Positions 1 through 64,000 of a stretch of DNA of 64,000 nucleotides are shown piece after piece (within the stretch, counting starts at the first letter, position 1; every line of letters starts with the position of its first letter). The stretch spans positions 186,001 through 250,000 of the forward strand of contig NZ_VIGW01000002.1 in assembly GCF_007858435.1 (NCBI RefSeq). The letters run 5' to 3'. Position numbers and translations under genes: made by a program. The stretch is from Tsukamurella asaccharolytica (GTDB lineage: Bacteria; Actinomycetota; Actinomycetes; Mycobacteriales; Mycobacteriaceae). The notes below the pieces were generated by a model. It was not told where the DNA came from and made no database searches. It saw only the letters and a program-made list of their open reading frames with translations.

Positions 1-290
1 TGCAGGCCGCCCATCGAGTGACCGACCAGCGTGGCCGGGCCCTGGTCGAGGTAGGTGAGGATCTCGGCGACGTCGGCGACGAAGCGTTCCGTGGTGATGT
101 CGTCGGGGGGTACGGGAAAGTCTGGCCCGCGGTGGAATTCGGCGTCGAAGGTGAAGACGCGGCCGTACCGGCGCAGCCACGGGATCTGCCTGCGCCACGT
201 GCGGCCGCGGCCCATGAGCCCGTGCAGCAACACGATCGGCCCGCCCTCGTCGCGGCCGCCCCAATCTCTCAGGCCCACACACTCATCCAC
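1..290 (-). CDS. Alpha/beta hydrolase, N-terminal part (cut by window edge)
   Basis: Only the first ~96 residues lie in the window; the gene runs off the left edge. It is read from a GTG at 288-290. The fragment shows the alpha/beta-hydrolase landmarks: the oxyanion-hole HG after a beta strand (VLLHG, residues 20-24) and the nucleophile elbow GHSMGG (residues 90-95), whose Ser would be catalytic. It is divergent from mhuD, the arrangement found around Rv3591c/Rv3592 in M. tuberculosis. Substrate cannot be told. The start is the first plausible one upstream of the conserved strand; no clear ribosome binding site is visible. Confidence 0.8.
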   Translation of the reverse strand, partial: MDECVGLRDWGGRDEGGPIVLLHGLMGRGRTWRRQIPWLRRYGRVFTFDAEFHRGPDFPVPPDDITTERFVADVAEILTYLDQGPATLVGHSMGGL

Positions 291-319
291 GCGGCCCAAC
301 CTACCGGGTCGGGCGACTG

Positions 320-325
320 TATCGT
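320..325 (+). promoter_or_regulatory. -10 box of mhuD (leaderless)
   Basis: TATCGT ends 6 nt before the mhuD ATG and there is no Shine-Dalgarno sequence. The spacing predicts transcription starting at or next to the A of the ATG, the leaderless pattern common in mycobacteria and repeated throughout this window. Confidence 0.55.
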
Positions 326-331
326 CGGAGC

Positions 332-667
332 ATGTCGGTAGTGAAGATCAACGCCATCCGCATCCCCGAAGGCGCGGGCCCGGAGCTCGAGACGCGGTTC
401 GCGCAGCGCGCGCACGCCGTCGAGAACTCCCCCGGCTTCCTCGGCTTCCAACTACTGCGCCCGGTGAAGGGCGACGACCGCTACTTCGTGGTCACGCAGT
501 GGGAGTCGGAGGAGGCGTTCGCCGCGTGGCGCGACGGCCAGGCCCGCGAGGCCCACGCCGGCCAGCGCACCCCCGAGGGCGGCGACGCTCGCAAGCCCGT
601 CGCCTCGGGCGCCGACCTGTTGGAGTTCGAGGTCGTCCTCGACGTGCAGGGCAAGGCCGCGCAGTAG
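332..667 (+). CDS. mhuD: Haem-degrading monooxygenase MhuD
   Basis: A 111-residue antibiotic-biosynthesis-monooxygenase (ABM) fold protein. MhuD opens haem to mycobilin and releases iron in the cytosol, without CO release. The three residues needed in the M. tuberculosis enzyme are at the same positions here: Asn7 (VKINAI), Trp66 (FAAW) and His75 (REAH). The core stretch FLGFQLLRPVKG is close to the mycobacterial protein (105 residues). The few extra residues lie in a short loop around 80-88. It stands alone between a divergent hydrolase and a convergent flavin reductase. A -10 box directly before the ATG suggests a leaderless mRNA. Identification is strong. Confidence 0.93.
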   Translation: MSVVKINAIRIPEGAGPELETRFAQRAHAVENSPGFLGFQLLRPVKGDDRYFVVTQWESEEAFAAWRDGQAREAHAGQRTPEGGDARKPVASGADLLEFEVVLDVQGKAAQ

Positions 668-721
668 CTCCGCGGGACTCGCACGAGCCCGACGCCGGCA
701 CCACGCGCCGCTCGTCGGGGT

Positions 722-736
722 ATGCGCGCCGCGCAT
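722..736. repeat. Short palindrome, family A copy 1
   Basis: ATGCGC-GCC-GCGCAT, perfect 6-bp arms with a 3-bp loop, followed by GGC. It is one of four related intergenic palindromes in the window (others at 778, 30540 and 43231), all built on CATGCG...CGCATGG. Confidence 0.6.
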
Positions 737-777
737 GGCCGTCCCCGAAGAAATCAGGGCTGACGTGCGGTAATTCG

Positions 778-800
778 AGCCATGCGTGTGGCGCATAGCT
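778..800. repeat. Short palindrome, family A copy 2
   Basis: AGC-C-ATGCG, a 5-bp loop, then CGCAT-A-GCT: one mismatch in otherwise symmetrical arms. It lies 42 bp from copy 1, in the gap between the convergent mhuD and flavin reductase genes. Confidence 0.6.
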
Positions 801-838
801 TCGTCCAGCTACACCTGCCCGATCGACGCGCCTGAGCG

Positions 839-1390
839 TCACAGCCAGGCGCCCGAGTCCCAGGTGAGGAACGACTCCAGGCTGGACGCGGGGTGCTGCT
901 GCGGGTGGTTGGTGGAGAGGTACGCGCCGCGGTAGAACAGCAGCGGCTTCGCGTCGTCGACGTCGCCGAGGTGGTGCACCCGGCCGATCGCGATGTGGTG
1001 ATCGCCGCCGTCGAGCACGTTCTCGAGGGTGCAGTCCATCCAGGTCAGCGAACCGTCGATGGTCGGATTGCCGAGCGGCGACGGCGTCCACCGCAGCCCC
1101 TCGAACTTGTCGTCCACCGACCGCCCGAACGCGGCGCTCACGGACTCCTGCTCCTGCCCCAGCACGGAGACCGCGAACTTCCCGGACGCCTCGATGTGCT
1201 TCCACGTGCGGGAGGTCTTCATGGGGCAGAACAGCACGAGCGGCGGGTCCAGCGACAGCGCGGCGAAGGACTGACAGGCGAAGCCCACCGGCTTCCCCTC
1301 GGCGTTGGACGTCGCGATGATCGTGACCCCGGTGCAGAACTGCCCCATCACATGTCGGAACGTGCGCTGGTCGAATCCGGCCTCGGTCAT
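839..1390 (-). CDS. NADH:flavin reductase, HsaB/HpaC type
   Basis: A 183-residue protein of the flavin-reductase domain family. These proteins supply reduced FMN/FAD to a separate two-component monooxygenase. Family features seen are GQFCTGVTII near the N-terminus, GFACQSFAALSLDPPLVLFCP (about residues 36-56), the flavin/NADH motif GGDHH (about 127-131) and LLFYRG near the C-terminus. Overall it resembles the steroid-degradation reductase HsaB, but no hsa genes or oxygenase partner are adjacent, so the partner is unknown. The gene ends convergently with mhuD. The ATG at 1388-1390 gives the expected family length. Confidence 0.85.
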   Translation of the reverse strand: MTEAGFDQRTFRHVMGQFCTGVTIIATSNAEGKPVGFACQSFAALSLDPPLVLFCPMKTSRTWKHIEASGKFAVSVLGQEQESVSAAFGRSVDDKFEGLRWTPSPLGNPTIDGSLTWMDCTLENVLDGGDHHIAIGRVHHLGDVDDAKPLLFYRGAYLSTNHPQQHPASSLESFLTWDSGAWL

Positions 1391-1525
1391 GCTGTCAACC
1401 TACTCCCGCCGTTCCCGACGGTGCGCACCCGACCGCCGCCCGGTACGCCTCGCGGCCGGGTGCACCGAGCCTGCGCACGGACGACGCCCCGCGCCACCGA
1501 TTCGCTCGACATGATCCTTAACCGC

Positions 1526-1560
1526 GAGGAGCCGCCACCCCCGAAGGGTGACGGCTCCTC
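1526..1560 (-). terminator. Terminator downstream of clpC1
   Basis: A 15-bp stem (GAGGAGCCGCCACCC paired with GGGTGACGGCTCCTC, one mismatch) with a 5-nt loop lies 25 bp past the clpC1 stop. No strong T-run follows, as is usual in high-GC actinobacteria. It may stop transcription from both sides. Confidence 0.7.
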
Positions 1561-1584
1561 TGCCCCGACGGCGTCGGGTGTTCG

Positions 1585-4167
<2,583 letters not shown>

Positions 4168-4411
4168 GGCCATTTTCCTCACATCCCGGTTACTTCGGGG
4201 ACCGGCCGAGGCCGAACCCGCAGATAGCCGTCTGCAATAAACGTCTTCTCACTGTAGTTCGGACCGGTCAGCGATGGTGTCGGCAGTGCCCCGCTCCCGG
4301 GGCTCGCAGGCACCGTCACCCCCGATCCGTTCCTGATACACCAGGTCAAACGCACCCCCGACGGGATTTGATCCCCGTTCCGCCGTGAGCGAAACGACCC
4401 CGGAGACGCCT

Positions 4412-4440
4412 CCACCCCGGCGCACCGGGCGCCGGGGTGG
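4412..4440 (-). terminator. Terminator downstream of lsr2
   Basis: A perfect 12-bp GC-rich stem (CCACCCCGGCGC / GCGCCGGGGTGG) with a 5-nt loop, 14 bp past the lsr2 stop. It separates lsr2 from clpC1. Confidence 0.8.
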
Positions 4441-4453
4441 AAGCGAGGAGCCG

Positions 4454-4798
4454 TCAGTTGGCGGCGTTGTAGGCGTCGATCACGTCCTGGCTGATGCGAC
4501 CGCGGTCGTTCACCTTCAGACCGGACTTGCGGGCCCAGTCTCGGATCGCGGCGCTCTGCGAGCGGTCGATCGGCGTGCGGCCGCGCGGGGCGGCGAGGGC
4601 GCGAGTGCCGCGCTTGCGTCCGCCGGCCCGGCGGGCGTTGGCGACCCAGTCCTCCAGCGACCCGCGCAGCTTGGCGGCGTTCTTGGTCGAGAGGTCGATC
4701 TCGTACGTCACACCGTCCAGCCCGAACTCCACGGTCTCGTCAGCGGTCTGCGTATCGTCCACGTCGTCGACCAGCGTAACGGTGACCTTGCGCGCCAT
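4454..4798 (-). CDS. lsr2: Lsr2 nucleoid-associated silencer
   Basis: A 114-residue H-NS-like protein that bridges AT-rich DNA and silences acquired genes. The N-terminal dimerisation half begins [14 protein letters not shown]. The C-terminal DNA-binding half holds IRDWARKSG and the AT-hook-like RGR at about residues 99-101, then an RIS..VI..Y ending. A good AAGGAG lies about 9 nt before the ATG. About 180 bp upstream of the gene is markedly more AT-rich than the rest of the window, which would let the protein bind its own promoter (inference). Neighbours clpC1 and lysS match the mycobacterial order. Confidence 0.96.
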
Positions 4799-4983
4799 AA
4801 TATTGGCTCCTTCTCAAAGTAATGACTGTATTACGTCGTTCAAATCGAGTGTATACACACCGATCGCACTGATTCAATTCGACCGTCGCCGAATTCGGTC
4901 GCGATCAGGTAACGATTCGCGGCGCGGCGCAGTCGTAATTCGGACGAACCACGCGAGTGACGCGTTATTCGCGGATACCCGGG
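4799..4983. promoter_or_regulatory. AT-rich upstream region of lsr2
   Basis: This gap between lsr2 and the end of lysS carries runs such as TAATATT and GTGTATACACAC, unusual against ~70% GC surroundings. GTGTATACAC is a 10-bp palindrome at about 4850. The region probably holds the lsr2 promoter and, by analogy with H-NS-like proteins, self-binding sites. No individual promoter box could be fixed. Confidence 0.4.
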
Positions 4984-6777
4984 CTATGCGGGCTGCACGA
5001 GGGAACGCACCCGATCCGCACCGATCGCGAGCAGGAGAGTAGGCAGGCGGGGGCCGGTATCGCTGCTCACCAAGAGTCGGTAGAGAAGGACGAAAAATGC
5101 ACGCTGCGCTGCCGCCAGCTCCTTATCGCCCTTCACGATCTGATCGGCGCCGAGCCCGCGCTGCACCTTCGCGACGCCGTACACCTGATGGGTGATTCCG
5201 GCGAGCGACCAATCGTCCTCGAGCCGGCCGAGACCCGCCGGGGCGGGCGCGCCGGACCCCTCCAGCAACAGCCGTAGGCCCTCACGCTGCTCCTCGGTGA
5301 GGGACGCCAGGAGCGCGGCATCGGGTTCGCTCCGGACGACGGTGCGCTCCTCCGGGGGCATCTGCTCGGCCACCCAGGCGGTGGCTCGGTCCAGCCGCGG
5401 GCGCAGCGGGGCGAGCCCGTCCAGCGGTTGATCGGGCTCGAGGGCCGCCAGGATCCGGAGCGTCTGCTCGTCGTCGCCGGTGGTGATGTCCACCACCGAG
5501 GCCAGCGTCTTGTAGGGCATCGGGCGCGGGGTCAGCGGCAGCTCGCGCACCTGCTGCGACGCCGTGTCCAGCACGGATGCGGCGCGCGCGAGGGCGGCGA
5601 TGTCGCCCGGCTGCGCGCGACCGTCCCCGACCTTGCGCACCAGCGCGTCCCACTCGTCATAGGTCCGGGGTAGCTCGCCGTCGAGCGCGACGTCGAAGGA
5701 CTGGTTGGGCTTCTTGCGCCCGTACAGCCAGCGCAGCAGCGGCGGCTCGAGGTAGCGCAGCGCGACGGCGGCCGTCGGAACGCCGCCTTTCGAGGACGAC
5801 ATCTTCGCCATGCCGCGGATGCCGACGAAGGCGTACATCGGGCCGAGCGGTCGCTTCCAGCCGAAGATCGGCGCCACGTCCTTGCCGACCGCGAAGGACG
5901 ACCCGGGTGACTGGTGATCGACGCCGGAGGGTTCGAAAGTGATCTTCTCGAAAGCCCAGCGCATAGGCCAATCGACCTTCCACACGAGCTTTCCGTCGCA
6001 ATGATCGCGGAGCACCACAGTTTCGGTATGCCCGCACCGACAAACATAGGTGAGGTCGGTCTTTTCGTGGTCGTACGCCGTCACGGTGGTGAAATCGGTC
6101 CCGCATACGGCGCAGTAAGGCTTGTACGGGTAGTAGCCCGAATCGCCCGATCCGTCGGTGTCCTCCGCCGCACCGGAGCCCGCCTCGGCGATAGCGCGGT
6201 CGGCGTCCGCGTCCGTTTCCGCCGCATTTTCCGGGGCCGACGGGGTTTCTCCGCGATCGAGCGTGCGATAGCGCTCAAGGATCGAATCAATGCGCCCGCG
6301 CTGGGCCATCGCGTGCAGCACCTGCTCCGAATACGCTCCGGAAGTGTACATCTGCGTCTGGCTGATTCCGCGGTACTCGACGCCCAGCTCCTCCAGCGCG
6401 TCCTCCAATTCACGACGGAAATGCTCGGCCCAGTTGTCGGCGTCGGAGCCGTGCGGCGCCGGGACGCGCGTCAGCGGCTTACCGATGTGCTCGTTCCACG
6501 AGGAGTCGACTCCGGGCACGGCGGGGACCTTGCGGAACCGGTCGAAGTCGTCCCAGGAGATGATGTGCTCGACCTGCAGTCCGCGGCGCCGCAGCTCGTC
6601 GGCCACGAGGTGCGGCACCATGACCTCGCGGAGGTTGCCCAAGTGGATCGGCCCCGACGGCGAGATGCCCGAGGCCACCTTCACCGGCGTCCCGTTCCGC
6701 TCGGCGAAGGCCAGGGCGTCATCCGCGAGTCGGGAGACCCAGTCGTCCAGGGGTGCAGTCACGGGCTCAACAGTCAC
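4984..6777 (-). CDS. lysS: Lysyl-tRNA synthetase, class I (LysRS1)
   Basis: This attaches lysine to tRNA-Lys using a class I (Rossmann) catalytic domain, the archaeal-type enzyme, rather than the usual bacterial class II form. The HIGH-like signature is SGPIHLGNLRE (about residues 41-51) and the KMSKS loop is AKMSSSKGG (about 324-332). A CxxC...CxC zinc-like cluster (CAVCGTD, then CRCGH) lies at about 222-248. At 597 residues it is slightly long owing to an acidic, low-complexity insert at about 180-215. It starts with GTG at 6777, preceded by a TAGAAT box 8 nt upstream. It sits where M. tuberculosis has a class II lysS. Confidence 0.95.
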   Translation of the reverse strand: MTVEPVTAPLDDWVSRLADDALAFAERNGTPVKVASGISPSGPIHLGNLREVMVPHLVADELRRRGLQVEHIISWDDFDRFRKVPAVPGVDSSWNEHIGKPLTRVPAPHGSDADNWAEHFRRELEDALEELGVEYRGISQTQMYTSGAYSEQVLHAMAQRGRIDSILERYRTLDRGETPSAPENAAETDADADRAIAEAGSGAAEDTDGSGDSGYYPYKPYCAVCGTDFTTVTAYDHEKTDLTYVCRCGHTETVVLRDHCDGKLVWKVDWPMRWAFEKITFEPSGVDHQSPGSSFAVGKDVAPIFGWKRPLGPMYAFVGIRGMAKMSSSKGGVPTAAVALRYLEPPLLRWLYGRKKPNQSFDVALDGELPRTYDEWDALVRKVGDGRAQPGDIAALARAASVLDTASQQVRELPLTPRPMPYKTLASVVDITTGDDEQTLRILAALEPDQPLDGLAPLRPRLDRATAWVAEQMPPEERTVVRSEPDAALLASLTEEQREGLRLLLEGSGAPAPAGLGRLEDDWSLAGITHQVYGVAKVQRGLGADQIVKGDKELAAAQRAFFVLLYRLLVSSDTGPRLPTLLLAIGADRVRSLVQPA

Positions 6778-6785
6778 GTCTGATG

Positions 6786-6791
6786 ATTCTA
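6786..6791 (-). promoter_or_regulatory. -10 box of lysS (leaderless)
   Basis: TAGAAT on the minus strand, 8 nt before the GTG start, with no Shine-Dalgarno between. It supports the chosen lysS start. Confidence 0.5.
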
Positions 6792-6883
6792 CCGCTCGGC
6801 CGCGGTCACCCCGGATTCGTGATGCGCACCGGGACCACGCCGCCCACGATCATCGGCGGCGCAGCACCCGGGCGGCGTCGGTC

Positions 6884-7258
6884 TCAGGCCTCGTGGGCGG
6901 CGAACTGGGCCAGCGCCCGCTCGTACTCCGCGGAGGTGCCGGCGGGGCCCCCGCCGCGCGCGATGCCCAGGGCCAGGGCCCGGTAGCCACCGTCGACCGA
7001 CGAGGCCTGGACGCCCCGGTCCCGGAGGCGGGTGGCGATCGCGGCGGCGGTGGCGCCGTTACCGCTGACCAGCAGCCAGTGGGCGTCGGGGCCTGCGGCG
7101 GCGAGGCTGGTGGGAAGGCCGGGAACGAGCCGCGCGGCGACGGCGGCCGCGTCGAGGGCGATGGCACCGGGGAGGATGCCGTCGCGGTTGCGTTCGGACT
7201 GATCGCGGACGTCGACGACGATCTGGCCTGCGGCCGGCGTGAAGTGCACGGGGTTCAT
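6884..7258 (-). CDS. Rhodanese-like domain protein lacking the catalytic Cys
   Basis: A 124-residue single rhodanese domain. VVDVRDQSERNRDGILPGAIAL (residues 15-36) is the typical N-terminal half. GGYRAL near the C-terminus matches the end of the fold. In the active-site loop, where catalytic rhodaneses carry Cys (CRSGHR-type), this protein has VSGNGATA, so sulfur transfer is unlikely. It may bind or regulate instead (inference). Start ATG 7258 gives the domain without the Pro/Arg-rich upstream reading. It lies between coaX and lysS on the same strand, with a separate gap on each side. Confidence 0.75.
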   Translation of the reverse strand: MNPVHFTPAAGQIVVDVRDQSERNRDGILPGAIALDAAAVAARLVPGLPTSLAAAGPDAHWLLVSGNGATAAAIATRLRDRGVQASSVDGGYRALALGIARGGGPAGTSAEYERALAQFAAHEA

Positions 7259-7420
7259 CGGAGGTCTCCAGGAGGGAGGCGGAGCGCGCGGAGAGCGCGC
7301 CCGGGCAGCGGAAGGGGGTCGGGTACCTAACGGACCCGACAACACTCCATGCAGCTGCGCACCTGGCTCATGACAGGGAACGTAGCACCCCGGCGCCGGC
7401 ACCGGCAAGGATTGCAATCA

Positions 7421-8251
7421 TCAGTGCCGCGAATCCCGCGCGCGCCTGTCCCGCTGCGCCCGGTTGGCGCGTTCGCGCAGGTAGACCGCGCGCAGCCCCT
7501 GCAGGGTCAGGTCGGCGCGGTGGTCCGTCACGGTCGAGCACTCGGGCGCGATGCCCTCGTCGAAGCCACCCGTCGCGACCACCCGGGCGCCGGGCACCAC
7601 ATCGAGCGCCCGGCCGACGAGCGCGTCCACCATGCCGGCGAAGCCGTAGATGATGCCCGACTGCAGCGCCTCGACGGTGTTCTTCCCGACCACCGACCGC
7701 GGCGCAGCGAGCTCGACCCGGCGCAGCGCGACGGTGCGCTCGGCGAGCGCGTCCAGGGCACTCCCCACGCCCGCCGCGATCGCGCCGCCGAGGAACTCCC
7801 CCTTCGCGCTGACCACGTCCACGCGCGTCGACGTGCCGAAATCGACGACGATGCAGGGAGCGCCGGCGTGTCGGCCGATCAGCTCGAAGGCACCGGCGGC
7901 GTTGGCGACGCGATCGGTGCCCACCTCGCGCGGGTTGTCCACGAGCAGCGGCACCCCCGTCTTCACGCCCGGCTCGAGGATCACGTGCTCGGCCGCCGCG
8001 TAGTAGCGGGGCATCACCGCCCGCAGCGAGCGCAGCAGCTCGGGCACCGTCGAGAGCACGCTGACGCCGGTGACCGCCGCGGGGTCGACGCCCGCGCCCG
8101 TGAGCACGCCGTTGAGGATGAGTGCCAGCTCGTCCGAGGTCATCCGCGGGTCGCTGCGCAGCCGCCAGCTGCCCACCAGGTCCTCGCCGTCGGCGGACGC
8201 GAAGAGCCCGACGGTGACCGCGGTGTTGCCGGCGTCGATGGCCAGCAGCAC
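7421..8251 (-). CDS. coaX: Type III pantothenate kinase CoaX
   Basis: This phosphorylates pantothenate, the first step of coenzyme A synthesis. It is a 276-residue ASKHA-fold protein: phosphate-1 motif LLAIDAGNTAVTVGLF at the N-terminus, GTDRVANA (about residues 107-114) with the catalytic-type Asp, and DFGTSTRVDVV (phosphate-2). It starts at a GTG sharing one base with the panD stop (TAGTG), so the two are translationally coupled. The first two residues follow directly with the conserved strand, leaving no room for a later start. Operon order is DUF2520-panC-panD-coaX, the complete vitamin B5 entry to CoA. Confidence 0.95.
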   Translation of the reverse strand: MLLAIDAGNTAVTVGLFASADGEDLVGSWRLRSDPRMTSDELALILNGVLTGAGVDPAAVTGVSVLSTVPELLRSLRAVMPRYYAAAEHVILEPGVKTGVPLLVDNPREVGTDRVANAAGAFELIGRHAGAPCIVVDFGTSTRVDVVSAKGEFLGGAIAAGVGSALDALAERTVALRRVELAAPRSVVGKNTVEALQSGIIYGFAGMVDALVGRALDVVPGARVVATGGFDEGIAPECSTVTDHRADLTLQGLRAVYLRERANRAQRDRRARDSRH

Positions 8252-8658
8252 TAGACGCGCCCCGTCGCCAGGCCGAAACCGTCGGGCACGTGCGCCGGGT
8301 CGGCGGTGAGCTCGACCGGCCTGTTGTCGGCGTCGACGAAGACGACGCTGGGCGCGTAGGTGCGCAGCTCCTCCTCGTTCAGCTGGCCGTAGGCGATGAG
8401 GATGACGATATCGCCTGGATTCACGAGATGCGCTGCGGCGCCGTTGATCCCGATCACGCCACTCCCTCGCTCGCCGGCGATGGTGTAGGTCTCGAGCCGT
8501 GCGCCGTTGGTCACGTCGACGATGGCCACCTGCTCGCCCTCGAGGAGGTTCGCAGCGTCCAGCAGGTCGGCGTCGACGGTGACCGACCCGACGTAGTGCA
8601 AGTTCGCCTCGGTCACGGTGGCGCGGTGGATCTTGCTGGTCATCATGGTGCGCAACAT
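8251..8658 (-). CDS. panD: Aspartate 1-decarboxylase PanD (proenzyme)
   Basis: This makes beta-alanine from aspartate for pantothenate. It is 135 residues, close to mycobacterial PanD. The self-cleavage site is the Gly-Ser of [10 protein letters not shown], at about residues 23-24; cleavage there generates the pyruvoyl cofactor. Other family motifs are SKIHRATVT and [16 protein letters not shown]. The ATG at 8658 overlaps the panC stop by one base (TGATG). A GTG one codon upstream is less likely because the family begins MLRT. The C-terminal tail ([11 protein letters not shown]...) resembles the region where pyrazinamide-resistance changes occur in mycobacteria. Confidence 0.97.
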
Positions 8659-9590
8659 CACTGGGCCTCCACTTCATCGACGAGGGCCGCTCGCTCCGCA
8701 TCCGACTCCTCCAGGAACCCGGTGCCGATGGCGATGCCCACGTTGTCGAGCAGCCGGGTCGTCCCGAGTTTGGCGGCCACCAGCAGGCGGCCGTCGCCCT
8801 TCTCCGGCGCGGGACCCAGGTCGGGGGCCCGCAGCTCCAGGTACTGCACCTCGATGCCGGGGCGCGAGGCGAGGACCTCGTTCGCCGCGGCGAGGATGGC
8901 GGGCTCGCCGCCCTGCGCGGCGTAGGCGCCGGCGAGCAGCGCCGCCGACAGGGCAGTCGCGGCCTCGCGCTCGTCATCGGAGAGGTAGACGTTGCGCGAA
9001 CTCAACGCCAGGCCGTCGGCCTCGCGGACCGTCGGGACGCCGACGATCCTGACGTCCATGTTCAGGTCCGTGACCATCTGCCGCACCAGCACCAGCTGCT
9101 GGTAGTCCTTCTCACCGAAGTAGGCGGCGTGCGGCCGCACGATGTTGAGCAGCTTGTTCACCACGGTCAGCATGCCCGCGAAGTGGGTCGGCCGACTGTC
9201 GGCCTCGAGTCCGAGGCCGGCGGGGCCGGGCTGGATCGTGGTGCGCGGGCCGTTCGGATACATGTCGGCGGCCGACGGCGCGAAGACCAGCTCGACGCCG
9301 GCCGCGCGCAGCTTCTCCACGTCCGCGTCGAGGGTCCGCGGATAGGCGTCCAGGTCCTCGTTCGCGCCGAACTGCAGCGGATTGACGAAAATCGAGACCA
9401 CGACGACCGCGCCGTTCAGCCTGGCGGCGTGGACCAGCTCCAAGTGCCCGGCGTGCAGCGCGCCCATGGTGGGCACGAAGGCGATCTGCCGGCCGGTGGA
9501 CTTCAGCGCGGTGGTGACCTTGGTCAGCTGCGCCGGGTCGTGGTGCACCGTCAGCTGGCCGGGGGTGTACGGACGGGTGGGTGCGCTCAT
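8658..9590 (-). CDS. panC: Pantothenate synthetase PanC
   Basis: This joins pantoate and beta-alanine with ATP to form pantothenate. It is 310 residues. The ATP-binding HIGH-type motif is [14 protein letters not shown] (about residues 40-53). [18 protein letters not shown] and FGEKDYQQL are family signatures, and the KMSKS-like segment is [10 protein letters not shown]. It overlaps the upstream DUF2520 gene by 4 nt (ATGA) and the downstream panD by 1 nt, so all four pantothenate-region genes are probably one transcript. Confidence 0.97.
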
Positions 9591-10549
9591 CGGTTTTCCT
9601 TCTCGAGGGCGGGATCGATCGTGGCTGAGGTCCCGGATTGGGCCGCCGCGCGCCGGGACTGGGCGCGGTAGGCGTCGGCGATGGCCGGGTCGACGGTGTC
9701 GATCGCGGCGAGGTGCCGGGTCACGGCCGCGGCGTCGCCGCGGGCGGCCGGCCCGGTGAGGGCGGACGGACCGCGGGAGAGTGCGTTCTCGAGCGCGGCG
9801 CGGGCCAGCGGCGCGAGCACCCGCTCGGCCAGCGCGTCGATGGAGCCGCCGGCCAGGAATTCGGGATCGTCCAGGCCCGCCCCGCCGGCCAGGGCGGCGC
9901 GCAGCGCGAGCAGGGCGTCGTCGACCAGGGCGACCAGGTGGTTGGCGCCGTGCGCGAGCGCCGCGTGGTACAGCGGCCGCGCCCCCTCCGGCACGCGCAC
10001 GGGTTCGGCGCCGATCTCCAGCGCGAGCGCCTGGCCGACCGCGTGGCCGATCTCGTCGGCGGCGGTGACGCCGACGCAGCAGTCGGCGAGACGGACGGTG
10101 TCGTCGGGATCGTCGACGAAGGTCATCGCGGGGTGGAAGGCGACGGTCGTGCAGCCGAGGCGGGCGAGGGGCGCGAGCACGCCCACGCCGAGCGCGCCCG
10201 AGGTGTGCAGGACGATCGCCGACGGGTTGACCCGGTCGGCGAGCTCGTCGACGAGGGCGGAGAGCTCGGTGTCCGGTACGGCAAGGATCAGGAGCTCGGC
10301 CTTCTCGGCGATGACCGCGGGGGTGTCGACGCGGGCCTCGGGGAGGCGCCGGGCGGCGCGCTCGCGGGAGTGCTTCGACGGCGCGGACGCCGCGGTGACG
10401 ACGTGGCCCGCACGTTCGAGCGCGGCGCCGAGGGCGGTGCCGACGCGGCCGGCGGAGATCACGCCCACGGACAGTCTCGCGGGGGTGGGGGGATTGGGGA
10501 TGCCCGCCAGCTGATGCACAGCGTCAGGCGAGTCCGAGAACTCGGGCAT
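9587..10549 (-). CDS. Rossmann-like DUF2520 NAD(P)-binding protein
   Basis: A 320-residue protein with an N-terminal NAD(P) Rossmann fold ([17 protein letters not shown], about residues 27-43) followed by the DUF2520 helical domain ([10 protein letters not shown] and [14 protein letters not shown]). It is organised like the 6-phosphogluconate/ketopantoate-reductase family. It corresponds in position to Rv3603c beside panC, and a ketopantoate-reductase-like role is often suggested for that location but is not shown here. Start ATG 10549 has GGAGG about 10 nt upstream; the 19 residues read further upstream look unlike protein. It overlaps panC by 4 nt. Confidence 0.85.
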
Positions 10550-10659
10550 GGGCGTACGCCTCCAAGGGGTCGTTCCAGTCCCGCGCCGCGGGTACCAGAC
10601 GGTCACCGAAAGGCTATGCCCGTGCAGGTGGCCCGAGCAACGGCGTGTGAGCTAGATCA

Positions 10660-11907
10660 TCACTCCGGCTTGCGGCGGCGTCCGCCGCTGGAGCGCTCGG
10701 TGTCGGCGTTCATGCGCGCGATCAGGTCGGCGACGGTGTTGCCGGAGCTGTGCTGGCCGGCGTGACCGGTCTCGGCCTGCTCCTCCTCGCGGTCGTCGCG
10801 GTCCTCGGGCGCCTGCTGCGGCGAAGTGGGCTCCTGCTCCTGCGCCCACGGGCGGTCCTGCGGCTGCGGCCCCGTCGCCGACGGGCCATGCCCCGGGAAC
10901 TGTGCGCCCGGGAACTGCGGGGCCTCCGGCGGAGCGGACTGGAACGGAGAGTACGGGGGCGTCGACGACGGGGTCGACGTGGCGCCCGGCGTGTACGGAC
11001 GGGGCGGCAGCGGCGACCGGTAACCGGACTGCGGGGCGAGCGGCACGAAGGGCTCGTCGCCGCCGGGGACGTGGTCGACGTGCTCCACGTCGACGGGCGG
11101 CTGCGCATCCGCGGAGGTCGTGGACGCCGAGGGCGCCGTAGCCGGCTCGTCGGTGACGACGTGGAAGACGGTGGTCGGCGAATCCTCCTGTGGACGGTCT
11201 GCGGCCGCGGTGCGCGGAGGTCCGGACGGCCCCGTCGGCCCCGAGGTGCCCGGGACGGGCGCCGCCGGGACGTCGGTCACCGTCGCCTCGTCGATGGGTT
11301 CCGCCGCGACGGACGCCGCGCCGTAGTAGTCGTCGACGTCCGCCGTGGCGGGCTCGGGCACGCCGGCGAAGTCCTGCTGCGCCCGGAACCGGTCGTCGTC
11401 CTCGAAGACCGACTTGGCACGCTGGGCGGCCAGCGCCCGCTGCTCCGCGGCGGCGTACAGCTCGGTGTACGACGGGCCGAGGTCTCGGCCCAGGAGTTCC
11501 TCGAGGTTCGCGCGCAGCGCGAGGACCTCGGCCTTGAGGGCGGTGAGTTCCTCGTTCGACTCGTTCTTCAGCTCGGCGCGGATATCGCGCTCGATCTGCA
11601 GTTCGTACTCGCGGCGCGCGCTGATCTCCCGTTCCAGCTGCAGCCCGTAGACGGTCTTGAGGCCGCTCTCCTTCGACTCGGCGGCGCGCAGGTCGCGTGA
11701 GTAGCGCGCGATGAGGAAGGCCGCGATCACCAGGCCCCACACCAGCAGGATCAGCGAGACCAGGCCCCAGCGGCGGTCCTCCGAGAACACCCACATCCCG
11801 GTGCCCACGACGGCGAGCAGGATCACCACGCCGAGCATCCACTGCCCCGCTCCCGAGGAACGGCGCGGGACACGCTTTCGTGAACTCGGGATCGGTGGTT
11901 GCGTCAT
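10660..11907 (-). CDS. DUF6779 membrane protein with coiled coil and Pro-rich tail
   Basis: A 415-residue protein matching the position and layout of Rv3604c. Two membrane helices lie at about 23-40 and 48-68. A charged coiled-coil follows at about 70-145 (EREISARREYELQIERDI), then a long Pro/Ala/Thr-rich disordered region, and a basic C-terminus (GGRRRKPE). PTTVFHVV at about 236 resembles Thr-rich segments recognised by mycobacterial kinases and FHA domains (inference). It is 110 nt upstream of the DUF2520-panC genes. Its own -10 box lies 7 nt before the ATG. Function is unknown; a cell-envelope role is plausible from the topology. Confidence 0.8.
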   Translation of the reverse strand: MTQPPIPSSRKRVPRRSSGAGQWMLGVVILLAVVGTGMWVFSEDRRWGLVSLILLVWGLVIAAFLIARYSRDLRAAESKESGLKTVYGLQLEREISARREYELQIERDIRAELKNESNEELTALKAEVLALRANLEELLGRDLGPSYTELYAAAEQRALAAQRAKSVFEDDDRFRAQQDFAGVPEPATADVDDYYGAASVAAEPIDEATVTDVPAAPVPGTSGPTGPSGPPRTAAADRPQEDSPTTVFHVVTDEPATAPSASTTSADAQPPVDVEHVDHVPGGDEPFVPLAPQSGYRSPLPPRPYTPGATSTPSSTPPYSPFQSAPPEAPQFPGAQFPGHGPSATGPQPQDRPWAQEQEPTSPQQAPEDRDDREEEQAETGHAGQHSSGNTVADLIARMNADTERSSGGRRRKPE

Positions 11908-11914
11908 GTCCGCG

Positions 11915-11920
11915 ACCTTA
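11915..11920 (-). promoter_or_regulatory. -10 box of DUF6779 gene (leaderless)
   Basis: TAAGGT on the minus strand, 7 nt upstream of the ATG. It separates this transcript from the DUF3180 gene that ends 37 bp upstream of the start. Confidence 0.5.
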
Positions 11921-11943
11921 CCTTTTACCTGAGGTCGGATTCC

Positions 11944-12471
11944 TCAGGCTGGCGATGTGTCGGCGGGCTGATCGTCGGGATCGTCGGGTGTGCGACAGCA
12001 ACGCTCCAGCCACAACGCCGCGGCCAGGAGTAGCGCCGCGCCCGCGGCGCCGATCCACGCCCCCGGACGGTCGGCATGCGTTGCGGACAGGCTCGCGCCC
12101 TCAGTGAGGAGGAAGGCGAGCATGCCGCCGAAGAAGCCCAGGGCCACGGCGCCGAGGTAGGCCGATGCCTTAGCGAGGGCGACGGCCCGCGCGACGGCGA
12201 TGGGATGGATCCGCCCGGGACCCCAGCCGACCTGGCCGCGCGCCAGGCGCGAGCGCACGAGCTGCGCGATGTAGAGGTCGGCGGCGGCGACGCCGTAGAG
12301 CAACGCCCCGGCCCACACGGGCACCACCGGCACCACGTTGCGCACCAGCAGGTACGAGCCGAAACCCACGCCCAGCACGATCACCAGCAGCTCGATCCAG
12401 CCGGTCGCGCGCACCGTCGGTCCGCCCGGATCCTCGGGCTTCTTCTCCGTGCCCTTCGGCGCTCCGGTCAC
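11944..12471 (-). CDS. DUF3180 membrane protein
   Basis: A 175-residue protein starting at a GTG that overlaps the folK stop by 4 nt (GTGA). Four membrane helices are visible: about residues 25-45, 52-68, 98-118 and 135-152, with a basic loop (RSRLARGQVGWGPGRIHPI) between the second and third. It corresponds to Rv3605c, the last gene of the mycobacterial folate cluster. Function is unknown. The consistent coupling to folK suggests co-expression with folate genes rather than a shared reaction. Confidence 0.85.
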   Translation of the reverse strand: MTGAPKGTEKKPEDPGGPTVRATGWIELLVIVLGVGFGSYLLVRNVVPVVPVWAGALLYGVAAADLYIAQLVRSRLARGQVGWGPGRIHPIAVARAVALAKASAYLGAVALGFFGGMLAFLLTEGASLSATHADRPGAWIGAAGAALLLAAALWLERCCRTPDDPDDQPADTSPA

Positions 12472-12956
12472 AGGCGCGTCACCTCCGCGATCTCGTCGGC
12501 GGGCAGGGCCCGCAGCAGGCTGTCGACGGTGCCTCGTCCGGGCAGCCGCGCGTCCGGATCGGCGTCCCGCCAGGGCACGAGCACGAAGGCGCGCTCGTGC
12601 GCGCGGGGGTGCGGCAGGGTCAGCTCCGGGTCGTCGGAGACCACGGGCTCGTCGCCCTCCCACACCGCGATGACGTCGACGTCCAGGGTGCGCGGGCCCC
12701 ACCGGACCTCGCGAACCCGCTGCGCCGCGGCCTCCTGGTCACGCGCGAAGGCGAGCCAGCCGGCGGCGTCGCGCGCCGGATCGTCGACGAGCACGGTCGC
12801 GTTGACGAAATCGTCCTGCTCGACGCCGCCCCACGGCGGCGTGCGGTACAGCGCCGAGGCGCGCACCAACGCCGGGCCGAGGGCGTCGATCGCGGCGCGG
12901 ACGGCGGCGTCCGCGGCGCCGAGATTGGCGCCGAGCGAGAGGACGGCGCGGCTCAC
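12468..12956 (-). CDS. folK: 6-hydroxymethyl-7,8-dihydropterin pyrophosphokinase FolK
   Basis: This transfers pyrophosphate from ATP to hydroxymethyl-dihydropterin in folate synthesis. It is 162 residues. SLGANLG at the N-terminus, [14 protein letters not shown] (about residues 37-52), the metal/ATP motif [13 protein letters not shown] (about 84-96) and [15 protein letters not shown] are all typical HPPK signatures. It overlaps folB upstream by 4 nt (ATGA) and DUF3180 downstream by 4 nt. Confidence 0.97.
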
Positions 12957-13333
12957 TGCCCGCGCCTTTCCGCGGCCCGGGACCGGCGGGCCGTCACCGC
13001 GACGTCGGCGAAGGCCAACGGGATCGGCGCGGACGGTTTGTGCACCGTGACCTCGACGGCGTACACCTTCTCATCGGCGGCGATGTCGTCGGCGATCTCC
13101 GCGGCCACGGTCTCGATGAGGTTGCGCGGCTCCCCCGCGACGATCTCGTGGGCGCGCTGCGCGAGTGCCCCGTAGTCGAGGGTGTCGGCCAGATCGTCGG
13201 AGGCCGCAGCGGGCCGCGAGTCCACCCAGAGCACCAGGTCGACGACGAACTCCTGGCCGTCGCGGCGCTCGTGCTCGAAGACGCCGTGATTGCCCCGCAC
13301 GCGCAGGCCCGTGAGTTCGATCCGGTCCGCCAT
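12953..13333 (-). CDS. folB: Dihydroneopterin aldolase FolB
   Basis: This converts dihydroneopterin to 6-hydroxymethyl-dihydropterin. It is 126 residues, the usual size for this octameric T-fold enzyme. Seen are [23 protein letters not shown], with the pterin-binding Glu in FEHER, then [20 protein letters not shown] and the catalytic-type Lys in [10 protein letters not shown] near residue 100. The ATG shares one base with the folP stop (TGATG). A longer upstream reading exists but overlaps folP heavily. Confidence 0.97.
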
Positions 13334-14172
13334 CAGGCACCGCCCTTCATCCAGGCCTCGGCCACGGCGACGGCGTCCGCCGTCGACCGCACGTCGTGCA
13401 CGCGCACGCCCCACACGCCGGCCCGAGCGGCGAGCGCGGAGACCGCGGCGGTCGCCACCTCGCGGCCCGCGGGTTCGCGGCCGCCGAGCAGCTCGCCGAG
13501 GAAGCGTTTGCGGGAGGCGCCCACGAGGATCCGGAAGCCCGTCGCCTGCAGGGCCGGGAGACCCCGCAGCAGCTCCCAGTTGTGGGCCGCGTTCTTCGCG
13601 AAGCCGAGGCCCGGGTCCAGCACGATCCGCTCGGGGGCGATACCCGCCGCGATCGCGGCGTCGGCCTGGTGCAGCAGCTCGTCGCGCACCTCGGCGACGA
13701 CGTCGTCGTACTCGGTGATCTCGTGGTGGATGCCGGCCCACACCGGTCCCGGCGCGCCGGGCGAGGGCCGCCAGTGCATGAGGATCCAGGGTACGTCCGA
13801 GTCGGCGACCACGCGGGTCATGTCCGGGTCGGCGCGGCCGCCCGAGACGTCGTTGACGATCGCGGCTCCCGCCTCGAGCGCGGCGGCGGCCACGGAGGCA
13901 CGCATGGTGTCCACCGAGACGACGACGCCCTCGGCGGCGAGCGCGGAGATCACGGGCACGACGCGGTCGCGTTCCAGCTCGGCGGGCACGCGGTGCGCGC
14001 CGGGCCGGGTCGACTCTCCGCCCACGTCCACGATCGCGGCACCGTCCGCCACGAGCTCGCGCGCCCGCACGACGGCGGCGCCGGGGTCGAGGTAACGGCC
14101 GCCGTCCGAGAAGGAGTCGGCGGTCACGTTCACGACGCCCATGATGAGCGTGCGGCCCGGCTCCCCCGTCAC
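13333..14172 (-). CDS. folP: Dihydropteroate synthase FolP
   Basis: This condenses hydroxymethyl-dihydropterin pyrophosphate with p-aminobenzoate; it is the sulfonamide target. It is 279 residues from a GTG overlapping the folE stop by 4 nt. The TIM-barrel signatures are [17 protein letters not shown] (about 12-28), [13 protein letters not shown] (about 50-62), [24 protein letters not shown] and [11 protein letters not shown], the last being the sulfonamide/pABA loop. No resistance-type insertion is apparent. Confidence 0.97.
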
Positions 14173-14764
14173 CGGCGCAGGATCAGCTCGAGCGCCTCGG
14201 CGCGCGAGGTCGCACTGTCCTTGAAGGCGCCGCGCACCGCCGATGTCGTGGTGCTCGCGCCGGGCTTGCGGATGCCGCGCATCGCCATGCACAGGTGCTC
14301 GGCCTCGATCACCACGATCACGCCGCGGGGATCCAGTTTGCGGACCAGCGCGTCGGCGACCTGCGCGGTGAGCCGCTCCTGCACCTGCGGCCGCTTGGCG
14401 TAGAGGTCCACGACGCGGGCCAGCTTGCTCAGGCCCGTGACCCGGCCGCTGGCGCCGGGCAGGTAGCCCACGTGGGCGACGCCGTGGAAGGAGACCAGGT
14501 GGTGCTCGCACGTCGAGTACATGGGGATGTCCTTGACCAGCACCAGCTCGTCGTGATCCTCGCCGAAGGTGGTGTCCAGCACCGCGTCCGGGTCGGTGTG
14601 CAGCCCACCGAAGACCTCCCGGAAGGCACGCGCGACGCGGTCGGGGGTCTGCTGCAGGCCCTCGCGGTCCGGGTCCTCCCCGACCGCGATGAGCAGCTCA
14701 CGGACCGCGGCGGCGGCGCGGTCGTGGTCGAACGGGGCCACCGCGGCCCCGTTGTCCTCGCCCA

Positions 14765-14765
<1 letters not shown>
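14169..14765 (-). CDS. folE: GTP cyclohydrolase I FolE
   Basis: This converts GTP to dihydroneopterin triphosphate, the first folate step. It is 198 residues. The zinc ligands are visible in [12 protein letters not shown] (Cys and His) and [11 protein letters not shown] (second Cys). [16 protein letters not shown] is also conserved. The ATG shares one base with the ftsH stop (TGATG). Cotranscription with ftsH places folate synthesis under the ftsH promoter. Confidence 0.97.
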
Positions 14766-17248
<2,483 letters not shown>

Positions 17249-17442
17249 ATGGCTTCGCCTCGCGGCTCGTCAGTCCTTCTTCTTCCGGCGCGCGGCGAGC
17301 CGCGCTGAGTCGACTTCCCAGGCTACCGTGCAGCGCCGGTGCCGATCCGGTCGCGTGGGTGCGCCCTGAGCGAACACCGCCCGTTCCGCGGACAGCGCAC
17401 GACGCCGCACACCCCTCAGGTGCTCGATACTCGTCGCGCTCG
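17249..17442. other. Intergenic region between ftsH and the LysR gene
   Basis: Together with the inverted repeat that follows, this makes a ~330 bp gap between divergent genes. No convincing coding sequence is present. It must hold the ftsH-folate operon promoter, but no clear boxes could be assigned. Confidence 0.4.
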
Positions 17443-17520
17443 TCCATACAGAAAAGGAATACTCGCAGTTCCAGGCAGCGATGATCGACTCCACCAGCGG
17501 CTATTCACTTTCTGTATGGA
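17443..17520. promoter_or_regulatory. Long inverted repeat upstream of the LysR gene
   Basis: TCCATACAGAAAAGGAATA at 17443-17461 is mirrored by TATTCACTTTCTGTATGGA at 17502-17520. The arms are 19 bp with a three-base mismatch block, separated by 40 bp. The second arm ends 61 bp before the LysR start. The arms are AT-rich compared with surroundings. The placement fits a paired operator for the adjacent regulator (inference); a stem-loop in the mRNA is the alternative. Confidence 0.55.
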
Positions 17521-17581
17521 CGCCGCGTCGCGACACTCGAATGCTCCACACCACCCTTCCGCCCAGCATAGAGTCGCGCGC

Positions 17582-18142
17582 ATGTCTGAGATCGACCAGT
17601 TCCGGCTGGTACTGGCCGTGGCCCGCACGAGAAGTATCAGCGAGGTCGCGCAGCTGACCGGGCTGTCGCAGCCCACCGTCACCCGCGCCGTGAGGGCGAC
17701 GGAACGGCTCGTCGGATTCCCGCTGTTCCACCGCACGCCGGACGGAACCGTCCCCACCGGCGACGCCCCCGCGGCGTTCCGGCGGATCGAAACCATCCTC
17801 GAGAACTACGACGGCCTCGCCTCCCTCGACGATTCACCCGTCACCGTCCTGCGGTTCGCGTACCGCGAGGGCGAGCTCCCCACGATCCTCGACAGCGCGA
17901 TGGCGCACTGGAACCGAGAGAGGATGCTGCCCGCGAAGCTGATCGAATGCGCGGACCCTGTTGCCGAGCTGCAGGCCGGTGAGGCCGAGTTCGCGGTCGC
18001 GCCCTATTCGGGAACGCCGTTCCCCGACGGGCTCGGCCATCGGCCGCTGCGGATCATCCGGGCTTCCCGACTCGACCTGGTCTACGCCGACCCACCCACC
18101 GGTCCGATCGCCGAGTTCCTCCAGGCCCTCGCCCTCGCGTGA
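17582..18142 (+). CDS. Short LysR-family transcriptional regulator
   Basis: A 186-residue protein. The N-terminal winged helix-turn-helix is clear: FRLVLAVARTRSISEVAQLTGLSQPTVTRAVRATERLVGFPLFHR (residues 6-50). The remainder looks like about one half of the usual effector-binding domain, so it is well short of normal LysR proteins (about 300 residues). It could be a shortened but functional regulator or a decayed one. It is convergent with the amidase, their stops being 20 bp apart. Start ATG 17582 is chosen because it begins the HTH domain; an upstream ATG would place coding sequence over the inverted repeat. Confidence 0.75.
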   Translation: MSEIDQFRLVLAVARTRSISEVAQLTGLSQPTVTRAVRATERLVGFPLFHRTPDGTVPTGDAPAAFRRIETILENYDGLASLDDSPVTVLRFAYREGELPTILDSAMAHWNRERMLPAKLIECADPVAELQAGEAEFAVAPYSGTPFPDGLGHRPLRIIRASRLDLVYADPPTGPIAEFLQALALA

Positions 18143-18162
18143 CGTGCGCGGCGATGCGGGCC

Positions 18163-19473
18163 TCAGGCCTCGATCTTCGCCGCGAGCGCGAGGAGGTCCG
18201 CCTCGCCCCCGGGCCGGGCGACGAGTTGCACGCCCTCGCCGAGGAAGGGCACCGTCATCGCGGGCCAGCCGACAAGGTTCCACAGCGGCGGGAACGGTGC
18301 GAAAGCGAGGCTCGGGAGCGCACTGGCCGCCCACGGCAGCTCGGCGTACCGCCGGGCCGGAGCGGGTCGGCGGGCCAACGCGGGCGTGATGAGGACGTCG
18401 ACGTCCACGTCGGCGAAGAACCGCTCCAGCGCGCTCTCGAGCCGCGCGGCGTCCGCGGGCCGGACCAGGCCACGCCGTGCGACGGAACGGCCGATCGCCG
18501 CATGTCGCCGCGTGCGGGCCTGCAGGAGCGCGGGATTCGCCCCACGCGCGACGATGTCGTCGGCGTCGGCCGCCGCGGCGGCGACCCAGCGCGCGAGCAG
18601 CGGCAGCGGCGAGGCGGGGTACGGCACCTTCACCTTCCGCACGGCGTGCCCGCGCTCGGCGAGCCGGTCGGCGGCGCCGCGCACCGCCCGCGTGATCGCG
18701 CGCGAGGGGAACGTCACGGCCGAGGGGCGGTTCAGGCCGAGCCCCACACGCAGTCCCGCTCCCTCGCCGACGACGGCGAGCTCCGGCCGCCCGGCGAGGA
18801 CGGACAGGCCAAGGGCGGCGTCCTCGACGGTCCGCGTGAGCGGACCGTTCTCGGACATACCGAACCAGTTCGTGGACCCGAGCTGCGCCGGCACGACGCC
18901 CCGGCCGGGTTTGATCGCGACGATCCCGGTGCACGCCGCGGGGCCGCGCAGCGAGCCGAGCCCGTCGTTGCCGTGCGCGAGCGCGACGTGGCCCGCGGCC
19001 ACCACCGCGGCGCTGCCGCCCGAGCTCCCGCCCGGTGTCCGCCCCGGTCGGTGCGGATTGCCCACGACGGCGCGGGCATCGTCCGTCATGGCCCACAGGC
19101 AGAGCTCCGGGACGCGGGTCAGCCCGATGACCACGGCGCCGGCGGCGCGCAGCCGCTTCACGACGGGGTGGTCGGCCTGCTCGACGGGCAGGCCCGCGCC
19201 GCAGGCCTCGGAGACCCCGTCGAGCATCCGGTGACCGGAGACGGCGACGTTGTCCTTGATCGCGATGGGCACCCCCGCCATCGGCAGGGAGTAGCGGTCC
19301 GGTCGCGCGTCGACCGCGGCGGCCTCGTCGAGCGCCCGTTCCGAGCGCACCACGCGCCAGCCGTGCACCGCATCGTCACCGATGCGGGCCAGCGCCTGCC
19401 GGGTGGCGTCGACGGCGGTGAGCCGTCCCGATCGCACCCGCTCCGCAGTGGCCGCAGCGGTGAGCGGGGTCAT
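18163..19473 (-). CDS. Amidase-signature family hydrolase
   Basis: A 436-residue amidase (Ser-cisSer-Lys hydrolase). The catalytic Lys is in VPIAIKDN (Lys73), the Gly/Ser-rich signature is [11 protein letters not shown] (about 147-157) with the cis-Ser, and the nucleophile is in GLGSLRGPA (Ser174). Substrates in this family range from simple amides to Glu-tRNA-Gln; here nothing links it to GatCAB. The ATG overlaps the hpt stop by 4 nt, so it is translated with hpt. It is absent from this position in M. tuberculosis (from memory), suggesting local insertion between hpt and ftsH. Confidence 0.9.
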
Positions 19474-20036
19474 TCGCTGTAGACCTTGGGTTCCAGCACG
19501 CCGATGTACGGCAGGTCGCGGTAGCGCTCGGCGTAGTCGAGGCCGTAGCCCACGACGAACTCGTTGGGGATGTCGAAGCCGACCCACTTCACGTCGACCT
19601 CGACGCGCACCGCATCGGGCTTGCGCAGCAGCGTGACCACCTCGAGCGAGTTGGGCTGCCGCGTCGCGAGGTTGCGCAGCAGCCAGCTCAGCGTGAGGCC
19701 GGAGTCGATGATGTCCTCGACGATGAGCACGTCGCGACCGGCGATGTCGCGATCGAGGTCCTTGAGGATGCGCACCACGCCGGAGCTCGACGTCGAGGAG
19801 CCGTAGCTGGAGACGGCCATGAACTCGAGCTGGGTGGGCACGGGAAGGGCCCGGGCCAGGTCGGTGACGAACATGACCGCACCCTTGAGCACGGTGATCA
19901 GCAGGAGGTCGGTCTCCCGGTCGCCGTAGTCCCGCGCGATCTGTGCCGCGAGTTCCGCGGTCCGCTGCTTGATCTGCTCCTCGGAGAGGACCACCGAGGC
20001 GATGTCTCCCGCGTACAACTCACCAGTGCCGTTCAC
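19470..20036 (-). CDS. hpt: Hypoxanthine phosphoribosyltransferase
   Basis: This salvages hypoxanthine (and often guanine) with PRPP. It is 188 residues. The PRPP-binding loop is [13 protein letters not shown] (about residues 109-121); [16 protein letters not shown] and [19 protein letters not shown] are also typical. It starts at a GTG that overlaps the tilS stop by 4 nt, an arrangement kept in many bacteria (tilS-hpt-ftsH). Confidence 0.96.
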
Positions 20037-20989
20037 CACGCCCTCAGGATGCCACCTGTCCGGTGCACCTGCAGCCGTCGCCCCGCACTTCCGCCCGGGA
20101 TCGCCGTCGGCCCCTGCCCGCGCCAGTCGGTGACGAAGGCGTCCACGGCCGCCAGATGGGCCGCCGTCAACGCGCGCGCGCCGCGGCCGGCCAGCCAGGT
20201 CCGCAGGGCGCGAACGCGCAGGGCCGCGGGCAGTCCCGCGATCGCGTCCACCTCCAGCTCGGGGCCCGACGGGGCCGGCGCCAGCGCGTCGAGCGCGTCG
20301 TTGTCGGCGCGTAGGGAGGCGGCCGTGCGGGCGAGCGACTCGGCCACTCCCCCGCCGAGCACCTCCTCGAGGAGCGGCAGCACCTCGGTGCGCACCCGCA
20401 CGCGGGTGTACCTCGGGTCGAGGTTGTGGGGGTCCTCCCACGGGCGTAGTCCGAGCTCCGCGCACGCGGCGCGGGTATCGGCGCGGCGCACTCCGAGCAG
20501 CGGCCGCCCGTAGGGCGCGGCCCAGGGCGTCATCCCGGCGAGGGAACGCGCGCCGCTGCCCCGGCCGAGTCCCAACAGCACCGTCTCCGCCTGATCGTCG
20601 AGCGTGTGGCCGAGCAGCACCGGCGCCCCGGCGCGGGCCGCGTCCAGGGCGGCGTACCGGGCGGTGCGGGCGGCGGCCTCGGGCCCACCGGCACCGTTGA
20701 CCACGACAGTGAGGACGTCGGCCCGCCGCGCCCCGAGCGCACGCGCCGTCGCGGCGGCGCGTGCGGCCACGCCGGCCGAGCCGTCCTGGAGGCCGTGGTC
20801 GACGACGAGGGCGAGCACGTCGAGATCCTCGGCGAGCGCGCCGGTGAGCAGCGCGAGGGAGTCGGCCCCGCCGGAGAGGGCCACGGCCACCGTCGGGCCC
20901 GCTCCGTGGGCAGCGTGCCAGGCCCGGACCGCGTGCCGCACGCGCAGCGCCGCCGGCCCGGGGCGGTTCACAGCACCCGGGCGATCCAT
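20033..20989 (-). CDS. tilS: tRNA(Ile)-lysidine synthase TilS
   Basis: This adds lysine to C34 of the AUA-reading tRNA-Ile. It is a 318-residue N-type ATP pyrophosphatase with the P-loop [13 protein letters not shown] (SGGADS, residues 39-44), [10 protein letters not shown] (about 61-70) and [29 protein letters not shown] (about 127-154), plus a C-terminal helical domain. The ATG at 20989 gives an N-terminus similar to mycobacterial TilS but overlaps the upstream gene by 22 nt; a GTG at 20971 giving a 4-nt overlap is an alternative. Confidence 0.94.
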
Positions 20990-21999
20990 CGCTGCGGCTC
21001 GTCGAGCTCATCGGGCAGCGGCAGCGTCTCGGGCCCGGTCCACACCCGGTTGAACCGCTCCATGCCCACCTCGGCGACCACGGCATCGACGAACTTCTTG
21101 CCGCGCACGTACTGCGCGATCTTCGCGTCCATACCCATCAGGGCGCGCAGGATCCGCTGGAACGGGTTCGACGGTGCCGCGCGCCGCCGGTCGAAGGCGG
21201 CGCGGATCGACTCGACGGTGGGGATCACGGCGGGTCCGGCGGCGTCCATCACGTGGTCGGCGTGGCCCTCCAGCAGGGTGCCGAGCATGAGCAGGCGCTC
21301 GACCGCCGCGAACTGCTCTGGCGGGGCCGCGACCTGGAGCACGCCGATGATGCCGCTGTGCCGGGCGCCGCCGGACAGGGCCTTCTGCATTCGGGCGAGG
21401 AGATCGCCGATGGAGCCCGCACCGCCGGTTCCGGCGAGCGCGGCGACGTTGTCCCGCATGTAGTCCCGCAGCCACGGGTGGGCGGCGAACTGCACCCGGT
21501 GGGTCACCTCGTGCAGGCACACCCACATGCGGAAGTCCTCGGGCCGCAGCCGTAGGCCCCGCTCGACGGCGAGGACGTTGGGAACGACGAGCAGCAGCTC
21601 GCCGCCCGCGACGCCGAAGGGGTCGTACTGGCCGAGAACGGATCCCGAAACCATGCCGAGCATCGCGCCCGCCTGCACGCCCGCGAGGCGGGCGCCGAGG
21701 CCGGGGTGCCGCGCGTCCTCGGCTTCGATCAGCGCCTCCATGGACCGGGCCGCCGCGGAGACCCACTCGCGGCGATCCACCGTCCGGGCGGGCGGCGCCG
21801 TCCCGGGGGTCGCGAGCCCGGTGACGCGCAGGACGTGCTCCTCGGCCGCCACCGCGTCGGCGAGCAGTTCCTCGGCGGCGCGCTCGCGGGTGTAGGAGGT
21901 GGTCGCGGGACCGTCGCCGAGGACGCGGACGACGCGCCGTCCGGACGCAGCAGCCAGCGCCCAGTCCACTTGCGCGCGTGCCGGCTTCGCCTCCTCCAT
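20968..21999 (-). CDS. Zinc-dependent metalloprotease-like DUF2342 protein
   Basis: A 343-residue protein corresponding to Rv3626c. It carries the zincin motif HEVTH (residues 163-167) in the helix [11 protein letters not shown] and a downstream EGHADHVMD that could give the third ligand. This family has been labelled 'coenzyme F420 biosynthesis associated', but the fold is that of a metallopeptidase; actual substrate is unknown. No signal peptide is seen, so it is likely cytosolic. ATG 21999 follows the dacB stop by 5 nt; a GTG 15 nt upstream is the alternative. Confidence 0.85.
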
Positions 22000-22004
22000 C
22001 GCGA

Positions 22005-23375
22005 TCAGCGGCACCCGCAGCCGCGGAGCGCCGCTGCCACGGCGTCCATCGCCGGCCGGGCCGCGTCGACCGGGGTGCCGGACGACATCAGCGTGAAGGT
22101 GAGCACGGCGCCGTCGCGCCCTGCGACGTACCCGGCGAGCGTCGAGACGCCCGACAGGCTCCCCGTCTTGGCGCGCACGTAGCCCGCGCCGGGGCGGTTG
22201 ACGGTGACGTACCGGTCCGCGAGCGTGCCGGTGGCGGCGGCGACGGGCAGCAGGTCCAGCAGCGGCCGCAGCTGCGGCTTGCCGGCGCCGGCGGCCGCGG
22301 TGACGATGCCGTCGAGCACCGCCGCGGGGATGCGATTGCCGGTGGACAGTCCGCTGGTGTCCGAGAGTTCGACGCCGGTCAGGTCGAAGCCGGCGCCCCG
22401 CAGCGCGCCGATCACGGCGCGGGTGGCCCCGTCGAAGGAGGCGGGCTGGTTCGTGGCGAGGGCGATCTCCCGGCCGATCGTCTCGGCGAGCACGTTGTCG
22501 GAGTGCACCAGGGCGTCGTGCAGGCGGGTGCTGAGCGGGGCGCTGCTGACGGCGGCGAGCTGCGCGGCGCCCTGGGGCGCGGTGCCCTCATCGACGGCGG
22601 AGGCGGGCAGGCCCAGCGCCGCGGCGAGCGCGCGCCCGGCGGTCAGCGCGGGGTCGGTGACGCGGGGCGAGTACTCGTCGGCCGGCCGGACACGGCCGGA
22701 GTCGGCGATGAGCGACTGCACCGGGGTGATGTCGCCGCCGGCGATGTCGGCGCGCTCCCACCCGCGGGCGAAGTCGGTGCCGGTGAACAGCGAGGTGTCG
22801 ACCGCGATCCGCGTGACCGGCGTCCCGGCGCGGCGCAGTTGCGCGGCGAGGTCGGCGATCTTCGGGGCGTCCGTGAACAGCGACGGGCCGCCCGCGCGGA
22901 GCGTGGGATCGCCGGCGCCGACGAGGACCACCTCGCCGGGGACGACGCCCGCGACCACGGTCGTGGTGATCCGCTTGTCGGCGGGAAGCGTGAGCAGCGC
23001 GGCGGCTGCGGTGAGCACCTTGGTCGTCGACGCCGGGGTGCGCGGGCGGGCCTCGTCGCGCTGCCAGAGCACCTTCCCGGTGCCGGCGTCGGCGATGACG
23101 CCGGTGAGGTCGCCCAGGTCGGGATTGCGCAGCGCGCCGTCGATCTGGCTCGTGATCCCGGCCGCACTCGGGGCGACGGTGCCCGCGACCTGCGTCATCG
23201 CCGGGCGGTACCCGACCTCGGCCGGGCGCGGCGGCACGGAGTCGGCAACGGCCTGCCGGTCCCGGTAGGCGCCGTAGCCCAGGGTGGCCGCGACGGCACC
23301 GACGACGACCAGCGCCAGCACGACCACGGTGATCGTGAGGCGCACGAGGGTCCGTCGAATCCGGGAGCGTCGCAC
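22005..23375 (-). CDS. dacB: D-alanyl-D-alanine carboxypeptidase/endopeptidase (PBP4 type)
   Basis: This trims or cleaves peptidoglycan cross-links outside the membrane. It is a 456-residue S13-family protein. The N-terminal membrane anchor lies at about 11-34. The three penicillin-binding motifs are SxxK (STTK, 116-119), SDN (in VHSDNVLAETI) and KTG (VRAKTGSLSGVSTLAGY). It corresponds to Rv3627c and is divergent from ppa, as in mycobacteria. It starts at GTG 23375 with TAGGCT 6 nt before it, suggesting a leaderless transcript that continues into the protease, tilS and hpt. Confidence 0.93.
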   Translation of the reverse strand: MRRSRIRRTLVRLTITVVVLALVVVGAVAATLGYGAYRDRQAVADSVPPRPAEVGYRPAMTQVAGTVAPSAAGITSQIDGALRNPDLGDLTGVIADAGTGKVLWQRDEARPRTPASTTKVLTAAAALLTLPADKRITTTVVAGVVPGEVVLVGAGDPTLRAGGPSLFTDAPKIADLAAQLRRAGTPVTRIAVDTSLFTGTDFARGWERADIAGGDITPVQSLIADSGRVRPADEYSPRVTDPALTAGRALAAALGLPASAVDEGTAPQGAAQLAAVSSAPLSTRLHDALVHSDNVLAETIGREIALATNQPASFDGATRAVIGALRGAGFDLTGVELSDTSGLSTGNRIPAAVLDGIVTAAAGAGKPQLRPLLDLLPVAAATGTLADRYVTVNRPGAGYVRAKTGSLSGVSTLAGYVAGRDGAVLTFTLMSSGTPVDAARPAMDAVAAALRGCGCR

Positions 23376-23381
23376 CGCACC

Positions 23382-23387
23382 AGCCTA
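23382..23387 (-). promoter_or_regulatory. -10 box of dacB (leaderless)
   Basis: TAGGCT on the minus strand, 6 nt before the GTG start of dacB. Confidence 0.5.
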
Positions 23388-23481
23388 ACGGCAGCCCGAA
23401 AGCGGGAGCGGAGTGAGCGGTCGGACGGTGATGGCAAAGGGTATCCTCGGCGTGCATGGTTGACGTGAGCGAAGGGAAACA

Positions 23482-23985
23482 ATGAGCGTCGAATTCGAGG
23501 TCACCGTCGAGATCGCCAAGGGCTCGCGGAACAAGTACGAGGTGGACCACAAGACCGGCCGCCTCAAGCTGGACCGCTACCTGTACACGTCGTTCGGCTA
23601 CCCCACCGATTACGGGTACATCGAGGACACCCTGGGCGAGGACGGCGATCCGCTCGACGCTCTGGTGCTGCTGCAGGAGTCGGTGATCCCCGGATCGCTG
23701 GTCGACTGCCGCGCCATCGGCATGTTCAAGATGGAGGACGAGAAGGGCGGCGACGACAAGGTGCTCGTCGTGCCCGCCGGCGATCCCCGCTGGGACTCGA
23801 TCCAGGACATCGGCGACATCGACAAGTTCGAGTTGGACGCGATCGAGCACTTCTTCGTGCACTACAAGGACCTCGAGCCCGGCAAGTTCGTCAAGGGCTC
23901 GTCGTGGGTGGGCAAGAAGGAGGCCGAGGAGGAGATCGCCCGGTCGGTCGCCCGCGCCGAGACCGCCGGGTCCGACGCGCACTGA
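23482..23985 (+). CDS. ppa: Inorganic pyrophosphatase (family I)
   Basis: This hydrolyses pyrophosphate to drive biosynthesis. It is 167 residues, with the family I active-site segment [12 protein letters not shown] (about residues 51-62), preceded by YGYIEDTLG, and metal-binding Asp residues in the DPLD segment and further on. The N-terminal [16 protein letters not shown] is typical. A ribosome binding site (AAGGGAAA) lies about 5 nt before the ATG. The gene is monocistronic, closed by a strong terminator. Confidence 0.97.
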
Positions 23986-24009
23986 CGCAGGCTTCTCCAC
24001 GTACGAGAG

Positions 24010-24038
24010 AGCGGCGGCGAGGTCTCCTCGCCGCCGCT
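24010..24038 (+). terminator. Terminator after ppa (probably bidirectional)
   Basis: A perfect 13-bp stem (AGCGGCGGCGAGG / CCTCGCCGCCGCT) with a 3-nt loop, followed by the T-rich TTCTCGTCTCTTTCC. It lies between the convergent ppa and lipoprotein genes. Confidence 0.85.
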
Positions 24039-24088
24039 TTCTCGTCTCTTTCCGGCCCGGGTCGGGGTTTCCGACCCGGGCCGAGTCG

Positions 24089-24780
24089 TCAGAGCTTGGC
24101 CGCCACCCGCTTGACGACCTCGTCGAACGTGGCGGTGTCGACGGCGCCGTCGGCGCCCGGGTTGGCGTTCACCATCGCCAGCACGCCGTTCTTGGTGAAG
24201 TACGCCGACGCCGAACGCGCGGTCTGCCCGTTGGTGGTCCGGGCGATCTCGAACACGAAGCCCTGGGCCCCCGAGATCCCCGCGGGGAGATCCTTGCGGA
24301 CCGTCGTCTGCGTGAGCGCCTCGCCGAACGAGATCGAGGCGCATTCGCCGGTGCCGGCCGCTTCGAATGCGGACAGCCGCGCCGAGCTGGGGAGCAGTGT
24401 CACGCCGAACTTGACCACGTTGTCGGCGGACAGGCTCTGCTGGACCCCGAACTTGACGGTGTCGAGCAGCTCCTGCTGCGCGGCGACGTTCTTGTCCTTG
24501 CACGCGGCCGGCGTGATCGCGGCGGCCTGCACCTGACCGACGGACTGCATCGCCGACTGGAACGCCGTGTCGGCGGGCACCGTCGCCACGGTCAGGCCGG
24601 CCGGCACCTCGGCCTGGGCGAGTGCCTTCGCCCCGTCGACCGGCGGGGCGTCCCGTGGGGCTTCCGGCGACGACGAGGAGGTTGTGGAATCGCCCCGCCG
24701 CCGCACGCGGCGAGCACGAGGCCCGACGCGGCGAGCGCCGCGAGGATGCCGAGGGAACGGGTCGGGTCATTGCGGCGCAA
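24089..24780 (-). pseudogene. Lipoprotein gene with a frameshift in a G-run
   Basis: The N-terminal part reads as a classic lipoprotein signal: MRRNDPTRSL, hydrophobic core, lipobox LAAC, then GGG. The frame is then lost at four C's (24693-24696, GGGG on the coding strand). From there another frame continues DSTTSSSSPEAP and about 180 residues of well-formed secreted-protein sequence to a stop at 24089. One extra G would join them. The mature part contains two Cys (AACKDK and GECASIS) that could form a disulfide. Family not recognised. This could be a true mutation, a phase-variable tract, or a sequencing error. It is convergent with ppa. Confidence 0.75.
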
Positions 24781-24815
24781 CGGCTTTCTCCTGCCGATCG
24801 GGGTACCGGAACGCG

Positions 24816-27800
24816 CTAGACCTTACCGAACCGCCTCAGGAACGACGCGGCGAAGGCCGGGTATCCGCCGTCGCGGATCGCGCGGCGCGCGGCGGCGGCG
24901 AGGGACACGAAGAAGTGCTCGTTGTGCAGGGTGCACAGAGTCACGGCGAGGCCCTCGTTCGCGGCGAAGAGGTGGTGCACGTAGGCCCGGGTGAAGGCGT
25001 CGGTCCGGTTGGTCCCACCCGGCCGCTCCTCGGCGGGGTCGAGCGGCCGGAAGTCGGCGCGCAGCGACGGGGCCGTGATGTCCAGGACGCCCGTCGACGT
25101 GTAGACACGGCCCTCGGCGCCGGCCCGCGCGGGCTCGGTGCCGTCGAGCAGGTCGACGCCCGCCTCGATCGCGGCGAGCAGGTCGGCCGGGCCGGCGATG
25201 CCGCCGAGGTAGCGCGGGCGGTCGGTCTCGAGCTCCTCGACGGCGGCACGCAGCAGCGCCGGTTCGTGCGCGGGCGCGGCGATGCCCTCGATCCGGTATC
25301 CGCCGAAGCCCAGCCCCCCGGACCGGCGGTCCTCGTCGGCGAGCCTGCGCAGCGCGCGGGCTGCGGACCGTCGACCCTCGGGATCGGCGCCTCCCGTCAC
25401 GACGGCCCAGAGGGAGAGGGCGTCGTGACGGTCGGCGGTCTGCCAGGCGTGCTCCGCGAGCGCCCGGCGCGCCCACCGCTCCGTCCGTGCGGCATCGTCC
25501 GCGTCGGCGAGCGCGAAGCCGACGTCGAAGCCCATGCGGTGGGCGAGGCGCACCGCATCCTCCGGGCCCCACCGGTGCGGCGAGCCGTCGAGTCGGCCTC
25601 GGAAGGCGATGCCCTCGTCGGTGATCCGCGTCGTGCGCTGCTCTGCCACGGCGGCGGCACCGGTGTCGGCGATCGTGGGCCCGCCCCAGGCCATCGCGGC
25701 GCCGATGCCGCCGGCGCCCTCGATGACGTCGACGCCGGGCTGCAGGTACAGCTCGTGCAGGTCGACGGTCAGCGCCGCGGCACCGAGGCCCGTCAGCTCG
25801 CGCGGGGTGAGGCCGGCGATCGCGCCGCGGCTCGCCACCGGGACGAAGGCGGGCGTGGCGATCTCCCCGCGCGGGAGCACCAGGCCGCCGGCCCGCGCGC
25901 CGCCGGGGCCGCCGGCCTCGACCGTGAACCGCACGGGGTCGGTGGTGCCGGAGGCGCGCAGCCGGGTGTTGCCGGCGATCGCCCGGTAGCCGGTTCTCAG
26001 TTCCGCGAGTTCGGCGGCGAGCGAGGCGTTCTGTGCGCGGAGCTCGTCGATCTCCGAGCGCGGGGCCGGGGGCTGCGCGGGGGTGGACGACAGGGGGACG
26101 GGGCCGGTCGGCGGTTCGGTCACGGTCTCCTCCGTCGCTGCTGTGCCCGCCACCGCTGCCGCGGCGGCGCTGGTCTCCGCGGTCTCGATGCTGTCAGGCG
26201 TCGCGACCGGGCCGGACTCCGGGGTCGTCGCCTCGATGGCCGGCGCGGTGCGGAGCGGGACCGCCTTCCAGAAGAGCACGAGAAGAAGACCGATCGCGGA
26301 AACGACGGCGACGGCGAGGAAGACGACGTCCATCGAGTCCGCGAACCCGGCCTTGAGCGGATGGACCAGGGCGTCGGGCAGCGTCTGCAGCGCGGAGGTG
26401 TCGGACATGACGTCGCTGACGGCGCTGGAGTCGCCGTGCATCAGCTTGGCGGCGAACTCCTGTGCGGCCGGGCCGTCGTTGCCGGCCGCGGCGCGCTGGA
26501 CCGCGGCCATGTACTCCGGGTCTGCGGCGGCGTCGCTCATCCGGGTGCTCATCTTGTTCGGCATCTGGGAGAACAGCACCGACAGGAAGACGGCGACGCC
26601 GAGGGTGCCGCCGATCTGCCGGAAGAAGGTCGCCGCGGCGGTGGAGACGCCCATGTCCCTCGGCGGGAGGATGTTCTGCAACGCGAGCGTGAGCGGCTGC
26701 ATCAGGTTGCCGAGGCCGAAGCCGATCACGGCCGCCCCGGCCATGACCCAGCCGATCTCGACGTCGGCGCTGATGTAGTGCATGCCGAACATGCCGGCCG
26801 TGAGCAGCACCGCGCCGATGACCGGGAAGATCCGGTAGCGCCCCGTCCGCGAGATCATCTGGCCCGCGAGGATGGAGCCGAGCATGAGGCCCGCGACCAT
26901 GGGCAGCATGAGGAAGCCCGCCTTCGTCGGGCTGGCACCGCGGACCACCTGGAAGTACTGAGGCAGCAACGAGATGCCGCCGAACATGGCGGCGCCCACG
27001 ACCATCGAGATGAGCACGCCCTGCGCGAAGATCCGGTTCTTGAAGATGCGGAGCGGGATGATCGCGTCCTCGCCCATGAGCTTCTCGATCAGGACGAACG
27101 CGACGATCCCGACCGCGCCGACGACGTAGCAGGCGATCGCCTTGGTCGAACCCCAGCCCCACTCCTGCCCCTGCTCGGCGACGATGAGCAGCGGCACGAG
27201 GCCGACGGAGAGCGCGATGGCCCCGAACCAGTCGATGCGCACGCCCTCGCGGCGCGTGTGCGGGAGGCGCAGCACGCGGTAGACGACGGCCAGGGCGACG
27301 ATGCCGATCGGCACGTTCACCAGGAAGACCCAGCGCCAGCCGGAGATGCCGAGGATGTTGTCGGCGCCGGAGAACAAGCCGCCGAGCACCGGGCCCAGGA
27401 CCGAGCTGGTGCCGAACACGGCGAGGAAGTAGCCCTGGTACTTCGCCCGCTCGCGGGGCGGCACGATGTCGCCGATGATCGTGAGCGCCAGCGACATCAG
27501 GCCACCGGCACCCAGGCCCTGCACCGCACGGAACGCGGCGAGCTCGTACATCGAGGTGGCCGTGCTGCACAGCAGCGAGCCGACTACGAAGACCGTGATG
27601 GCGAACATGAAGAAGGGCTTGCGGCCGTAGATGTCCGACAGCTTGCCGTAGAGCGGGGTGACGATCGTCGAGGTGATGAGGTACGCGGTGGTGACCCACG
27701 CCTGCAGCTTGTAGCCGTTGAGGTCGTCGGCGATGGTGCGGATCGCGGTGGAGACGATCGTCTGGTCGAGCGCGGCCAGGAACATGCCGGTCATCAGGCC

Positions 27801-27893
27801 CGACAGGATGTAGAGGATCTGCTTGTGCGTGAGGCCGGCGCCCGCGGTCTCCACGCCCGCGGTGTCGCCGCGGTCGGCCGTCGCGGCGGTCAT
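24816..27893 (-). CDS. MFS drug-efflux transporter fused to a degenerate tRNA-guanine transglycosylase domain
   Basis: One open frame of 1,025 residues. Residues ~25-545 form a 14-helix DHA2-type drug:H+ antiporter: LDQTIVSTAIRTIADDL in helix 1, GKLSDIYGRKP as motif A, and a GTSSVLGPVLGGLF antiporter motif. Residues 546-650 are an Ala/Thr/Pro linker with a short coiled coil (SEIDELRAQNASLAAELAELR). Residues ~654-1025 follow the TGT fold: TPAFVPV, GLTPREL, ITDEGIAFRGRLDGS, RPRYLGGIAGPADLL, GVDLLDG, RAYVHHLF and LHNEHFF. Of the TGT catalytic residues, Asp743 (ADTG) and Asp917 (LLDG) remain, but the CxCxxC zinc ligands are missing. It overlaps the marR stop by 4 nt (ATGA), so expression is tied to that repressor. 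Confidence 0.85.
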   Translation of the reverse strand: MTAATADRGDTAGVETAGAGLTHKQILYILSGLMTGMFLAALDQTIVSTAIRTIADDLNGYKLQAWVTTAYLITSTIVTPLYGKLSDIYGRKPFFMFAITVFVVGSLLCSTATSMYELAAFRAVQGLGAGGLMSLALTIIGDIVPPRERAKYQGYFLAVFGTSSVLGPVLGGLFSGADNILGISGWRWVFLVNVPIGIVALAVVYRVLRLPHTRREGVRIDWFGAIALSVGLVPLLIVAEQGQEWGWGSTKAIACYVVGAVGIVAFVLIEKLMGEDAIIPLRIFKNRIFAQGVLISMVVGAAMFGGISLLPQYFQVVRGASPTKAGFLMLPMVAGLMLGSILAGQMISRTGRYRIFPVIGAVLLTAGMFGMHYISADVEIGWVMAGAAVIGFGLGNLMQPLTLALQNILPPRDMGVSTAAATFFRQIGGTLGVAVFLSVLFSQMPNKMSTRMSDAAADPEYMAAVQRAAAGNDGPAAQEFAAKLMHGDSSAVSDVMSDTSALQTLPDALVHPLKAGFADSMDVVFLAVAVVSAIGLLLVLFWKAVPLRTAPAIEATTPESGPVATPDSIETAETSAAAAAVAGTAATEETVTEPPTGPVPLSSTPAQPPAPRSEIDELRAQNASLAAELAELRTGYRAIAGNTRLRASGTTDPVRFTVEAGGPGGARAGGLVLPRGEIATPAFVPVASRGAIAGLTPRELTGLGAAALTVDLHELYLQPGVDVIEGAGGIGAAMAWGGPTIADTGAAAVAEQRTTRITDEGIAFRGRLDGSPHRWGPEDAVRLAHRMGFDVGFALADADDAARTERWARRALAEHAWQTADRHDALSLWAVVTGGADPEGRRSAARALRRLADEDRRSGGLGFGGYRIEGIAAPAHEPALLRAAVEELETDRPRYLGGIAGPADLLAAIEAGVDLLDGTEPARAGAEGRVYTSTGVLDITAPSLRADFRPLDPAEERPGGTNRTDAFTRAYVHHLFAANEGLAVTLCTLHNEHFFVSLAAAARRAIRDGGYPAFAASFLRRFGKV

Positions 27894-28366
27894 TCGCCGT
27901 CCCGCATCAACTTGAGCGCCTGCTCGAACTGCACCAGGGCCCGGTTCCCCAGCGTGACGAACTGGTCGATCTCCTCGTCGGTCCACTGCTCCATGAGGGG
28001 CCGGAGCTTCTCATTGCGCTGCGCCCGGATGACGTCGGCCTTGGCCTTGCCGGCGACGGTGGCGGACACCAGGGCCGCACGGCGGTCGGAGGGGTCCGCG
28101 GTGCGCTCCGCGTAGCCGAGATTGGTCAGCGTGGTCACGTACCGGCTCGCGGTGGAGGGGTCCGTGTGGATCTGCTCCGCGAGCACGGACGAGCGCATCG
28201 GCCCGCCCTTCACCAGCGCGAACAGCGCGGTGTACGCCGCGAGTTCGACACCGTCGGGCGCGACTGCGTGGCGCGTCATCACCGCGTGCCGCTCCTTGAG
28301 CCTGGTGAGTTCGGCGATCACGCCGACCATCCCCTCGATCCGCTCCGCGCGTTCCTCGTCCGTCAT
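27890..28366 (-). CDS. MarR-family transcriptional regulator
   Basis: A 158-residue winged-helix protein. The DNA-binding core includes MRSSVLAEQIHTDPSTASRYVTTLTNLGYAER (recognition helix around residues 68-80) and the wing DPSDRRAALVSAT. It has a good ribosome binding site (GGAGGCGAG) before the ATG. It is translated together with the transporter-TGT fusion through a 4-nt overlap, so it is probably its repressor. Upstream (28,400-28,440) an AT-rich stretch with TACG...CGTA symmetry is a possible operator, but the symmetry is weak. Confidence 0.9.
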   Translation of the reverse strand: MTDEERAERIEGMVGVIAELTRLKERHAVMTRHAVAPDGVELAAYTALFALVKGGPMRSSVLAEQIHTDPSTASRYVTTLTNLGYAERTADPSDRRAALVSATVAGKAKADVIRAQRNEKLRPLMEQWTDEEIDQFVTLGNRALVQFEQALKLMRDGE

Positions 28367-28477
28367 CTCGCCTCCGCAGGTTCCGTCCGGTCACGTCACC
28401 GTGATCGGACATGAAAAACTACGTGCAGCGTACAACTATTAGAAGGGCTAGTCGACTCGGGCGAACCGGCTCGCGCG

Positions 28478-28861
28478 TTACGCCGCCATAAGGGTGGCGA
28501 TCAGGTCCTTGGTGCGGGCGCCGCCCACCGGGCGAAGCACGACCGCGTCGGCGACCTCGGCGGCGTAGACATCGTCGATCAGAGACTTCAGGCCCGACGG
28601 GGTGCCCACGTAGGTGATGCTCTGCGCGCCGGCGCCGCTCGGAGAGTAGCTGGCGCGGGCGTCGGCGGCGTGCTCGTCGATCACCACGTCGACCTCGAGC
28701 GCGACCGCGCCCGGCTCCCGCCCGGCGCGCTCGGCCTCGGCGCGGAGGTAGCCGCGCTGCCGCTGCGCGAGTCGCAGATCGGCGGCGCGGACCCGGGTCA
28801 GGTGCACGGCCCCGGGGTCACCGTCGACGGTGACTACCAGGGCGGGGCGGGAAGCGGTCAT
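28478..28861 (-). CDS. Small protein like the C-terminal part of luciferase-family monooxygenases
   Basis: A 127-residue protein with an excellent ribosome binding site (GGAGGAA) before ATG 28861. AEAERAGREPGAVALEVDVVIDE followed by ITYVGTPSGLKSLIDD and VADAVVLRP resembles the end of bacterial luciferase-like (flavin) monooxygenases, where YVGTP..L and the final FVLRP strand recur; the N-terminal barrel is absent. It is only 14 nt downstream of the cysteine-desulfurase-like gene and so falls under the same SAM-IV riboswitch. This suggests a role in sulfur metabolism with that enzyme (inference). Confidence 0.7.
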   Translation of the reverse strand: MTASRPALVVTVDGDPGAVHLTRVRAADLRLAQRQRGYLRAEAERAGREPGAVALEVDVVIDEHAADARASYSPSGAGAQSITYVGTPSGLKSLIDDVYAAEVADAVVLRPVGGARTKDLIATLMAA

Positions 28862-28875
28862 GGTTCCTCCGGGTA

Positions 28876-30177
28876 TCACTTCGCTCGTGCGGTCAGGTCT
28901 TCGAGGGCGCGCACCAGGCGACGCACATCGTTCTCGCTCGTGCCGAGGCCCAGGCTCGCCCGGACGGCGCCGTCGTAGCACCCCAATCGGTGAACAACGG
29001 GGTGAGCGCAGAACTTCCCGTCGCGCACGCCGATGCCGTACTCCGACGAGAGGAACTGGGCCACCTCGCGGGGCGTGTGACCGTCGACGGTGAAGGCGAC
29101 GATGCCCACCCGCTCGGTGGAGTCGGCCCAGATCTTGAGGGTGCGGACCCCGTCGAGGTTCTCGATCGAACCCAGCAGGAGGTCGGTGAGGAACCGCTCG
29201 TATCGGATGATCGCGTCCTCGCCGAGGCGGGTGATGGCCTCGCACGCAGCGGCGATCGCGACGGCACCCAGTACGTTCGGCGAGCCGGCCTCGTGTCGCG
29301 CGGGACCCGTGTGCCAGGCCACCTCGACCGACTTCGACACGGGCGTACCGATCACCTCGTAGCTGGCGCCGCCGCCGCAGCGGACCGGCTCGGCCTCATC
29401 GAACCAGTCGGCGCGGCCCACGAGCACGCCGGAGCCGAAGGGCGCGTACAGCTTGTGCCCGGAGAAGGCCAGGTAGTCGACTCCACTCTCGCGCAGCGAG
29501 ATCCGACGGTGCGGGACCAGCTGGGCACCGTCGACCGCGATGCGCGCGCCGTGCCGGTGCGCGAGTGCCGCGAGCCGGCGGATCGGCAACACCTCACCCG
29601 TGACGTTGGACGCGCCGGTCACGCTGACCAGGGCGGCGGGTCGCGCGCGAAGCTCCTTCTCGAGCACGTCGAGGGTGTCCTCGATCGACAGCGGCGCGGA
29701 GATCACGCGCGCGCCGATCCGCTTCCACGGCAGGAGGTTCGCGTGGTGCTCGCAGTCAAGGACCACGACCTCGCCGGGGACGCAGCCCGCGAGGAGGTTG
29801 ATCGAATCGGTGGTGTTGCCGGTGAAGATCACGTGGTCGTCGGCGCGGGCGCCCACGAACTCGGCGACGACCTCGCGGGCCCGCTCGTACCGGGAGGTGG
29901 AGCGCTGCGAGAGGTAGCCGGCGCCGCGGTGCACGCTCGCGTACTCGCCGAGCGCCTCCTGGACTGCGGCCTGCACCTCCACCAGCGCCGGGGCGCTCGC
30001 GGCGTAGTCGAAGTTGGCGTAGCGGACGGTCGCGCCGTCGCGGAGCGGGGCGTACTCGTCGGCGCCGGTGACGGCGGCCAGCGGGCCCAGCGGCAGCGGC
30101 GTGCTGTGGGCACCGGCGACGGGCGACGTAACGGTGGGGGCGAGGCAGACGGTGCGCTCGGTGGTGGCGATGCTCAT
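28876..30177 (-). CDS. Class V aminotransferase / cysteine-desulfurase-like enzyme
   Basis: A 433-residue PLP enzyme of the SufS/CsdA group. FDYAASAP opens the fold at about residue 56. The PLP Lys is in FSGHKLYAPFGSGVLVG and the metal-free Asp in VDGAQLVPH. A Cys sits in GKFCAHP, the position of the persulfide-forming Cys of SufS (HHCAQP-type). The N-terminal ~40 residues are an extra, low-complexity extension. No SUF genes are near, and expression from a SAM-IV riboswitch points to methionine/cysteine economy rather than Fe-S assembly. A ribosome binding site AAGGA precedes the ATG by 9 nt. The exact substrate is uncertain. Confidence 0.85.
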   Translation of the reverse strand: MSIATTERTVCLAPTVTSPVAGAHSTPLPLGPLAAVTGADEYAPLRDGATVRYANFDYAASAPALVEVQAAVQEALGEYASVHRGAGYLSQRSTSRYERAREVVAEFVGARADDHVIFTGNTTDSINLLAGCVPGEVVVLDCEHHANLLPWKRIGARVISAPLSIEDTLDVLEKELRARPAALVSVTGASNVTGEVLPIRRLAALAHRHGARIAVDGAQLVPHRRISLRESGVDYLAFSGHKLYAPFGSGVLVGRADWFDEAEPVRCGGGASYEVIGTPVSKSVEVAWHTGPARHEAGSPNVLGAVAIAAACEAITRLGEDAIIRYERFLTDLLLGSIENLDGVRTLKIWADSTERVGIVAFTVDGHTPREVAQFLSSEYGIGVRDGKFCAHPVVHRLGCYDGAVRASLGLGTSENDVRRLVRALEDLTARAK

Positions 30178-30228
30178 GAGAAATGTCCTTCGGTATCAGG
30201 ACGCACGACACCGAACGATGAGTGCCGC

Positions 30229-30344
30229 GAGTCCGCGCTTGCCGTGCGCGGTTCGGCACGGCCAGGTCGTCACCCGGAGCACCCCACCGCGGAGGAGGGT
30301 TGCCGACCAGCGAGCCGGGGCTTGTCACTGGCACTCATGACCTG
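30229..30344 (-). ncRNA. SAM-IV riboswitch
   Basis: On the minus strand the leader matches the actinobacterial SAM-IV class closely. P1 is formed by CAGGTC (30339-30344) and GACCTG (30263-30268). Between them come the characteristic elements AAGCCCCGGCTCGCTGG, CGGCAACCCTCC, CGCGGTGGGGTGCTCCGGG and a 3' part ending GGCAAGCGCGGACTC that closes the pseudoknot region. SAM-IV binds S-adenosylmethionine and normally turns expression off. It lies 51 nt upstream of the cysteine-desulfurase-like start, so the ATG region is probably masked when SAM is high (mechanism inferred). Confidence 0.92.
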
Positions 30345-30349
30345 CGTCG

Positions 30350-30379
30350 AGAATGCCCTGTCGCGCCGCCCGGCGTCAA
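30350..30379 (-). promoter_or_regulatory. Promoter of the riboswitch transcript
   Basis: On the minus strand TTGACG (30374-30379) and CATTCT (30350-30355) are separated by 18 nt. The predicted transcription start falls at about 30343, the first base of the SAM-IV P1 helix. Confidence 0.55.
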
Positions 30380-31060
30380 GGTTCGAATCAGGGCGACGCG
30401 AAACTGCCGGGAGTAGATTCGCCGTGGTGATCGCCTGCTCGCGGGTCTTCTCGTACAGGATGGACGCCCACGAGACCAAGGATTGCTGATCTTCTCCATG
30501 TCTTTCTCGTCTCGATGTGATGGTCACCGGTCCGAGAAGCCATGCATCTGACGCATGGGCACCGGGCCGGCGGTGAAGCGACGGCCCGGGTTGCCGCAGG
30601 TTACGCGGGCATGCCGAACCGACGGCAGTAGCACTGCCGCAGCGATTCGGGGAGCTTGCGCATATCCATGTCGGAAAGCGTATTCAGCGGCGTATGCGAA
30701 GGCCAGTAGTTTTTCGAATACCGCTCGCTGGAGATGGCCGCTACCTGTCTCCGGGCGGCAATCCGCACGCCGGCATGCCGCTCGCCCCACCGCGCCGTCG
30801 CGTCTCTGCAGCTCAGCGGCGGTGCCCTTGACTCCCTGGTCATCACCCGAGTACGCGGCACACCGCCGACTCTGTCCTACGCGCGGGGCGACCTGGTACC
30901 GACCCGGCGCGGCATCCGAACCGCCCGATTCGGCCTGTGGGCCCTTGACGCCGCCGCCACTGAGCCCGCCGACATCGATGCCCAGGGACACAGTTGCTGA
31001 GCAGACCTCGACCTGGACATTTGTGCGACGGCGCCGCAGATCACGGATTCTCCCTGAATC
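30380..31060. other. Long gap without a convincing gene; possible gene remnant
   Basis: About 700 bp with no reading frame that looks like an intact protein. The part at about 30600-30760 is noticeably less GC-rich than its surroundings. On the minus strand it reads a short C-terminus-like peptide (NTLSDMDMRKLPESLRQCY, then a stop at 30601) with no homologous start upstream. This is best explained as the decayed end of an acquired gene. The stretch also holds the palindrome at 30540. Confidence 0.45.
30540..30558. repeat. Short palindrome, family A copy 3
   Basis: CCATGCAT-CTG-ACGCATGG, 8-bp arms with one mismatch, preceded by GAGAAG. The same GAGAAG flank is found, inverted, next to the copy at 43231. 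Confidence 0.6.
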
Positions 31061-31118
31061 ATTTGCGGCTTGCGGCGACGGGACATCGGCGTGTCGCCGA
31101 CGCAAGCTGCAGAAGATT
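31061..31118 (+). repeat. Hairpin repeat, family B copy 1 (upstream of cutC)
   Basis: TTTGCGGCTTGCGGCGAC ... GTCGCCGACGCAAGC, then TGCAGAAGATT. It forms a long stem (GCTTGC-GGCGAC with GTCGCC-GCAAGC). Layout, length and the TGCAGAAGATT end match the repeat at 62762, though the arms carry changes. It lies 50 bp before cutC. Confidence 0.55.
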
Positions 31119-31155
31119 GATCGCAGCCCGTCCGTGCGTCGTTGCACCGGCCACC

Positions 31156-31161
31156 TAGGGT
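31156..31161 (+). promoter_or_regulatory. -10 box of cutC (leaderless)
   Basis: TAGGGT, 6 nt before the cutC ATG, with no Shine-Dalgarno sequence. Confidence 0.55.
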
Positions 31162-31167
31162 GGGCGA

Positions 31168-31842
31168 ATGGCCCTGCTCGAAGTGATCGCACTGGACGCG
31201 CGGGATGCGGTCGCGGCGGAGGAGGGCGGGGCGGATCGCGTCGAGCTTGTCGCCGACATGGCAGCCGACGGGCTGAGTCCCTCCCCCGCCACCGTCGCAG
31301 CGGTCCGCGCTGCCCTGGACATCCCGGTGCGCGTGATGCTCCGACTCACCGATGGTTTCGCCGCCGGGAACCTCGACGCGCTGATCGGACGCACAGCCGA
31401 CCTGCGCGCCGCGGGAGCGGAGGAGTTCGTGCTCGGCTTCCTCACCCCCGACGGCGCAGTGGACCTGCCGGCCGTGACAAGGATCGTCGAGTCGATCGAC
31501 GGCGCGCCGTGGACGTTTCACCGCGCGATCGACCACTGCGCGAACAGGGCTGCGTTGCGCGCAGCCGTCGCAGATCTTCCCGGGCTGGACACGATCCTCA
31601 CGGCGGGCGCGGCGACCGGGGTCGACGACGGCATCGCCACCCTGACCTCCGAGAATCCAGGACCGCAGCGCGTCCTTGTGGGTGGCGGGCTGCGTCTCGA
31701 TCACCTCCCGCGGCTGCTGGCGGCGGGGCTGGACGCCTTCCACATCGGCAGCGCGGCGAGGCCGCACGGCTGGGGCGCGCCCGTATCCACCGACGAGGTG
31801 CGCCGGTGGAGACAGGCGGTCGATGTGCGGTCATCCGTCTGA
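31168..31842 (+). CDS. cutC: CutC family protein
   Basis: A 224-residue TIM-barrel protein of the CutC family. The name comes from a copper-homeostasis phenotype in E. coli; the biochemical role is not settled. Signatures seen are GGADRVELVADMAADGLSPSPATV (about residues 20-43), VMLRLTDGF, GAEEFVLGFLTPDGAVD, WTFHRAIDHC (His and Cys possibly metal-binding), ILTAGAATGVDDGI and FHIGSAAR. It stands alone, with a leaderless-type promoter and a convergent acetyltransferase pseudogene downstream. Confidence 0.9.
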   Translation: MALLEVIALDARDAVAAEEGGADRVELVADMAADGLSPSPATVAAVRAALDIPVRVMLRLTDGFAAGNLDALIGRTADLRAAGAEEFVLGFLTPDGAVDLPAVTRIVESIDGAPWTFHRAIDHCANRAALRAAVADLPGLDTILTAGAATGVDDGIATLTSENPGPQRVLVGGGLRLDHLPRLLAAGLDAFHIGSAARPHGWGAPVSTDEVRRWRQAVDVRSSV

Positions 31843-31894
31843 ACGATCGTGAGGACGAATGACCGAACGTTCCAGCTGCGATGAAGCCGGGGCC

Positions 31895-32431
31895 TCACTC
31901 CAACGCGGCAGCGAGTTGCGCGGCGGTCAGCGGGCGGTCCGAACACACCAGCCGGACCGCCGCCGGATCGGGGTTTCCGGCATCCGGCCCGCGATGGACC
32001 TGCGTCAGGCCGACTTTGGCCGCCACGCGCGCTGACGCGGCGTTGTGTTCCACCAGGTACGCGACGATCGGCGTGCCTTGGTCCCGTTCCCGCACGGCAT
32101 CGATCCCCCGGCGCGCCACCGCCGTCGCGATGCCGCGCCCGTGGACCTCCGCCGCCAGGCGATAGCCCAGGTTCCAGAAAGCGCGGCCGCTCGGACCGCC
32201 GCGCAGGTCGCACCCGCCGTACCCGATCACGGCACCGTTCTCACGGACGGTCTACGGCCCCAATCCATCTCGGTCCCACGCCGCGATCCACCGAGACACC
32301 ATGTCCTGCGTCTGCTCGACGTCTGTATGCCGGAGGCTCGGATAGTGCGTCCACACCCGCGGATCTCCGAGCATCGCATGCAGGGCCCGCACGTCGCCGG
32401 TCGTCGGCCGGGCAAGGTCGAGAGCCGGCAC
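31895..32431 (-). pseudogene. GNAT acetyltransferase gene broken by an in-frame TAG
   Basis: Reading from GTG 32431 (7 nt past the metZ stop) gives 59 residues of a GNAT N-terminus: LDLARPTTGDVRALHAMLGDPRVW...HYPS...VSRWIAAWDRDGLGP. A TAG follows at 32252-32254. In the same frame translation resumes TVRENGAVIGYGGCDLRGG and continues through the acetyl-CoA loop (AEVHGRGIATAVARRGID) and VEHNAASARVAAKVGL to a stop at 31895. The stop falls where related proteins often have Trp, so a single TGG to TAG change explains it. Both halves are otherwise intact, so the lesion is recent or an error. Confidence 0.85.
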
Positions 32432-32438
32432 GAGCGGC

Positions 32439-33641
32439 TCAGCCGAGGGCCTGGTCGAGGTCGGCGATGAGGTCGTCGGCGTTCTCCAGCCCCACGGACA
32501 GGCGCAGCATCGAATCGGTGAGCCCGATCTTCGCGCGCCCCTCCGGCCCCGTCGCACGGTGCGTGGTGGTAGCGGGGTGGGTGATCAGCGACTTGGCGTC
32601 GCCGAAGTTGTTGGAGATGTCGATGACCTGCAGCCGGTTGAGGAACTCGAAGGCGCGCTCCTTGCCGGCCAAGGCACCGTCGGCCAGTTCCAGGGTGATC
32701 ACCGTGCCCCCGGCCTTCATCTGCCGCTTCGCCAGCTCGTGCTGCGGGTGCGAGGGCAGGAAAGGGAAGAGCACCTTCGACACGCGCGGGTCGGCGCCCA
32801 AGAACTCGGCGACCTTCTGCGCGTTCGCACTGACCCGCTCGGCCCGCAGGTCCAGCGTCTCCAGCGCCTTGAGGAGCACCCAGGCGTTGAACGGCGCCAT
32901 CGCCGGGCCGGTGTGCCGCATCAGCTGCTTCACCGGTCCATCGATGTAGTCGAACCGGCCCAGGATCGCGCCGCCCATGACCCGGCCCTGGCCGTCCATG
33001 GTCTTGGTGGAGGAATGGACGATCACGTCGGCGCCCATGCCGAGCGAGTCCTGGTAGCCGACGGGGGTGAAGCCGGCGTCCAGCACCACCTGCGCGCCCG
33101 CGGCGTGCGCCAGCGAGGCCACGGCCCGCACGTCGACGAGCCCCTGCATCGGGTTCGCGGGGGTCTCGAAGAACACCGCCTGGGTGGGGACGCTGAGCGC
33201 GTCCTCCCACTGCGCGAGGTCCTCGCCGTCGACGAAGACGGTCTCGATGCCCCAGCGCGGCAGGATCTCGTTGCACACCACGTAGCAGGAGCCGAACAGC
33301 GAGCGGGCCGCGACGAGGCGGTCGCCGGCCTGCAGCAGCGCGCCGAGCGCGGTGAAGACGGCCGACATGCCCGAGGCGGTCGCGAAGCAGGCCTCGGCGC
33401 CCTCCAGGAGACGGAGGCGCTCCTGGAACATGGCCACCGTCGGGTTGCCGTAGCGCGAGTAGACGAAGCGATCGATGTCGCCGTTGAACGCGGCCTCGGC
33501 CGCCTCGGCGCTCTCGTAGGTGTAGCCCGAGTTCAGGAACAGCGCCTCGGAGGTCTCTTCGTAGTTCGTGCGCAGGACGCCGCCGCGCACGGCGTACGTC
33601 TCGGGCCGCAGGCCGTCGGGGAGGGGGCTGAACTCCGTCAT
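32439..33641 (-). CDS. metZ: O-succinylhomoserine sulfhydrylase MetZ
   Basis: A PLP enzyme that makes homocysteine directly from O-succinylhomoserine and sulfide. It is 400 residues. SRYGNPTV, ATASGMSAVFTALGALL, LVAARSLFGSCYVVCNEILPRWG, FFETPANPMQ, the PLP Lys in VHSSTKTMDGQGR and DAKSLITHPATTTHR are all present and close to mycobacterial MetZ. One oddity: the normal DNxFATP segment reads DAGFTPVG, keeping the Asp that contacts PLP but losing the Asn. Start ATG 33641 gives MTEFSPLPDG; the upstream reading is antisense-like. It forms a pair with the rhodanese gene, as in Rv0390-Rv0391. Confidence 0.94.
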   Translation of the reverse strand: MTEFSPLPDGLRPETYAVRGGVLRTNYEETSEALFLNSGYTYESAEAAEAAFNGDIDRFVYSRYGNPTVAMFQERLRLLEGAEACFATASGMSAVFTALGALLQAGDRLVAARSLFGSCYVVCNEILPRWGIETVFVDGEDLAQWEDALSVPTQAVFFETPANPMQGLVDVRAVASLAHAAGAQVVLDAGFTPVGYQDSLGMGADVIVHSSTKTMDGQGRVMGGAILGRFDYIDGPVKQLMRHTGPAMAPFNAWVLLKALETLDLRAERVSANAQKVAEFLGADPRVSKVLFPFLPSHPQHELAKRQMKAGGTVITLELADGALAGKERAFEFLNRLQVIDISNNFGDAKSLITHPATTTHRATGPEGRAKIGLTDSMLRLSVGLENADDLIADLDQALG

Positions 33642-33651
33642 GGGATTCAGC

Positions 33652-34065
33652 CTAGAACTGCCGCCACGGGAGGCCGTCGGCGCGCCAGCCCGCGACGCCC
33701 CGATGGCCGAGTGCATCGATAGGACCCTCGAAACCGTCGAGCACGTTGTAGGCGCGCTGGACGCCGGCGGCAGTCGCGGTCTCCGCGGCGCCGATCGACC
33801 GGTGCCCGGAGCGGCAGAGGAAGACGACGGGGGCATCGTCGGAGACCCCCTTGGCGCGGAGTTCCTCGACGAAGGTCGGGTTGAGCGCACCGTCGGGGTA
33901 GCGCTGCCACTCGACGAGCACGGGGTTGCGGCCGACCTGCGAGAGCTCGGGGATGCCGACGTAGTTCCACTCGGCCTCGGTGCGGCAGTCCACGAGCACG
34001 GCCGACGGGTCCTGCTCCAGCAGCTCCCAGGCCTCGCGGGGCGTCAGGTCTCCGGCGTAGGTCAC
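33652..34065 (-). CDS. Rhodanese-domain sulfurtransferase
   Basis: A 137-residue single rhodanese domain with an intact active site: FLCRSGHRSIGAA (Cys near residue 88). TYAGDLTPREAWELLEQDP and LVDCRTEAEWNYVGIPEL are typical of the Rv0390-type protein that precedes metZ in mycobacteria. It may hand sulfur to the MetZ route (inference from neighbourhood). I chose GTG 34065 because it overlaps the upstream stop by 4 nt; a GTG 15 nt earlier is possible. Confidence 0.88.
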   Translation of the reverse strand: MTYAGDLTPREAWELLEQDPSAVLVDCRTEAEWNYVGIPELSQVGRNPVLVEWQRYPDGALNPTFVEELRAKGVSDDAPVVFLCRSGHRSIGAAETATAAGVQRAYNVLDGFEGPIDALGHRGVAGWRADGLPWRQF

Positions 34066-34529
34066 GAGCACTTCTTCCACTTGCCGTCTTCGCGGACGAA
34101 CTTCGCCTGCTCGGTGCGCTCGCCCGCCTTCTCGTACCGCACCGTGAGCTCCGCGGACGCGGTGTCGCCGTTCACGGTGAGGTTCTTGACGTCCTTCTCG
34201 TCCAGCTTCGCCTCGCCCTCACGCTCGACGACGGCCTTGCGCGCGTCGGGGAAGCCGGCCTCCTTCGGGAAGTCCGCGGCGGAGCGGTCCTTGGCGCAGG
34301 TATTGGCGACCAGATCCGAGTACCGACCCTTGTTCAGCGCGCCGTAATACTGGCCGATCGTGACCTGGACCTGCGCAGAGTCGTTGAGTCGCTCGTCGGA
34401 CGGACGGATGACGTTCCAGAGCAGGAGGGCGCCGATCAGCACGACGGTGACCACGAGCGCTACGACGAACGGGGTCGCCGTAGTGCGGCGTTCCGGGGCC
34501 GGTCCGGGGGGTGCCTTGTCTGCGCTCAC
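34062..34529 (-). CDS. Membrane-anchored NTF2-like/DUF4878-like protein
   Basis: A 155-residue protein. A cytosolic Pro-rich N-terminus and one membrane helix (about residues 20-42) are followed by an extracytoplasmic domain: QYYGALNKGRYSDLVANTCAKDR, then strands ending TVRYEKAGERTEQAKFVREDGKWKKCS. Two Cys, one after the second helix and one next to the C-terminus, could pair. The same helix-plus-domain design occurs at the C-terminus of the large acidic protein at 48788. Function unknown. The gene overlaps the rhodanese by 4 nt. Confidence 0.75.
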   Translation of the reverse strand: MSADKAPPGPAPERRTTATPFVVALVVTVVLIGALLLWNVIRPSDERLNDSAQVQVTIGQYYGALNKGRYSDLVANTCAKDRSAADFPKEAGFPDARKAVVEREGEAKLDEKDVKNLTVNGDTASAELTVRYEKAGERTEQAKFVREDGKWKKCS

Positions 34530-34672
34530 TGAAGTCTCTACCCTCTGCTACTAGAACACGTTCCAGTTCCTGGACGGGATGGATCCCCACCCGCACTAGG
34601 AACAGTTGATAAGTCCGCACTAACCTGGTGGGGAACTTCAACCGCGTATGCAGACAAGGTAGCCGACTTCAC

Positions 34673-36061
34673 ATGACCGAACAGAACCGCCCGTTGCGCG
34701 TCGCGATCGTGGGCGCGGGCCCCGCTGGTATCTACGCAGCGGACGCCCTCATGAAGTCCGACGAGGCGAAGGACCCCGGCGTCAGCATCGATCTCTTCGA
34801 GAAGATGCCGGCCCCGTTCGGCCTGATCCGATACGGCGTTGCCCCCGATCACCCGCGGATCAAGGGCATCATCACCGCGCTGCACAAGGTGCTGGACAAG
34901 CCGCAGGTGCGCCTGCTCGGCAACCTCGATTTCGGCAAGGACTTCACCCTGGAGGACGTGCGCCGCCATTACGACGCGGTGATCTTCTCGACGGGCGCCG
35001 TCGCCGACCGCAACCTGGAGATCCCCGGCATCGACCTGGAGGGCAGCTACGGCGCCGCCGAGTTCGTGGCCTGGTACGACGGTCACCCGGACTTCTCCCG
35101 CGAGTGGCCCCTCACCGAGGAGAAGGTCGCCGTCCTGGGCGTCGGCAACGTCGGGCTCGACGTGGCGCGTGTGCTCGCCAAGACCGCCGACGAGCTGCTC
35201 CCCACCGAGATCCCGCCGAACGTCTACGAGGGACTCAAGGTCAACAAGGCCAAGGAGGTGCACGTCTTCGGCCGCCGCGGTCCCGCGCAGGTGAAGTTCA
35301 CCCCGCTCGAGCTCAAGGAGCTCGATCACTCGCAGACGATCGAGGTCGTCGTGAACCCCGAGGACATCGAGTACGACGAGGGGTCGGCCAAGGCCCGCCG
35401 CGAGTCGAAGATCACCGATCAGGTCGCCACGATCCTCGAGAACTACGCGATCCGCGAGCCGAACAACCGCCCGCACAAGCTGTTCATCCACCTCTTCGAG
35501 TCGCCCGTCGAGATCCTGGGCGAGAACGGCAAGGTCACGGGCCTGCGCACGGAGCGCACCGAGCTCGACGGCACGGGCAACGTGCGCGGTACCGGCAAGT
35601 TCACCGACTGGGAGGTCGGCGCCGTCTACCGGGCCGTCGGTTACCTCTCGAACGACCTGCCGGAGATCCCCTTCGACGACCAGGCCGGCGTTATCCCGAA
35701 CGAGGCCGGCCGCGTCATCGACGCGGGGCAGCACCTCACGGGCGTGTACACGACCGGATGGATCAAGCGCGGCCCCGTCGGACTCATCGGTCACACCAAG
35801 GGCGACGCCAACGAGACCATCGCCTGCCTGCTCGAGGACTTCCACGCCGGCAAGCTCAACAAGCCGACCGACCCGTCGACCGACGGCGTCACGCGGTGGC
35901 TGGACGACCACGACACCCCGTACACCACGTGGGACGGCTGGTACCGCCTGGACGAGCGCGAGCGCAGCCTGGGCGAGGCCGAGGGCCGGGAGCGCGTGAA
36001 GGTCGTTGAGCGCGACGATATGCTCGCCGCCTCGGAGCCGGGCAAGGTCCAGCAGAGCTGA
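34673..36061 (+). CDS. fprA: NADPH-ferredoxin reductase FprA
   Basis: This moves electrons from NADPH to ferredoxins that serve cytochromes P450 and other enzymes. It is 462 residues, resembling adrenodoxin reductase and mycobacterial FprA. The FAD motif is VAIVGAGPAGIYAADAL (about 10-26). It also has KMPAPFGLIRYGVAPDHP and the NADPH Rossmann segment VAVLGVGNVGLDVARVL (about 151-167). RRGPAQVKFTPLEL and GWIKRGPVGLIGHTK complete the match. ATG 34673 begins the conserved protein; an upstream in-frame GTG adds 15 unlikely residues. Confidence 0.95.
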   Translation: MTEQNRPLRVAIVGAGPAGIYAADALMKSDEAKDPGVSIDLFEKMPAPFGLIRYGVAPDHPRIKGIITALHKVLDKPQVRLLGNLDFGKDFTLEDVRRHYDAVIFSTGAVADRNLEIPGIDLEGSYGAAEFVAWYDGHPDFSREWPLTEEKVAVLGVGNVGLDVARVLAKTADELLPTEIPPNVYEGLKVNKAKEVHVFGRRGPAQVKFTPLELKELDHSQTIEVVVNPEDIEYDEGSAKARRESKITDQVATILENYAIREPNNRPHKLFIHLFESPVEILGENGKVTGLRTERTELDGTGNVRGTGKFTDWEVGAVYRAVGYLSNDLPEIPFDDQAGVIPNEAGRVIDAGQHLTGVYTTGWIKRGPVGLIGHTKGDANETIACLLEDFHAGKLNKPTDPSTDGVTRWLDDHDTPYTTWDGWYRLDERERSLGEAEGRERVKVVERDDMLAASEPGKVQQS

Positions 36062-36081
36062 TTCCGGAGCCCGGAAACACG

Positions 36082-36119
36082 GCGCCGCCGTCCCGATCTT
36101 TCGGGGCGGCGGCGCTTTT
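36082..36119 (+). terminator. Terminator after fprA
   Basis: A 15-bp stem (GCGCCGCCGTCCCGA / TCGGGGCGGCGGCGC, one G-T pair) with a 4-nt loop, followed by TTTTC. Confidence 0.88.
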
Positions 36120-36163
36120 CGCTCACGGTGATTCTAATTCCATTCGCAACACACCGGGTCTTG

Positions 36164-36877
36164 TCAGAGGACGGCGACCGCGATGAGCGCGCCGATGACG
36201 ATCAGGACGGCGGCGGTGAGCAGGTTCGCGAACCGATCGAGCCAAGCGCTCTGCAGGCGCTGCGCCGCGGCCGCACCGAGCATCGTGAGGCCGACCATCG
36301 TCGCGACCGTGCCGATCGAGAACGTGACGAGAGTGCCGACCGCGGCGGCGCCGCCGAGCGCGCTCGCGGCGAGGAACACCGGCAGGATCGTGAGGTCCGG
36401 CGAGGCCGCCGCCGCGAACGACGCGAGACCCGCGAACCGCCCCCATCCCGTGGCCGGCGACCCACCGTTGCGGCGATCGTCGCCGTGCGGGTGAAGGTGT
36501 GCACCGGCGTCACCGTGGTGATGCTCGTGGCCGTGGTGATGTGCATGGTCATGCGAGTGCCCGTGGCCCCGTCCGACGAACTCGACGATGCCGAAGGCCA
36601 GACCCGTCGCGATCAGAATCCCGCCGACGACGAGCGACTGATTCCGCTCGATGACCGATCGAAATTGCACGCCCACCGCGATCACGATGCCACCCAACAC
36701 GAGTGACAACGCGACATGGACGACTCCCGCAGTCGCAGCGGTCCGCAGGACGCGGCCACGGGAGTGGTTCTGCGCGCGGGCAGTGACAGACAGCGGCACC
36801 CAATGATCGGGCAGGGCGGCGTGCCCAGCGCCGACGCCGGCTGCCGCGAGGAGGAGTGCAGGGACAGCGAAGGTCAT
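36164..36877 (-). CDS. Nickel/cobalt exporter-like membrane protein with His-rich loop
   Basis: A 237-residue membrane protein with about six helices. Between helices 3 and 4 is a loop at residues ~104-131 with 14 histidines (GHGHSHDHAHHHGHEHHHG), typical of NicO/RcnA-type Ni2+/Co2+ exporters and related transporters. HAALPDHWVPL near the N-terminus contains a conserved-looking His/Asp pair. It is divergent from an ArsR-family sensor, as expected for a metal-efflux pair. ATG 36877 is preceded by TAGTGT at 8 nt. The exact metal is inferred, not shown. Confidence 0.8.
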   Translation of the reverse strand: MTFAVPALLLAAAGVGAGHAALPDHWVPLSVTARAQNHSRGRVLRTAATAGVVHVALSLVLGGIVIAVGVQFRSVIERNQSLVVGGILIATGLAFGIVEFVGRGHGHSHDHAHHHGHEHHHGDAGAHLHPHGDDRRNGGSPATGWGRFAGLASFAAAASPDLTILPVFLAASALGGAAAVGTLVTFSIGTVATMVGLTMLGAAAAQRLQSAWLDRFANLLTAAVLIVIGALIAVAVL

Positions 36878-36885
36878 GCCTCGGG

Positions 36886-36891
36886 ACACTA
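36886..36891 (-). promoter_or_regulatory. -10 box of the exporter gene
   Basis: TAGTGT on the minus strand, 8 nt before ATG 36877. The promoter faces away from that of the ArsR gene, 40 bp apart. Confidence 0.45.
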
Positions 36892-36919
36892 CCTCATAAT
36901 CTGCACATCTACGAAGATA

Positions 36920-36939
36920 GCTGAATGTTAAGATTCAGC
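36920..36939. promoter_or_regulatory. ArsR-type operator overlapping a -10 box
   Basis: GCTGAAT-GTTAAG-ATTCAGC: a perfect inverted repeat with 7-bp arms and a 6-bp centre, ending one base before the ArsR start. TAAGAT (36929-36934), 6 nt from the ATG, is a -10 box inside it, so a bound repressor would cover the promoter. Metal sensors of this family bind AT-rich imperfect palindromes of this kind. Confidence 0.65.
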
Positions 36940-36940
36940 A

Positions 36941-37345
36941 ATGGCCCGTGAGCACCACCTCTCCTCAGTCGGCGCACCAGGCGGCGCACTCCCCTCTGCG
37001 TCGACCGAGCCGATCGGCGGCCAGCACGCGGAGCAGTTGTCGCCCGATCGCGTCGACCAAGCCGCCGCAATCCACGCGATGCTGGCGGACCCCACGCGCA
37101 TTCGCATCCTCTGGGCGCTGCGGCACACCGAATCGGGCGTCGGCGCCCTCGCCGAGTCCGCCGGGTGCTCACCCACCGCTGCCAGCCAACACCTGAGCAA
37201 GCTGCGCCTCGCGGGACTCGTTCAGTCCCGCGCCGAGGGCACAGCGCGGATCTATCGCCTCGTCGGCGGGCACGTCGTGCGCCTACTGACGGAATCCCTA
37301 GCCCAGGCCGATCACACCGTGAACGGCCAGCCGCACCACGACTGA
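36941..37345 (+). CDS. ArsR/SmtB-family metal-responsive repressor
   Basis: A 134-residue winged-helix regulator: DQAAAIHAMLADPTRIRILWALRHTESGVGALAESAGCSPTAASQHLSKLRLAGLV (about 39-94) includes the recognition helix. His residues at both ends (REHHL at 3-7; ADHTVNGQPHHD at the C-terminus) recall the Ni/Co-binding sites of mycobacterial NmtR. With the divergent His-loop exporter this reads as a metal-efflux switch. The start is fixed by the operator and -10 box directly upstream. Specificity is inferred. Confidence 0.85.
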   Translation: MAREHHLSSVGAPGGALPSASTEPIGGQHAEQLSPDRVDQAAAIHAMLADPTRIRILWALRHTESGVGALAESAGCSPTAASQHLSKLRLAGLVQSRAEGTARIYRLVGGHVVRLLTESLAQADHTVNGQPHHD

Positions 37346-37486
37346 GCCCACCACACAGCGACGCGCAGACCCATCAGCGCGCGGTACACACTTCGCACCT
37401 GCGCCTCTGCGCGCCGCACCACCCCACGGCAGCGCTCACTCGACGGCGGCACTGTCGAGGCGTCGGGCCGCTCGGCGCAGTGCACC
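37346..37486. other. Short gap between the ArsR and HxlR genes
   Basis: Convergent gene ends; no hairpin or coding signal was recognised. Confidence 0.3.
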
Positions 37487-37795
37487 TCAGTCGGCCGCCC
37501 AGTCCCAGACCGGCCACAGTGCGCGACCGAGTGCCTCACCGCGACCGGTGAGTTCGTACTGCTTGTCGGGAAGTTTGCGGGCGATACCCTTCTCGACCAG
37601 CTGGGCCAGCCTTGTGGCGAGCACACTGGAGCTGCAATTGCCCATGCGCCTGCGCAATTCGAGAAAGCCGAGTGAGCCCGGTTCGAGCTCCCAGACGATC
37701 CGCAGCACCCAGCGCTGACCGAGCAGATCCATTGCCCCGACGACCTCGGGATCCGGATCCTCGCGCCGCTGGGGCACCACATCGCGCACTGACAC
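37487..37795 (-). CDS. HxlR-family transcriptional regulator
   Basis: A 102-residue winged-helix protein typical of HxlR regulators: AMDLLGQRWVLRIVWELEPGSLGFLELRRRMGNCSSSVLATRLAQLVEKGIARKL. A single Cys lies at the start of the recognition helix (GNCSSS), a location used for redox sensing in some relatives, though usually an N-terminal Cys is used. It is divergent from an SDR gene with a shared inverted repeat between. GTG 37795 has TAGGCT 7 nt upstream. Confidence 0.85.
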   Translation of the reverse strand: MSVRDVVPQRREDPDPEVVGAMDLLGQRWVLRIVWELEPGSLGFLELRRRMGNCSSSVLATRLAQLVEKGIARKLPDKQYELTGRGEALGRALWPVWDWAAD

Positions 37796-37802
37796 AGAAC
37801 AG

Positions 37803-37808
37803 AGCCTA
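37803..37808 (-). promoter_or_regulatory. -10 box of the HxlR gene (leaderless)
   Basis: TAGGCT on the minus strand, 7 nt before the GTG start. Confidence 0.5.
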
Positions 37809-37813
37809 CTTGC

Positions 37814-37861
37814 GCTTCTGAATTCGAAGTGTCAAGCTGGCCGCAGTTCGAAATCAGAAGC
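37814..37861. promoter_or_regulatory. Inverted-repeat operator between HxlR and SDR genes
   Basis: GCTTCTGAATTCGAA (37814-37828) and TTCGAAATCAGAAGC (37847-37861) match at 14 of 15 positions as inverted arms around 18 bp. It lies in the middle of the divergent promoter region, 5 bp from the HxlR -10 box, and so could repress both genes. Confidence 0.7.
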
Positions 37862-37875
37862 ACGGAGGTCCGACG

Positions 37876-38583
37876 ATGGCGGTCATAGTGGTAACCGGGG
37901 CGTCCCGCGGGGTGGGAGCCGAGACAGCGGTGACACTCGGCGCGCGCGGGCACGACGTGGTGGTCAATTACCGCGAGAAGGTGCGTCGCGCCGAAAAGGT
38001 GTGCGCACTGGTCCGCGACGCCGGCGGGCGGGCGATCGCAGTGGGCGCGGACGTGACCACCGCCGACGGCCCCACCCGCCTGCTCGACGCCGCCGTCGCG
38101 GAGTTCGGCGGCGTCGATGCTCTGATCCTCAACGCGTCCGGCGGGCTGGAACTAGGGGCCGACGAGGACTACGCGATGCGCCTGAACCGGGACGCGCAGG
38201 TCGCCGCGGCCCGAGCCGCGGCGCAGCGCCTGCGACCCGGCGGCCGGATCGTCTTCGTCACGAGCCACCAGGCCCACTTCTCCGAGACCCGGCCCGTTCC
38301 CGCCGGCTACGAACCGATCGCAGCGAGCAAGCTCGCCGGGGAGCGAGCCCTGCGCACACTCGCGGCGGAACTCGGCCTGGACCTGCGCGTGGTCTCGGGC
38401 GACATGATCGAGGGCACGATCATCGTCCGCCTGCTGGAACGGCGCGATCCGGACGCCGTCGAGGAACGGCGCAGCCACGGACCGCTGCCGACCACGACCG
38501 AGTTCGCGGCCGCCATCGCCGCCACCGTCGACTCCGAGGGGCCCGCCACCACCTATGTGGGCGGCAACGACTATTTAGGGTAG
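37876..38583 (+). CDS. Short-chain dehydrogenase/reductase (SDR)
   Basis: A 235-residue Rossmann protein: VVTGASRGVGAETAV (cofactor, about 5-19), DALILNASGG (about 81-90, the NAG-like segment) and IVFVTSHQAHF (Ser of the active site). The usual YxxxK reads YEPIAASK, with Tyr seven residues before Lys instead of four, so catalysis may differ; this arrangement is seen in other actinobacterial SDRs (from memory). The substrate is probably what the divergent HxlR regulator senses. A GGAGG ribosome binding site precedes the ATG. Its stop codon lies inside the iron box of the next gene. Confidence 0.85.
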   Translation: MAVIVVTGASRGVGAETAVTLGARGHDVVVNYREKVRRAEKVCALVRDAGGRAIAVGADVTTADGPTRLLDAAVAEFGGVDALILNASGGLELGADEDYAMRLNRDAQVAAARAAAQRLRPGGRIVFVTSHQAHFSETRPVPAGYEPIAASKLAGERALRTLAAELGLDLRVVSGDMIEGTIIVRLLERRDPDAVEERRSHGPLPTTTEFAAAIAATVDSEGPATTYVGGNDYLG

Positions 38584-38593
38584 GCTTAGCTCA
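38575..38593. promoter_or_regulatory. IdeR/DtxR-type iron box
   Basis: TTAGGGTAGGCTTAGCTCA matches the actinobacterial iron-box consensus TTAGGTTAGGCTAACCTAA at 15 of 19 positions. It ends on the A of the start codon of the siderophore-interacting protein and covers the SDR stop codon. Iron-loaded IdeR would block transcription of the downstream gene. Confidence 0.7.
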
Positions 38594-39315
38594 TGGGTAG
38601 AGGGGTGACCGGCCTAATCCTCAAGGCGATGCGGGCGGACGACTACGTGTTCACAGTGCTCGGAGCGGAAGCCGTCAGCGAGCACTTCCGCCGGATTCGC
38701 TTCGATGGCGGCGACTTCCTGCAGAACAACCCCTGGTTCCCGACGATGTGGGTGCGGCTGTGGGTCCCGAAGAGCGGCGCCGCCACCACCGACGAGGACG
38801 AGGGCGCGCTCGTCCAGCGCGGCTACACCATCGTCGCACCGCAGGGCTCGCAGTTCAGCATCGAGTTCGCCCTGCACGACGGTCCCGCGCCGCGCTGGGC
38901 CCTCGACGCCGAGCCCGGCGACCGCATCGCAGCGACCATGATGGGCGCCGACCTGACCGTCCCGGAGGACCCGGCACCGTCGGAGTACGTGCTCGTGGGT
39001 GACCCCGCGTCGATCCCCGCGATCAACAGCATCCTCGACACCGCGCAGTCCCCGTGCCGCGTGTACCTCGAGTACCAGCACGACGCCGAACGGCAGCTGC
39101 CCGTGCACGGCGAGGCCGTCACCTGGGTGCCGCGCGAGAACCGCGGCGCCACACTGGTCTCCACCGTTCTGGACGGCGGAATCGGTTCCGACGCCTTCCT
39201 GTTCGTCGCCGCCGAGACCACGGCGACGCGCGAGATCACCAAGGCCGCGAAGCGCGACTTCGGCCTGCCCAAGGACCGGATCAAGTCGCAGGCCTACTGG
39301 CTGCAGCGCGGATAA
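38593..39315 (+). CDS. Siderophore-interacting protein (FAD-dependent ferric-siderophore reductase)
   Basis: A 240-residue protein of the SIP/ViuB family, which reduces ferric siderophores in the cytosol to release iron. The N-terminal FAD barrel holds HFRRIRFDGGDF and RGYTIV. The NAD(P) domain includes LVGDPASIPAINSIL (about 138-152), LEYQHDAERQLP and LFVAAETTATREITKAAKRDFGLPKDRI. An iron box directly upstream fits this role. No Shine-Dalgarno precedes ATG 38593; an internal ATG at 38629 is an alternative start. Confidence 0.9.
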   Translation: MGRGVTGLILKAMRADDYVFTVLGAEAVSEHFRRIRFDGGDFLQNNPWFPTMWVRLWVPKSGAATTDEDEGALVQRGYTIVAPQGSQFSIEFALHDGPAPRWALDAEPGDRIAATMMGADLTVPEDPAPSEYVLVGDPASIPAINSILDTAQSPCRVYLEYQHDAERQLPVHGEAVTWVPRENRGATLVSTVLDGGIGSDAFLFVAAETTATREITKAAKRDFGLPKDRIKSQAYWLQRG

Positions 39316-39343
39316 CTCCGTGGCGCCCGGCTGCAGGACGGCC

Positions 39344-39349
39344 TAGGGT
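39344..39349 (+). promoter_or_regulatory. -10 box of the erm leader transcript
   Basis: TAGGGT, 7 nt before the ATG of the leader peptide. Transcription would start at or beside that ATG, making the leader peptide leaderless. Confidence 0.5.
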
Positions 39350-39356
39350 GCGTCCC

Positions 39357-39422
39357 ATGAGTTCTTCGGCAGCAGCCGCCGCAGCAGCAGCGGCGGCAGT
39401 GGTGGATCGCGGCCGCATCTAG
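39357..39422 (+). CDS. Poly-alanine leader peptide of the erm gene
   Basis: A 21-residue peptide: M-SSS, ten consecutive Ala, then VVDRGRI and TAG. The AVVD end resembles the IAVV(E/D) motif at which macrolide-bound ribosomes stall in known Erm leader peptides. Here the second Val is codon 16 (39402-39404) and Asp would sit in the A site. The Ala run uses four GCN codons mixed, so it is not a simple DNA slippage tract. Position, size and the structured RNA between it and erm support a regulatory role. The stalling itself is inferred. Confidence 0.75.
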   Translation: MSSSAAAAAAAAAAVVDRGRI

Positions 39423-39516
39423 CGGCGGCGAAGCCTCCCACACCATCTCGGCTTCACCGCCCCAGCATCCTTCCGCTGGGCGGCGATTCGTGCTGCCCGG
39501 GTAATCCTCGACCCGG
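39375..39516 (+). promoter_or_regulatory. Translational attenuator of erm
   Basis: Four hairpins follow the leader start. A: 39375-39382 with 39390-39397 (8 bp, within the Ala codons). B: 39424-39461, an 11-bp stem with one internal mismatch (GGCGG..GAAGCC / GGCTTC..CCGCC). C: 39457-39466 with 39475-39483. B and C share CCGCC at 39457-39461, so they exclude each other. D: CCGGGT 39497-39502 with ACCCGG 39511-39516, whose last two bases are the first of the erm ribosome binding site GGAG. A ribosome stalled on the leader would break A and could switch the later pairs (inference). Confidence 0.65.
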
Positions 39517-39528
39517 AGAACTCCCTTC

Positions 39529-40293
39529 ATGCCCACCCATCACGGGGGCCGTCAGGAGCACGGTCAGAACTTCCTCACCGACGGTGCCGTCATCGACCGC
39601 TTCGTCGACCTCACCCGCCACACCGACGGGCCCATCATCGAGATCGGCCCCGGCTCAGGTGCCTTGACCGACCCCCTACTCCGCCTGGGCCGCTCCCTCA
39701 CGGCCGTCGAGATCGACGGCGGCCACGCCCGCCGCCTGCGCGGACGGCTCCCGGAGGCGACGATCGTCCACGGCGACTTCCTACGACACCGACTGCCCGC
39801 CGAACCCCATGCGGTGGTGGGCAATCTGCCCTTCCACCTCACCACGGCCGTGCTCCGCAAGTTGCTGCACGCTCCCCACTGGACCGGCGCGGTCCTCGTC
39901 GTCCAGTGGGAGGTCGCGCGACGGCGAGCCGGCGTCGGCGGCGCGACGATGATGACCGCGCAGTGGACACCCTGGTACGAGTTCGGTCTCGCGGGACGGA
40001 TCCCGTCCGCCGCCTTCACCCCTCGCCCCTCCGTGGACGCGGGACTGCTCACGATCACGCGCCGGGACGCACCACTGATTCCCCCGGCGCGGCGGCGCGA
40101 CTACGCCGCCTTCGTGCATGCCGTCTACACCGGCCGCGGCCGCGGCCTGCCCGAGGTGCTGGCGGGCGTAGCGCCGCGCGACCGTCGGGCGGAGGCGCGG
40201 AAGTGGGCCGCCCGGCGGAGCCACCGCGGCTCCCTGCTCCCCCGCGACCTCCGCGCGGAGGAGTGGGTGGAGGCGTTCGAGCGGTTCGCCTAG
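39529..40293 (+). CDS. erm: 23S rRNA (adenine-2058 N6) methyltransferase Erm
   Basis: This methylates A2058 in 23S rRNA, giving macrolide-lincosamide-streptogramin B resistance. It is 254 residues. Features in order are HGQNFL (11-16), the SAM-binding [12 protein letters not shown] (36-47), AVEID (59-63), GDFL (82-85), the catalytic NLPFHLTT (99-106) and [12 protein letters not shown]. The Arg-rich C-terminus resembles actinobacterial Erm proteins. GGAG lies 10 nt before the ATG, partly within hairpin D. Its stop TAG shares the four bases CTAG with the purT stop on the other strand. Confidence 0.93.
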
Positions 40294-42014
40294 TCCTGCG
40301 GACGCTGCGGTGGCAGGCCCAGCGACGTGGGCGGATTGTGGTCGTACTCCTCGGTCTTCGGCGTCTTCGGTCGCGTCGCGTACTCCCCCGTGGCGGGACG
40401 CGGCGCGGGCTGGATCGGGCGGGGCACCGCGGGCCGTCGGGCGGCGACGGGGTGCGCCGTCGTCGGGGCGACGGGCTCCCCCTCGAGCGCCTGCTGCGGC
40501 CCGGCCGGCGGGCTCACGCGCGAGGCCTTCTGCGGGGGCACCACCGGAGCCGCCGCGGTCGGCGGGGCCGACGGCCGCGGCGGCGCAGGCTGGGCCGGGA
40601 ACTGCTGCGGAGCCGGGCTCTGCGCCGGGCCCTGGGCCGGACCGGACTGCGCAGGCCCGGGCTGCGACGGACGCTGCACCGGCATGGCGCGGGTGGAGAG
40701 ATCCTCGGGCGGCTGCGGCCGCTGGATCGGCACCGCGGTGGTTTCGGGGACTCCCTGCTGGAGGGGATCGGCGCTATCGACCACGACGACCCGGCCCGCC
40801 GCCTCCGCGGCGCTTGCTCGTGCCACCTCGACGGTGTCGGCGGTCGCGACCGCCACGCCGAGCCGGCGCTTGGCGTAGCCCTCGGGCTTGCCGAACAGGC
40901 GCAGGTCGCTCTCCGGCACGTCGAGCGCGCGGGCGACACTGTCGAAGGCGACGGAGCTGCTGTCCTTCGTCCCGTAGATCACCGCCGACGCGGCGGGCGA
41001 CATCAGTGAGGTGTCCACCGGCAGGCCGAGGATCGCGCGGGCGTGCAGCTCGAACTCGGAGAGCCGCTGTGAGCCCAACGTCACCAGGCCGGTGTCGTGC
41101 GGGCGGGGCGAGACCTCGGAGAAGTAGACGTCGTCGCCCTTCACGAACAGCTCCACCCCGAACACGCCACGGCCGCCGGTGCCGCCGTCGCCGAGGGCCG
41201 TGGTGATGCGGCCGGCGACGGACGTCGCCGCGTCGTACGCGGCCTGGCTCATCGTCTGCGGCTGCCAGGACTCGACGTAGTCACCGTCGGACTGCCGGTG
41301 CCCGATGGGCTCGCAGAAGCGGGTGACCACCTTGCCGCGCTCGTCGTCGTAGACACGCACCGTGAGCAGCGTGATCTCGTAGTCGAAGTCGACGAAGCCC
41401 TCGACGATGACCCGCTCGTTGCGGACGCGAGCTCCCTCGACGGCGTAGTCCCAGGCGCCCTCGAGCTCCTCGACCGACCGGACGACCGACTGGCCCTTGC
41501 CCGAGCTCGACATCACCGGCTTGATCACGCACGGGAAGCCGACCTCGCGGGTGGCGGCGCGCACCTCGTCGAGCGACGAGGCGAAGGCGTAGGGCGAACA
41601 CGGCAGGCCGAGCTCCTCCGCCGCGAGCTTGCGGATGCCCTCGCGGTTCATCGTCAGGGAGACGGCGCGCGCGGTGGGGATGACCTCGGCGAGGCCCTCC
41701 TCGTCGATCGCGACCAGGGCGTCGGTGGCGAGGGCCTCGATCTCGGGGACGACGAAGTCGGGCTTCTCCTCCTCGATGACGCGACGGACCTCGGCGGCGT
41801 CGGTCATGTCGATGACGTGGCTGCGGTGCGCGACCTGCATCGCGGGCGCGTTCTCGTACCGGTCGACGGCGATCGTCTCCACGCCGAGACGCTGGAAGGC
41901 GATCACCACCTCCTTGCCCAGCTCACCCGAACCCAGCATCAGCGCCTTCGTGGCACCGGGGGTGAGCGCCGTGCCGATCCGGGGGTTGCCACCGGTCTCG
42001 CTGAGGTTCGTCAT
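40290..42014 (-). CDS. purT: Formate-dependent GAR transformylase PurT with a long disordered tail
   Basis: An ATP-grasp enzyme that formylates GAR with formate in purine synthesis. The core (about residues 1-415) follows E. coli PurT closely: [98 protein letters not shown] and [12 protein letters not shown]. After that comes a ~155-residue Pro/Gln/Ala-rich extension not present in the 392-residue E. coli enzyme. It includes [10 protein letters not shown] and [11 protein letters not shown] chose ATG 42014; ATGs at 42023 and 42026 are alternatives. It is divergent from the PfkB kinase gene. Confidence 0.93.
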
Positions 42015-42058
42015 GGGGTCCATCATGACAAACAGGTGAGGCGAGGACACAGTGCGCT

Positions 42059-42064
42059 TAGGGT
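42059..42064 (+). promoter_or_regulatory. -10 box of the PfkB kinase gene (leaderless)
   Basis: TAGGGT, 7 nt before the ATG at 42072. Confidence 0.55.
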
Positions 42065-42071
42065 CGGACCC

Positions 42072-43010
42072 ATGACCGATCGGACTCTGTGCGTCGGCGA
42101 GGCACTCATCGACGTCGTCGTGCGCGAGGGCGCCGAGCCGTCCGAACACGTGGGCGGAAGCCTGTTCAACGTCGCGTGCGGGCTCGCCTCGCTCGGCGAT
42201 CCGGCGTCGATCCTGTCGTGGTGGGGGCGCGATGCGCGTGGGCAACGGATCGCCGGAGCCGCCGCCCGTGCCGGCGTCGAGGTGGTGCCCGGCACCGATT
42301 CCGCGGCCGACACACCGCTGGCGTGCGCGCACGTCGACGCCGACGGTCGCGCGTCGTACGACTTCGAGCTCACCTGGGCGGTGCCGCCCGTCGACTCCCT
42401 GGAACGCTACAGCCACCTGCACACCGGCAGCTTCGCCGCGACCCTGGCGCCCGGCGCCGACGGCGTGCGCGACGTGGTCGCCCGGATCCGGGACCACGCC
42501 ACCGTCTCCTACGACCCCAACATCCGTCCCGCGCTCATGGGCACTCCCGGCGACGTGCTGCCGCGGGTGACGGAGATGATCGCGCAGTCGGACGTGGTGA
42601 AGGCAAGCGACGAGGACGTCGCCTGGCTGTACCCCGACGAGCGCGTCGACGAGGTGCTGCGGCGGTGGGCCGCCGCCGGGCCGGCGCTCGTGGTGCTCAC
42701 GCGCGGCCCCGACGGGGCGTCGGTCCTGGTCGCCGGCGAGCTGCGATCCGTGGCACCGCGGACCGTCGAGGTGGCCGACACCGTCGGCGCCGGCGACTCC
42801 TTCATGGCCGGACTCGTCTCCGGGCTGCTCGACGCCGGCTACCTCGGCTCGCGGGACGCCACGCACCGGCTGCGTTCGGCGTCGTGGGACGACGTGCGGC
42901 CCGCGCTGGATCGCGCCGTCATCACCTCCGCGCTCACCGTGAGCCGGGCAGGGGCGTACGCACCGTCGCTGGACGAGGTGCGTGCCGCGCAGGACCCGAC
43001 GGGCCGCTGA
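42072..43010 (+). CDS. PfkB-family carbohydrate kinase (fructokinase-like)
   Basis: A 312-residue ribokinase-fold kinase. [12 protein letters not shown] at the start, [16 protein letters not shown] (Gly-rich substrate region, about 28-43), [11 protein letters not shown], and the ATP/anion-hole signature [15 protein letters not shown] (about 232-246, with the catalytic Asp in GAGD). The sequence is closest in feel to bacterial fructokinases; the exact sugar is not known. It is divergent from purT and has no sugar transporter nearby. Confidence 0.9.
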
Positions 43011-43318
43011 CTGCCGCCTCGTCGAGCCGCGGGCGCGGGCAGTCGTTCCGGCGTTCAGTGGGGGACTGAACGCGGCGCAGGGGACAACCGCTCCCCCGCA
43101 GCACGAACGGCTTCCAGTGGGGGTAGGAACGCTGTGGCCGCGGGCCGGTGTCGAGCGGGGGACGACGCGGCGGCTTTCGCCGGGTCACGGCACGGGGCGG
43201 GCGGCGGGGATCGCCGCCGTCGAATCCGAGGCCATGCGTGGCGCGCATGGCTTCTCCGCGCGACATCGAACCCACTCGGCCCTACGGAAGCTGCCTGGTT
43301 CGGAGGGACCGAGTCCGA
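43011..43318. other. Gap between the convergent PfkB and purA genes with hairpins
   Basis: No gene is visible. Contents: a perfect hairpin at 43052-43072 (CGTTCAGT-GGGGG-ACTGAACG); a degenerate relative at about 43110-43132 (CTTCCAGT-GGGGG-TAGGAACG); and the family A palindrome at 43231-43251. Any of these could terminate transcription from both sides, but none has a T-run. Confidence 0.55.
43231..43251. repeat. Short palindrome, family A copy 4
   Basis: GCCATGCG-TGGCG-CGCATGGC: perfect 8-bp arms, 5-bp loop, followed by TTCTC. It is the most regular member of the family. Confidence 0.7.
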
Positions 43319-45323
<2,005 letters not shown>

Positions 45324-45331
<8 letters not shown>

Positions 45332-45803
45332 CTCCCGCACCGGACGACGGCTCGGCGCGCAGCAGCGCGGTGTGCGCCGCCTGGTGCGCGGCGGCGACGC
45401 GCATGAAGCGCACCACCGTGGCCAGCTCGTCCTCGGTGAACCGGTCCAACACGTCGGGCCCCGCCGACGCGAGCATGGGCCCCATCGCCGCCTCCACCCG
45501 AGCCGTCAACAACGGTGTGGCGCGCACGAGCACCTTGCGCCCGTCCTCGGGGTGCGGGTGGCGCGCGACGTAGCCGCGCTTCTCCAGCCGGTCGACCATC
45601 GTGGTGACGCTGCCGGTGGTGAAGCCCAGCGCCGTAGCCACCTCCCGCGGCGAGATCCCGTCTGCCCCCAGTACCAGCTCCACGCAGGCCAGATCCGTCG
45701 CGCCTACGCCGAGAATCCGTGCCACCTCTCGATCGAAGCCGGCCACCGAGGCCTGGTAGGCCTGCACGGCGGGTCCGACCTCGGCGGCAATATCGCTTGA
45801 CAT
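45324..45803 (-). CDS. MarR-family transcriptional regulator
   Basis: A 159-residue winged-helix protein: GISPREVATALGFTTGSVTTMVDRLEKRGYVARHPHPEDGRKVLV (about 49-93) is the MarR DNA-binding core, with the DGRK wing. It is divergent from an FAD monooxygenase and its own start codon lies in one of two identical operators. GGAGG lies 9 nt upstream. It most likely controls the monooxygenase in response to that enzyme's substrate (inference). Its 3' end overlaps the convergent gene by 8 nt. Confidence 0.9.
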
Positions 45804-45809
45804 TCAAGC
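45795..45809. promoter_or_regulatory. MarR operator, copy 1
   Basis: GCTTGA-CAT-TCAAGC, a perfect palindrome that contains the marR start codon. Confidence 0.75.
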
Positions 45810-45826
45810 TACCTCCTCGCATGATT

Positions 45827-45841
45827 GCTTGACATTCAAGC
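45827..45841. promoter_or_regulatory. MarR operator, copy 2
   Basis: The same 15 bp as copy 1, centred 32 bp away (about three helical turns) and 23 bp before the monooxygenase ATG. Both copies are also followed by TA. Confidence 0.75.
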
Positions 45842-45864
45842 TATACCGATCTGTGGGAGAAGTC

Positions 45865-47061
45865 ATGAAAGCCCTCATCATCGGCGCCGGTGTCGCGGGA
45901 CCCGTCGCCGCTATGGCCCTCGCGCGCGTCGGCGTCGACTCCGAGGTCTTCGAGCGGGACGGGCAGGACGCGGCGCAGCGCGGCGCCTGGCTCACGCTGC
46001 AGGCCAACGGGCTCGACGCGCTCCAGGCGATCGACGCGGCCGGTCCCCTCACCGGCGTCGGCTACCCCGTCGAGACCATCGCGTTCGTCAACGGCAAAGG
46101 CCGCGCGCTCGGTCGCATGCCGCTCGCCGCCCGCCGGCCCGACGGACTGACGTCGCTGATGATGCCGCGCGCGACGCTCTACTCCGCCCTCGCGCAGGAG
46201 GCACGCTCCCGCGGCGTCACCGTTCGGCACGGGGCCGAGCTCACCACCGCCACCGTCGACGACGACGGCGTCACCGCGCATTTCGCCGACGGAACGACCG
46301 CCCGCGGCGACTTCCTCATCGGCGCGGACGGCATCCACTCCCCCGTGCGCACGCTCATCGACCCCGCCGCCGCCGCGCCGCGCTACGTCCCCGTGCTCAA
46401 CCTGGGCGGGTACATCCCCGACTTCACGGTCGACGTGCCGCCCCGCGAGTTCCGTATGCAGTTCGGAACCCGCTGCTTCTTCGCGTGGATGCCCACGCCC
46501 GACGGCGGCACCGTGTGGTTCGCCAATCCGCCCGAGCCGACGGAACCGGCGCGAGGTGTGCTGTCGGGCGTCGACGACGCGCAATGGCGCCGGCGCCTGC
46601 ACGCCCTCATGGACGGCGACGCCGGCCCGGCGGCCGCGATCATCGACGCCGCGCCGGGCCCGCTGACCGGCTGGGCAACCTACGACCTGCCCGTCGTGAA
46701 CCGGTGGCACGACGGGCGCGGGCGCATGGTCCTCATCGGAGACGCCGCGCACGCCACCTCACCCGCCGCGGGTCAGGGCGCGGCGATGGCCCTCGAGGAC
46801 GCGGTGATCCTCGCGCAGTGCGTGCGCGACCGGCCCACCACCGGCGAGGCCTTCACCGCCTTCGAAGCGCTGCGTCGCGCACGGACCGAACGGATCGTCG
46901 CGGAGGGGCGTCGCGCATCGAACTCGAAGGCTGCGGGCCCCGTCGGCCGCGTGGTCCGCGACCTGGTGCTGCCGCTCGTCTTCCGGCGTGCCGCGCGGGA
47001 CGACGGCCGCTCGCTGACCTGGCTGCAGGGACATCACATCGACTTCGCCGTTCCGGTCTGA
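45865..47061 (+). CDS. FAD-dependent monooxygenase (PHBH/TetX-like)
   Basis: A 398-residue class A flavoprotein monooxygenase. It has the FAD GxGxxG motif ALIIGAGVAGPVAAMAL (3-19), a middle ADGIHSPVR segment, and the second FAD motif LIGDAAHATSPAAGQGAAMALEDAVIL (about 290-316). Such enzymes hydroxylate aromatics, or inactivate rifamycins or tetracyclines; the substrate cannot be told here. The MarR partner suggests induction by the substrate. GGGAGAAG is a good ribosome binding site for ATG 45865. Confidence 0.9.
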   Translation: MKALIIGAGVAGPVAAMALARVGVDSEVFERDGQDAAQRGAWLTLQANGLDALQAIDAAGPLTGVGYPVETIAFVNGKGRALGRMPLAARRPDGLTSLMMPRATLYSALAQEARSRGVTVRHGAELTTATVDDDGVTAHFADGTTARGDFLIGADGIHSPVRTLIDPAAAAPRYVPVLNLGGYIPDFTVDVPPREFRMQFGTRCFFAWMPTPDGGTVWFANPPEPTEPARGVLSGVDDAQWRRRLHALMDGDAGPAAAIIDAAPGPLTGWATYDLPVVNRWHDGRGRMVLIGDAAHATSPAAGQGAAMALEDAVILAQCVRDRPTTGEAFTAFEALRRARTERIVAEGRRASNSKAAGPVGRVVRDLVLPLVFRRAARDDGRSLTWLQGHHIDFAVPV

Positions 47062-47065
47062 TGCG

Positions 47066-48256
47066 CTACTCGGGCGGTTGCGTGGCGTCCTGCTTCTTCG
47101 GCACGTCCCGCAACTGCGCGACCGCCGAGGTGCGGGAGAGGCCAGCGACCTGCAGCAGGTCGACGATCGTGGACCGCAGCTGGCCGTAGATCATCACCTC
47201 GTTGAGCGACTCGCTCTCGTGGATCTCGTCGTGCATGGGCAGCGCGTTCGCGCGGCGCGCGGACGACCGCAGGACGCGGGCGGCCTCGGCCTGGTCGGGT
47301 TGCGTCCCCGGTTCCGCGAGCACCACGTCGCGCAGGATCTTGAAGGCGTCGGCGAGGCGGCCGATCTCGGTGACCAACGCCGGGTCGATCCGCTCCCCAC
47401 GCTGGTTGGACGCGAGCGCCCGTCGCGCCATGACCCGCACGTTGCGGACGGCGTTGTCGAGCGGGTCCGCGATGGCCTGCAACTTGTCCAGCCGTTGGCG
47501 CGAACTCCAGAACATCGGCGCGACCCTGGTGATCTCGATGCCGCCCGCCAGGTCGTTGGAGAGTTGGTCCAGGTCGGGCTGCGTGGCGCGGGCGGTCTCC
47601 AACGCCCACTCGAGCGAGGAGATGTCGCGATCCGTCAGGCCGGCGGCGATCGAGGCTACGACGCGGCGCATCGTGTCCAGGACGTGCGCGGCGTCCTTGC
47701 GCGGCCGCCGCGCCGGGTTGTTCGGGATCAGCGCGACGATCACGACGCCCACGAGGCCGCCGATCAGCGCGTCGAGCATGCGGGTCCACCCGCCCGTCGA
47801 GCCGGGCGGCAGCAGCGTCGCGACCAGCACGGCCGAAGACGCGGCCTGCATCGGCACGAGCGGTCCGCGGTCGGCGAGCACGGCGACGCCCATGGCGATC
47901 GCGACCACGAGTGCCAGCTGCCAGGGGCCGGTACCGATCGTGGAGATCAGCAGGTCGCCCACTCCGATGCCGACGGTGACGCCGCCGACCAGCTCCAAGG
48001 AGCGGCGCAGCCGCTGGTTGAGCGAGAGGCCGAGCGAGATGATGGCCGCGATCGGCGCGAAGAACGGCGAGACGTGGCCGATCACGTCGTTCGCGATGAA
48101 CCACGCGATGCCCGCGGCGATGGCGCACTGCACGATGGGCAGCTTGGAGTTCCACAGCCGCTTGGTGCGGCTCTGGATCGCCTGCGGCAGGGCGTTGTGC
48201 CGCCGGAGGAGTCGGCTACGCGCCGAGTCCGAGGGCGCCGGCGGCTTCGGGGTCAC
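47066..48256 (-). CDS. FUSC-family membrane protein (aromatic-acid exporter type)
   Basis: A 396-residue protein. The first ~190 residues have about six membrane helices, with the FUSC signature region GHVSPFFAPIAAIISLGLSLNQRLRRSLELVGGVTVGIGVGDLL. The rest is a soluble, mostly helical domain. The family includes aromatic carboxylate efflux pumps; the substrate is unknown. It starts at a GTG and overlaps the DUF3151 gene by 41 nt, which is long, but no later start keeps the first helices intact. Confidence 0.82.
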   Translation of the reverse strand: MTPKPPAPSDSARSRLLRRHNALPQAIQSRTKRLWNSKLPIVQCAIAAGIAWFIANDVIGHVSPFFAPIAAIISLGLSLNQRLRRSLELVGGVTVGIGVGDLLISTIGTGPWQLALVVAIAMGVAVLADRGPLVPMQAASSAVLVATLLPPGSTGGWTRMLDALIGGLVGVVIVALIPNNPARRPRKDAAHVLDTMRRVVASIAAGLTDRDISSLEWALETARATQPDLDQLSNDLAGGIEITRVAPMFWSSRQRLDKLQAIADPLDNAVRNVRVMARRALASNQRGERIDPALVTEIGRLADAFKILRDVVLAEPGTQPDQAEAARVLRSSARRANALPMHDEIHESESLNEVMIYGQLRSTIVDLLQVAGLSRTSAVAQLRDVPKKQDATQPPE

Positions 48257-48635
48257 AGTCGTTCACCAGGTCCAGGCAGCGGAGGTACTCGTCTTCCTCG
48301 CCGATCGACTGCGCGGCGCGAGCCAGCGCGGCCACCGCTCGCAGGAAGCCGCGGTTGTTCTCGTGGCTGAAGGGCACCGGGCCGAAGCCGCGCCAGCCCT
48401 GGCGGCGGAGCTGGTCGAGGCCGCGGTGGTAGCCGGTGCGCGCGTAGGCGTAGGCGGCGACGGCCTCGCCGGCGTCGAGGGCGCTCTCCGCGAGCACGGC
48501 CCACGCCAGCGAGGAGGTGGGTGCGTCGGCCGCCACCTCGGCGGCCGGGCGGCCCTGGTTCAGCTGCAATTCCGGCTCTTCGTCGATGTCGAGCAGGACC
48601 GGGGGCGGGCCGAGGAGATCTCCGAAGGACGTCAT
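48216..48635 (-). CDS. DUF3151 protein
   Basis: A 139-residue soluble protein corresponding to Rv0360c. Typical segments are LGPPPVLLD, SLAWAVLAESAL, AYAYARTGYHRGLDQLRRQGWRGFGPVPFSHENNRGFLRAVAALARAAQ and IGEEDEYLRCLDLVNDCDP. The helical repeats suggest a TPR-like fold (inference). Function is unknown, but it is widespread next to purA/fba in Mycobacteriales. Start ATG 48635 is where the conserved protein begins. Confidence 0.88.
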   Translation of the reverse strand: MTSFGDLLGPPPVLLDIDEEPELQLNQGRPAAEVAADAPTSSLAWAVLAESALDAGEAVAAYAYARTGYHRGLDQLRRQGWRGFGPVPFSHENNRGFLRAVAALARAAQSIGEEDEYLRCLDLVNDCDPEAAGALGLGA

Positions 48636-48722
48636 TGCTCCAGTCTTCCATGCGGCGCCCCCGGACGGGCGGACGACGGGCACGCCCGCACAACGCACGG
48701 GTCACGCCGGGTGCGCGCCCGC

Positions 48723-48728
48723 TAGGGT
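48723..48728 (+). promoter_or_regulatory. -10 box upstream of the acidic membrane protein
   Basis: TAGGGT, predicted transcription start about 48735, leaving a ~50-nt leader with GGAGGAAC near 48763. Confidence 0.4.
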
Positions 48729-48787
48729 GTCAGGTATTCCGTGCGCGGTGCGCTGCGGCGGTGGAGGAACGGTTCACGACTGAGGGG

Positions 48788-50719
48788 ATGGCAGAAGCGA
48801 TGGCGCGGGACGACAACCGGGGACCACTGTCGCGACTTCGTGACCTGCGCGGACGCCTCGCGTCCTGGCCCGCCGCCCCGCTCCACGACCACCAGCCCGA
48901 GGCCGCCGGCTCACCCGGCGACGCGCCCGCCGACGCAGTGACGCCCTCGCACTCGGACTCCCTCGCGAAGCTCGTCGAGGACGCGGCGCCCGCCCCGTCG
49001 CCCAGCGAGGCCGAGACCACCGCCATCCCGGTCGACGGTGCCGTCCGCTCCGCCGCGCCCGCTGCCGCCGCAGCGGAAGCCTCCGCTGCAAGCGCCGGGA
49101 CGCCGTCCGAGGCGGAGACCCGGGTGCTGCCCGCCGCCGGACGCGCGCTCGTCGACGAGGACGCCTCCGACGAATCCGAGAGTGCGGACGAGACCGAGGC
49201 CGCCGAGACCGGGGATGACGGCGCGGTCGAAGACGCCGAGGCCGGCGCCGGAGGCGCTCCCGCCGGTTCGGCCGCGGCGTCGCCACTGCGGACCGTCGGG
49301 CCGGTGGTGACCACGGCGCCCGACGCGGCCGAGGCCGACAAGACCGAGGCGGAGGCGGAGGCCGAGACCACCGTGCTGCCCGTGGCGCAGCGGCCCAGCT
49401 CCGCCGAGACCACCGCTATCCCCGTACAGAGCCGCCCTGCCGACGAGACTCCCGAGGAGACCGCCGCGGAGAAGGCGAGCGCGGAGGATGCGTCGGAGTC
49501 CGACACCGACTCCGACGGCGCCGAGAGCGCCGACAGCACCGTTACCGCAGGCCCCGCCGACAGCGCGGCCGAGGACACCGAGGACGCCGCCGCAGACGAC
49601 GAGACCGAGACCGAGACCGACGAGGCCGGGCCTGCCGTCGCCACGACGGCCGCGGGTATCGCCGGAGCCACCGCCGTCGCCGCTCGGGCGGCAGCGCTCG
49701 CCGATGACGATAAGGCCGACGACCAGGACGCCTCGGCTGCCGAAGACTCGGCGGGCCCGACCGAGGACCACGTCGACGAGCCCGCTGCCGAGGACACGGC
49801 AGAGGACGCGACCACGGACGCGGCAGCGGACGAGAGCACGGACGAGGCGCCGGCCGAGAACGACACCGCCGACGAGGCGCCGGTCAACGATGACACCGCC
49901 GACGAGGCGTCGGACGAGACTGCCGCGGACGAGCCCAGCGCGGACACGGACGAGGCGGAGGATGCCGAGCCGGAGGCAGGAGACCCTGCAGACGCTGCGA
50001 CGACGGCGATCCCCGTCGCCGAGCGGCCCGACCAGGCGGTCATCGACACCGAACCGAACGAGCTGCCCGACGCGACACCCGCGACCGAGGCGATCCCCCT
50101 GTCGCCGCCGGTCGCGGCCCCGGGAGCGCCGGTAGCGCCGGCGGCGGGCCCGGCACCGTCGGCGGGGGCGCGGCCCGGCCCCGACCTCGCGAAGCCCGGG
50201 ACGCCGCAGGAGGGTACGGCGCGGCAGTCGCCGGAGTACTACGCGCCGTCCGGCGGGCAGGACGCGCCGGCGAAGGGCAAGCGGAAGCTGTGGATCGTGG
50301 CGGCCGTGGTGGCGGCGGTCGTGGTGATCGTGGCGGCGATCGCGCTGCTGGTGCCCAAGGCGGGCTCCGGCTCGTCGAGCGACCCGCGGCAGCAGGCGGC
50401 GAACGCCACGACCTCCTTCATCGACGCCGTGGGCCGCGGTGACCTCACCGCCCTGCGCGCGCAGACCTGCGGCAACGCCAAGGCGTACTACGACGGCCTC
50501 AACGACGGCCAGTGGCAGCGCGTCTACGGCAACGCCAAGGCCGACGGCCTGCTCCCCGAGCTCGACGGCCTGCAGGCGGTGGACGTGCGCGGCGAGAAGG
50601 CCGAGGTGCAGGTCGAGGTGCACTACGCCAACAACCCGGCCGCGAAGGTGCGCAACACCCTCACTCTGGAGAAGGACGCGGACACCTGGAAGGTGTGCAC
50701 GCGCGTCGGGGCGCGATGA
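48788..50719 (+). CDS. Large acidic membrane protein with repeated ETTAIPV motifs
   Basis: A 643-residue protein. Residues ~40-490 are disordered and strongly acidic (Glu/Asp/Ala/Thr). One membrane helix follows a KGKRK stop-transfer at about 500-523. The C-terminal outer domain (about 536-640) has two Cys and resembles the protein at 34062; the position matches Rv0361. The disordered part carries a motif six times: ETTAIPV (76), ETRVLPA (110), ETTVLPVAQRP (193), ETTAIPVQSRP (207), ATTAIPVAERP (404) and ATEAIPL (432). ETT-type sites are phosphorylated and FHA-bound in mycobacterial GarA, so a signalling scaffold is possible (inference). An in-frame GTG at 48761 is an alternative start. Confidence 0.8.
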   Translation: MAEAMARDDNRGPLSRLRDLRGRLASWPAAPLHDHQPEAAGSPGDAPADAVTPSHSDSLAKLVEDAAPAPSPSEAETTAIPVDGAVRSAAPAAAAAEASAASAGTPSEAETRVLPAAGRALVDEDASDESESADETEAAETGDDGAVEDAEAGAGGAPAGSAAASPLRTVGPVVTTAPDAAEADKTEAEAEAETTVLPVAQRPSSAETTAIPVQSRPADETPEETAAEKASAEDASESDTDSDGAESADSTVTAGPADSAAEDTEDAAADDETETETDEAGPAVATTAAGIAGATAVAARAAALADDDKADDQDASAAEDSAGPTEDHVDEPAAEDTAEDATTDAAADESTDEAPAENDTADEAPVNDDTADEASDETAADEPSADTDEAEDAEPEAGDPADAATTAIPVAERPDQAVIDTEPNELPDATPATEAIPLSPPVAAPGAPVAPAAGPAPSAGARPGPDLAKPGTPQEGTARQSPEYYAPSGGQDAPAKGKRKLWIVAAVVAAVVVIVAAIALLVPKAGSGSSSDPRQQAANATTSFIDAVGRGDLTALRAQTCGNAKAYYDGLNDGQWQRVYGNAKADGLLPELDGLQAVDVRGEKAEVQVEVHYANNPAAKVRNTLTLEKDADTWKVCTRVGAR

Positions 50720-51234
50720 CCAACCCCTCCGAGGATCCGACCCTCCGCAACCCGAAACCCGCACCGAGGCCCGGCGCGGCGGCGGCACCCGGGCCGCGGA
50801 CCCCACCGTCGGAGCCCAAGCTCGCCTACTCGGAAGTGCCGGACCGGCCCGCGCCCCGGACCGACGCGATCGCGCGCGGCGCCGGCCGCGTGACGCCGCC
50901 CCGGCGCACCGCGATCCCGCCGACGGCGGCCCCGCACCGCATGGCGCCGCGCCCGCACCCCACGCACGGCGGGCACCCGTCGCACCGGCCGCGCGCGCAG
51001 CAGCCGCCCCATGCTCCGCAGCAGCAGGCGGCCGGGACGCGGCCGCCGCGCGAACGGGCCCACGTCCGACCCGAGCCACCGGGGCAGGCCGCGCCGCCGA
51101 ACCCGGTGGCCCCTCAGGCGCAGGACTCGGCCCCGGAACGCGCACGGCCGCGGCTCACCGGCCCGGAGTGGGCGGCGGCCGCGGCCATGATCGTGCTCGT
51201 GCTGGCCGTCCTCCTGGGACTGGCGCTGGCCTGA
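50716..51234 (+). CDS. Pro-rich tail-anchored membrane protein
   Basis: A 172-residue protein overlapping the preceding gene by 4 nt (ATGA), so the two are coupled. Residues 1-145 are Pro/Ala/Arg-rich and basic, without obvious fold. A single hydrophobic helix (about 150-170) ends the protein, giving a cytosolic tail-anchored topology. Its basic character contrasts with the acidic partner next door, so the two could interact by charge (inference). No family recognised. Confidence 0.7.
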   Translation: MTNPSEDPTLRNPKPAPRPGAAAAPGPRTPPSEPKLAYSEVPDRPAPRTDAIARGAGRVTPPRRTAIPPTAAPHRMAPRPHPTHGGHPSHRPRAQQPPHAPQQQAAGTRPPRERAHVRPEPPGQAAPPNPVAPQAQDSAPERARPRLTGPEWAAAAAMIVLVLAVLLGLALA

Positions 51235-51235
51235 A

Positions 51236-52264
51236 CTACTTGGCGCTGATGGACTTGCCGGCGGAGTGCAGATCGTTGCACGCCTCCACGACCCGCTCGG
51301 CCATCGACGTCTCGGCCTTCTTCAGGTAGGAGCGGGGGTCGTAGACCTTCTTGTTGCCGACCTCCCCGTCGATCTTGAGGACACCGTCGTAGTTCGACAG
51401 CATGTGTCCCGCCACCGGGCGCGTGAACGCGTACTGGGTATCGGTATCGACGTTCATCTTCACCACGCCGTAGCTCAGCGAATCCTCGATCTCCGACTTC
51501 AGCGAGCCCGAGCCGCCGTGGAACACGAAATCGAACGGCTTGCTCCCCGCGGGCAGGCCCAGCTTCTCCGACGCCACGGCCTGACCGTCGCGCAGCACCT
51601 CCGGGCGCAGCTTCACATTTCCCGGCTTGTACACGCCGTGGACGTTGCCGAACGTGGCCGCCAACAGGTACCCCTCCGCGCCCAGCGCGTCGACGGTCTT
51701 CGCGAAATCCTCGTTCGAGGTGAACAGCTTGTCGTTGATCTCGTTCTCGACGCCGTCCTCCTCACCGCCAACCACACCGATCTCGATCTCCAGGATGATC
51801 TTCGCCGCCTTCGCCTTCGCCAGGAGGTCCTGCGCGATCTCGAGGTTCTCATCGAGCGGCACGGCCGAGCCGTCCCACATGTGCGACTGGAACAGCGGGT
51901 TCAGACCCTGATCGACCCGCTCCTGCGAGATCGCCAGCAGCGGCCGCACGTACGTGTCCAGCTTGTCCTTCGGGCAGTGATCGGTGTGCAGCGCGACGGT
52001 GACGTCGTACTTCGCCGCCACCACGTGCGCGAACTCCGCCAATGCCACCGCGCCGACGACCATGTCCTTGACGCCCAGGCCGGAGCCGAACTCGGCACCA
52101 CCGGTGGAGAACTGAATGATCCCGTCGCTCCCCGCATCCGCGAAGCCCTTGATCGCGGCATTGATCGTCTCGCTGGAGGTGCAGTTGATCGCCGGATAGG
52201 CGTAACCGCCTTCACGGGCGCGGTCCAACATCTCCCGGTAGGCCTCGGGGGTGGCGATGGGCAT
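51236..52264 (-). CDS. fba: Fructose-bisphosphate aldolase, class II
   Basis: A zinc aldolase of glycolysis and gluconeogenesis. It is 342 residues. AYPAINCTSSETINAAIKG, the zinc/catalytic VALHTDHCPKDKLD (His and Asp near residues 95-98), EIEIGVVGGEEDGVENE, ATFGNVHGVYKPGN and DFVFHGGSGS with further zinc His are all present. It is closely like mycobacterial Fba. CAGGAGGACAG is a strong ribosome binding site. It is divergent from the antiporter gene and its 3' end abuts the tail-anchored protein. Confidence 0.97.
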   Translation of the reverse strand: MPIATPEAYREMLDRAREGGYAYPAINCTSSETINAAIKGFADAGSDGIIQFSTGGAEFGSGLGVKDMVVGAVALAEFAHVVAAKYDVTVALHTDHCPKDKLDTYVRPLLAISQERVDQGLNPLFQSHMWDGSAVPLDENLEIAQDLLAKAKAAKIILEIEIGVVGGEEDGVENEINDKLFTSNEDFAKTVDALGAEGYLLAATFGNVHGVYKPGNVKLRPEVLRDGQAVASEKLGLPAGSKPFDFVFHGGSGSLKSEIEDSLSYGVVKMNVDTDTQYAFTRPVAGHMLSNYDGVLKIDGEVGNKKVYDPRSYLKKAETSMAERVVEACNDLHSAGKSISAK

Positions 52265-52311
52265 GTCTGTCCTCCTGAGCGGTTCGGTGTTTCAGTGAAA
52301 GACTATCGCCC

Positions 52312-54183
52312 ATGGAGCTCGCTGTAGGGCTGGTCGCCCTCGTCGCCACCGTTCTGGTGGTCAGTGCATTCTGTGACCGTCTCGGCCTCGCCGCCCCACT
52401 GGTCCTGACGGTGGTCGGCATCGGGGCGTCGTTCATCCCGGCGGTGCCCGAGGTACCGCTCAACCCCGACGTGGTGCTGTTGGGCCTGCTGCCGCCCCTG
52501 TTGTACGCCGCGGCGTCCAAGGCCTCGCTCGTCGACTTCCGCGAGAACATCCGGCCGATCGGGATGCTCTCGGTCGGGCTGGTGCTGTTCACGGCGGCGG
52601 CGGTGGGCGTCGTGACGTCGTACCTCCTCGACATCCCGTTCGCCGCGGGGCTCGCGCTCGGCGCCATCGTCGGGCCGCCGGATGCGGTCGCCGCCACCGC
52701 GGTGGGCCGGCGCATCGGCCTGCCCCGCCGGGTGACGACGCTGCTCGAGGGCGAGTCGCTGTTCAACGACGCCACGTCGATCGTGCTCCTGCGAACGGCG
52801 ATCGCGGCCGTCGCCGGCACCGTCGGATTCTGGGAGGTCCTAGGCTCGTTCGCGCTGAGCGCGCTCGGCGGCGTCGTGGTCGGCGTGCTCGCCGCCCTGC
52901 TCCTCCGGTTTCTGCTGCGCCGTCTCACCGACCCGGTGCTCACCACGGGCCTGACCCTGATCAGCCCGTGGGTCGCCTACCTCCCGGCGGAACACATTCA
53001 CGGCTCCGGTGTCGTCGCGACGGTCGTCACCGGCCTCATCGTCGCGTATCGGGCGCCCACCGACCAGACCGCGATCGGCCGGATGTCCGCGCGGATCAAC
53101 TGGAACACCGTGCAGTTCCTGCTGGAGAACGCCGTCTTCCTGCTCATCGGCCTGCAGATGCGGACCATCTTCGAGGGCGCGGACCGATCGCCGATCGGCT
53201 GGCCGCTCATCATCACCACCTGCGTCGCGGTGATGATCACGGTGATCCTCGCGCGGATGGTGTGGTGCGCGCCGTCGGCCCTCATCGCGATCAAGGTGGA
53301 CGACGCGAACGAGCGGCTCACCGCGGGCGAATCGACGGTGCTGTCCTGGGCCGGAATGCGCGGCGTGGTCACGCTGGCCGCGGCGTTCATCCTGCCGCTG
53401 GACTTCCCCGACCGGGAAGTCCTCGTCTTCGCGGCGATGGTCGTCGTGGCGGGCAGCCTCCTGATCCAGGGTTCGACGCTGCCCGCGCTCGCCAAACTGC
53501 TCAAGGTGCAGGGGCCGAACGCGCGCACCGACGCTCTGCAGCAGGCCGTGGTGATGCGTGCCGCCCTCACCGCAGGCCTGGCACGGCTGGACGAGATCGC
53601 GGCCAGCCCCGAGAACACCGTCCCCGCCGCCGTGCTCGACGGGGTGCGGGAGCACACGATCAACCGCGAGCGGGCGTTCTGGGAGCGGCTCGGACCGGAG
53701 TCCGCGAACACCCCGGCGGCACAGCTCCGCGCGATCCGGCTGCAGATGATCTCCGCCGAACGGGAGGAGGTGCTGCGCATGCGCGACGCCGGGCTGGGCG
53801 ATCACGAGGTGCTCGCGCAAGTGCTCGCGAACTTCGACGTGGAGGAGGCGATGCTGGAGATCTCGGCGATGCGCAGCGAGCGGATCGCCGTGGCCGAGTT
53901 GCTCACCCCGCCGTGGGCCCAGAACGAGTGTGACCATCTTCGCGTTTCGGACGACGCCGCCGACCCGGTGGCGCTCAGCGAGACCTGTCTCGAGTGCGCC
54001 GAATCCGGCCAGAACCCCGTGGCCCTGCGACTATGCCTGACCTGCGGACACGTCGGCTGTTGCGACTCCTCGGAGGGCAAGCACGCCACGGTCCACCACG
54101 AACACACCAACCATCCCGTGATCCGCAGTTTCGAGCCCGGTGAGTCGTGGCGCTGGTGCTACATCGACGAACTGTTGAAGTAA
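52312..54183 (+). CDS. Na+/H+ antiporter (CPA1) with C-terminal UBP-type zinc finger
   Basis: A 623-residue protein. Residues ~1-400 have about 12 helices of the NhaP/YjcE antiporter type; the ion-binding segment is AIVGPPDAVAATAVGRRIGLP followed by LLEGESLFNDATSIVLL (Asp residues typical of CPA1). A soluble helical region (about 400-535) follows. The last ~85 residues are a zinc finger of the ubiquitin-protease (UBP) class: ECDHLR, ETCLECAESG, LRLCLTCGHVGCCDSSEGKHATVHHEHTNHPVIRSFEPGESWRWCYID. Zinc ligands Cys/His are intact. Such fingers bind ubiquitin C-termini in eukaryotes; the bacterial role is unknown. Confidence 0.9.
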   Translation: MELAVGLVALVATVLVVSAFCDRLGLAAPLVLTVVGIGASFIPAVPEVPLNPDVVLLGLLPPLLYAAASKASLVDFRENIRPIGMLSVGLVLFTAAAVGVVTSYLLDIPFAAGLALGAIVGPPDAVAATAVGRRIGLPRRVTTLLEGESLFNDATSIVLLRTAIAAVAGTVGFWEVLGSFALSALGGVVVGVLAALLLRFLLRRLTDPVLTTGLTLISPWVAYLPAEHIHGSGVVATVVTGLIVAYRAPTDQTAIGRMSARINWNTVQFLLENAVFLLIGLQMRTIFEGADRSPIGWPLIITTCVAVMITVILARMVWCAPSALIAIKVDDANERLTAGESTVLSWAGMRGVVTLAAAFILPLDFPDREVLVFAAMVVVAGSLLIQGSTLPALAKLLKVQGPNARTDALQQAVVMRAALTAGLARLDEIAASPENTVPAAVLDGVREHTINRERAFWERLGPESANTPAAQLRAIRLQMISAEREEVLRMRDAGLGDHEVLAQVLANFDVEEAMLEISAMRSERIAVAELLTPPWAQNECDHLRVSDDAADPVALSETCLECAESGQNPVALRLCLTCGHVGCCDSSEGKHATVHHEHTNHPVIRSFEPGESWRWCYIDELLK

Positions 54184-54201
54184 TACCCGCGTCGGGGCCG
54201 G

Positions 54202-54207
54202 TATCCT
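54202..54207 (+). promoter_or_regulatory. -10 box of the first DedA gene (leaderless)
   Basis: TATCCT, 7 nt before the GTG start at 54215. Confidence 0.55.
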
Positions 54208-54214
54208 GGTCGGC

Positions 54215-54937
54215 GTGCCTCTCAACGACCTGACTCTGGCCGCCTCGACCACCATGCAGGCGTTCGCGATCTCCGACCTGACCGACCCCATCGCAGTGCT
54301 CAACGCGTTCGGAAGCATCGCCCTCATCGGCCTGCTCCTGGTGGTGTTCATCGAATCCGGCGTCCTTTTCCCCGTTCTCCCGGGGGACTCCCTGCTGTTC
54401 ATCGCAGGCCTGCTCGCCGCCGCCGGCGCGAGCAGCGCCGCCGCGGGCGAACTGCAGTACACGGGCAGCGCCATGTCACTGCCGGTGCTCCTGATCGCGA
54501 CGCCCATTGCCGCGATCCTCGGTTCGCAGGTCGGCTATTTCATCGGCCGGTTCGGAGGGGAGAGGTTCTTCAAGCCCGACGCGCGCTTCCTCAAGACCAA
54601 GTACCTCGACGAGTCGCACGAGTTCTTCGAGAAGTACGGCCCCGCCACCCTGATCCTGGCCCGCTTCGTGCCCTTCGTGCGCACCTTCGCGCCGATCGCC
54701 GCCGGCGCCGCGAACATGCAGTACGCCAAGTTCCTCATCTGGAACATGATCGGCGCCGTGATCTGGGCCGACGGCATCCTGCTGCTCGGAATGTGGCTGG
54801 GCCGTTTCACCTTCGTCCGCGAGAACATCGACATCATCTTCCTCGCCATCGTCGCGGTCTCGGTCCTGCCGATCGTGTGGGGCGTGCTCAAGAAGTACCT
54901 CGCGGGGCGTCGCGCCCCCGCCGATTCCGGCGCCTAG
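54215..54937 (+). CDS. DedA-family membrane protein (first of two)
   Basis: A 240-residue integral membrane protein of the DedA/SNARE-associated family, thought to flip or recycle lipid carriers. The family core is FIESGVLFPVLPGDSLLFIAGLLAA (about 46-70), GSQVGYFIGRFGGERFF and LILARFVPFVRTFAPIAAGAANM, with the conserved Glu, Asp and Arg residues. Position matches Rv0364. A second DedA gene begins 9 nt downstream. Confidence 0.92.
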   Translation: MPLNDLTLAASTTMQAFAISDLTDPIAVLNAFGSIALIGLLLVVFIESGVLFPVLPGDSLLFIAGLLAAAGASSAAAGELQYTGSAMSLPVLLIATPIAAILGSQVGYFIGRFGGERFFKPDARFLKTKYLDESHEFFEKYGPATLILARFVPFVRTFAPIAAGAANMQYAKFLIWNMIGAVIWADGILLLGMWLGRFTFVRENIDIIFLAIVAVSVLPIVWGVLKKYLAGRRAPADSGA

Positions 54938-54946
54938 GCCCCGTCC

Positions 54947-55582
54947 GTGCTCGAGTTCGTCCAGTCCGCCGGGCCGGTGATGATCTGGCTCGTCGTGGCC
55001 GGATTCGTGTTCTTGGAGTGCGCCTTCATCATCGGGCTCTTCCTCCCGGGGGATTCCCTGCTGCTCACCGCGGGCCTCGCGATGTCGACGACCGGCCACT
55101 CCACAGCCTCGGTGTGGGGGCTCGCGCTGGCCGCCTTCCTCGCGGCCATCGCGGGCAACCACGTGGGCTACGGCATCGGCGTCAAGATGGGCGATCACGT
55201 GCTCGCCAAGCAGGACGGCCGCTACCTCAACGCGCACAACCTGCACCGGGTGAAGCAGCTGATGGACAAGCACGGCTTCTTCTCCGTGCTCATCGCCCGC
55301 TGGATCCCCTGGGTCCGCACGCTCTGCCCGCTGGTCGCCGGCGCCGTCGGTATGGACAAGCGGAAGTTCACCCTCGCCTCGGTGCTGGGCTCGCTGATCT
55401 GGGCGCCGTTCCTGCTGCTCGTGGGCTACTACGCCTCGTCGGCGCTGCACGACCACAAGTGGATCCTCGACTGGGCGCTGCGCGGCATGATCGTCATGCT
55501 CGTCGTGGGCACCATCATCGGGATCATCGGCTACCGGCGCGAGATGCGGAAGCCGAACGTCACCGTCGACCTCGATGACTGA
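54947..55582 (+). CDS. DedA-family membrane protein (second of two)
   Basis: A 211-residue paralogue of the gene before it: FVFLECAFIIGLFLPGDSLLLTAGLAM, NHVGYGIGVKMGDHVL, and LIARWIPWVRTLCPLVAGAVGMDKRKF. The conserved Glu/Asp/Arg pattern is kept, but sequence identity to the first copy is moderate, so this is an old duplication. GTG start 54947, 9 nt after the previous stop. The two may form a hetero-oligomer or work on different lipids (inference). Confidence 0.9.
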   Translation: MLEFVQSAGPVMIWLVVAGFVFLECAFIIGLFLPGDSLLLTAGLAMSTTGHSTASVWGLALAAFLAAIAGNHVGYGIGVKMGDHVLAKQDGRYLNAHNLHRVKQLMDKHGFFSVLIARWIPWVRTLCPLVAGAVGMDKRKFTLASVLGSLIWAPFLLLVGYYASSALHDHKWILDWALRGMIVMLVVGTIIGIIGYRREMRKPNVTVDLDD

Positions 55583-55603
55583 CGGCCCGCCGACGGGACG
55601 GCC

Positions 55604-57256
55604 ATGACCGTCGTGCAGACCCGGGGCCTGTCCGTGGCCTACGCCGACCGCACGCTCTTCTCCGGACTCGACCTGGTGATCGCGCCGGGCGACGTGGTGG
55701 GGCTGGTGGGCGCCAACGGGGCCGGGAAGTCGACGCTGCTCACGCTTCTCGCCGGGGTGAGCGTGGACGGCGGGCCCGACGTCACCGGCACCGTCGACCT
55801 CTCCCCCGCCGACGCGAGTGTCGGCTACCTGGCGCAGGAGCACGAGCGCAGGCCCGGCGAGAGCGTCGCACAGTTCGTCGCGCGACGCACCGGCGTCGCG
55901 GCGGCGCAGGAGGCCATGGACGCGGCCGCCGTCGCCCTCGCCGACGACCCCGATTCCGATCCGTACTCGCCGGCCCTGGACCGGTGGCTCGCCCTCGGCG
56001 GCGCCGACCTGGAGCAGCGCCTCGACGCGATCCTCGCCGAGGTGGGGCTGGACGGCCCGGACGCGGAGATGACGGGACTCTCCGGCGGGCAGGCCGCCCG
56101 CGCGGGCCTGGCGGCCGTGCTCGCATCGCGGTACGACGTGCTGCTGCTCGACGAGCCCACCAATGACCTGGACCTCGCCGGGCTGGAGCTGTTGGAGCGG
56201 TTCGTCGTCAGCAATGCAGTGGCGGCGCCGATGGTTCTGGTCTCGCACGACCGGGAGTTCCTGGCCCGGACGGTGACCACCGTCGTGGAGCTGGATCTCG
56301 CACAGCAGCAGATCGGGGTGTACGGCGGCGGCTACGAGGCCTACCTGGTGGAGCGGGAGGTCGCACGGCGACACGCGCGCGAGGAGTACGAGGAGTACTC
56401 GGGCAGGCTCACCGACCTGCAGGACCGCGCGCAGATGCAGCGCAACTGGATGGAGCACGGGGTGCGCAACGCGCGCCGCAAGATGAAGAGCGGATCCGAC
56501 CCCGACAAGGCGGGCCGCAAGGCGCGGCTCGAGTCGACGGAGAAGCAGGCCTCGAAGGCGCGGCAGACCGAGCGCGCCATCGAGCGGCTGGAGGTCGTCG
56601 CCGAGCCACGCAAAGAGTGGGACTTGCGGATGGAGATCCTCGCGGCACCCCGCAGCGGGACGGTCGTGGTGACCGCATCCGGGGCCACTGTCGCCCGTCC
56701 CGGGCTCACCGTCGGGCCGGTGACGGTGAGCGTCGAGTACGGCGACCGGATCCTGCTCACCGGCCCGAACGGGGCCGGCAAGTCCACGCTGCTCGGACTT
56801 CTACTCGGCCGCCTGACGCCCTCCGCGGGGTCGGTCGTCCTCGGCGTGGGGGTCGAGGTGGGCGAGGTCGATCAGGCCCGCGAACGCTTCCTGTCCGACG
56901 GCTCTCTGCTGGACGCCTTCTGCGCGGAGGTGCCGGAGACGCCGCCCGCCGACGTGCGGACGCTGCTCGCGAAGTTCGGGCTGCGCGGGCACCACGTGCT
57001 GCGACCGGCGTCGTCGCTCTCCCCCGGCGAGCGCACCCGCGCCGCGCTGGCGCTACTGCAGGCCCGCGGCGTGAACCTGCTGGTCCTCGACGAGCCGACG
57101 AACCACCTCGACCTACCCGCGATCGAGCAGCTCGAGCAGGCCGTCGAGTCCTTCGACGGCACCGTCATCCTGGTCACGCACGACCGCCGGATGCTCGACA
57201 CCGTCCGCGCGACCCGTCGCTGGCGCATGGCCGACGGCGCCCTGACCGAGGACTGA
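55604..57256 (+). CDS. ABC-F family ATPase
   Basis: A 550-residue soluble protein with two ABC domains and no membrane part. First Walker A is GANGAGKS (about 36-43) with signature LSGGQ and Walker B LLLDEPTNDLDL. The second is GPNGAGKS (about 386) with LSPGE and LVLDEPTNHLDL. The charged linker (about 255-340; EEYEEYSGRLTDLQDRAQMQRNWMEHGVRNARRKMKSG) is the ribosome-P-site tip of ABC-F proteins. Members include housekeeping translation factors and antibiotic-resistance ribosome-protection proteins; which applies here cannot be told. It follows the DedA pair by 21 nt. Confidence 0.9.
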   Translation: MTVVQTRGLSVAYADRTLFSGLDLVIAPGDVVGLVGANGAGKSTLLTLLAGVSVDGGPDVTGTVDLSPADASVGYLAQEHERRPGESVAQFVARRTGVAAAQEAMDAAAVALADDPDSDPYSPALDRWLALGGADLEQRLDAILAEVGLDGPDAEMTGLSGGQAARAGLAAVLASRYDVLLLDEPTNDLDLAGLELLERFVVSNAVAAPMVLVSHDREFLARTVTTVVELDLAQQQIGVYGGGYEAYLVEREVARRHAREEYEEYSGRLTDLQDRAQMQRNWMEHGVRNARRKMKSGSDPDKAGRKARLESTEKQASKARQTERAIERLEVVAEPRKEWDLRMEILAAPRSGTVVVTASGATVARPGLTVGPVTVSVEYGDRILLTGPNGAGKSTLLGLLLGRLTPSAGSVVLGVGVEVGEVDQARERFLSDGSLLDAFCAEVPETPPADVRTLLAKFGLRGHHVLRPASSLSPGERTRAALALLQARGVNLLVLDEPTNHLDLPAIEQLEQAVESFDGTVILVTHDRRMLDTVRATRRWRMADGALTED

Positions 57257-57316
57257 ATCCGGCCCGGGCCCCCGCCGCGGTGGCCGCCGCTGCGGCGCCG
57301 TCCTCCGATCAGCGCG

Positions 57317-57371
57317 CTCTCGGATTCCGTCCTCTCCGGACACGGTGTCCGTACCGGACGGAATCCGAGAG
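57317..57371. terminator. Large perfect inverted repeat after the ABC-F gene
   Basis: CTCTCGGATTCCGTCC and GGACGGAATCCGAGAG pair perfectly over 16 bp. The 23-nt loop itself contains a second palindrome, CGGACAC-G-GTGTCCG. It lies 60 bp past the ABC-F stop and 100 bp before the next gene. A terminator is the simplest reading, but there is no T-run and the nested symmetry also fits an operator or structured RNA. Confidence 0.55.
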
Positions 57372-57429
57372 TCCCGCACCTGAGAACCACCCTCCACCGC
57401 CACTGGCTGTGACCTCTTGCACATCTGTA

Positions 57430-57441
57430 TAAGTCGACTTA
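57430..57441. promoter_or_regulatory. Perfect 12-bp palindrome before the MpaB-like gene
   Basis: TAAGTCGACTTA, flanked by CTGTA and CAG that nearly extend the symmetry, 29 bp before the ATG. It is AT-rich for the region and has the look of a TetR-family operator; no such regulator lies adjacent. Confidence 0.5.
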
Positions 57442-57470
57442 CAGTGAGGTCGGCCCACCGAGGAGACGGC

Positions 57471-58361
57471 ATGCAGAAGATCGACCGCAACCGCGGCCTC
57501 AACCCCGAGACGGACTACGTCGAGATCTCGCGCAACCTCGGGACGTACGACTTCCCGTGGGATATCACCCAGGCGCTGAGCTTCGCGCTGTTCCGCACCT
57601 ACGCCGTGCCCAGCATCGGCCGTCTCCTGGCGGACACGGGCGAGTTCACCGAGCGCGTGCAGAAGCGCTACGACGACACGGCGCTCCTGCTCGAGGCGCC
57701 GCTCCTCAAAGGCTTCGACAGCCCCGAGGGCAGGGTCGCAGTCCGGCGCATCAACCAGATGCACAGGATGTACGACATCTCCGACGACGACATGCGGTAC
57801 GTGCTGTGCACCTTCGTCGTGGTGCCGATCCGCTGGATCGCCGATTACGGCTGGCGCGACCTCACCGAGGCGGAGAAGCTCGCGACGGTCCGCTACTACC
57901 AGGCCCTGGGCAAGCGCATGGCGATCCCCGACATCCCCGCTACGTTCGACGAGTTCGCCGACTACATGGACCGCTACGAGGCCGCGCACTTCGCCTTCGA
58001 CGAGGGCGCCCGCCGCGTCGCCGACTCCACCCTGGACCTGCTCACGAGCTTCTACCTCGCGCCCGTCCGCCCGGCGATCGGCGTCTTCAGCCGCGCCCTC
58101 ATGGACCCGCCGCTGCTGCGCGCCTTCCACTACGACGATCCCGGGCCCGTCGTGCGCCGGCTCTCCGTCGGCGCGATGAAGCTGCGTGCCCGGATCCTGG
58201 CCGTGCTCCCCTCCAGGCGCACCCCCGCACTGGTGCAGGACAACCACCGGATCCGCAGCTACCCGAAGGGCTTCCGCACCGAATCGCTGGGCACCTTCAC
58301 TCCCGGCTGCCCCGTCCACCGGGACCCCGCGGCCGACGCCGCGCACCTCGAAGCGCGCTAG
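57471..58361 (+). CDS. MpaB-like oxygenase / DUF2236 protein
   Basis: A 296-residue, mainly helical protein of the DUF2236 family, which includes rubber (latex-clearing) oxygenase and fungal MpaB. Typical segments are LSFALFRTYAVPSIGRLLADTGEFTERVQKRYDDT, MHRMYDISDDDMRYVLCTFVVVPIRW (His near residue 100 could bind haem), and AAHFAFDEGARRVADSTLDLL. No membrane helix or signal. A good ribosome binding site (GAGGAGACG) precedes ATG 57471. Substrate unknown. Confidence 0.82.
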   Translation: MQKIDRNRGLNPETDYVEISRNLGTYDFPWDITQALSFALFRTYAVPSIGRLLADTGEFTERVQKRYDDTALLLEAPLLKGFDSPEGRVAVRRINQMHRMYDISDDDMRYVLCTFVVVPIRWIADYGWRDLTEAEKLATVRYYQALGKRMAIPDIPATFDEFADYMDRYEAAHFAFDEGARRVADSTLDLLTSFYLAPVRPAIGVFSRALMDPPLLRAFHYDDPGPVVRRLSVGAMKLRARILAVLPSRRTPALVQDNHRIRSYPKGFRTESLGTFTPGCPVHRDPAADAAHLEAR

Positions 58362-58372
58362 AACCGCCCGGC

Positions 58373-59488
58373 TCAGCTCCGCGCGAGCGCGGCCGCGGCC
58401 TCCATCGCCATCCAACCACCGACCTGCACGGACAGGTCACGCTCGGGCGTCGCACTGGAGCGAACGGTGCCGCCGGTGAAGTAGGCGCGCGCGTCGGACG
58501 TGCCGGGGATGCGGGCGTCGCGGGTCCAGTCGGCGGAGAACAGCACGCGGCCGTCGAGCTCCCGGGTACCGCGCCACGCCGCCTCGGCGGAGGCGAAGAC
58601 GATCTCCGACGCCAGGGTGCGCGCGTCCTCGGCGTCCGGTCCGCGCAGGGCCCGGGCGGCGACCGCGAGGTAGCGGATGAGGATGCCGTTGAACAGGCCG
58701 CCGTCGCCACCGTCGCCGCCGGTGATGACGCCACCGTCGGTCATGTGTTCCGCGACCGCGGCGATGAGGCCCGCCGCCCGGACCGCGTGCGTCGGCGCGA
58801 GGTCCGAGGAGAGCTCCGCGTCCAGTCCGATCGTCACGCCCTGGTTGTACGAGTACTTCTCCGGGTAGATCTTCCCGACCTCGGGGCTGTCGTAGTCGCC
58901 GTCGACTCCGTCGTTGATGAGCCCCGTCTCCAGGTCGAGCAGCCGCCGGTACAGCCAGTCGGAGGTCTCCTCCGCGCGTTCGAAGCGGCCCATCCGGGCG
59001 AGGAAGATGCCGGCCGGGCCGTTGGCGGGCGCGTTGAGGAACAGGCCCGTGGTGCGCCAGGGGATGCCGCCGCCCGCGTCGGGCACCCAGGCGTCGTAGA
59101 GGGTGTCGCGCAGGACGCGCAGCCGCCGCGCGGAGTTCAGGCCCGCGTGCCGCTGCGCCCGCTCGAGCGCGAGCCCCAGCCATGCCATGTCGTCGTAGTA
59201 GGAGTTGGTGACGCGGAGCAGGTTGCGCACGCGGTGGCCGCGGGCGATGCGCAGCACCAGCTTCCGGGTCGACGGTGCGCCGTCCCGGACGTAGGCGTCG
59301 ACCGCCACGTCGAGCAAGTGGGCCTGCCACCAGTAGTTCCAGCTGACGAACAGCGAATCGCGCCGGGTGGCCGGGAAGGCCGGCATGCCGAGGAGGGTGC
59401 CGGGGATGCCCCAGACGGGCTTCAGGTGCCGCTCCACGACCGCGGCCTGCGCCGCGGCCGCGCGCTGATTCCACTCGACCGAACTCAT
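58373..59488 (-). CDS. Glycoside hydrolase family 76 protein
   Basis: A 371-residue (alpha/alpha)6 protein resembling GH76 alpha-1,6-mannanases. The catalytic pair of Asp is in SYYDDMAWLGLAL (about residues 95-107). FVSWNYWWQAHLLD and INDGVDGDY..YSYNQGVTIGLDAEL are also family-like. It has no signal peptide, so it would be cytosolic or exported by an unrecognised path. It corresponds in position to Rv0365c. In Mycobacteriales a link to mannan/lipomannan turnover is plausible but not shown. Confidence 0.87.
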   Translation of the reverse strand: MSSVEWNQRAAAAQAAVVERHLKPVWGIPGTLLGMPAFPATRRDSLFVSWNYWWQAHLLDVAVDAYVRDGAPSTRKLVLRIARGHRVRNLLRVTNSYYDDMAWLGLALERAQRHAGLNSARRLRVLRDTLYDAWVPDAGGGIPWRTTGLFLNAPANGPAGIFLARMGRFERAEETSDWLYRRLLDLETGLINDGVDGDYDSPEVGKIYPEKYSYNQGVTIGLDAELSSDLAPTHAVRAAGLIAAVAEHMTDGGVITGGDGGDGGLFNGILIRYLAVAARALRGPDAEDARTLASEIVFASAEAAWRGTRELDGRVLFSADWTRDARIPGTSDARAYFTGGTVRSSATPERDLSVQVGGWMAMEAAAALARS

Positions 59489-59545
59489 GCAGACATCACA
59501 TCACGGGTCACCGACGAGTGCACGTCCCCCCAGGTCAGCGAGTGG

Positions 59546-60238
59546 TCACCACGCCGTGTCGAGGTCGGCGTGCTCGCGGACCCAGGCGTGCATCGCGATG
59601 CCGGCCGCCACGCCCACGTTGATCGAGCGGGTCGAGCCGAACTGGGCGATGGACACCGTCGTCCCGGCGACGTGCCGCGCGCCCCCGGAAACGCCCGGCC
59701 CCTCCTGCCCGAACAGCAGCAGGCACCGCTCCGGCAGGGAGGCGCGCTCGAGCGGCACGGAGCCCGGCAGGTTGTCGACGGCGACGATCGGCAGGTCGCG
59801 CTCGGCGCACCAGGCGGCGAGCGCGTCGACGTCCTCGTGGTGATGCAGGTGCTGGTAGCGGTCGGTGACCATGGCGCCGCGCCGGTTCCAGCGGCGGCGT
59901 CCCACGATGTGCACGGCCCGGGCGCCGAAGGCGTTCGCGGTGCGTACGACGGTGCCGATGTTCGCGTCGTGCCCCAGGTTCTCGATCGCCACCTCGAAGG
60001 GATGCCGGCGGGCGTCCAGGTCGGCGACGATCGCCTCGCGCGTCCAGTACCGGTACGCGTCGACGACGTTGCGGCGGTCGCCCTCGGTGAGGAGCTCGGG
60101 GTCGTACCGCGGGTCGTCGGGAACCGGTTCGCCGGGGTGCTCGTGCACCCACGGCCCCAGCCCGACGGTGTGCGGTCCGGGCAGGCCCGTCACCCACTCG
60201 GTCGGGCCGAGCGCATCGTCGGGTTCGAGCCCGGTCAC
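59546..60238 (-). CDS. SpoU-family (TrmH) tRNA/rRNA methyltransferase
   Basis: A 230-residue SPOUT enzyme that probably 2'-O-methylates RNA. The trefoil-knot motifs are AIENLGHDANIGTVVRTANAFGA (motif 1, conserved Asn and Arg), LLFGQEGPGVS (motif 2) and TTVSIAQFGSTRSINVGVAAGIAMH (motif 3). About 80 N-terminal residues precede the domain. It corresponds to Rv0380c and lies just downstream of pyrE, which it may be transcribed with (10 bp gap). The RNA target is unknown. Confidence 0.92.
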   Translation of the reverse strand: MTGLEPDDALGPTEWVTGLPGPHTVGLGPWVHEHPGEPVPDDPRYDPELLTEGDRRNVVDAYRYWTREAIVADLDARRHPFEVAIENLGHDANIGTVVRTANAFGARAVHIVGRRRWNRRGAMVTDRYQHLHHHEDVDALAAWCAERDLPIVAVDNLPGSVPLERASLPERCLLLFGQEGPGVSGGARHVAGTTVSIAQFGSTRSINVGVAAGIAMHAWVREHADLDTAW

Positions 60239-60248
60239 GCGGGCGCGG

Positions 60249-60812
60249 TCAGAGGCCGAGGTCGGCGAGGCCGAGCACCGAGCGGTACTCGAGGCCCTCG
60301 GCGGCGATGACGTCGGCGGCGCCGGTGGCGCGGTCCACGACGGTCGCGACGCCGACGACCTCGGCGCCGACGTCCCGTAGTGCGCGGACGGCGGTGAGCG
60401 GCGAGTTGCCGGTGGTGGTGGTGTCCTCGACGACGAGGACGCGCTTGCCGACCACGTCGGGGCCCTCCACCTGGCGCTGCATGCCGTGCGCCTTCGCGGC
60501 CTTGCGGACGACGAAGGCGTCGATAGGCCGACCGGGCGCGTGCATGACGGCGGTGGCCACGGGGTCGGCGCCCAGGGTGAGGCCGCCGACGGCGACGAAA
60601 TCCCAGTCGGCGGTGAGCTCGCGCAGCAGCGCGCCGATCAGGGCGGACGCCTCGTGGTGCAGGGTGGCGCGGCGCAGGTCCACGTAGTAGTCCGCCTCGC
60701 GGCCGCTGGAGAGCGTGACCTTGCCGTGCACGACGGCCAGCGCGCGCACCAGCTCGGCCAGCCGGGCCTTGGCGACGGAGTCGAGTGGCACGGCGCCGAG
60801 CGGTGAGGTCAC
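60249..60812 (-). CDS. pyrE: Orotate phosphoribosyltransferase
   Basis: This makes OMP from orotate and PRPP in pyrimidine synthesis. It is 187 residues. GKVTLSSGREADYYVDLRRATLHHEAS, AVGGLTLGADPVATAV, FVVRKAAKAHGMQRQVEG and the PRPP loop VLVVEDTTTTGNSPLTAV (about 125-142) are typical. It begins at a GTG overlapping the upstream gene by 4 nt. Order (Rv0383c-type, pyrE, SpoU) is as in M. tuberculosis. Confidence 0.96.
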   Translation of the reverse strand: MTSPLGAVPLDSVAKARLAELVRALAVVHGKVTLSSGREADYYVDLRRATLHHEASALIGALLRELTADWDFVAVGGLTLGADPVATAVMHAPGRPIDAFVVRKAAKAHGMQRQVEGPDVVGKRVLVVEDTTTTGNSPLTAVRALRDVGAEVVGVATVVDRATGAADVIAAEGLEYRSVLGLADLGL

Positions 60813-61504
60813 CGTCCGGACTCCGTGCCCGAGCGGACGGGCACGGGCTGGCCGGGATCGCGGGGCCCGCCCGCGGTCACGACGCGGGCGTGGCCCTCCG
60901 GCGGGAGGACGCGCAGCAGGTCACCGAAGCGGCGGACGGCCTCGAGCGCCTCGTCGAGGTCGTCGGGATCGTCGGTGACCTCCATCGACGCCAGCGTCCA
61001 CTCGCCCTCGTTCCACAGCGACTCGATGTAGTCGGGCACCTGCTCGGCGAAGGTGATCATCCGGCGGTCGGCGACGCGGCGCGCGACCTCGGCGTTGTTC
61101 GTGTAGAGGACGCGGGGGCCCAGCGCGCCCAGCGGCTCCATGCCGGGCTCGCCCGGGGCGTGCTGCGCCTCGGGCCGCAGGTCGAGCAGCGCGCCCGACG
61201 AGACGCCCCGGCTGACGGCGACGATCGTCGCGGTCTCCCGCAGGTCGAAGACGTAGGCGGCGGCACCGAAGTAGCTGCCGTAGGCCACGTCGACGATCGC
61301 GGGATCGCCGGGGATCGCCATGCCACCGCGGTGGAACTCGTCGTGCAGCGACGGGTCGGCCGCGCTGTAGACGAATTCCCGCTCGGCGGCCCAATCGGCG
61401 CGATCGGAGTTCATGGCGGGCGAGTGGTTGCGCTCATACCAGATGAGCGCGGCGGCCAGCGCCGCGCAGACCACCGCGAGAATCAAGAACACTACGTACG
61501 ACAT
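60809..61504 (-). CDS. Membrane-anchored conserved protein (Rv0383c type)
   Basis: A 231-residue protein with an N-terminal membrane helix (about 3-21) directly after the start, then a soluble extracytoplasmic-looking domain: AAAYVFDLRETATIVAVSRG, PRVLYTNNAEVARRVADRRMI and SLWNEGEWTLASMEVTDDPDDLDEAL. No catalytic motif recognised. Start MSYVVF (ATG 61504) is preferred; a GTG two codons earlier is possible. It overlaps pyrE by 4 nt. Confidence 0.8.
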   Translation of the reverse strand: MSYVVFLILAVVCAALAAALIWYERNHSPAMNSDRADWAAEREFVYSAADPSLHDEFHRGGMAIPGDPAIVDVAYGSYFGAAAYVFDLRETATIVAVSRGVSSGALLDLRPEAQHAPGEPGMEPLGALGPRVLYTNNAEVARRVADRRMITFAEQVPDYIESLWNEGEWTLASMEVTDDPDDLDEALEAVRRFGDLLRVLPPEGHARVVTAGGPRDPGQPVPVRSGTESGR

Positions 61505-61536
61505 CGCCACCTACAGTAGCGCGTCGACCGGGGGGT

Positions 61537-61989
61537 TCACCCGACAGACGGGCTTCCGGCCACCGAGATCTGACCGGCGTAGATCGCCAGGGCCGACTTG
61601 CCGTCGGCGCTCACCTGGATCATGACCACATCGCCGACCTCCAGATCGGACAGCGTGCTGCCGTGCGTGGTGGTCACCTGGGTGGTGGGGCCGGTGCTCA
61701 GGACGACGGTGGCACCGTCGGGCGCCGAGCGCACGGTGATCGCGGTGCCACCGACGGAGGTGATGGCCCCGATGACCTCGCGGCCGGGCGTGATCGCGAC
61801 GCTCCGCTGGTCGTTGACGGAGATCCCGGCGGACTGTGCGGCGGGGAGAGTGCGCCGCGCGCTGCCCAGTTCGGCGGACATGTGCAGTGCGTACGCGAGG
61901 CCCGCGCCGACGATGCCGATGCCCAGAAGGCACAGCAGCACGACGGGCCAGGGGCCGCGGGAGCGCGCGTCTCCGCCCACGGCGACCAC
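61537..61989 (-). CDS. Membrane-anchored small beta-barrel (DUF5666-like) protein
   Basis: A 150-residue protein. A membrane helix (about 14-35) is followed by a beta-rich outer domain: VIGAITSVGGTAITVRSAPDGATVVLSTGPTTQV...LSDLEVGDVVMIQVSADGKSALAIYAGQISV. The pattern of short strands around 'GDVV.I' is like DUF5666/OB-type domains. Function unknown. Ends 32 bp before the Rv0383c-type start. Confidence 0.7.
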   Translation of the reverse strand: MVAVGGDARSRGPWPVVLLCLLGIGIVGAGLAYALHMSAELGSARRTLPAAQSAGISVNDQRSVAITPGREVIGAITSVGGTAITVRSAPDGATVVLSTGPTTQVTTTHGSTLSDLEVGDVVMIQVSADGKSALAIYAGQISVAGSPSVG

Positions 61990-62106
61990 CTCCTCGCGTC
62001 ACTGTCCTGCCGTCATCGTGCGCCTCATCGAGCGCACTTGGCGAAACTATTCGTCGTGTCTGAGACGGGCCTGTGAATGCGGCGGGCCAATCTCTATGCA
62101 CCCCGC

Positions 62107-62112
62107 TAACGT
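62107..62112 (+). promoter_or_regulatory. -10 box of the DUF202 pair (leaderless)
   Basis: TAACGT, 7 nt before GTG 62120; this spacing favours that GTG over an ATG 24 nt upstream that has no ribosome binding site. Confidence 0.5.
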
Positions 62113-62119
62113 TGTCTCC

Positions 62120-62482
62120 GTGGGACGACTGTGGCCGCCGCGCGCCCTCACCGACGGTGAGGCGCCGGACGCGCGTTTCACATTGGCGAACGAGCGCACC
62201 TTCCTCGCCTGGATCCGCACGTCGCTCGGGCTGGTCGCCGCGGCCGTCGCTCTCGAGGCCTTCGCGCCGCACGTCGTGCCCGAGTCCGTGCGGACGCCGC
62301 TCGTCGTGGTGCTGCTCCTCGTCGCGGCCGCGCTGGCCGGATACGCGTTCCGACGGTGGCTGTCCGTCGAGGGCGCGCTGCGCACCCGCCGCGAGCTGAG
62401 CGGAACTCCGGCGACGCTGGTCCTCGCCGCGCTCATCGTCTTCGCCGGGGTCGTCCTGGCCGTCGCGCTGCTGGTCACGTGA
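62120..62482 (+). CDS. DUF202 membrane protein (first of two)
   Basis: A 120-residue protein. The DUF202 signature ARFTLANERTFLAWIRTSLGLVAAAVAL (about 18-45) is followed by three membrane helices in all (about 31-50, 58-75, 98-119). It is translated with the next gene through a 4-nt overlap, like the Rv2272-Rv2273/YidH-YidG pairs. Function unknown. Confidence 0.88.
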   Translation: MGRLWPPRALTDGEAPDARFTLANERTFLAWIRTSLGLVAAAVALEAFAPHVVPESVRTPLVVVLLLVAAALAGYAFRRWLSVEGALRTRRELSGTPATLVLAALIVFAGVVLAVALLVT

Positions 62483-62757
62483 GCCCGTCGGGCGACGCGG
62501 GGACCGGCGACGCGGGGCGGCCGTCGACCCAGGCGGTGGAGCGGACCCTCCTAGCGCGCGTGCGCACCGCCATTGCTCTGGTGATGACCTGCGCGATCGT
62601 CGCGCGGGCCGCGGCGCCCAGCACGCCCGTCGCGCTGGTCTGCCTCGGCGTGGCGGTCGCCGCCGTCGCGACCCTGGGGACGCGTCCGCCCCTCTCCCAC
62701 CTCGTGCTCACGGGAGGTGTGGTCGCGCTCGCGATGGTCGGGATCCTCGGCTCCTGA
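62479..62757 (+). CDS. DUF202-like membrane protein (second of two)
   Basis: A 92-residue protein from a GTG overlapping the previous stop (GTGA). VERTLLARVRTAIALVMTCAIVARAA is a shortened form of the DUF202 signature, and three hydrophobic segments follow. It probably forms a complex with the first protein (inference). Confidence 0.82.
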   Translation: MSPSGDAGTGDAGRPSTQAVERTLLARVRTAIALVMTCAIVARAAAPSTPVALVCLGVAVAAVATLGTRPPLSHLVLTGGVVALAMVGILGS

Positions 62758-62761
62758 CATC

Positions 62762-62820
62762 TCTTGCAGGTTCCGGCGACGACACGCCGGGGCCGCACCA
62801 CCACAACCTGCAGAAGATTT
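62762..62820 (+). repeat. Hairpin repeat, family B copy 2
   Basis: TCTTGCAGGTTCCGGCG ... CGCCGG ... AACCTGCAGAAGATTT: outer arms TGCAGGTT/AACCTGCA and inner arms GGCG/CGCC. Nearly identical to copy 3 at 63703; the two flank the DUF559 gene as direct repeats. Confidence 0.8.
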
Positions 62821-62853
62821 CCCCGGGATCCGCGCGGCGGTCTGGTGCGTCCA

Positions 62854-63701
62854 ATGAGTATGGGGGTGCGGCGCACAGAGCTCGACGCGGTCGCGACGGC
62901 GCACGCGATCCGCCGGGACTTCCGAGTGATCTACCGCGGGGTGCGCGGCCCCGCCCACACCGTCCCCGGCCTGCGTGAACGCATCGACGCCGCGAGACTG
63001 CTGTACCCGTCGGCGGTCCTCTGTGGATTCACGGCGGCCGCGCTGCACGGTATGGCGTTCACCGCCGATATGCCGGTGGAGATCTGGTTGCCCGCGCGAC
63101 GGTCCCGAGCCGGCATCGTCGTCCGATGCGGTGCGATGCCGGACGAGGACGTCCTCGAGCGGGAGGCGATGCTTCTGACCACGCCGGTGCGCACCGGCAT
63201 TGACCTCGCCCGTTTCATCGACGGCGACGGCGCGATCGCAGCCGTCGATCAGGCCGTCCGGCGCGACCGCTACGGAAGGTCGATGACCACGGTCGACGAA
63301 CTCGCCGCGTACGTCGCGAGCCACCCGCACCTGCACCGGGGCCGGCGCGTCCTCCAGGTTCTGCGGGAGGTCGACGGTCGCGCCGAGTCACCACAGGAGA
63401 CCCATGTGCGGCTGATGCTCCACCGGGCCGGCCTTCCATGTTCGTCCCGCAGATCGAGGTCGACGGTGGCCGCCGCCGGCTCGATCTCGGTGCGGAGGAC
63501 TACCTGGTCGCGGTCGAATACGACGGTAGAGACCACGGCGATCCCGGGCAACAAGCACTCGACGCCGCGCGACGGAACAGCCTACGGCAGGACTTCGACT
63601 GGGACGTCCTCGTGATCACCAAGGACATCCTTCGGACAGGGCGCCCCGAGTTCCTCCGTCAGGTGCGCGCGGCGCTGACGAAGCGAGGGTGGCAGGGCTG
63701 A
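62854..63701 (+). pseudogene. DUF559 (Vsr-like endonuclease) gene with a frameshift
   Basis: From ATG 62854 the protein reads VRRTELDAVATAHAIRRDF, then a helical N-terminal domain (LCGFTAAALHGM) as in mycobacterial DUF559/AbiEi-like proteins, to ESPQETHVRLMLHRAGLP at about 63433. The family then continues in another frame: VPQIEVDGGRRRLDLGAEDYLVAVEYDGRDHGD, then WDVLVITKDIL..RPEFLRQVRAAL to a stop at 63701. The change needed near 63430-63440 is a one-base shift back. The VEYDGRxH segment carries the endonuclease-like acidic residue. Direct repeats lie on both sides. It may be a mutation or a sequence error. Confidence 0.75.
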
Positions 63702-63702
63702 G

Positions 63703-63757
63703 TTCTTGCAGGTTCCGGCGACGACACGCCGGGGCGACACCGCCGCAACCTGCAAAT
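63703..63757 (+). repeat. Hairpin repeat, family B copy 3
   Basis: TCTTGCAGGTTCCGGCGACGA... AACCTGCAAA. About 45 of 52 aligned positions match copy 2. It starts 1 bp after the DUF559 stop and ends 30 bp before the phosphotransferase start. Confidence 0.8.
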
Positions 63758-63787
63758 CCTTCGACATCGCGCCGCGAATCGGACACC

Positions 63788-64000
63788 ATGGCCCGCGTGA
63801 ACGACATGACCGCCACCGAGCGCACCTCCCGGACCTCCGCCGCAGTCGACGCCGCGATCGGAGCCGCCCGCGAGCTCGGCCTCGACGTCACGGGCGCGAC
63901 GGTGCTGCACGACCTGTTCTCCGTGGTGGTGCGGCTGGAACCGGCGCCCGTCGTGGTCCGCGTCCCGACGGTGGTGCCCGCGACCGAGACCCTGGACACT
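63788..64000 (+). CDS. Phosphotransferase-family protein, N-terminal part (cut by window edge)
   Basis: Only the first 71 residues are present. After an unstructured start, AIGAARELGLDV, ATVLHDLFSVVVRLEPAPVVVRVPTVVP matches the N-lobe of actinobacterial aminoglycoside-phosphotransferase-like (APH) enzymes, where the VVRV strand carries the region of the ATP-binding site. The catalytic loop lies beyond the window. Substrate cannot be told. ATG 63788 lacks a clear ribosome binding site; an ATG at 63806 is possible. Confidence 0.7.
   Translation, partial: MARVNDMTATERTSRTSAAVDAAIGAARELGLDVTGATVLHDLFSVVVRLEPAPVVVRVPTVVPATETLDT

Follow-up and report, generated by a model that had tools for sequence, protein, structure and literature searches.

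A family of carboxyl-terminal tails, in which a short leucine zipper precedes a tRNA-guanine transglycosylase (TGT) domain, is attached to five transporters in the genus Tsukamurella, and has moved between them. New here are the membership of the genus's intact, MMPL-fused tgt in this family; the five carriers; the zipper; the loss of the guanine pocket; and the swapping of tails. One member lies in the window, the 64,000-nucleotide stretch of the Tsukamurella asaccharolytica contig NZ_VIGW01000002.1 that was analysed as a whole. From its sequence, we think the chances about even that this tail acts as a docking or dimerisation module and not as an enzyme, sensor or fossil. The features of the locus are as follows.

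24816..27893, minus strand: whole gene, MFS exporter plus linker, zipper and pseudo-TGT, 1025 aa (open frame and Pfam)
26259..27893, minus strand: predicted DHA2 (EmrB/OtrB-like) MFS exporter, residues 1-545 (PF07690, 2.5e-53; TIGR00711)
26061..26258, minus strand: Pro/Ala-rich linker, residues about 546-611 (near-neutral; length differs among orthologs)
25983..26054, minus strand: leucine zipper of three heptads, residues 614-637 (a/d positions I615, L618, N622, L625, L629, L632, Y636)
24828..25901, minus strand: degenerate TGT domain, residues 665-1022 (PF01702, 8.1e-67; TIGR00430, 190.6 bits, below the cut-off of 306.75)
25665..25667, minus strand: Asp743, equivalent by alignment to Zymomonas mobilis D102
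25143..25145, minus strand: Asp917, equivalent by alignment to the Z. mobilis nucleophile D280
24918..24989, minus strand: residues 969-992, equivalent to Z. mobilis 328-351 (dimer helix), the segment closest to the intact enzyme
27890..28366, minus strand: MarR-family regulator (PF12802, 6.2e-10; PF01047, 6.4e-9), its stop overlapping the pump start codon

The minus-strand open reading frame runs from 27893 to 24816 as a single frame of 1025 aa plus stop. An earlier note on this DNA had proposed just such a protein, with exporter, linker, coil and degenerate TGT in one frame, and Pfam bears it out: MFS_1 (PF07690) matches residues 33-432 (2.5e-53), and TGT (PF01702) matches residues 665-1022 (8.1e-67; 226 bits against a cut-off of 26.3). 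The note's suggestion that the MarR gene is translationally coupled agrees with the overlap between the MarR stop and the pump ATG. Fourteen of the 16 Tsukamurella genomes have this fusion frame open (14 orthologous loci in 14 assemblies), with no stop or frameshift between residues 545 and 655, where one would have told against the note's reading; an artefact or sequencing error as source of the fusion is thereby ruled out. Linker length varies from 64 to 91 aa among the 14 orthologs. The fusion gene was not found in the sixteenth genome, G011, an assembly of 890 contigs.

The remaining genome, that of Tsukamurella sp. PLM1 (G009), lacks the pump at the syntenic locus. Here a free 438-aa zipper-TGT gene follows MarR (PF01702, 7.1e-70), with the zipper and both Asp residues retained. 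The tail can outlast its pump, so whatever job it may have must go beyond pairing copies of the window pump. (Completeness of the PLM1 genome is estimated at 83%, and its assembly may contain errors.)

By family model the pump is a predicted drug-type DHA2 exporter: it scores 273.5 bits with TIGR00711, above the cut-off of 230.2, and 437 and 417 bits with the OtrB and Tcr3 models, far below their cut-offs of 999 and 1000. Unfused orthologs, 55-71% identical, occur in 8 of the 12 genomes of other genera searched; a MarR relative lies directly upstream on the same strand in seven of these eight loci. The likeness to the MarR-DHA2 efflux operons (OtrB/EmrB-like) of related genera thus extends to both genes, but those pumps end without a TGT domain: they terminate 11-62 residues past the motif that closes the window pump (residue 545-548), with no TGT in frame. 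The ancestral state would have been an old MarR-regulated DHA2 exporter, whose carboxyl terminus was later lengthened by a cytoplasmic tail. That tail would comprise a flexible linker, a short leucine zipper and a TGT-fold domain lacking the guanine pocket, and is confined to Tsukamurella within the search.

The 16 genomes hold 41 TGT loci by our own tally: MMPL-1 (16), MFS-A, the window type (15), MMPL-2 (8), MFS-B (1) and MFS-C (1). One further MFS-C runs into a contig end before its TGT. MMPL-1 carries the genus's own, intact tgt; its frame is open at 14 loci, has its parts in different frames in PLM1, and is cut by a contig end in G011. Fourteen MFS-A loci are fused, and the fifteenth is the free PLM1 gene. 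Beyond MMPL-1, this zipper-TGT tail is carried by another MMPL and by three MFS exporters that are only distantly alike (25-30% identical). Between MFS-B and the window gene, identity reaches 71% in the tail and only 25% in the pump; moreover, the MFS-B tail nests within the MFS-A tails in the tree. The tail has been swapped between transporters.

All Tsukamurella TGT domains group together, apart from 15 TGTs of other genera (SH-aLRT 100), and all 24 degenerate tails are a clade within that group (SH-aLRT 100), in a tree that took 15 of the 29 TGTs of other genera and was built by a quick search with long-branch warnings. (L003, identical to L062, is excluded from counts and trees, L005 substitutes for L067, which has the same tail, and the PLM1 and G011 copies stand outside the tree, the zipper counts and the residue counts.) Every tail tested derives from the tgt of this genus. 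This gene lies about 205 kb from the window gene on the same contig, which leaves the earlier note's idea of a fossil of a neighbouring tgt unsupported. Nor was its source a tgt near ppa, since it groups with the MMPL-fused tgt. The L049 tail is nearest to the intact enzyme.

Read-through from an upstream transporter into tgt probably happened once, at the MMPL-tgt locus. Among 30 loci of other genera, viewed with 1.5 kb of upstream sequence, 6 have an MMPL gene immediately before tgt; the eleven longer loci in this sample are not random, six having been picked for an MMPL upstream. None of the five Tsukamurella transporters matched within the TGT frame at these 30 loci over the same 1.5 kb. 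Long TGT frames in other genera were considered as further fusions and ruled out, as they lack any match to the five transporters over that span; for the weaker part of the family, frame lengths are those among the matches listed for a subset of genomes. The tail, then, probably first formed when tgt fused to the MMPL gene upstream. Copies would later have been placed behind four other exporters, with zipper and fold retained as the chemistry decayed.

The window TGT domain matches bacterial TGT (Z. mobilis; PF01702, TIGR00430) over about 360 residues with the Asp pair kept, but differs in its dismantled guanine pocket, its missing zinc Cys and its score. It reaches 190.6 bits with the TIGR00430 equivalog model and misses the cut-off of 306.75, which the intact MMPL-fused copy passes (376.5); with the superfamily model TIGR00449 it scores 185.3 bits, above the cut-off of 47.6. 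Asp743 and Asp917, picked out earlier as catalytic-type residues, do align with Z. mobilis D102 and D280, so the catalytic pair is present. D280 is Asp in 14/14 window-type tails and D102 in 13/14, the pair being retained in 13/14, and D280 has become Glu in seven of the eight MMPL-2 tails. The pocket shows D156A, Q203T and a gap at the Y106 loop; the loop after D102 (G105-Q107 onward) and K52 are likewise gone. Pocket positions of window-type tails are 21% identical to the intact enzyme, against 42% overall. The earlier idea that the domain senses or presents a purine-like cargo finds no support here, as the residues that recognise guanine are the very part lost; a different ligand may still be bound. 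It was correctly noted that the CxCxxC zinc site is gone and its His kept. However, this is no mark of decay, because the Cys residues are also missing from the genus's catalytically intact tgt and from 10 of 29 TGTs of other genera, unfused ones among them. Lysines drop from 14.0 to 2.4 per 372 residues. There is also an Ala-rich drift, with GC about 0.78.

Could the tail still be an enzyme, with D102 and D280 acting, at the membrane, on a different base or RNA? The persistence of the Asp pair in window-type tails and in the free PLM1 tail, and purifying selection on the domain, fit such a change of specificity. The loss of the post-D102 loop, D156, Q203 and K52, the depletion of lysine, and the Glu in place of D280 in most MMPL-2 tails tell against it, and we hold it to be quite improbable.

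A sliding window, independent of any list of positions, finds that the best-kept 24-column segment of window-type tails is the dimer helix: residues 969-992 match the intact consensus at 74% identity, where the overall figure is 42% (13 tails; the comparison excludes L070, at a contig end, and L049, the tail closest to intact). The equivalent Z. mobilis segment, 328-351, includes Y330 and H333 of the TGT dimer hot spot (PMC5395182), whose four residues were taken from that paper. In window-type tails the other half of the interface (loop/helix alpha1) is poorly kept (27%). In MMPL-2 tails, where portions of the barrel have been lost, the dimer helix shows no special conservation (35% against 30% overall), and the best-kept segment is the coil.

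The coil has by sequence the characteristics of a parallel dimeric leucine zipper: heptads with hydrophobic a/d positions, Asn at one a position, and g-e' pairs. At the positions of N622, L629, L632 and Y636 all 38 of 38 copies agree, so that Asn occupies an a position in every one; a/d positions are the least variable (entropy 0.33, against 1.13 at b/c/f), and the g/e' E-R pairs are mostly retained. The zipper spans three heptads only. Its best PDB match, to the designed peptide CC-Di, is weak (E 0.015), and other matches are weak and to generic coils. It always accompanies TGT: 40 of the 41 coil matches in the 16 genomes adjoin a TGT match, and the other hits a contig end where TGT begins. 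No zipper was found outside Tsukamurella in a scan of GTDB r220, which was partly sensitive (25 loci, all Tsukamurella, against the 41 coils of the genus search).

Selection has acted on these parts unequally. Across 12 ortholog pairs, hand-picked from 91 possible, pN/pS is 0-0.33 for the coil (residues 612-650), 0.14-0.44 for the TGT domain, 0.05-0.24 for the pump and 0.36-1.13 for the linker (residues 560-612). The coil lies below the TGT domain in 12/12 pairs and below the pump in 8/12; in all 12 pairs the pump is under tighter constraint than the TGT domain. The zipper and TGT dimer helix of the window copy are well kept under purifying selection.

These values bear on whether the zipper alone, or the sheer bulk of the tail, is what counts, with the TGT domain a fossil in slow decay. 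Such a passenger would account for the coil's standing as best-kept part of the barrel-depleted MMPL-2 tails, for the weaker constraint on the TGT domain than on coil and pump in most pairs, and for the Ala-rich, GC-rich drift. It sits poorly with the domain's pN/pS, the open frame in all 14 fused window-type loci, the selective keeping of the dimer helix, and the persistence of a free, open zipper-TGT gene in PLM1; we consider it unlikely. The earlier note's simpler version, a fossil captured by read-through, is not supported either: the zipper is common to all copies, selection is purifying, and in PLM1 the tail has outlived the pump.

PLM1 also lends itself to a different reading, in which an internal start in the linker yields a free zipper-TGT protein that forms pairs with the active TGT and controls it, the pump being a losable carrier. 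There, zipper and TGT form a gene of their own behind MarR; a GTG at residue 591 is preceded by a GGAG-like sequence in 9/14 orthologs; and the PLSDB table for T. tyrosinosolvens begins a TGT within the fused frame. But the GTG is not conserved in L049-L052 and L061, and Glu-Glu codons tend to produce GGAG-like sequence anyway. This soluble regulator is, to us, improbable to the same degree as the altered enzyme.

The MFS-TGT fusion is already in print, although the earlier note knew of none: Quaiyum et al. 2024 (PMC11130926) used Tsukamurella fusions as a lead to queuosine-precursor transporters. In the available portions of that paper, which alone was on point in the literature searched on bacterial TGT pseudoenzymes and on Tsukamurella queuosine, TGT, MMPL and MFS, two types appear: Tpau_0550, MFS-TGT (D5USC3), and Tpau_4044, MMPL-TGT (D5UNC0). 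Tpau_0550 shares genus and, by its description, domain architecture with the window gene, and the two are most likely orthologs. What is added to the account in those portions is the lost pocket, the zipper, the five carriers and tail swapping.

The lead implies metabolic coupling, whereby a queuosine precursor (preQ1, queuine) taken up by the fused transporter is passed to the TGT domain. In the same portions, TGT is fused to the known importer QPTR in other bacteria, and a Bartonella henselae MFS transported preQ0/preQ1. QPTR-TGT resembles the Tsukamurella fusions in that TGT is attached to a membrane transporter; however, QPTR is a precursor importer (Vut_1), and the Tsukamurella carriers are MFS and MMPL proteins, with QPTR a separate gene. 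A need for import does seem genuine: QueA was found in 0/16 Tsukamurella genomes, no convincing QueC was found in the 16, and GluQRS lies near tgt in the two genomes examined, so that queuosine is probably made from an imported base and Tsukamurella is probably a salvager. (QueC-model matches in 15/16 genomes, 14 over the Pfam cut-off, were taken as not QueC; they reach 20.7-22.4 bits, span only positions 5-60 of 210 and lie in frames of 656-1255 aa.) Yet a separate QPTR gene is present in 16/16 genomes, and with QueA absent throughout, the window pump is not needed to explain salvage. Further against coupling are the lost guanine-recognition residues, the pump's orthology to unfused MarR-DHA2 exporters, the spread of tails over five different transporters, and the pumpless tail of PLM1. 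A Corynebacterium MMPL, too, failed to complement for preQ1 (PMC11130926), though its authors allow for poor expression. Coupling therefore strikes us as improbable, if marginally less so than the altered enzyme.

We return to docking. Through the zipper and TGT dimer helix, a tailed protein may pair with its own copies, with other tailed proteins, or with the active MMPL-TGT; we infer this pairing, its partners and any effect on export. There is a precedent in eukaryotic TGT, where non-catalytic QTRT2 pairs with QTRT1. Like QTRT2, the window tail is a TGT-fold paralog, predicted to have lost catalysis, and the known role of QTRT2 is pairing with the active copy. By sequence QTRT2 is not its closest relative (it matches QTRT2 in part, with a best E of 1.6e-9, and bacterial TGT at 6.3e-50), and unlike QTRT2 the window tail is fused to a membrane pump and would pair only by our reading.

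Several observations count against docking. The catalytic Asp pair, kept in nearly all window-type tails, is needless for a pure scaffold; the zipper is short; the alpha1 half of the interface is poorly conserved, and the MMPL-2 dimer helix not specially so; constraint is weaker on the TGT domain than on the pump; and the PLM1 tail persists without one. A bolder version, which we regard as doubtful, though slightly less so than the passenger, makes dead TGT plus zipper a swappable plug. It would hetero-oligomerise up to five distantly related MMPL and MFS transporters, the free PLM1 plug and the active MMPL-TGT at the membrane, possibly linking drug or lipid export to queuosine state.

Gene fusions are often taken as metabolic coupling ("Rosetta stone"), and the Tsukamurella fusions were used in this way. 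Here, movement of the tail among distant transporters, loss of its pocket and survival without a pump in PLM1 point instead to a role in assembly or as a partner. The fusion alone is no ground for naming these pumps queuosine-precursor importers. If the tails do pair, they would be a bacterial counterpart of QTRT2 and would show a domain being shuffled among membrane pumps, with an intermediate, L049, still visible.

The window gene carries a drug-type exporter and a tRNA-guanine transglycosylase (TGT) domain in a single frame, as the earlier note had read it:

24816-27893, minus strand: fused ORF, 1025 aa, MFS exporter, linker, leucine zipper and TGT
Residues 33-432, minus strand: MFS_1 (2.5e-53)
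Residues 614-637: leucine zipper of three heptads, a/d residues I L N L L L Y
Residues 665-1022, minus strand: TGT, PF01702 (8.1e-67)

The PF01702 match bears out the C-terminal assignment, and the pump half exceeds the DHA2 cut-off (TIGR00711, 273.5 bits against 230.2), in line with the pump type proposed earlier. Coupling to the MarR gene also holds: the MarR stop shares bases with the ATG of the fusion. For the TGT part, the superfamily model TIGR00449 is satisfied, but the score against the Tgt equivalog TIGR00430 stays below cut-off (190.6 bits versus 306.75). A 205-aa ORF adjoining the tail (24089-24706, minus strand) lacks a Pfam match; in T. tyrosinosolvens the ORF in this position is named hypothetical. 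The incomplete PLSDB table for T. tyrosinosolvens (L003:756-2749) enters MarR and a 355-aa TGT beginning within the fused frame, and nothing for the pump region.

Two TGT loci, separated by about 205 kb, are present in the window genome (81 contigs, 4.12 Mb). One is the fusion above; the other, the ordinary tgt, is also fused, in one frame of MMPL transporter, linker, coil and TGT. All 16 Tsukamurella genomes examined contain TGT matches (41 loci, counted by hand), in five carrier classes:

L043, contig C21 of the window genome, 415694-423366: locus of its MMPL-1 gene, a 1443-aa MMPL-TGT frame on the minus strand, catalytically intact tgt joined via the same zipper
MMPL-1, intact TGT: 16 genomes, open frame in 14
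MFS-A, the window type: 15 genomes, 14 fused and 1 free
MMPL-2, TGT more decayed: 8 genomes
MFS-B: 1 genome (G006)
MFS-C: 1 genome (G010); a second, in G011, stops at a contig end

The two remaining MMPL-1 genes are that of Tsukamurella sp. PLM1, with its MMPL and TGT parts in separate frames (a shift in the linker, which may be genuine or a sequencing error), and that of G011, interrupted by a contig end. T. tyrosinosolvens has an ISL3-like element, ISPfr2, directly upstream of a 5'-truncated MMPL-2-TGT gene (L005:2298-6146; L067); the insertion looks to have cut the gene.

The wider family search covered 301 genomes, including these 16. The fusion sought in relatives recurs within the genus, open in 14 loci counting the window's own. 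Elsewhere, 30 TGT loci from other genera, each with 1.5 kb of upstream sequence, gave no match to any of the five transporters in the TGT frame. Among the matches listed, at least three non-Tsukamurella genomes have a pair of TGT matches, which in G182 is split between two contigs; G287, of another genus, has two. The earlier note knew of no described MFS-TGT protein, but one is in print: Quaiyum et al. 2024 (PMC11130926) name two fusions that they find in Tsukamurella alone, MFS-TGT (Tpau_0550) and MMPL-TGT (Tpau_4044). That paper's passages on the fusions treat them as leads to precursor transporters, and its Table 1 of tested proteins has no Tsukamurella entry.

What has become of the TGT domain differs by class (residues numbered on Z. 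mobilis TGT). MMPL-1 copies retain D102, D156, Q203, D280, R286, R289 and H349. Their zinc cysteines are absent. So are those of 10 among the 29 TGTs from other genera (L091, L093-L101), in which the active-site residues examined are retained; an active TGT lacking this zinc site may exist in those genera. The 14 window-type tails keep D280 throughout and D102 in 13. Ala replaces D156 in 13, Q203 has become Thr (11), Ala (2) or Gly (1), and the stretch after D102 is deleted in 13. Judged from these residues, the window tail has probably lost normal TGT activity. MMPL-2 tails have lost more of the barrel, with D280 changed to Glu in 7/8.

Thirteen window-type tails are 42% identical to the intact consensus overall and 21% at pocket positions, a value equally low in 2.8% of random position sets. 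Their best-kept 24-column segment (Z. mobilis 328-351, 74%) holds Y330 and H333, which belong to the dimer hot spot of TGT (PMC5395182). Conservation of the interface's other half is poor (27%), which argues against a normal homodimer; one-sided docking on an intact copy would be compatible with this pattern. In MMPL-2 tails the dimer helix is not specially kept (35% versus 30% overall); their highest conservation, 65%, falls in the coil. Degenerate tails of all classes (window 24828-25901 included) are Ala-rich, with GC up to 0.78 versus about 0.68 in the pump half. Mean lysines per 372 residues are 14.0 in intact copies, 2.4 in the window type and 0.4 in MMPL-2; candidate causes are drift, loss of RNA binding, or evasion of lysine tagging.

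In the zipper, the Asn, both later Leu and the Tyr are invariant over 38 copies, and on each side at least 36 of 38 have E-R as the outer g/e' pair. Among 14 diverse copies, entropy is 0.33 at a/d, 0.67 at e/g and 1.13 at b/c/f (a/d against the rest, permutation p 0.01). GCN4-like parallel dimers characteristically have Asn at an a position. Positions a, d, e and g are mostly alike across the classes, so pairing between the tails of different pumps would be possible. The genus search gave 41 coil matches, 40 next to a TGT match and one cut by a contig end; no coil without TGT was found in the 16 genomes. A scan of GTDB r220, which requires one of two short peptide patterns and misses some known copies, found none outside Tsukamurella (25/25 loci).

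Twelve chosen ortholog pairs gave pN/pS of 0-0.33 for the coil (residues 612-650), 0.05-0.24 for the pump, 0.14-0.44 for TGT and 0.36-1.13 for the linker. TGT exceeds both the coil and the pump in every one of the 12 pairs, and the pump exceeds the coil in 8. From this pattern, the linker is almost free to change between constrained parts, its frame intact, and the tail is less constrained than the pump, yet no fossil.

The PLM1 genome (NZ_AP025688.1) offers a tail without a pump, in a single assembly with a completeness figure of 83%:

L054:4205-6083: stretch with the free zipper-TGT gene, 438 aa, starting 28 bases after the MarR stop (PF01702, 7.1e-70)

The locus is syntenic with the window: upstream lie a class-V aminotransferase (93% identical), an ORF labelled flavin-reductase-like by eye (85%) and MarR (81%); downstream, at the equivalent place, is a relative of the 205-aa ORF (57%). 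No pump match was found there. The gene consists of a linker remnant, zipper and TGT, and retains the zipper a/d residues and both catalytic Asp. Compared with five fused tails, it has a pN/pS of 0.15-0.26 for the coil; for TGT the range is 0.35-0.48, near the 0.40 of a fused comparison pair. Because this open gene keeps zipper, Asp pair and constraint, the tail can persist without the pump.

How did the fusions arise? Of 30 loci from other genera, 6 have an MMPL gene within 1.5 kb upstream of tgt and on its strand. Longer sequence from these six and from five other loci confirmed the six and added a seventh MMPL about 2 kb off; the ends of these MMPLs and the starts of the TGTs showed no coil. 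The first fusion therefore probably involved stop loss and a new linker at an MMPL-tgt locus. The window pump has full-length unfused orthologs (55-71% identical) in 8 of 12 genomes of other genera, a MarR relative lying directly upstream in 7 of the 8; the pump is an older unit than the fusion. In a tree of 53 TGT domains (a quick search, with some long branches), the Tsukamurella copies included form one clade, and 24 degenerate tails form one clade within it (SH-aLRT 100 for each). The G010 tail (L049) is basal among the degenerate tails, and the MFS-B tail nests among MFS-A tails. Tails were transferred between pumps, because the three MFS pumps are 25-30% identical, yet identity between the window tail and the MFS-B tail is 71%. 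MMPL-2, 41% identical to MMPL-1, branches away (midpoint root) both from MMPL-1 and from the MMPLs next to tgt in other genera. A fossil of a neighbouring tgt, as once suggested, does not fit: the ordinary tgt sits about 205 kb off, and the tail is under constraint and has been copied among pumps. Taken together, the architecture, spread and common origin of the tails are close to certain.

DHA2 and MMPL transporters have their C-termini in the cytoplasm, so the tail of all five carriers should face the cytosol. QueA was found in none of the 16 Tsukamurella genomes, and QueC only as partial, marginal matches; the queuosine-precursor importer QPTR is a separate gene in all 16. GluQRS lies near tgt in the window genome (311 bits, cut-off 250) and, by annotation, in T. 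tyrosinosolvens. With QueA absent, QPTR universal and GluQRS near tgt, the picture fits salvage of a base via QPTR, with the intact MMPL-TGT inserting it. Most Mycobacteriales, according to PMC11570991, retain only tgt. Eukaryotic TGT pairs a catalytic with a non-catalytic partner, QTRT1 and QTRT2 (PMC8136771). By analogy, our best inference for the tail, at roughly an even chance, is docking or dimerisation: the zipper-TGT tail would parallel the non-catalytic partner of that pair.
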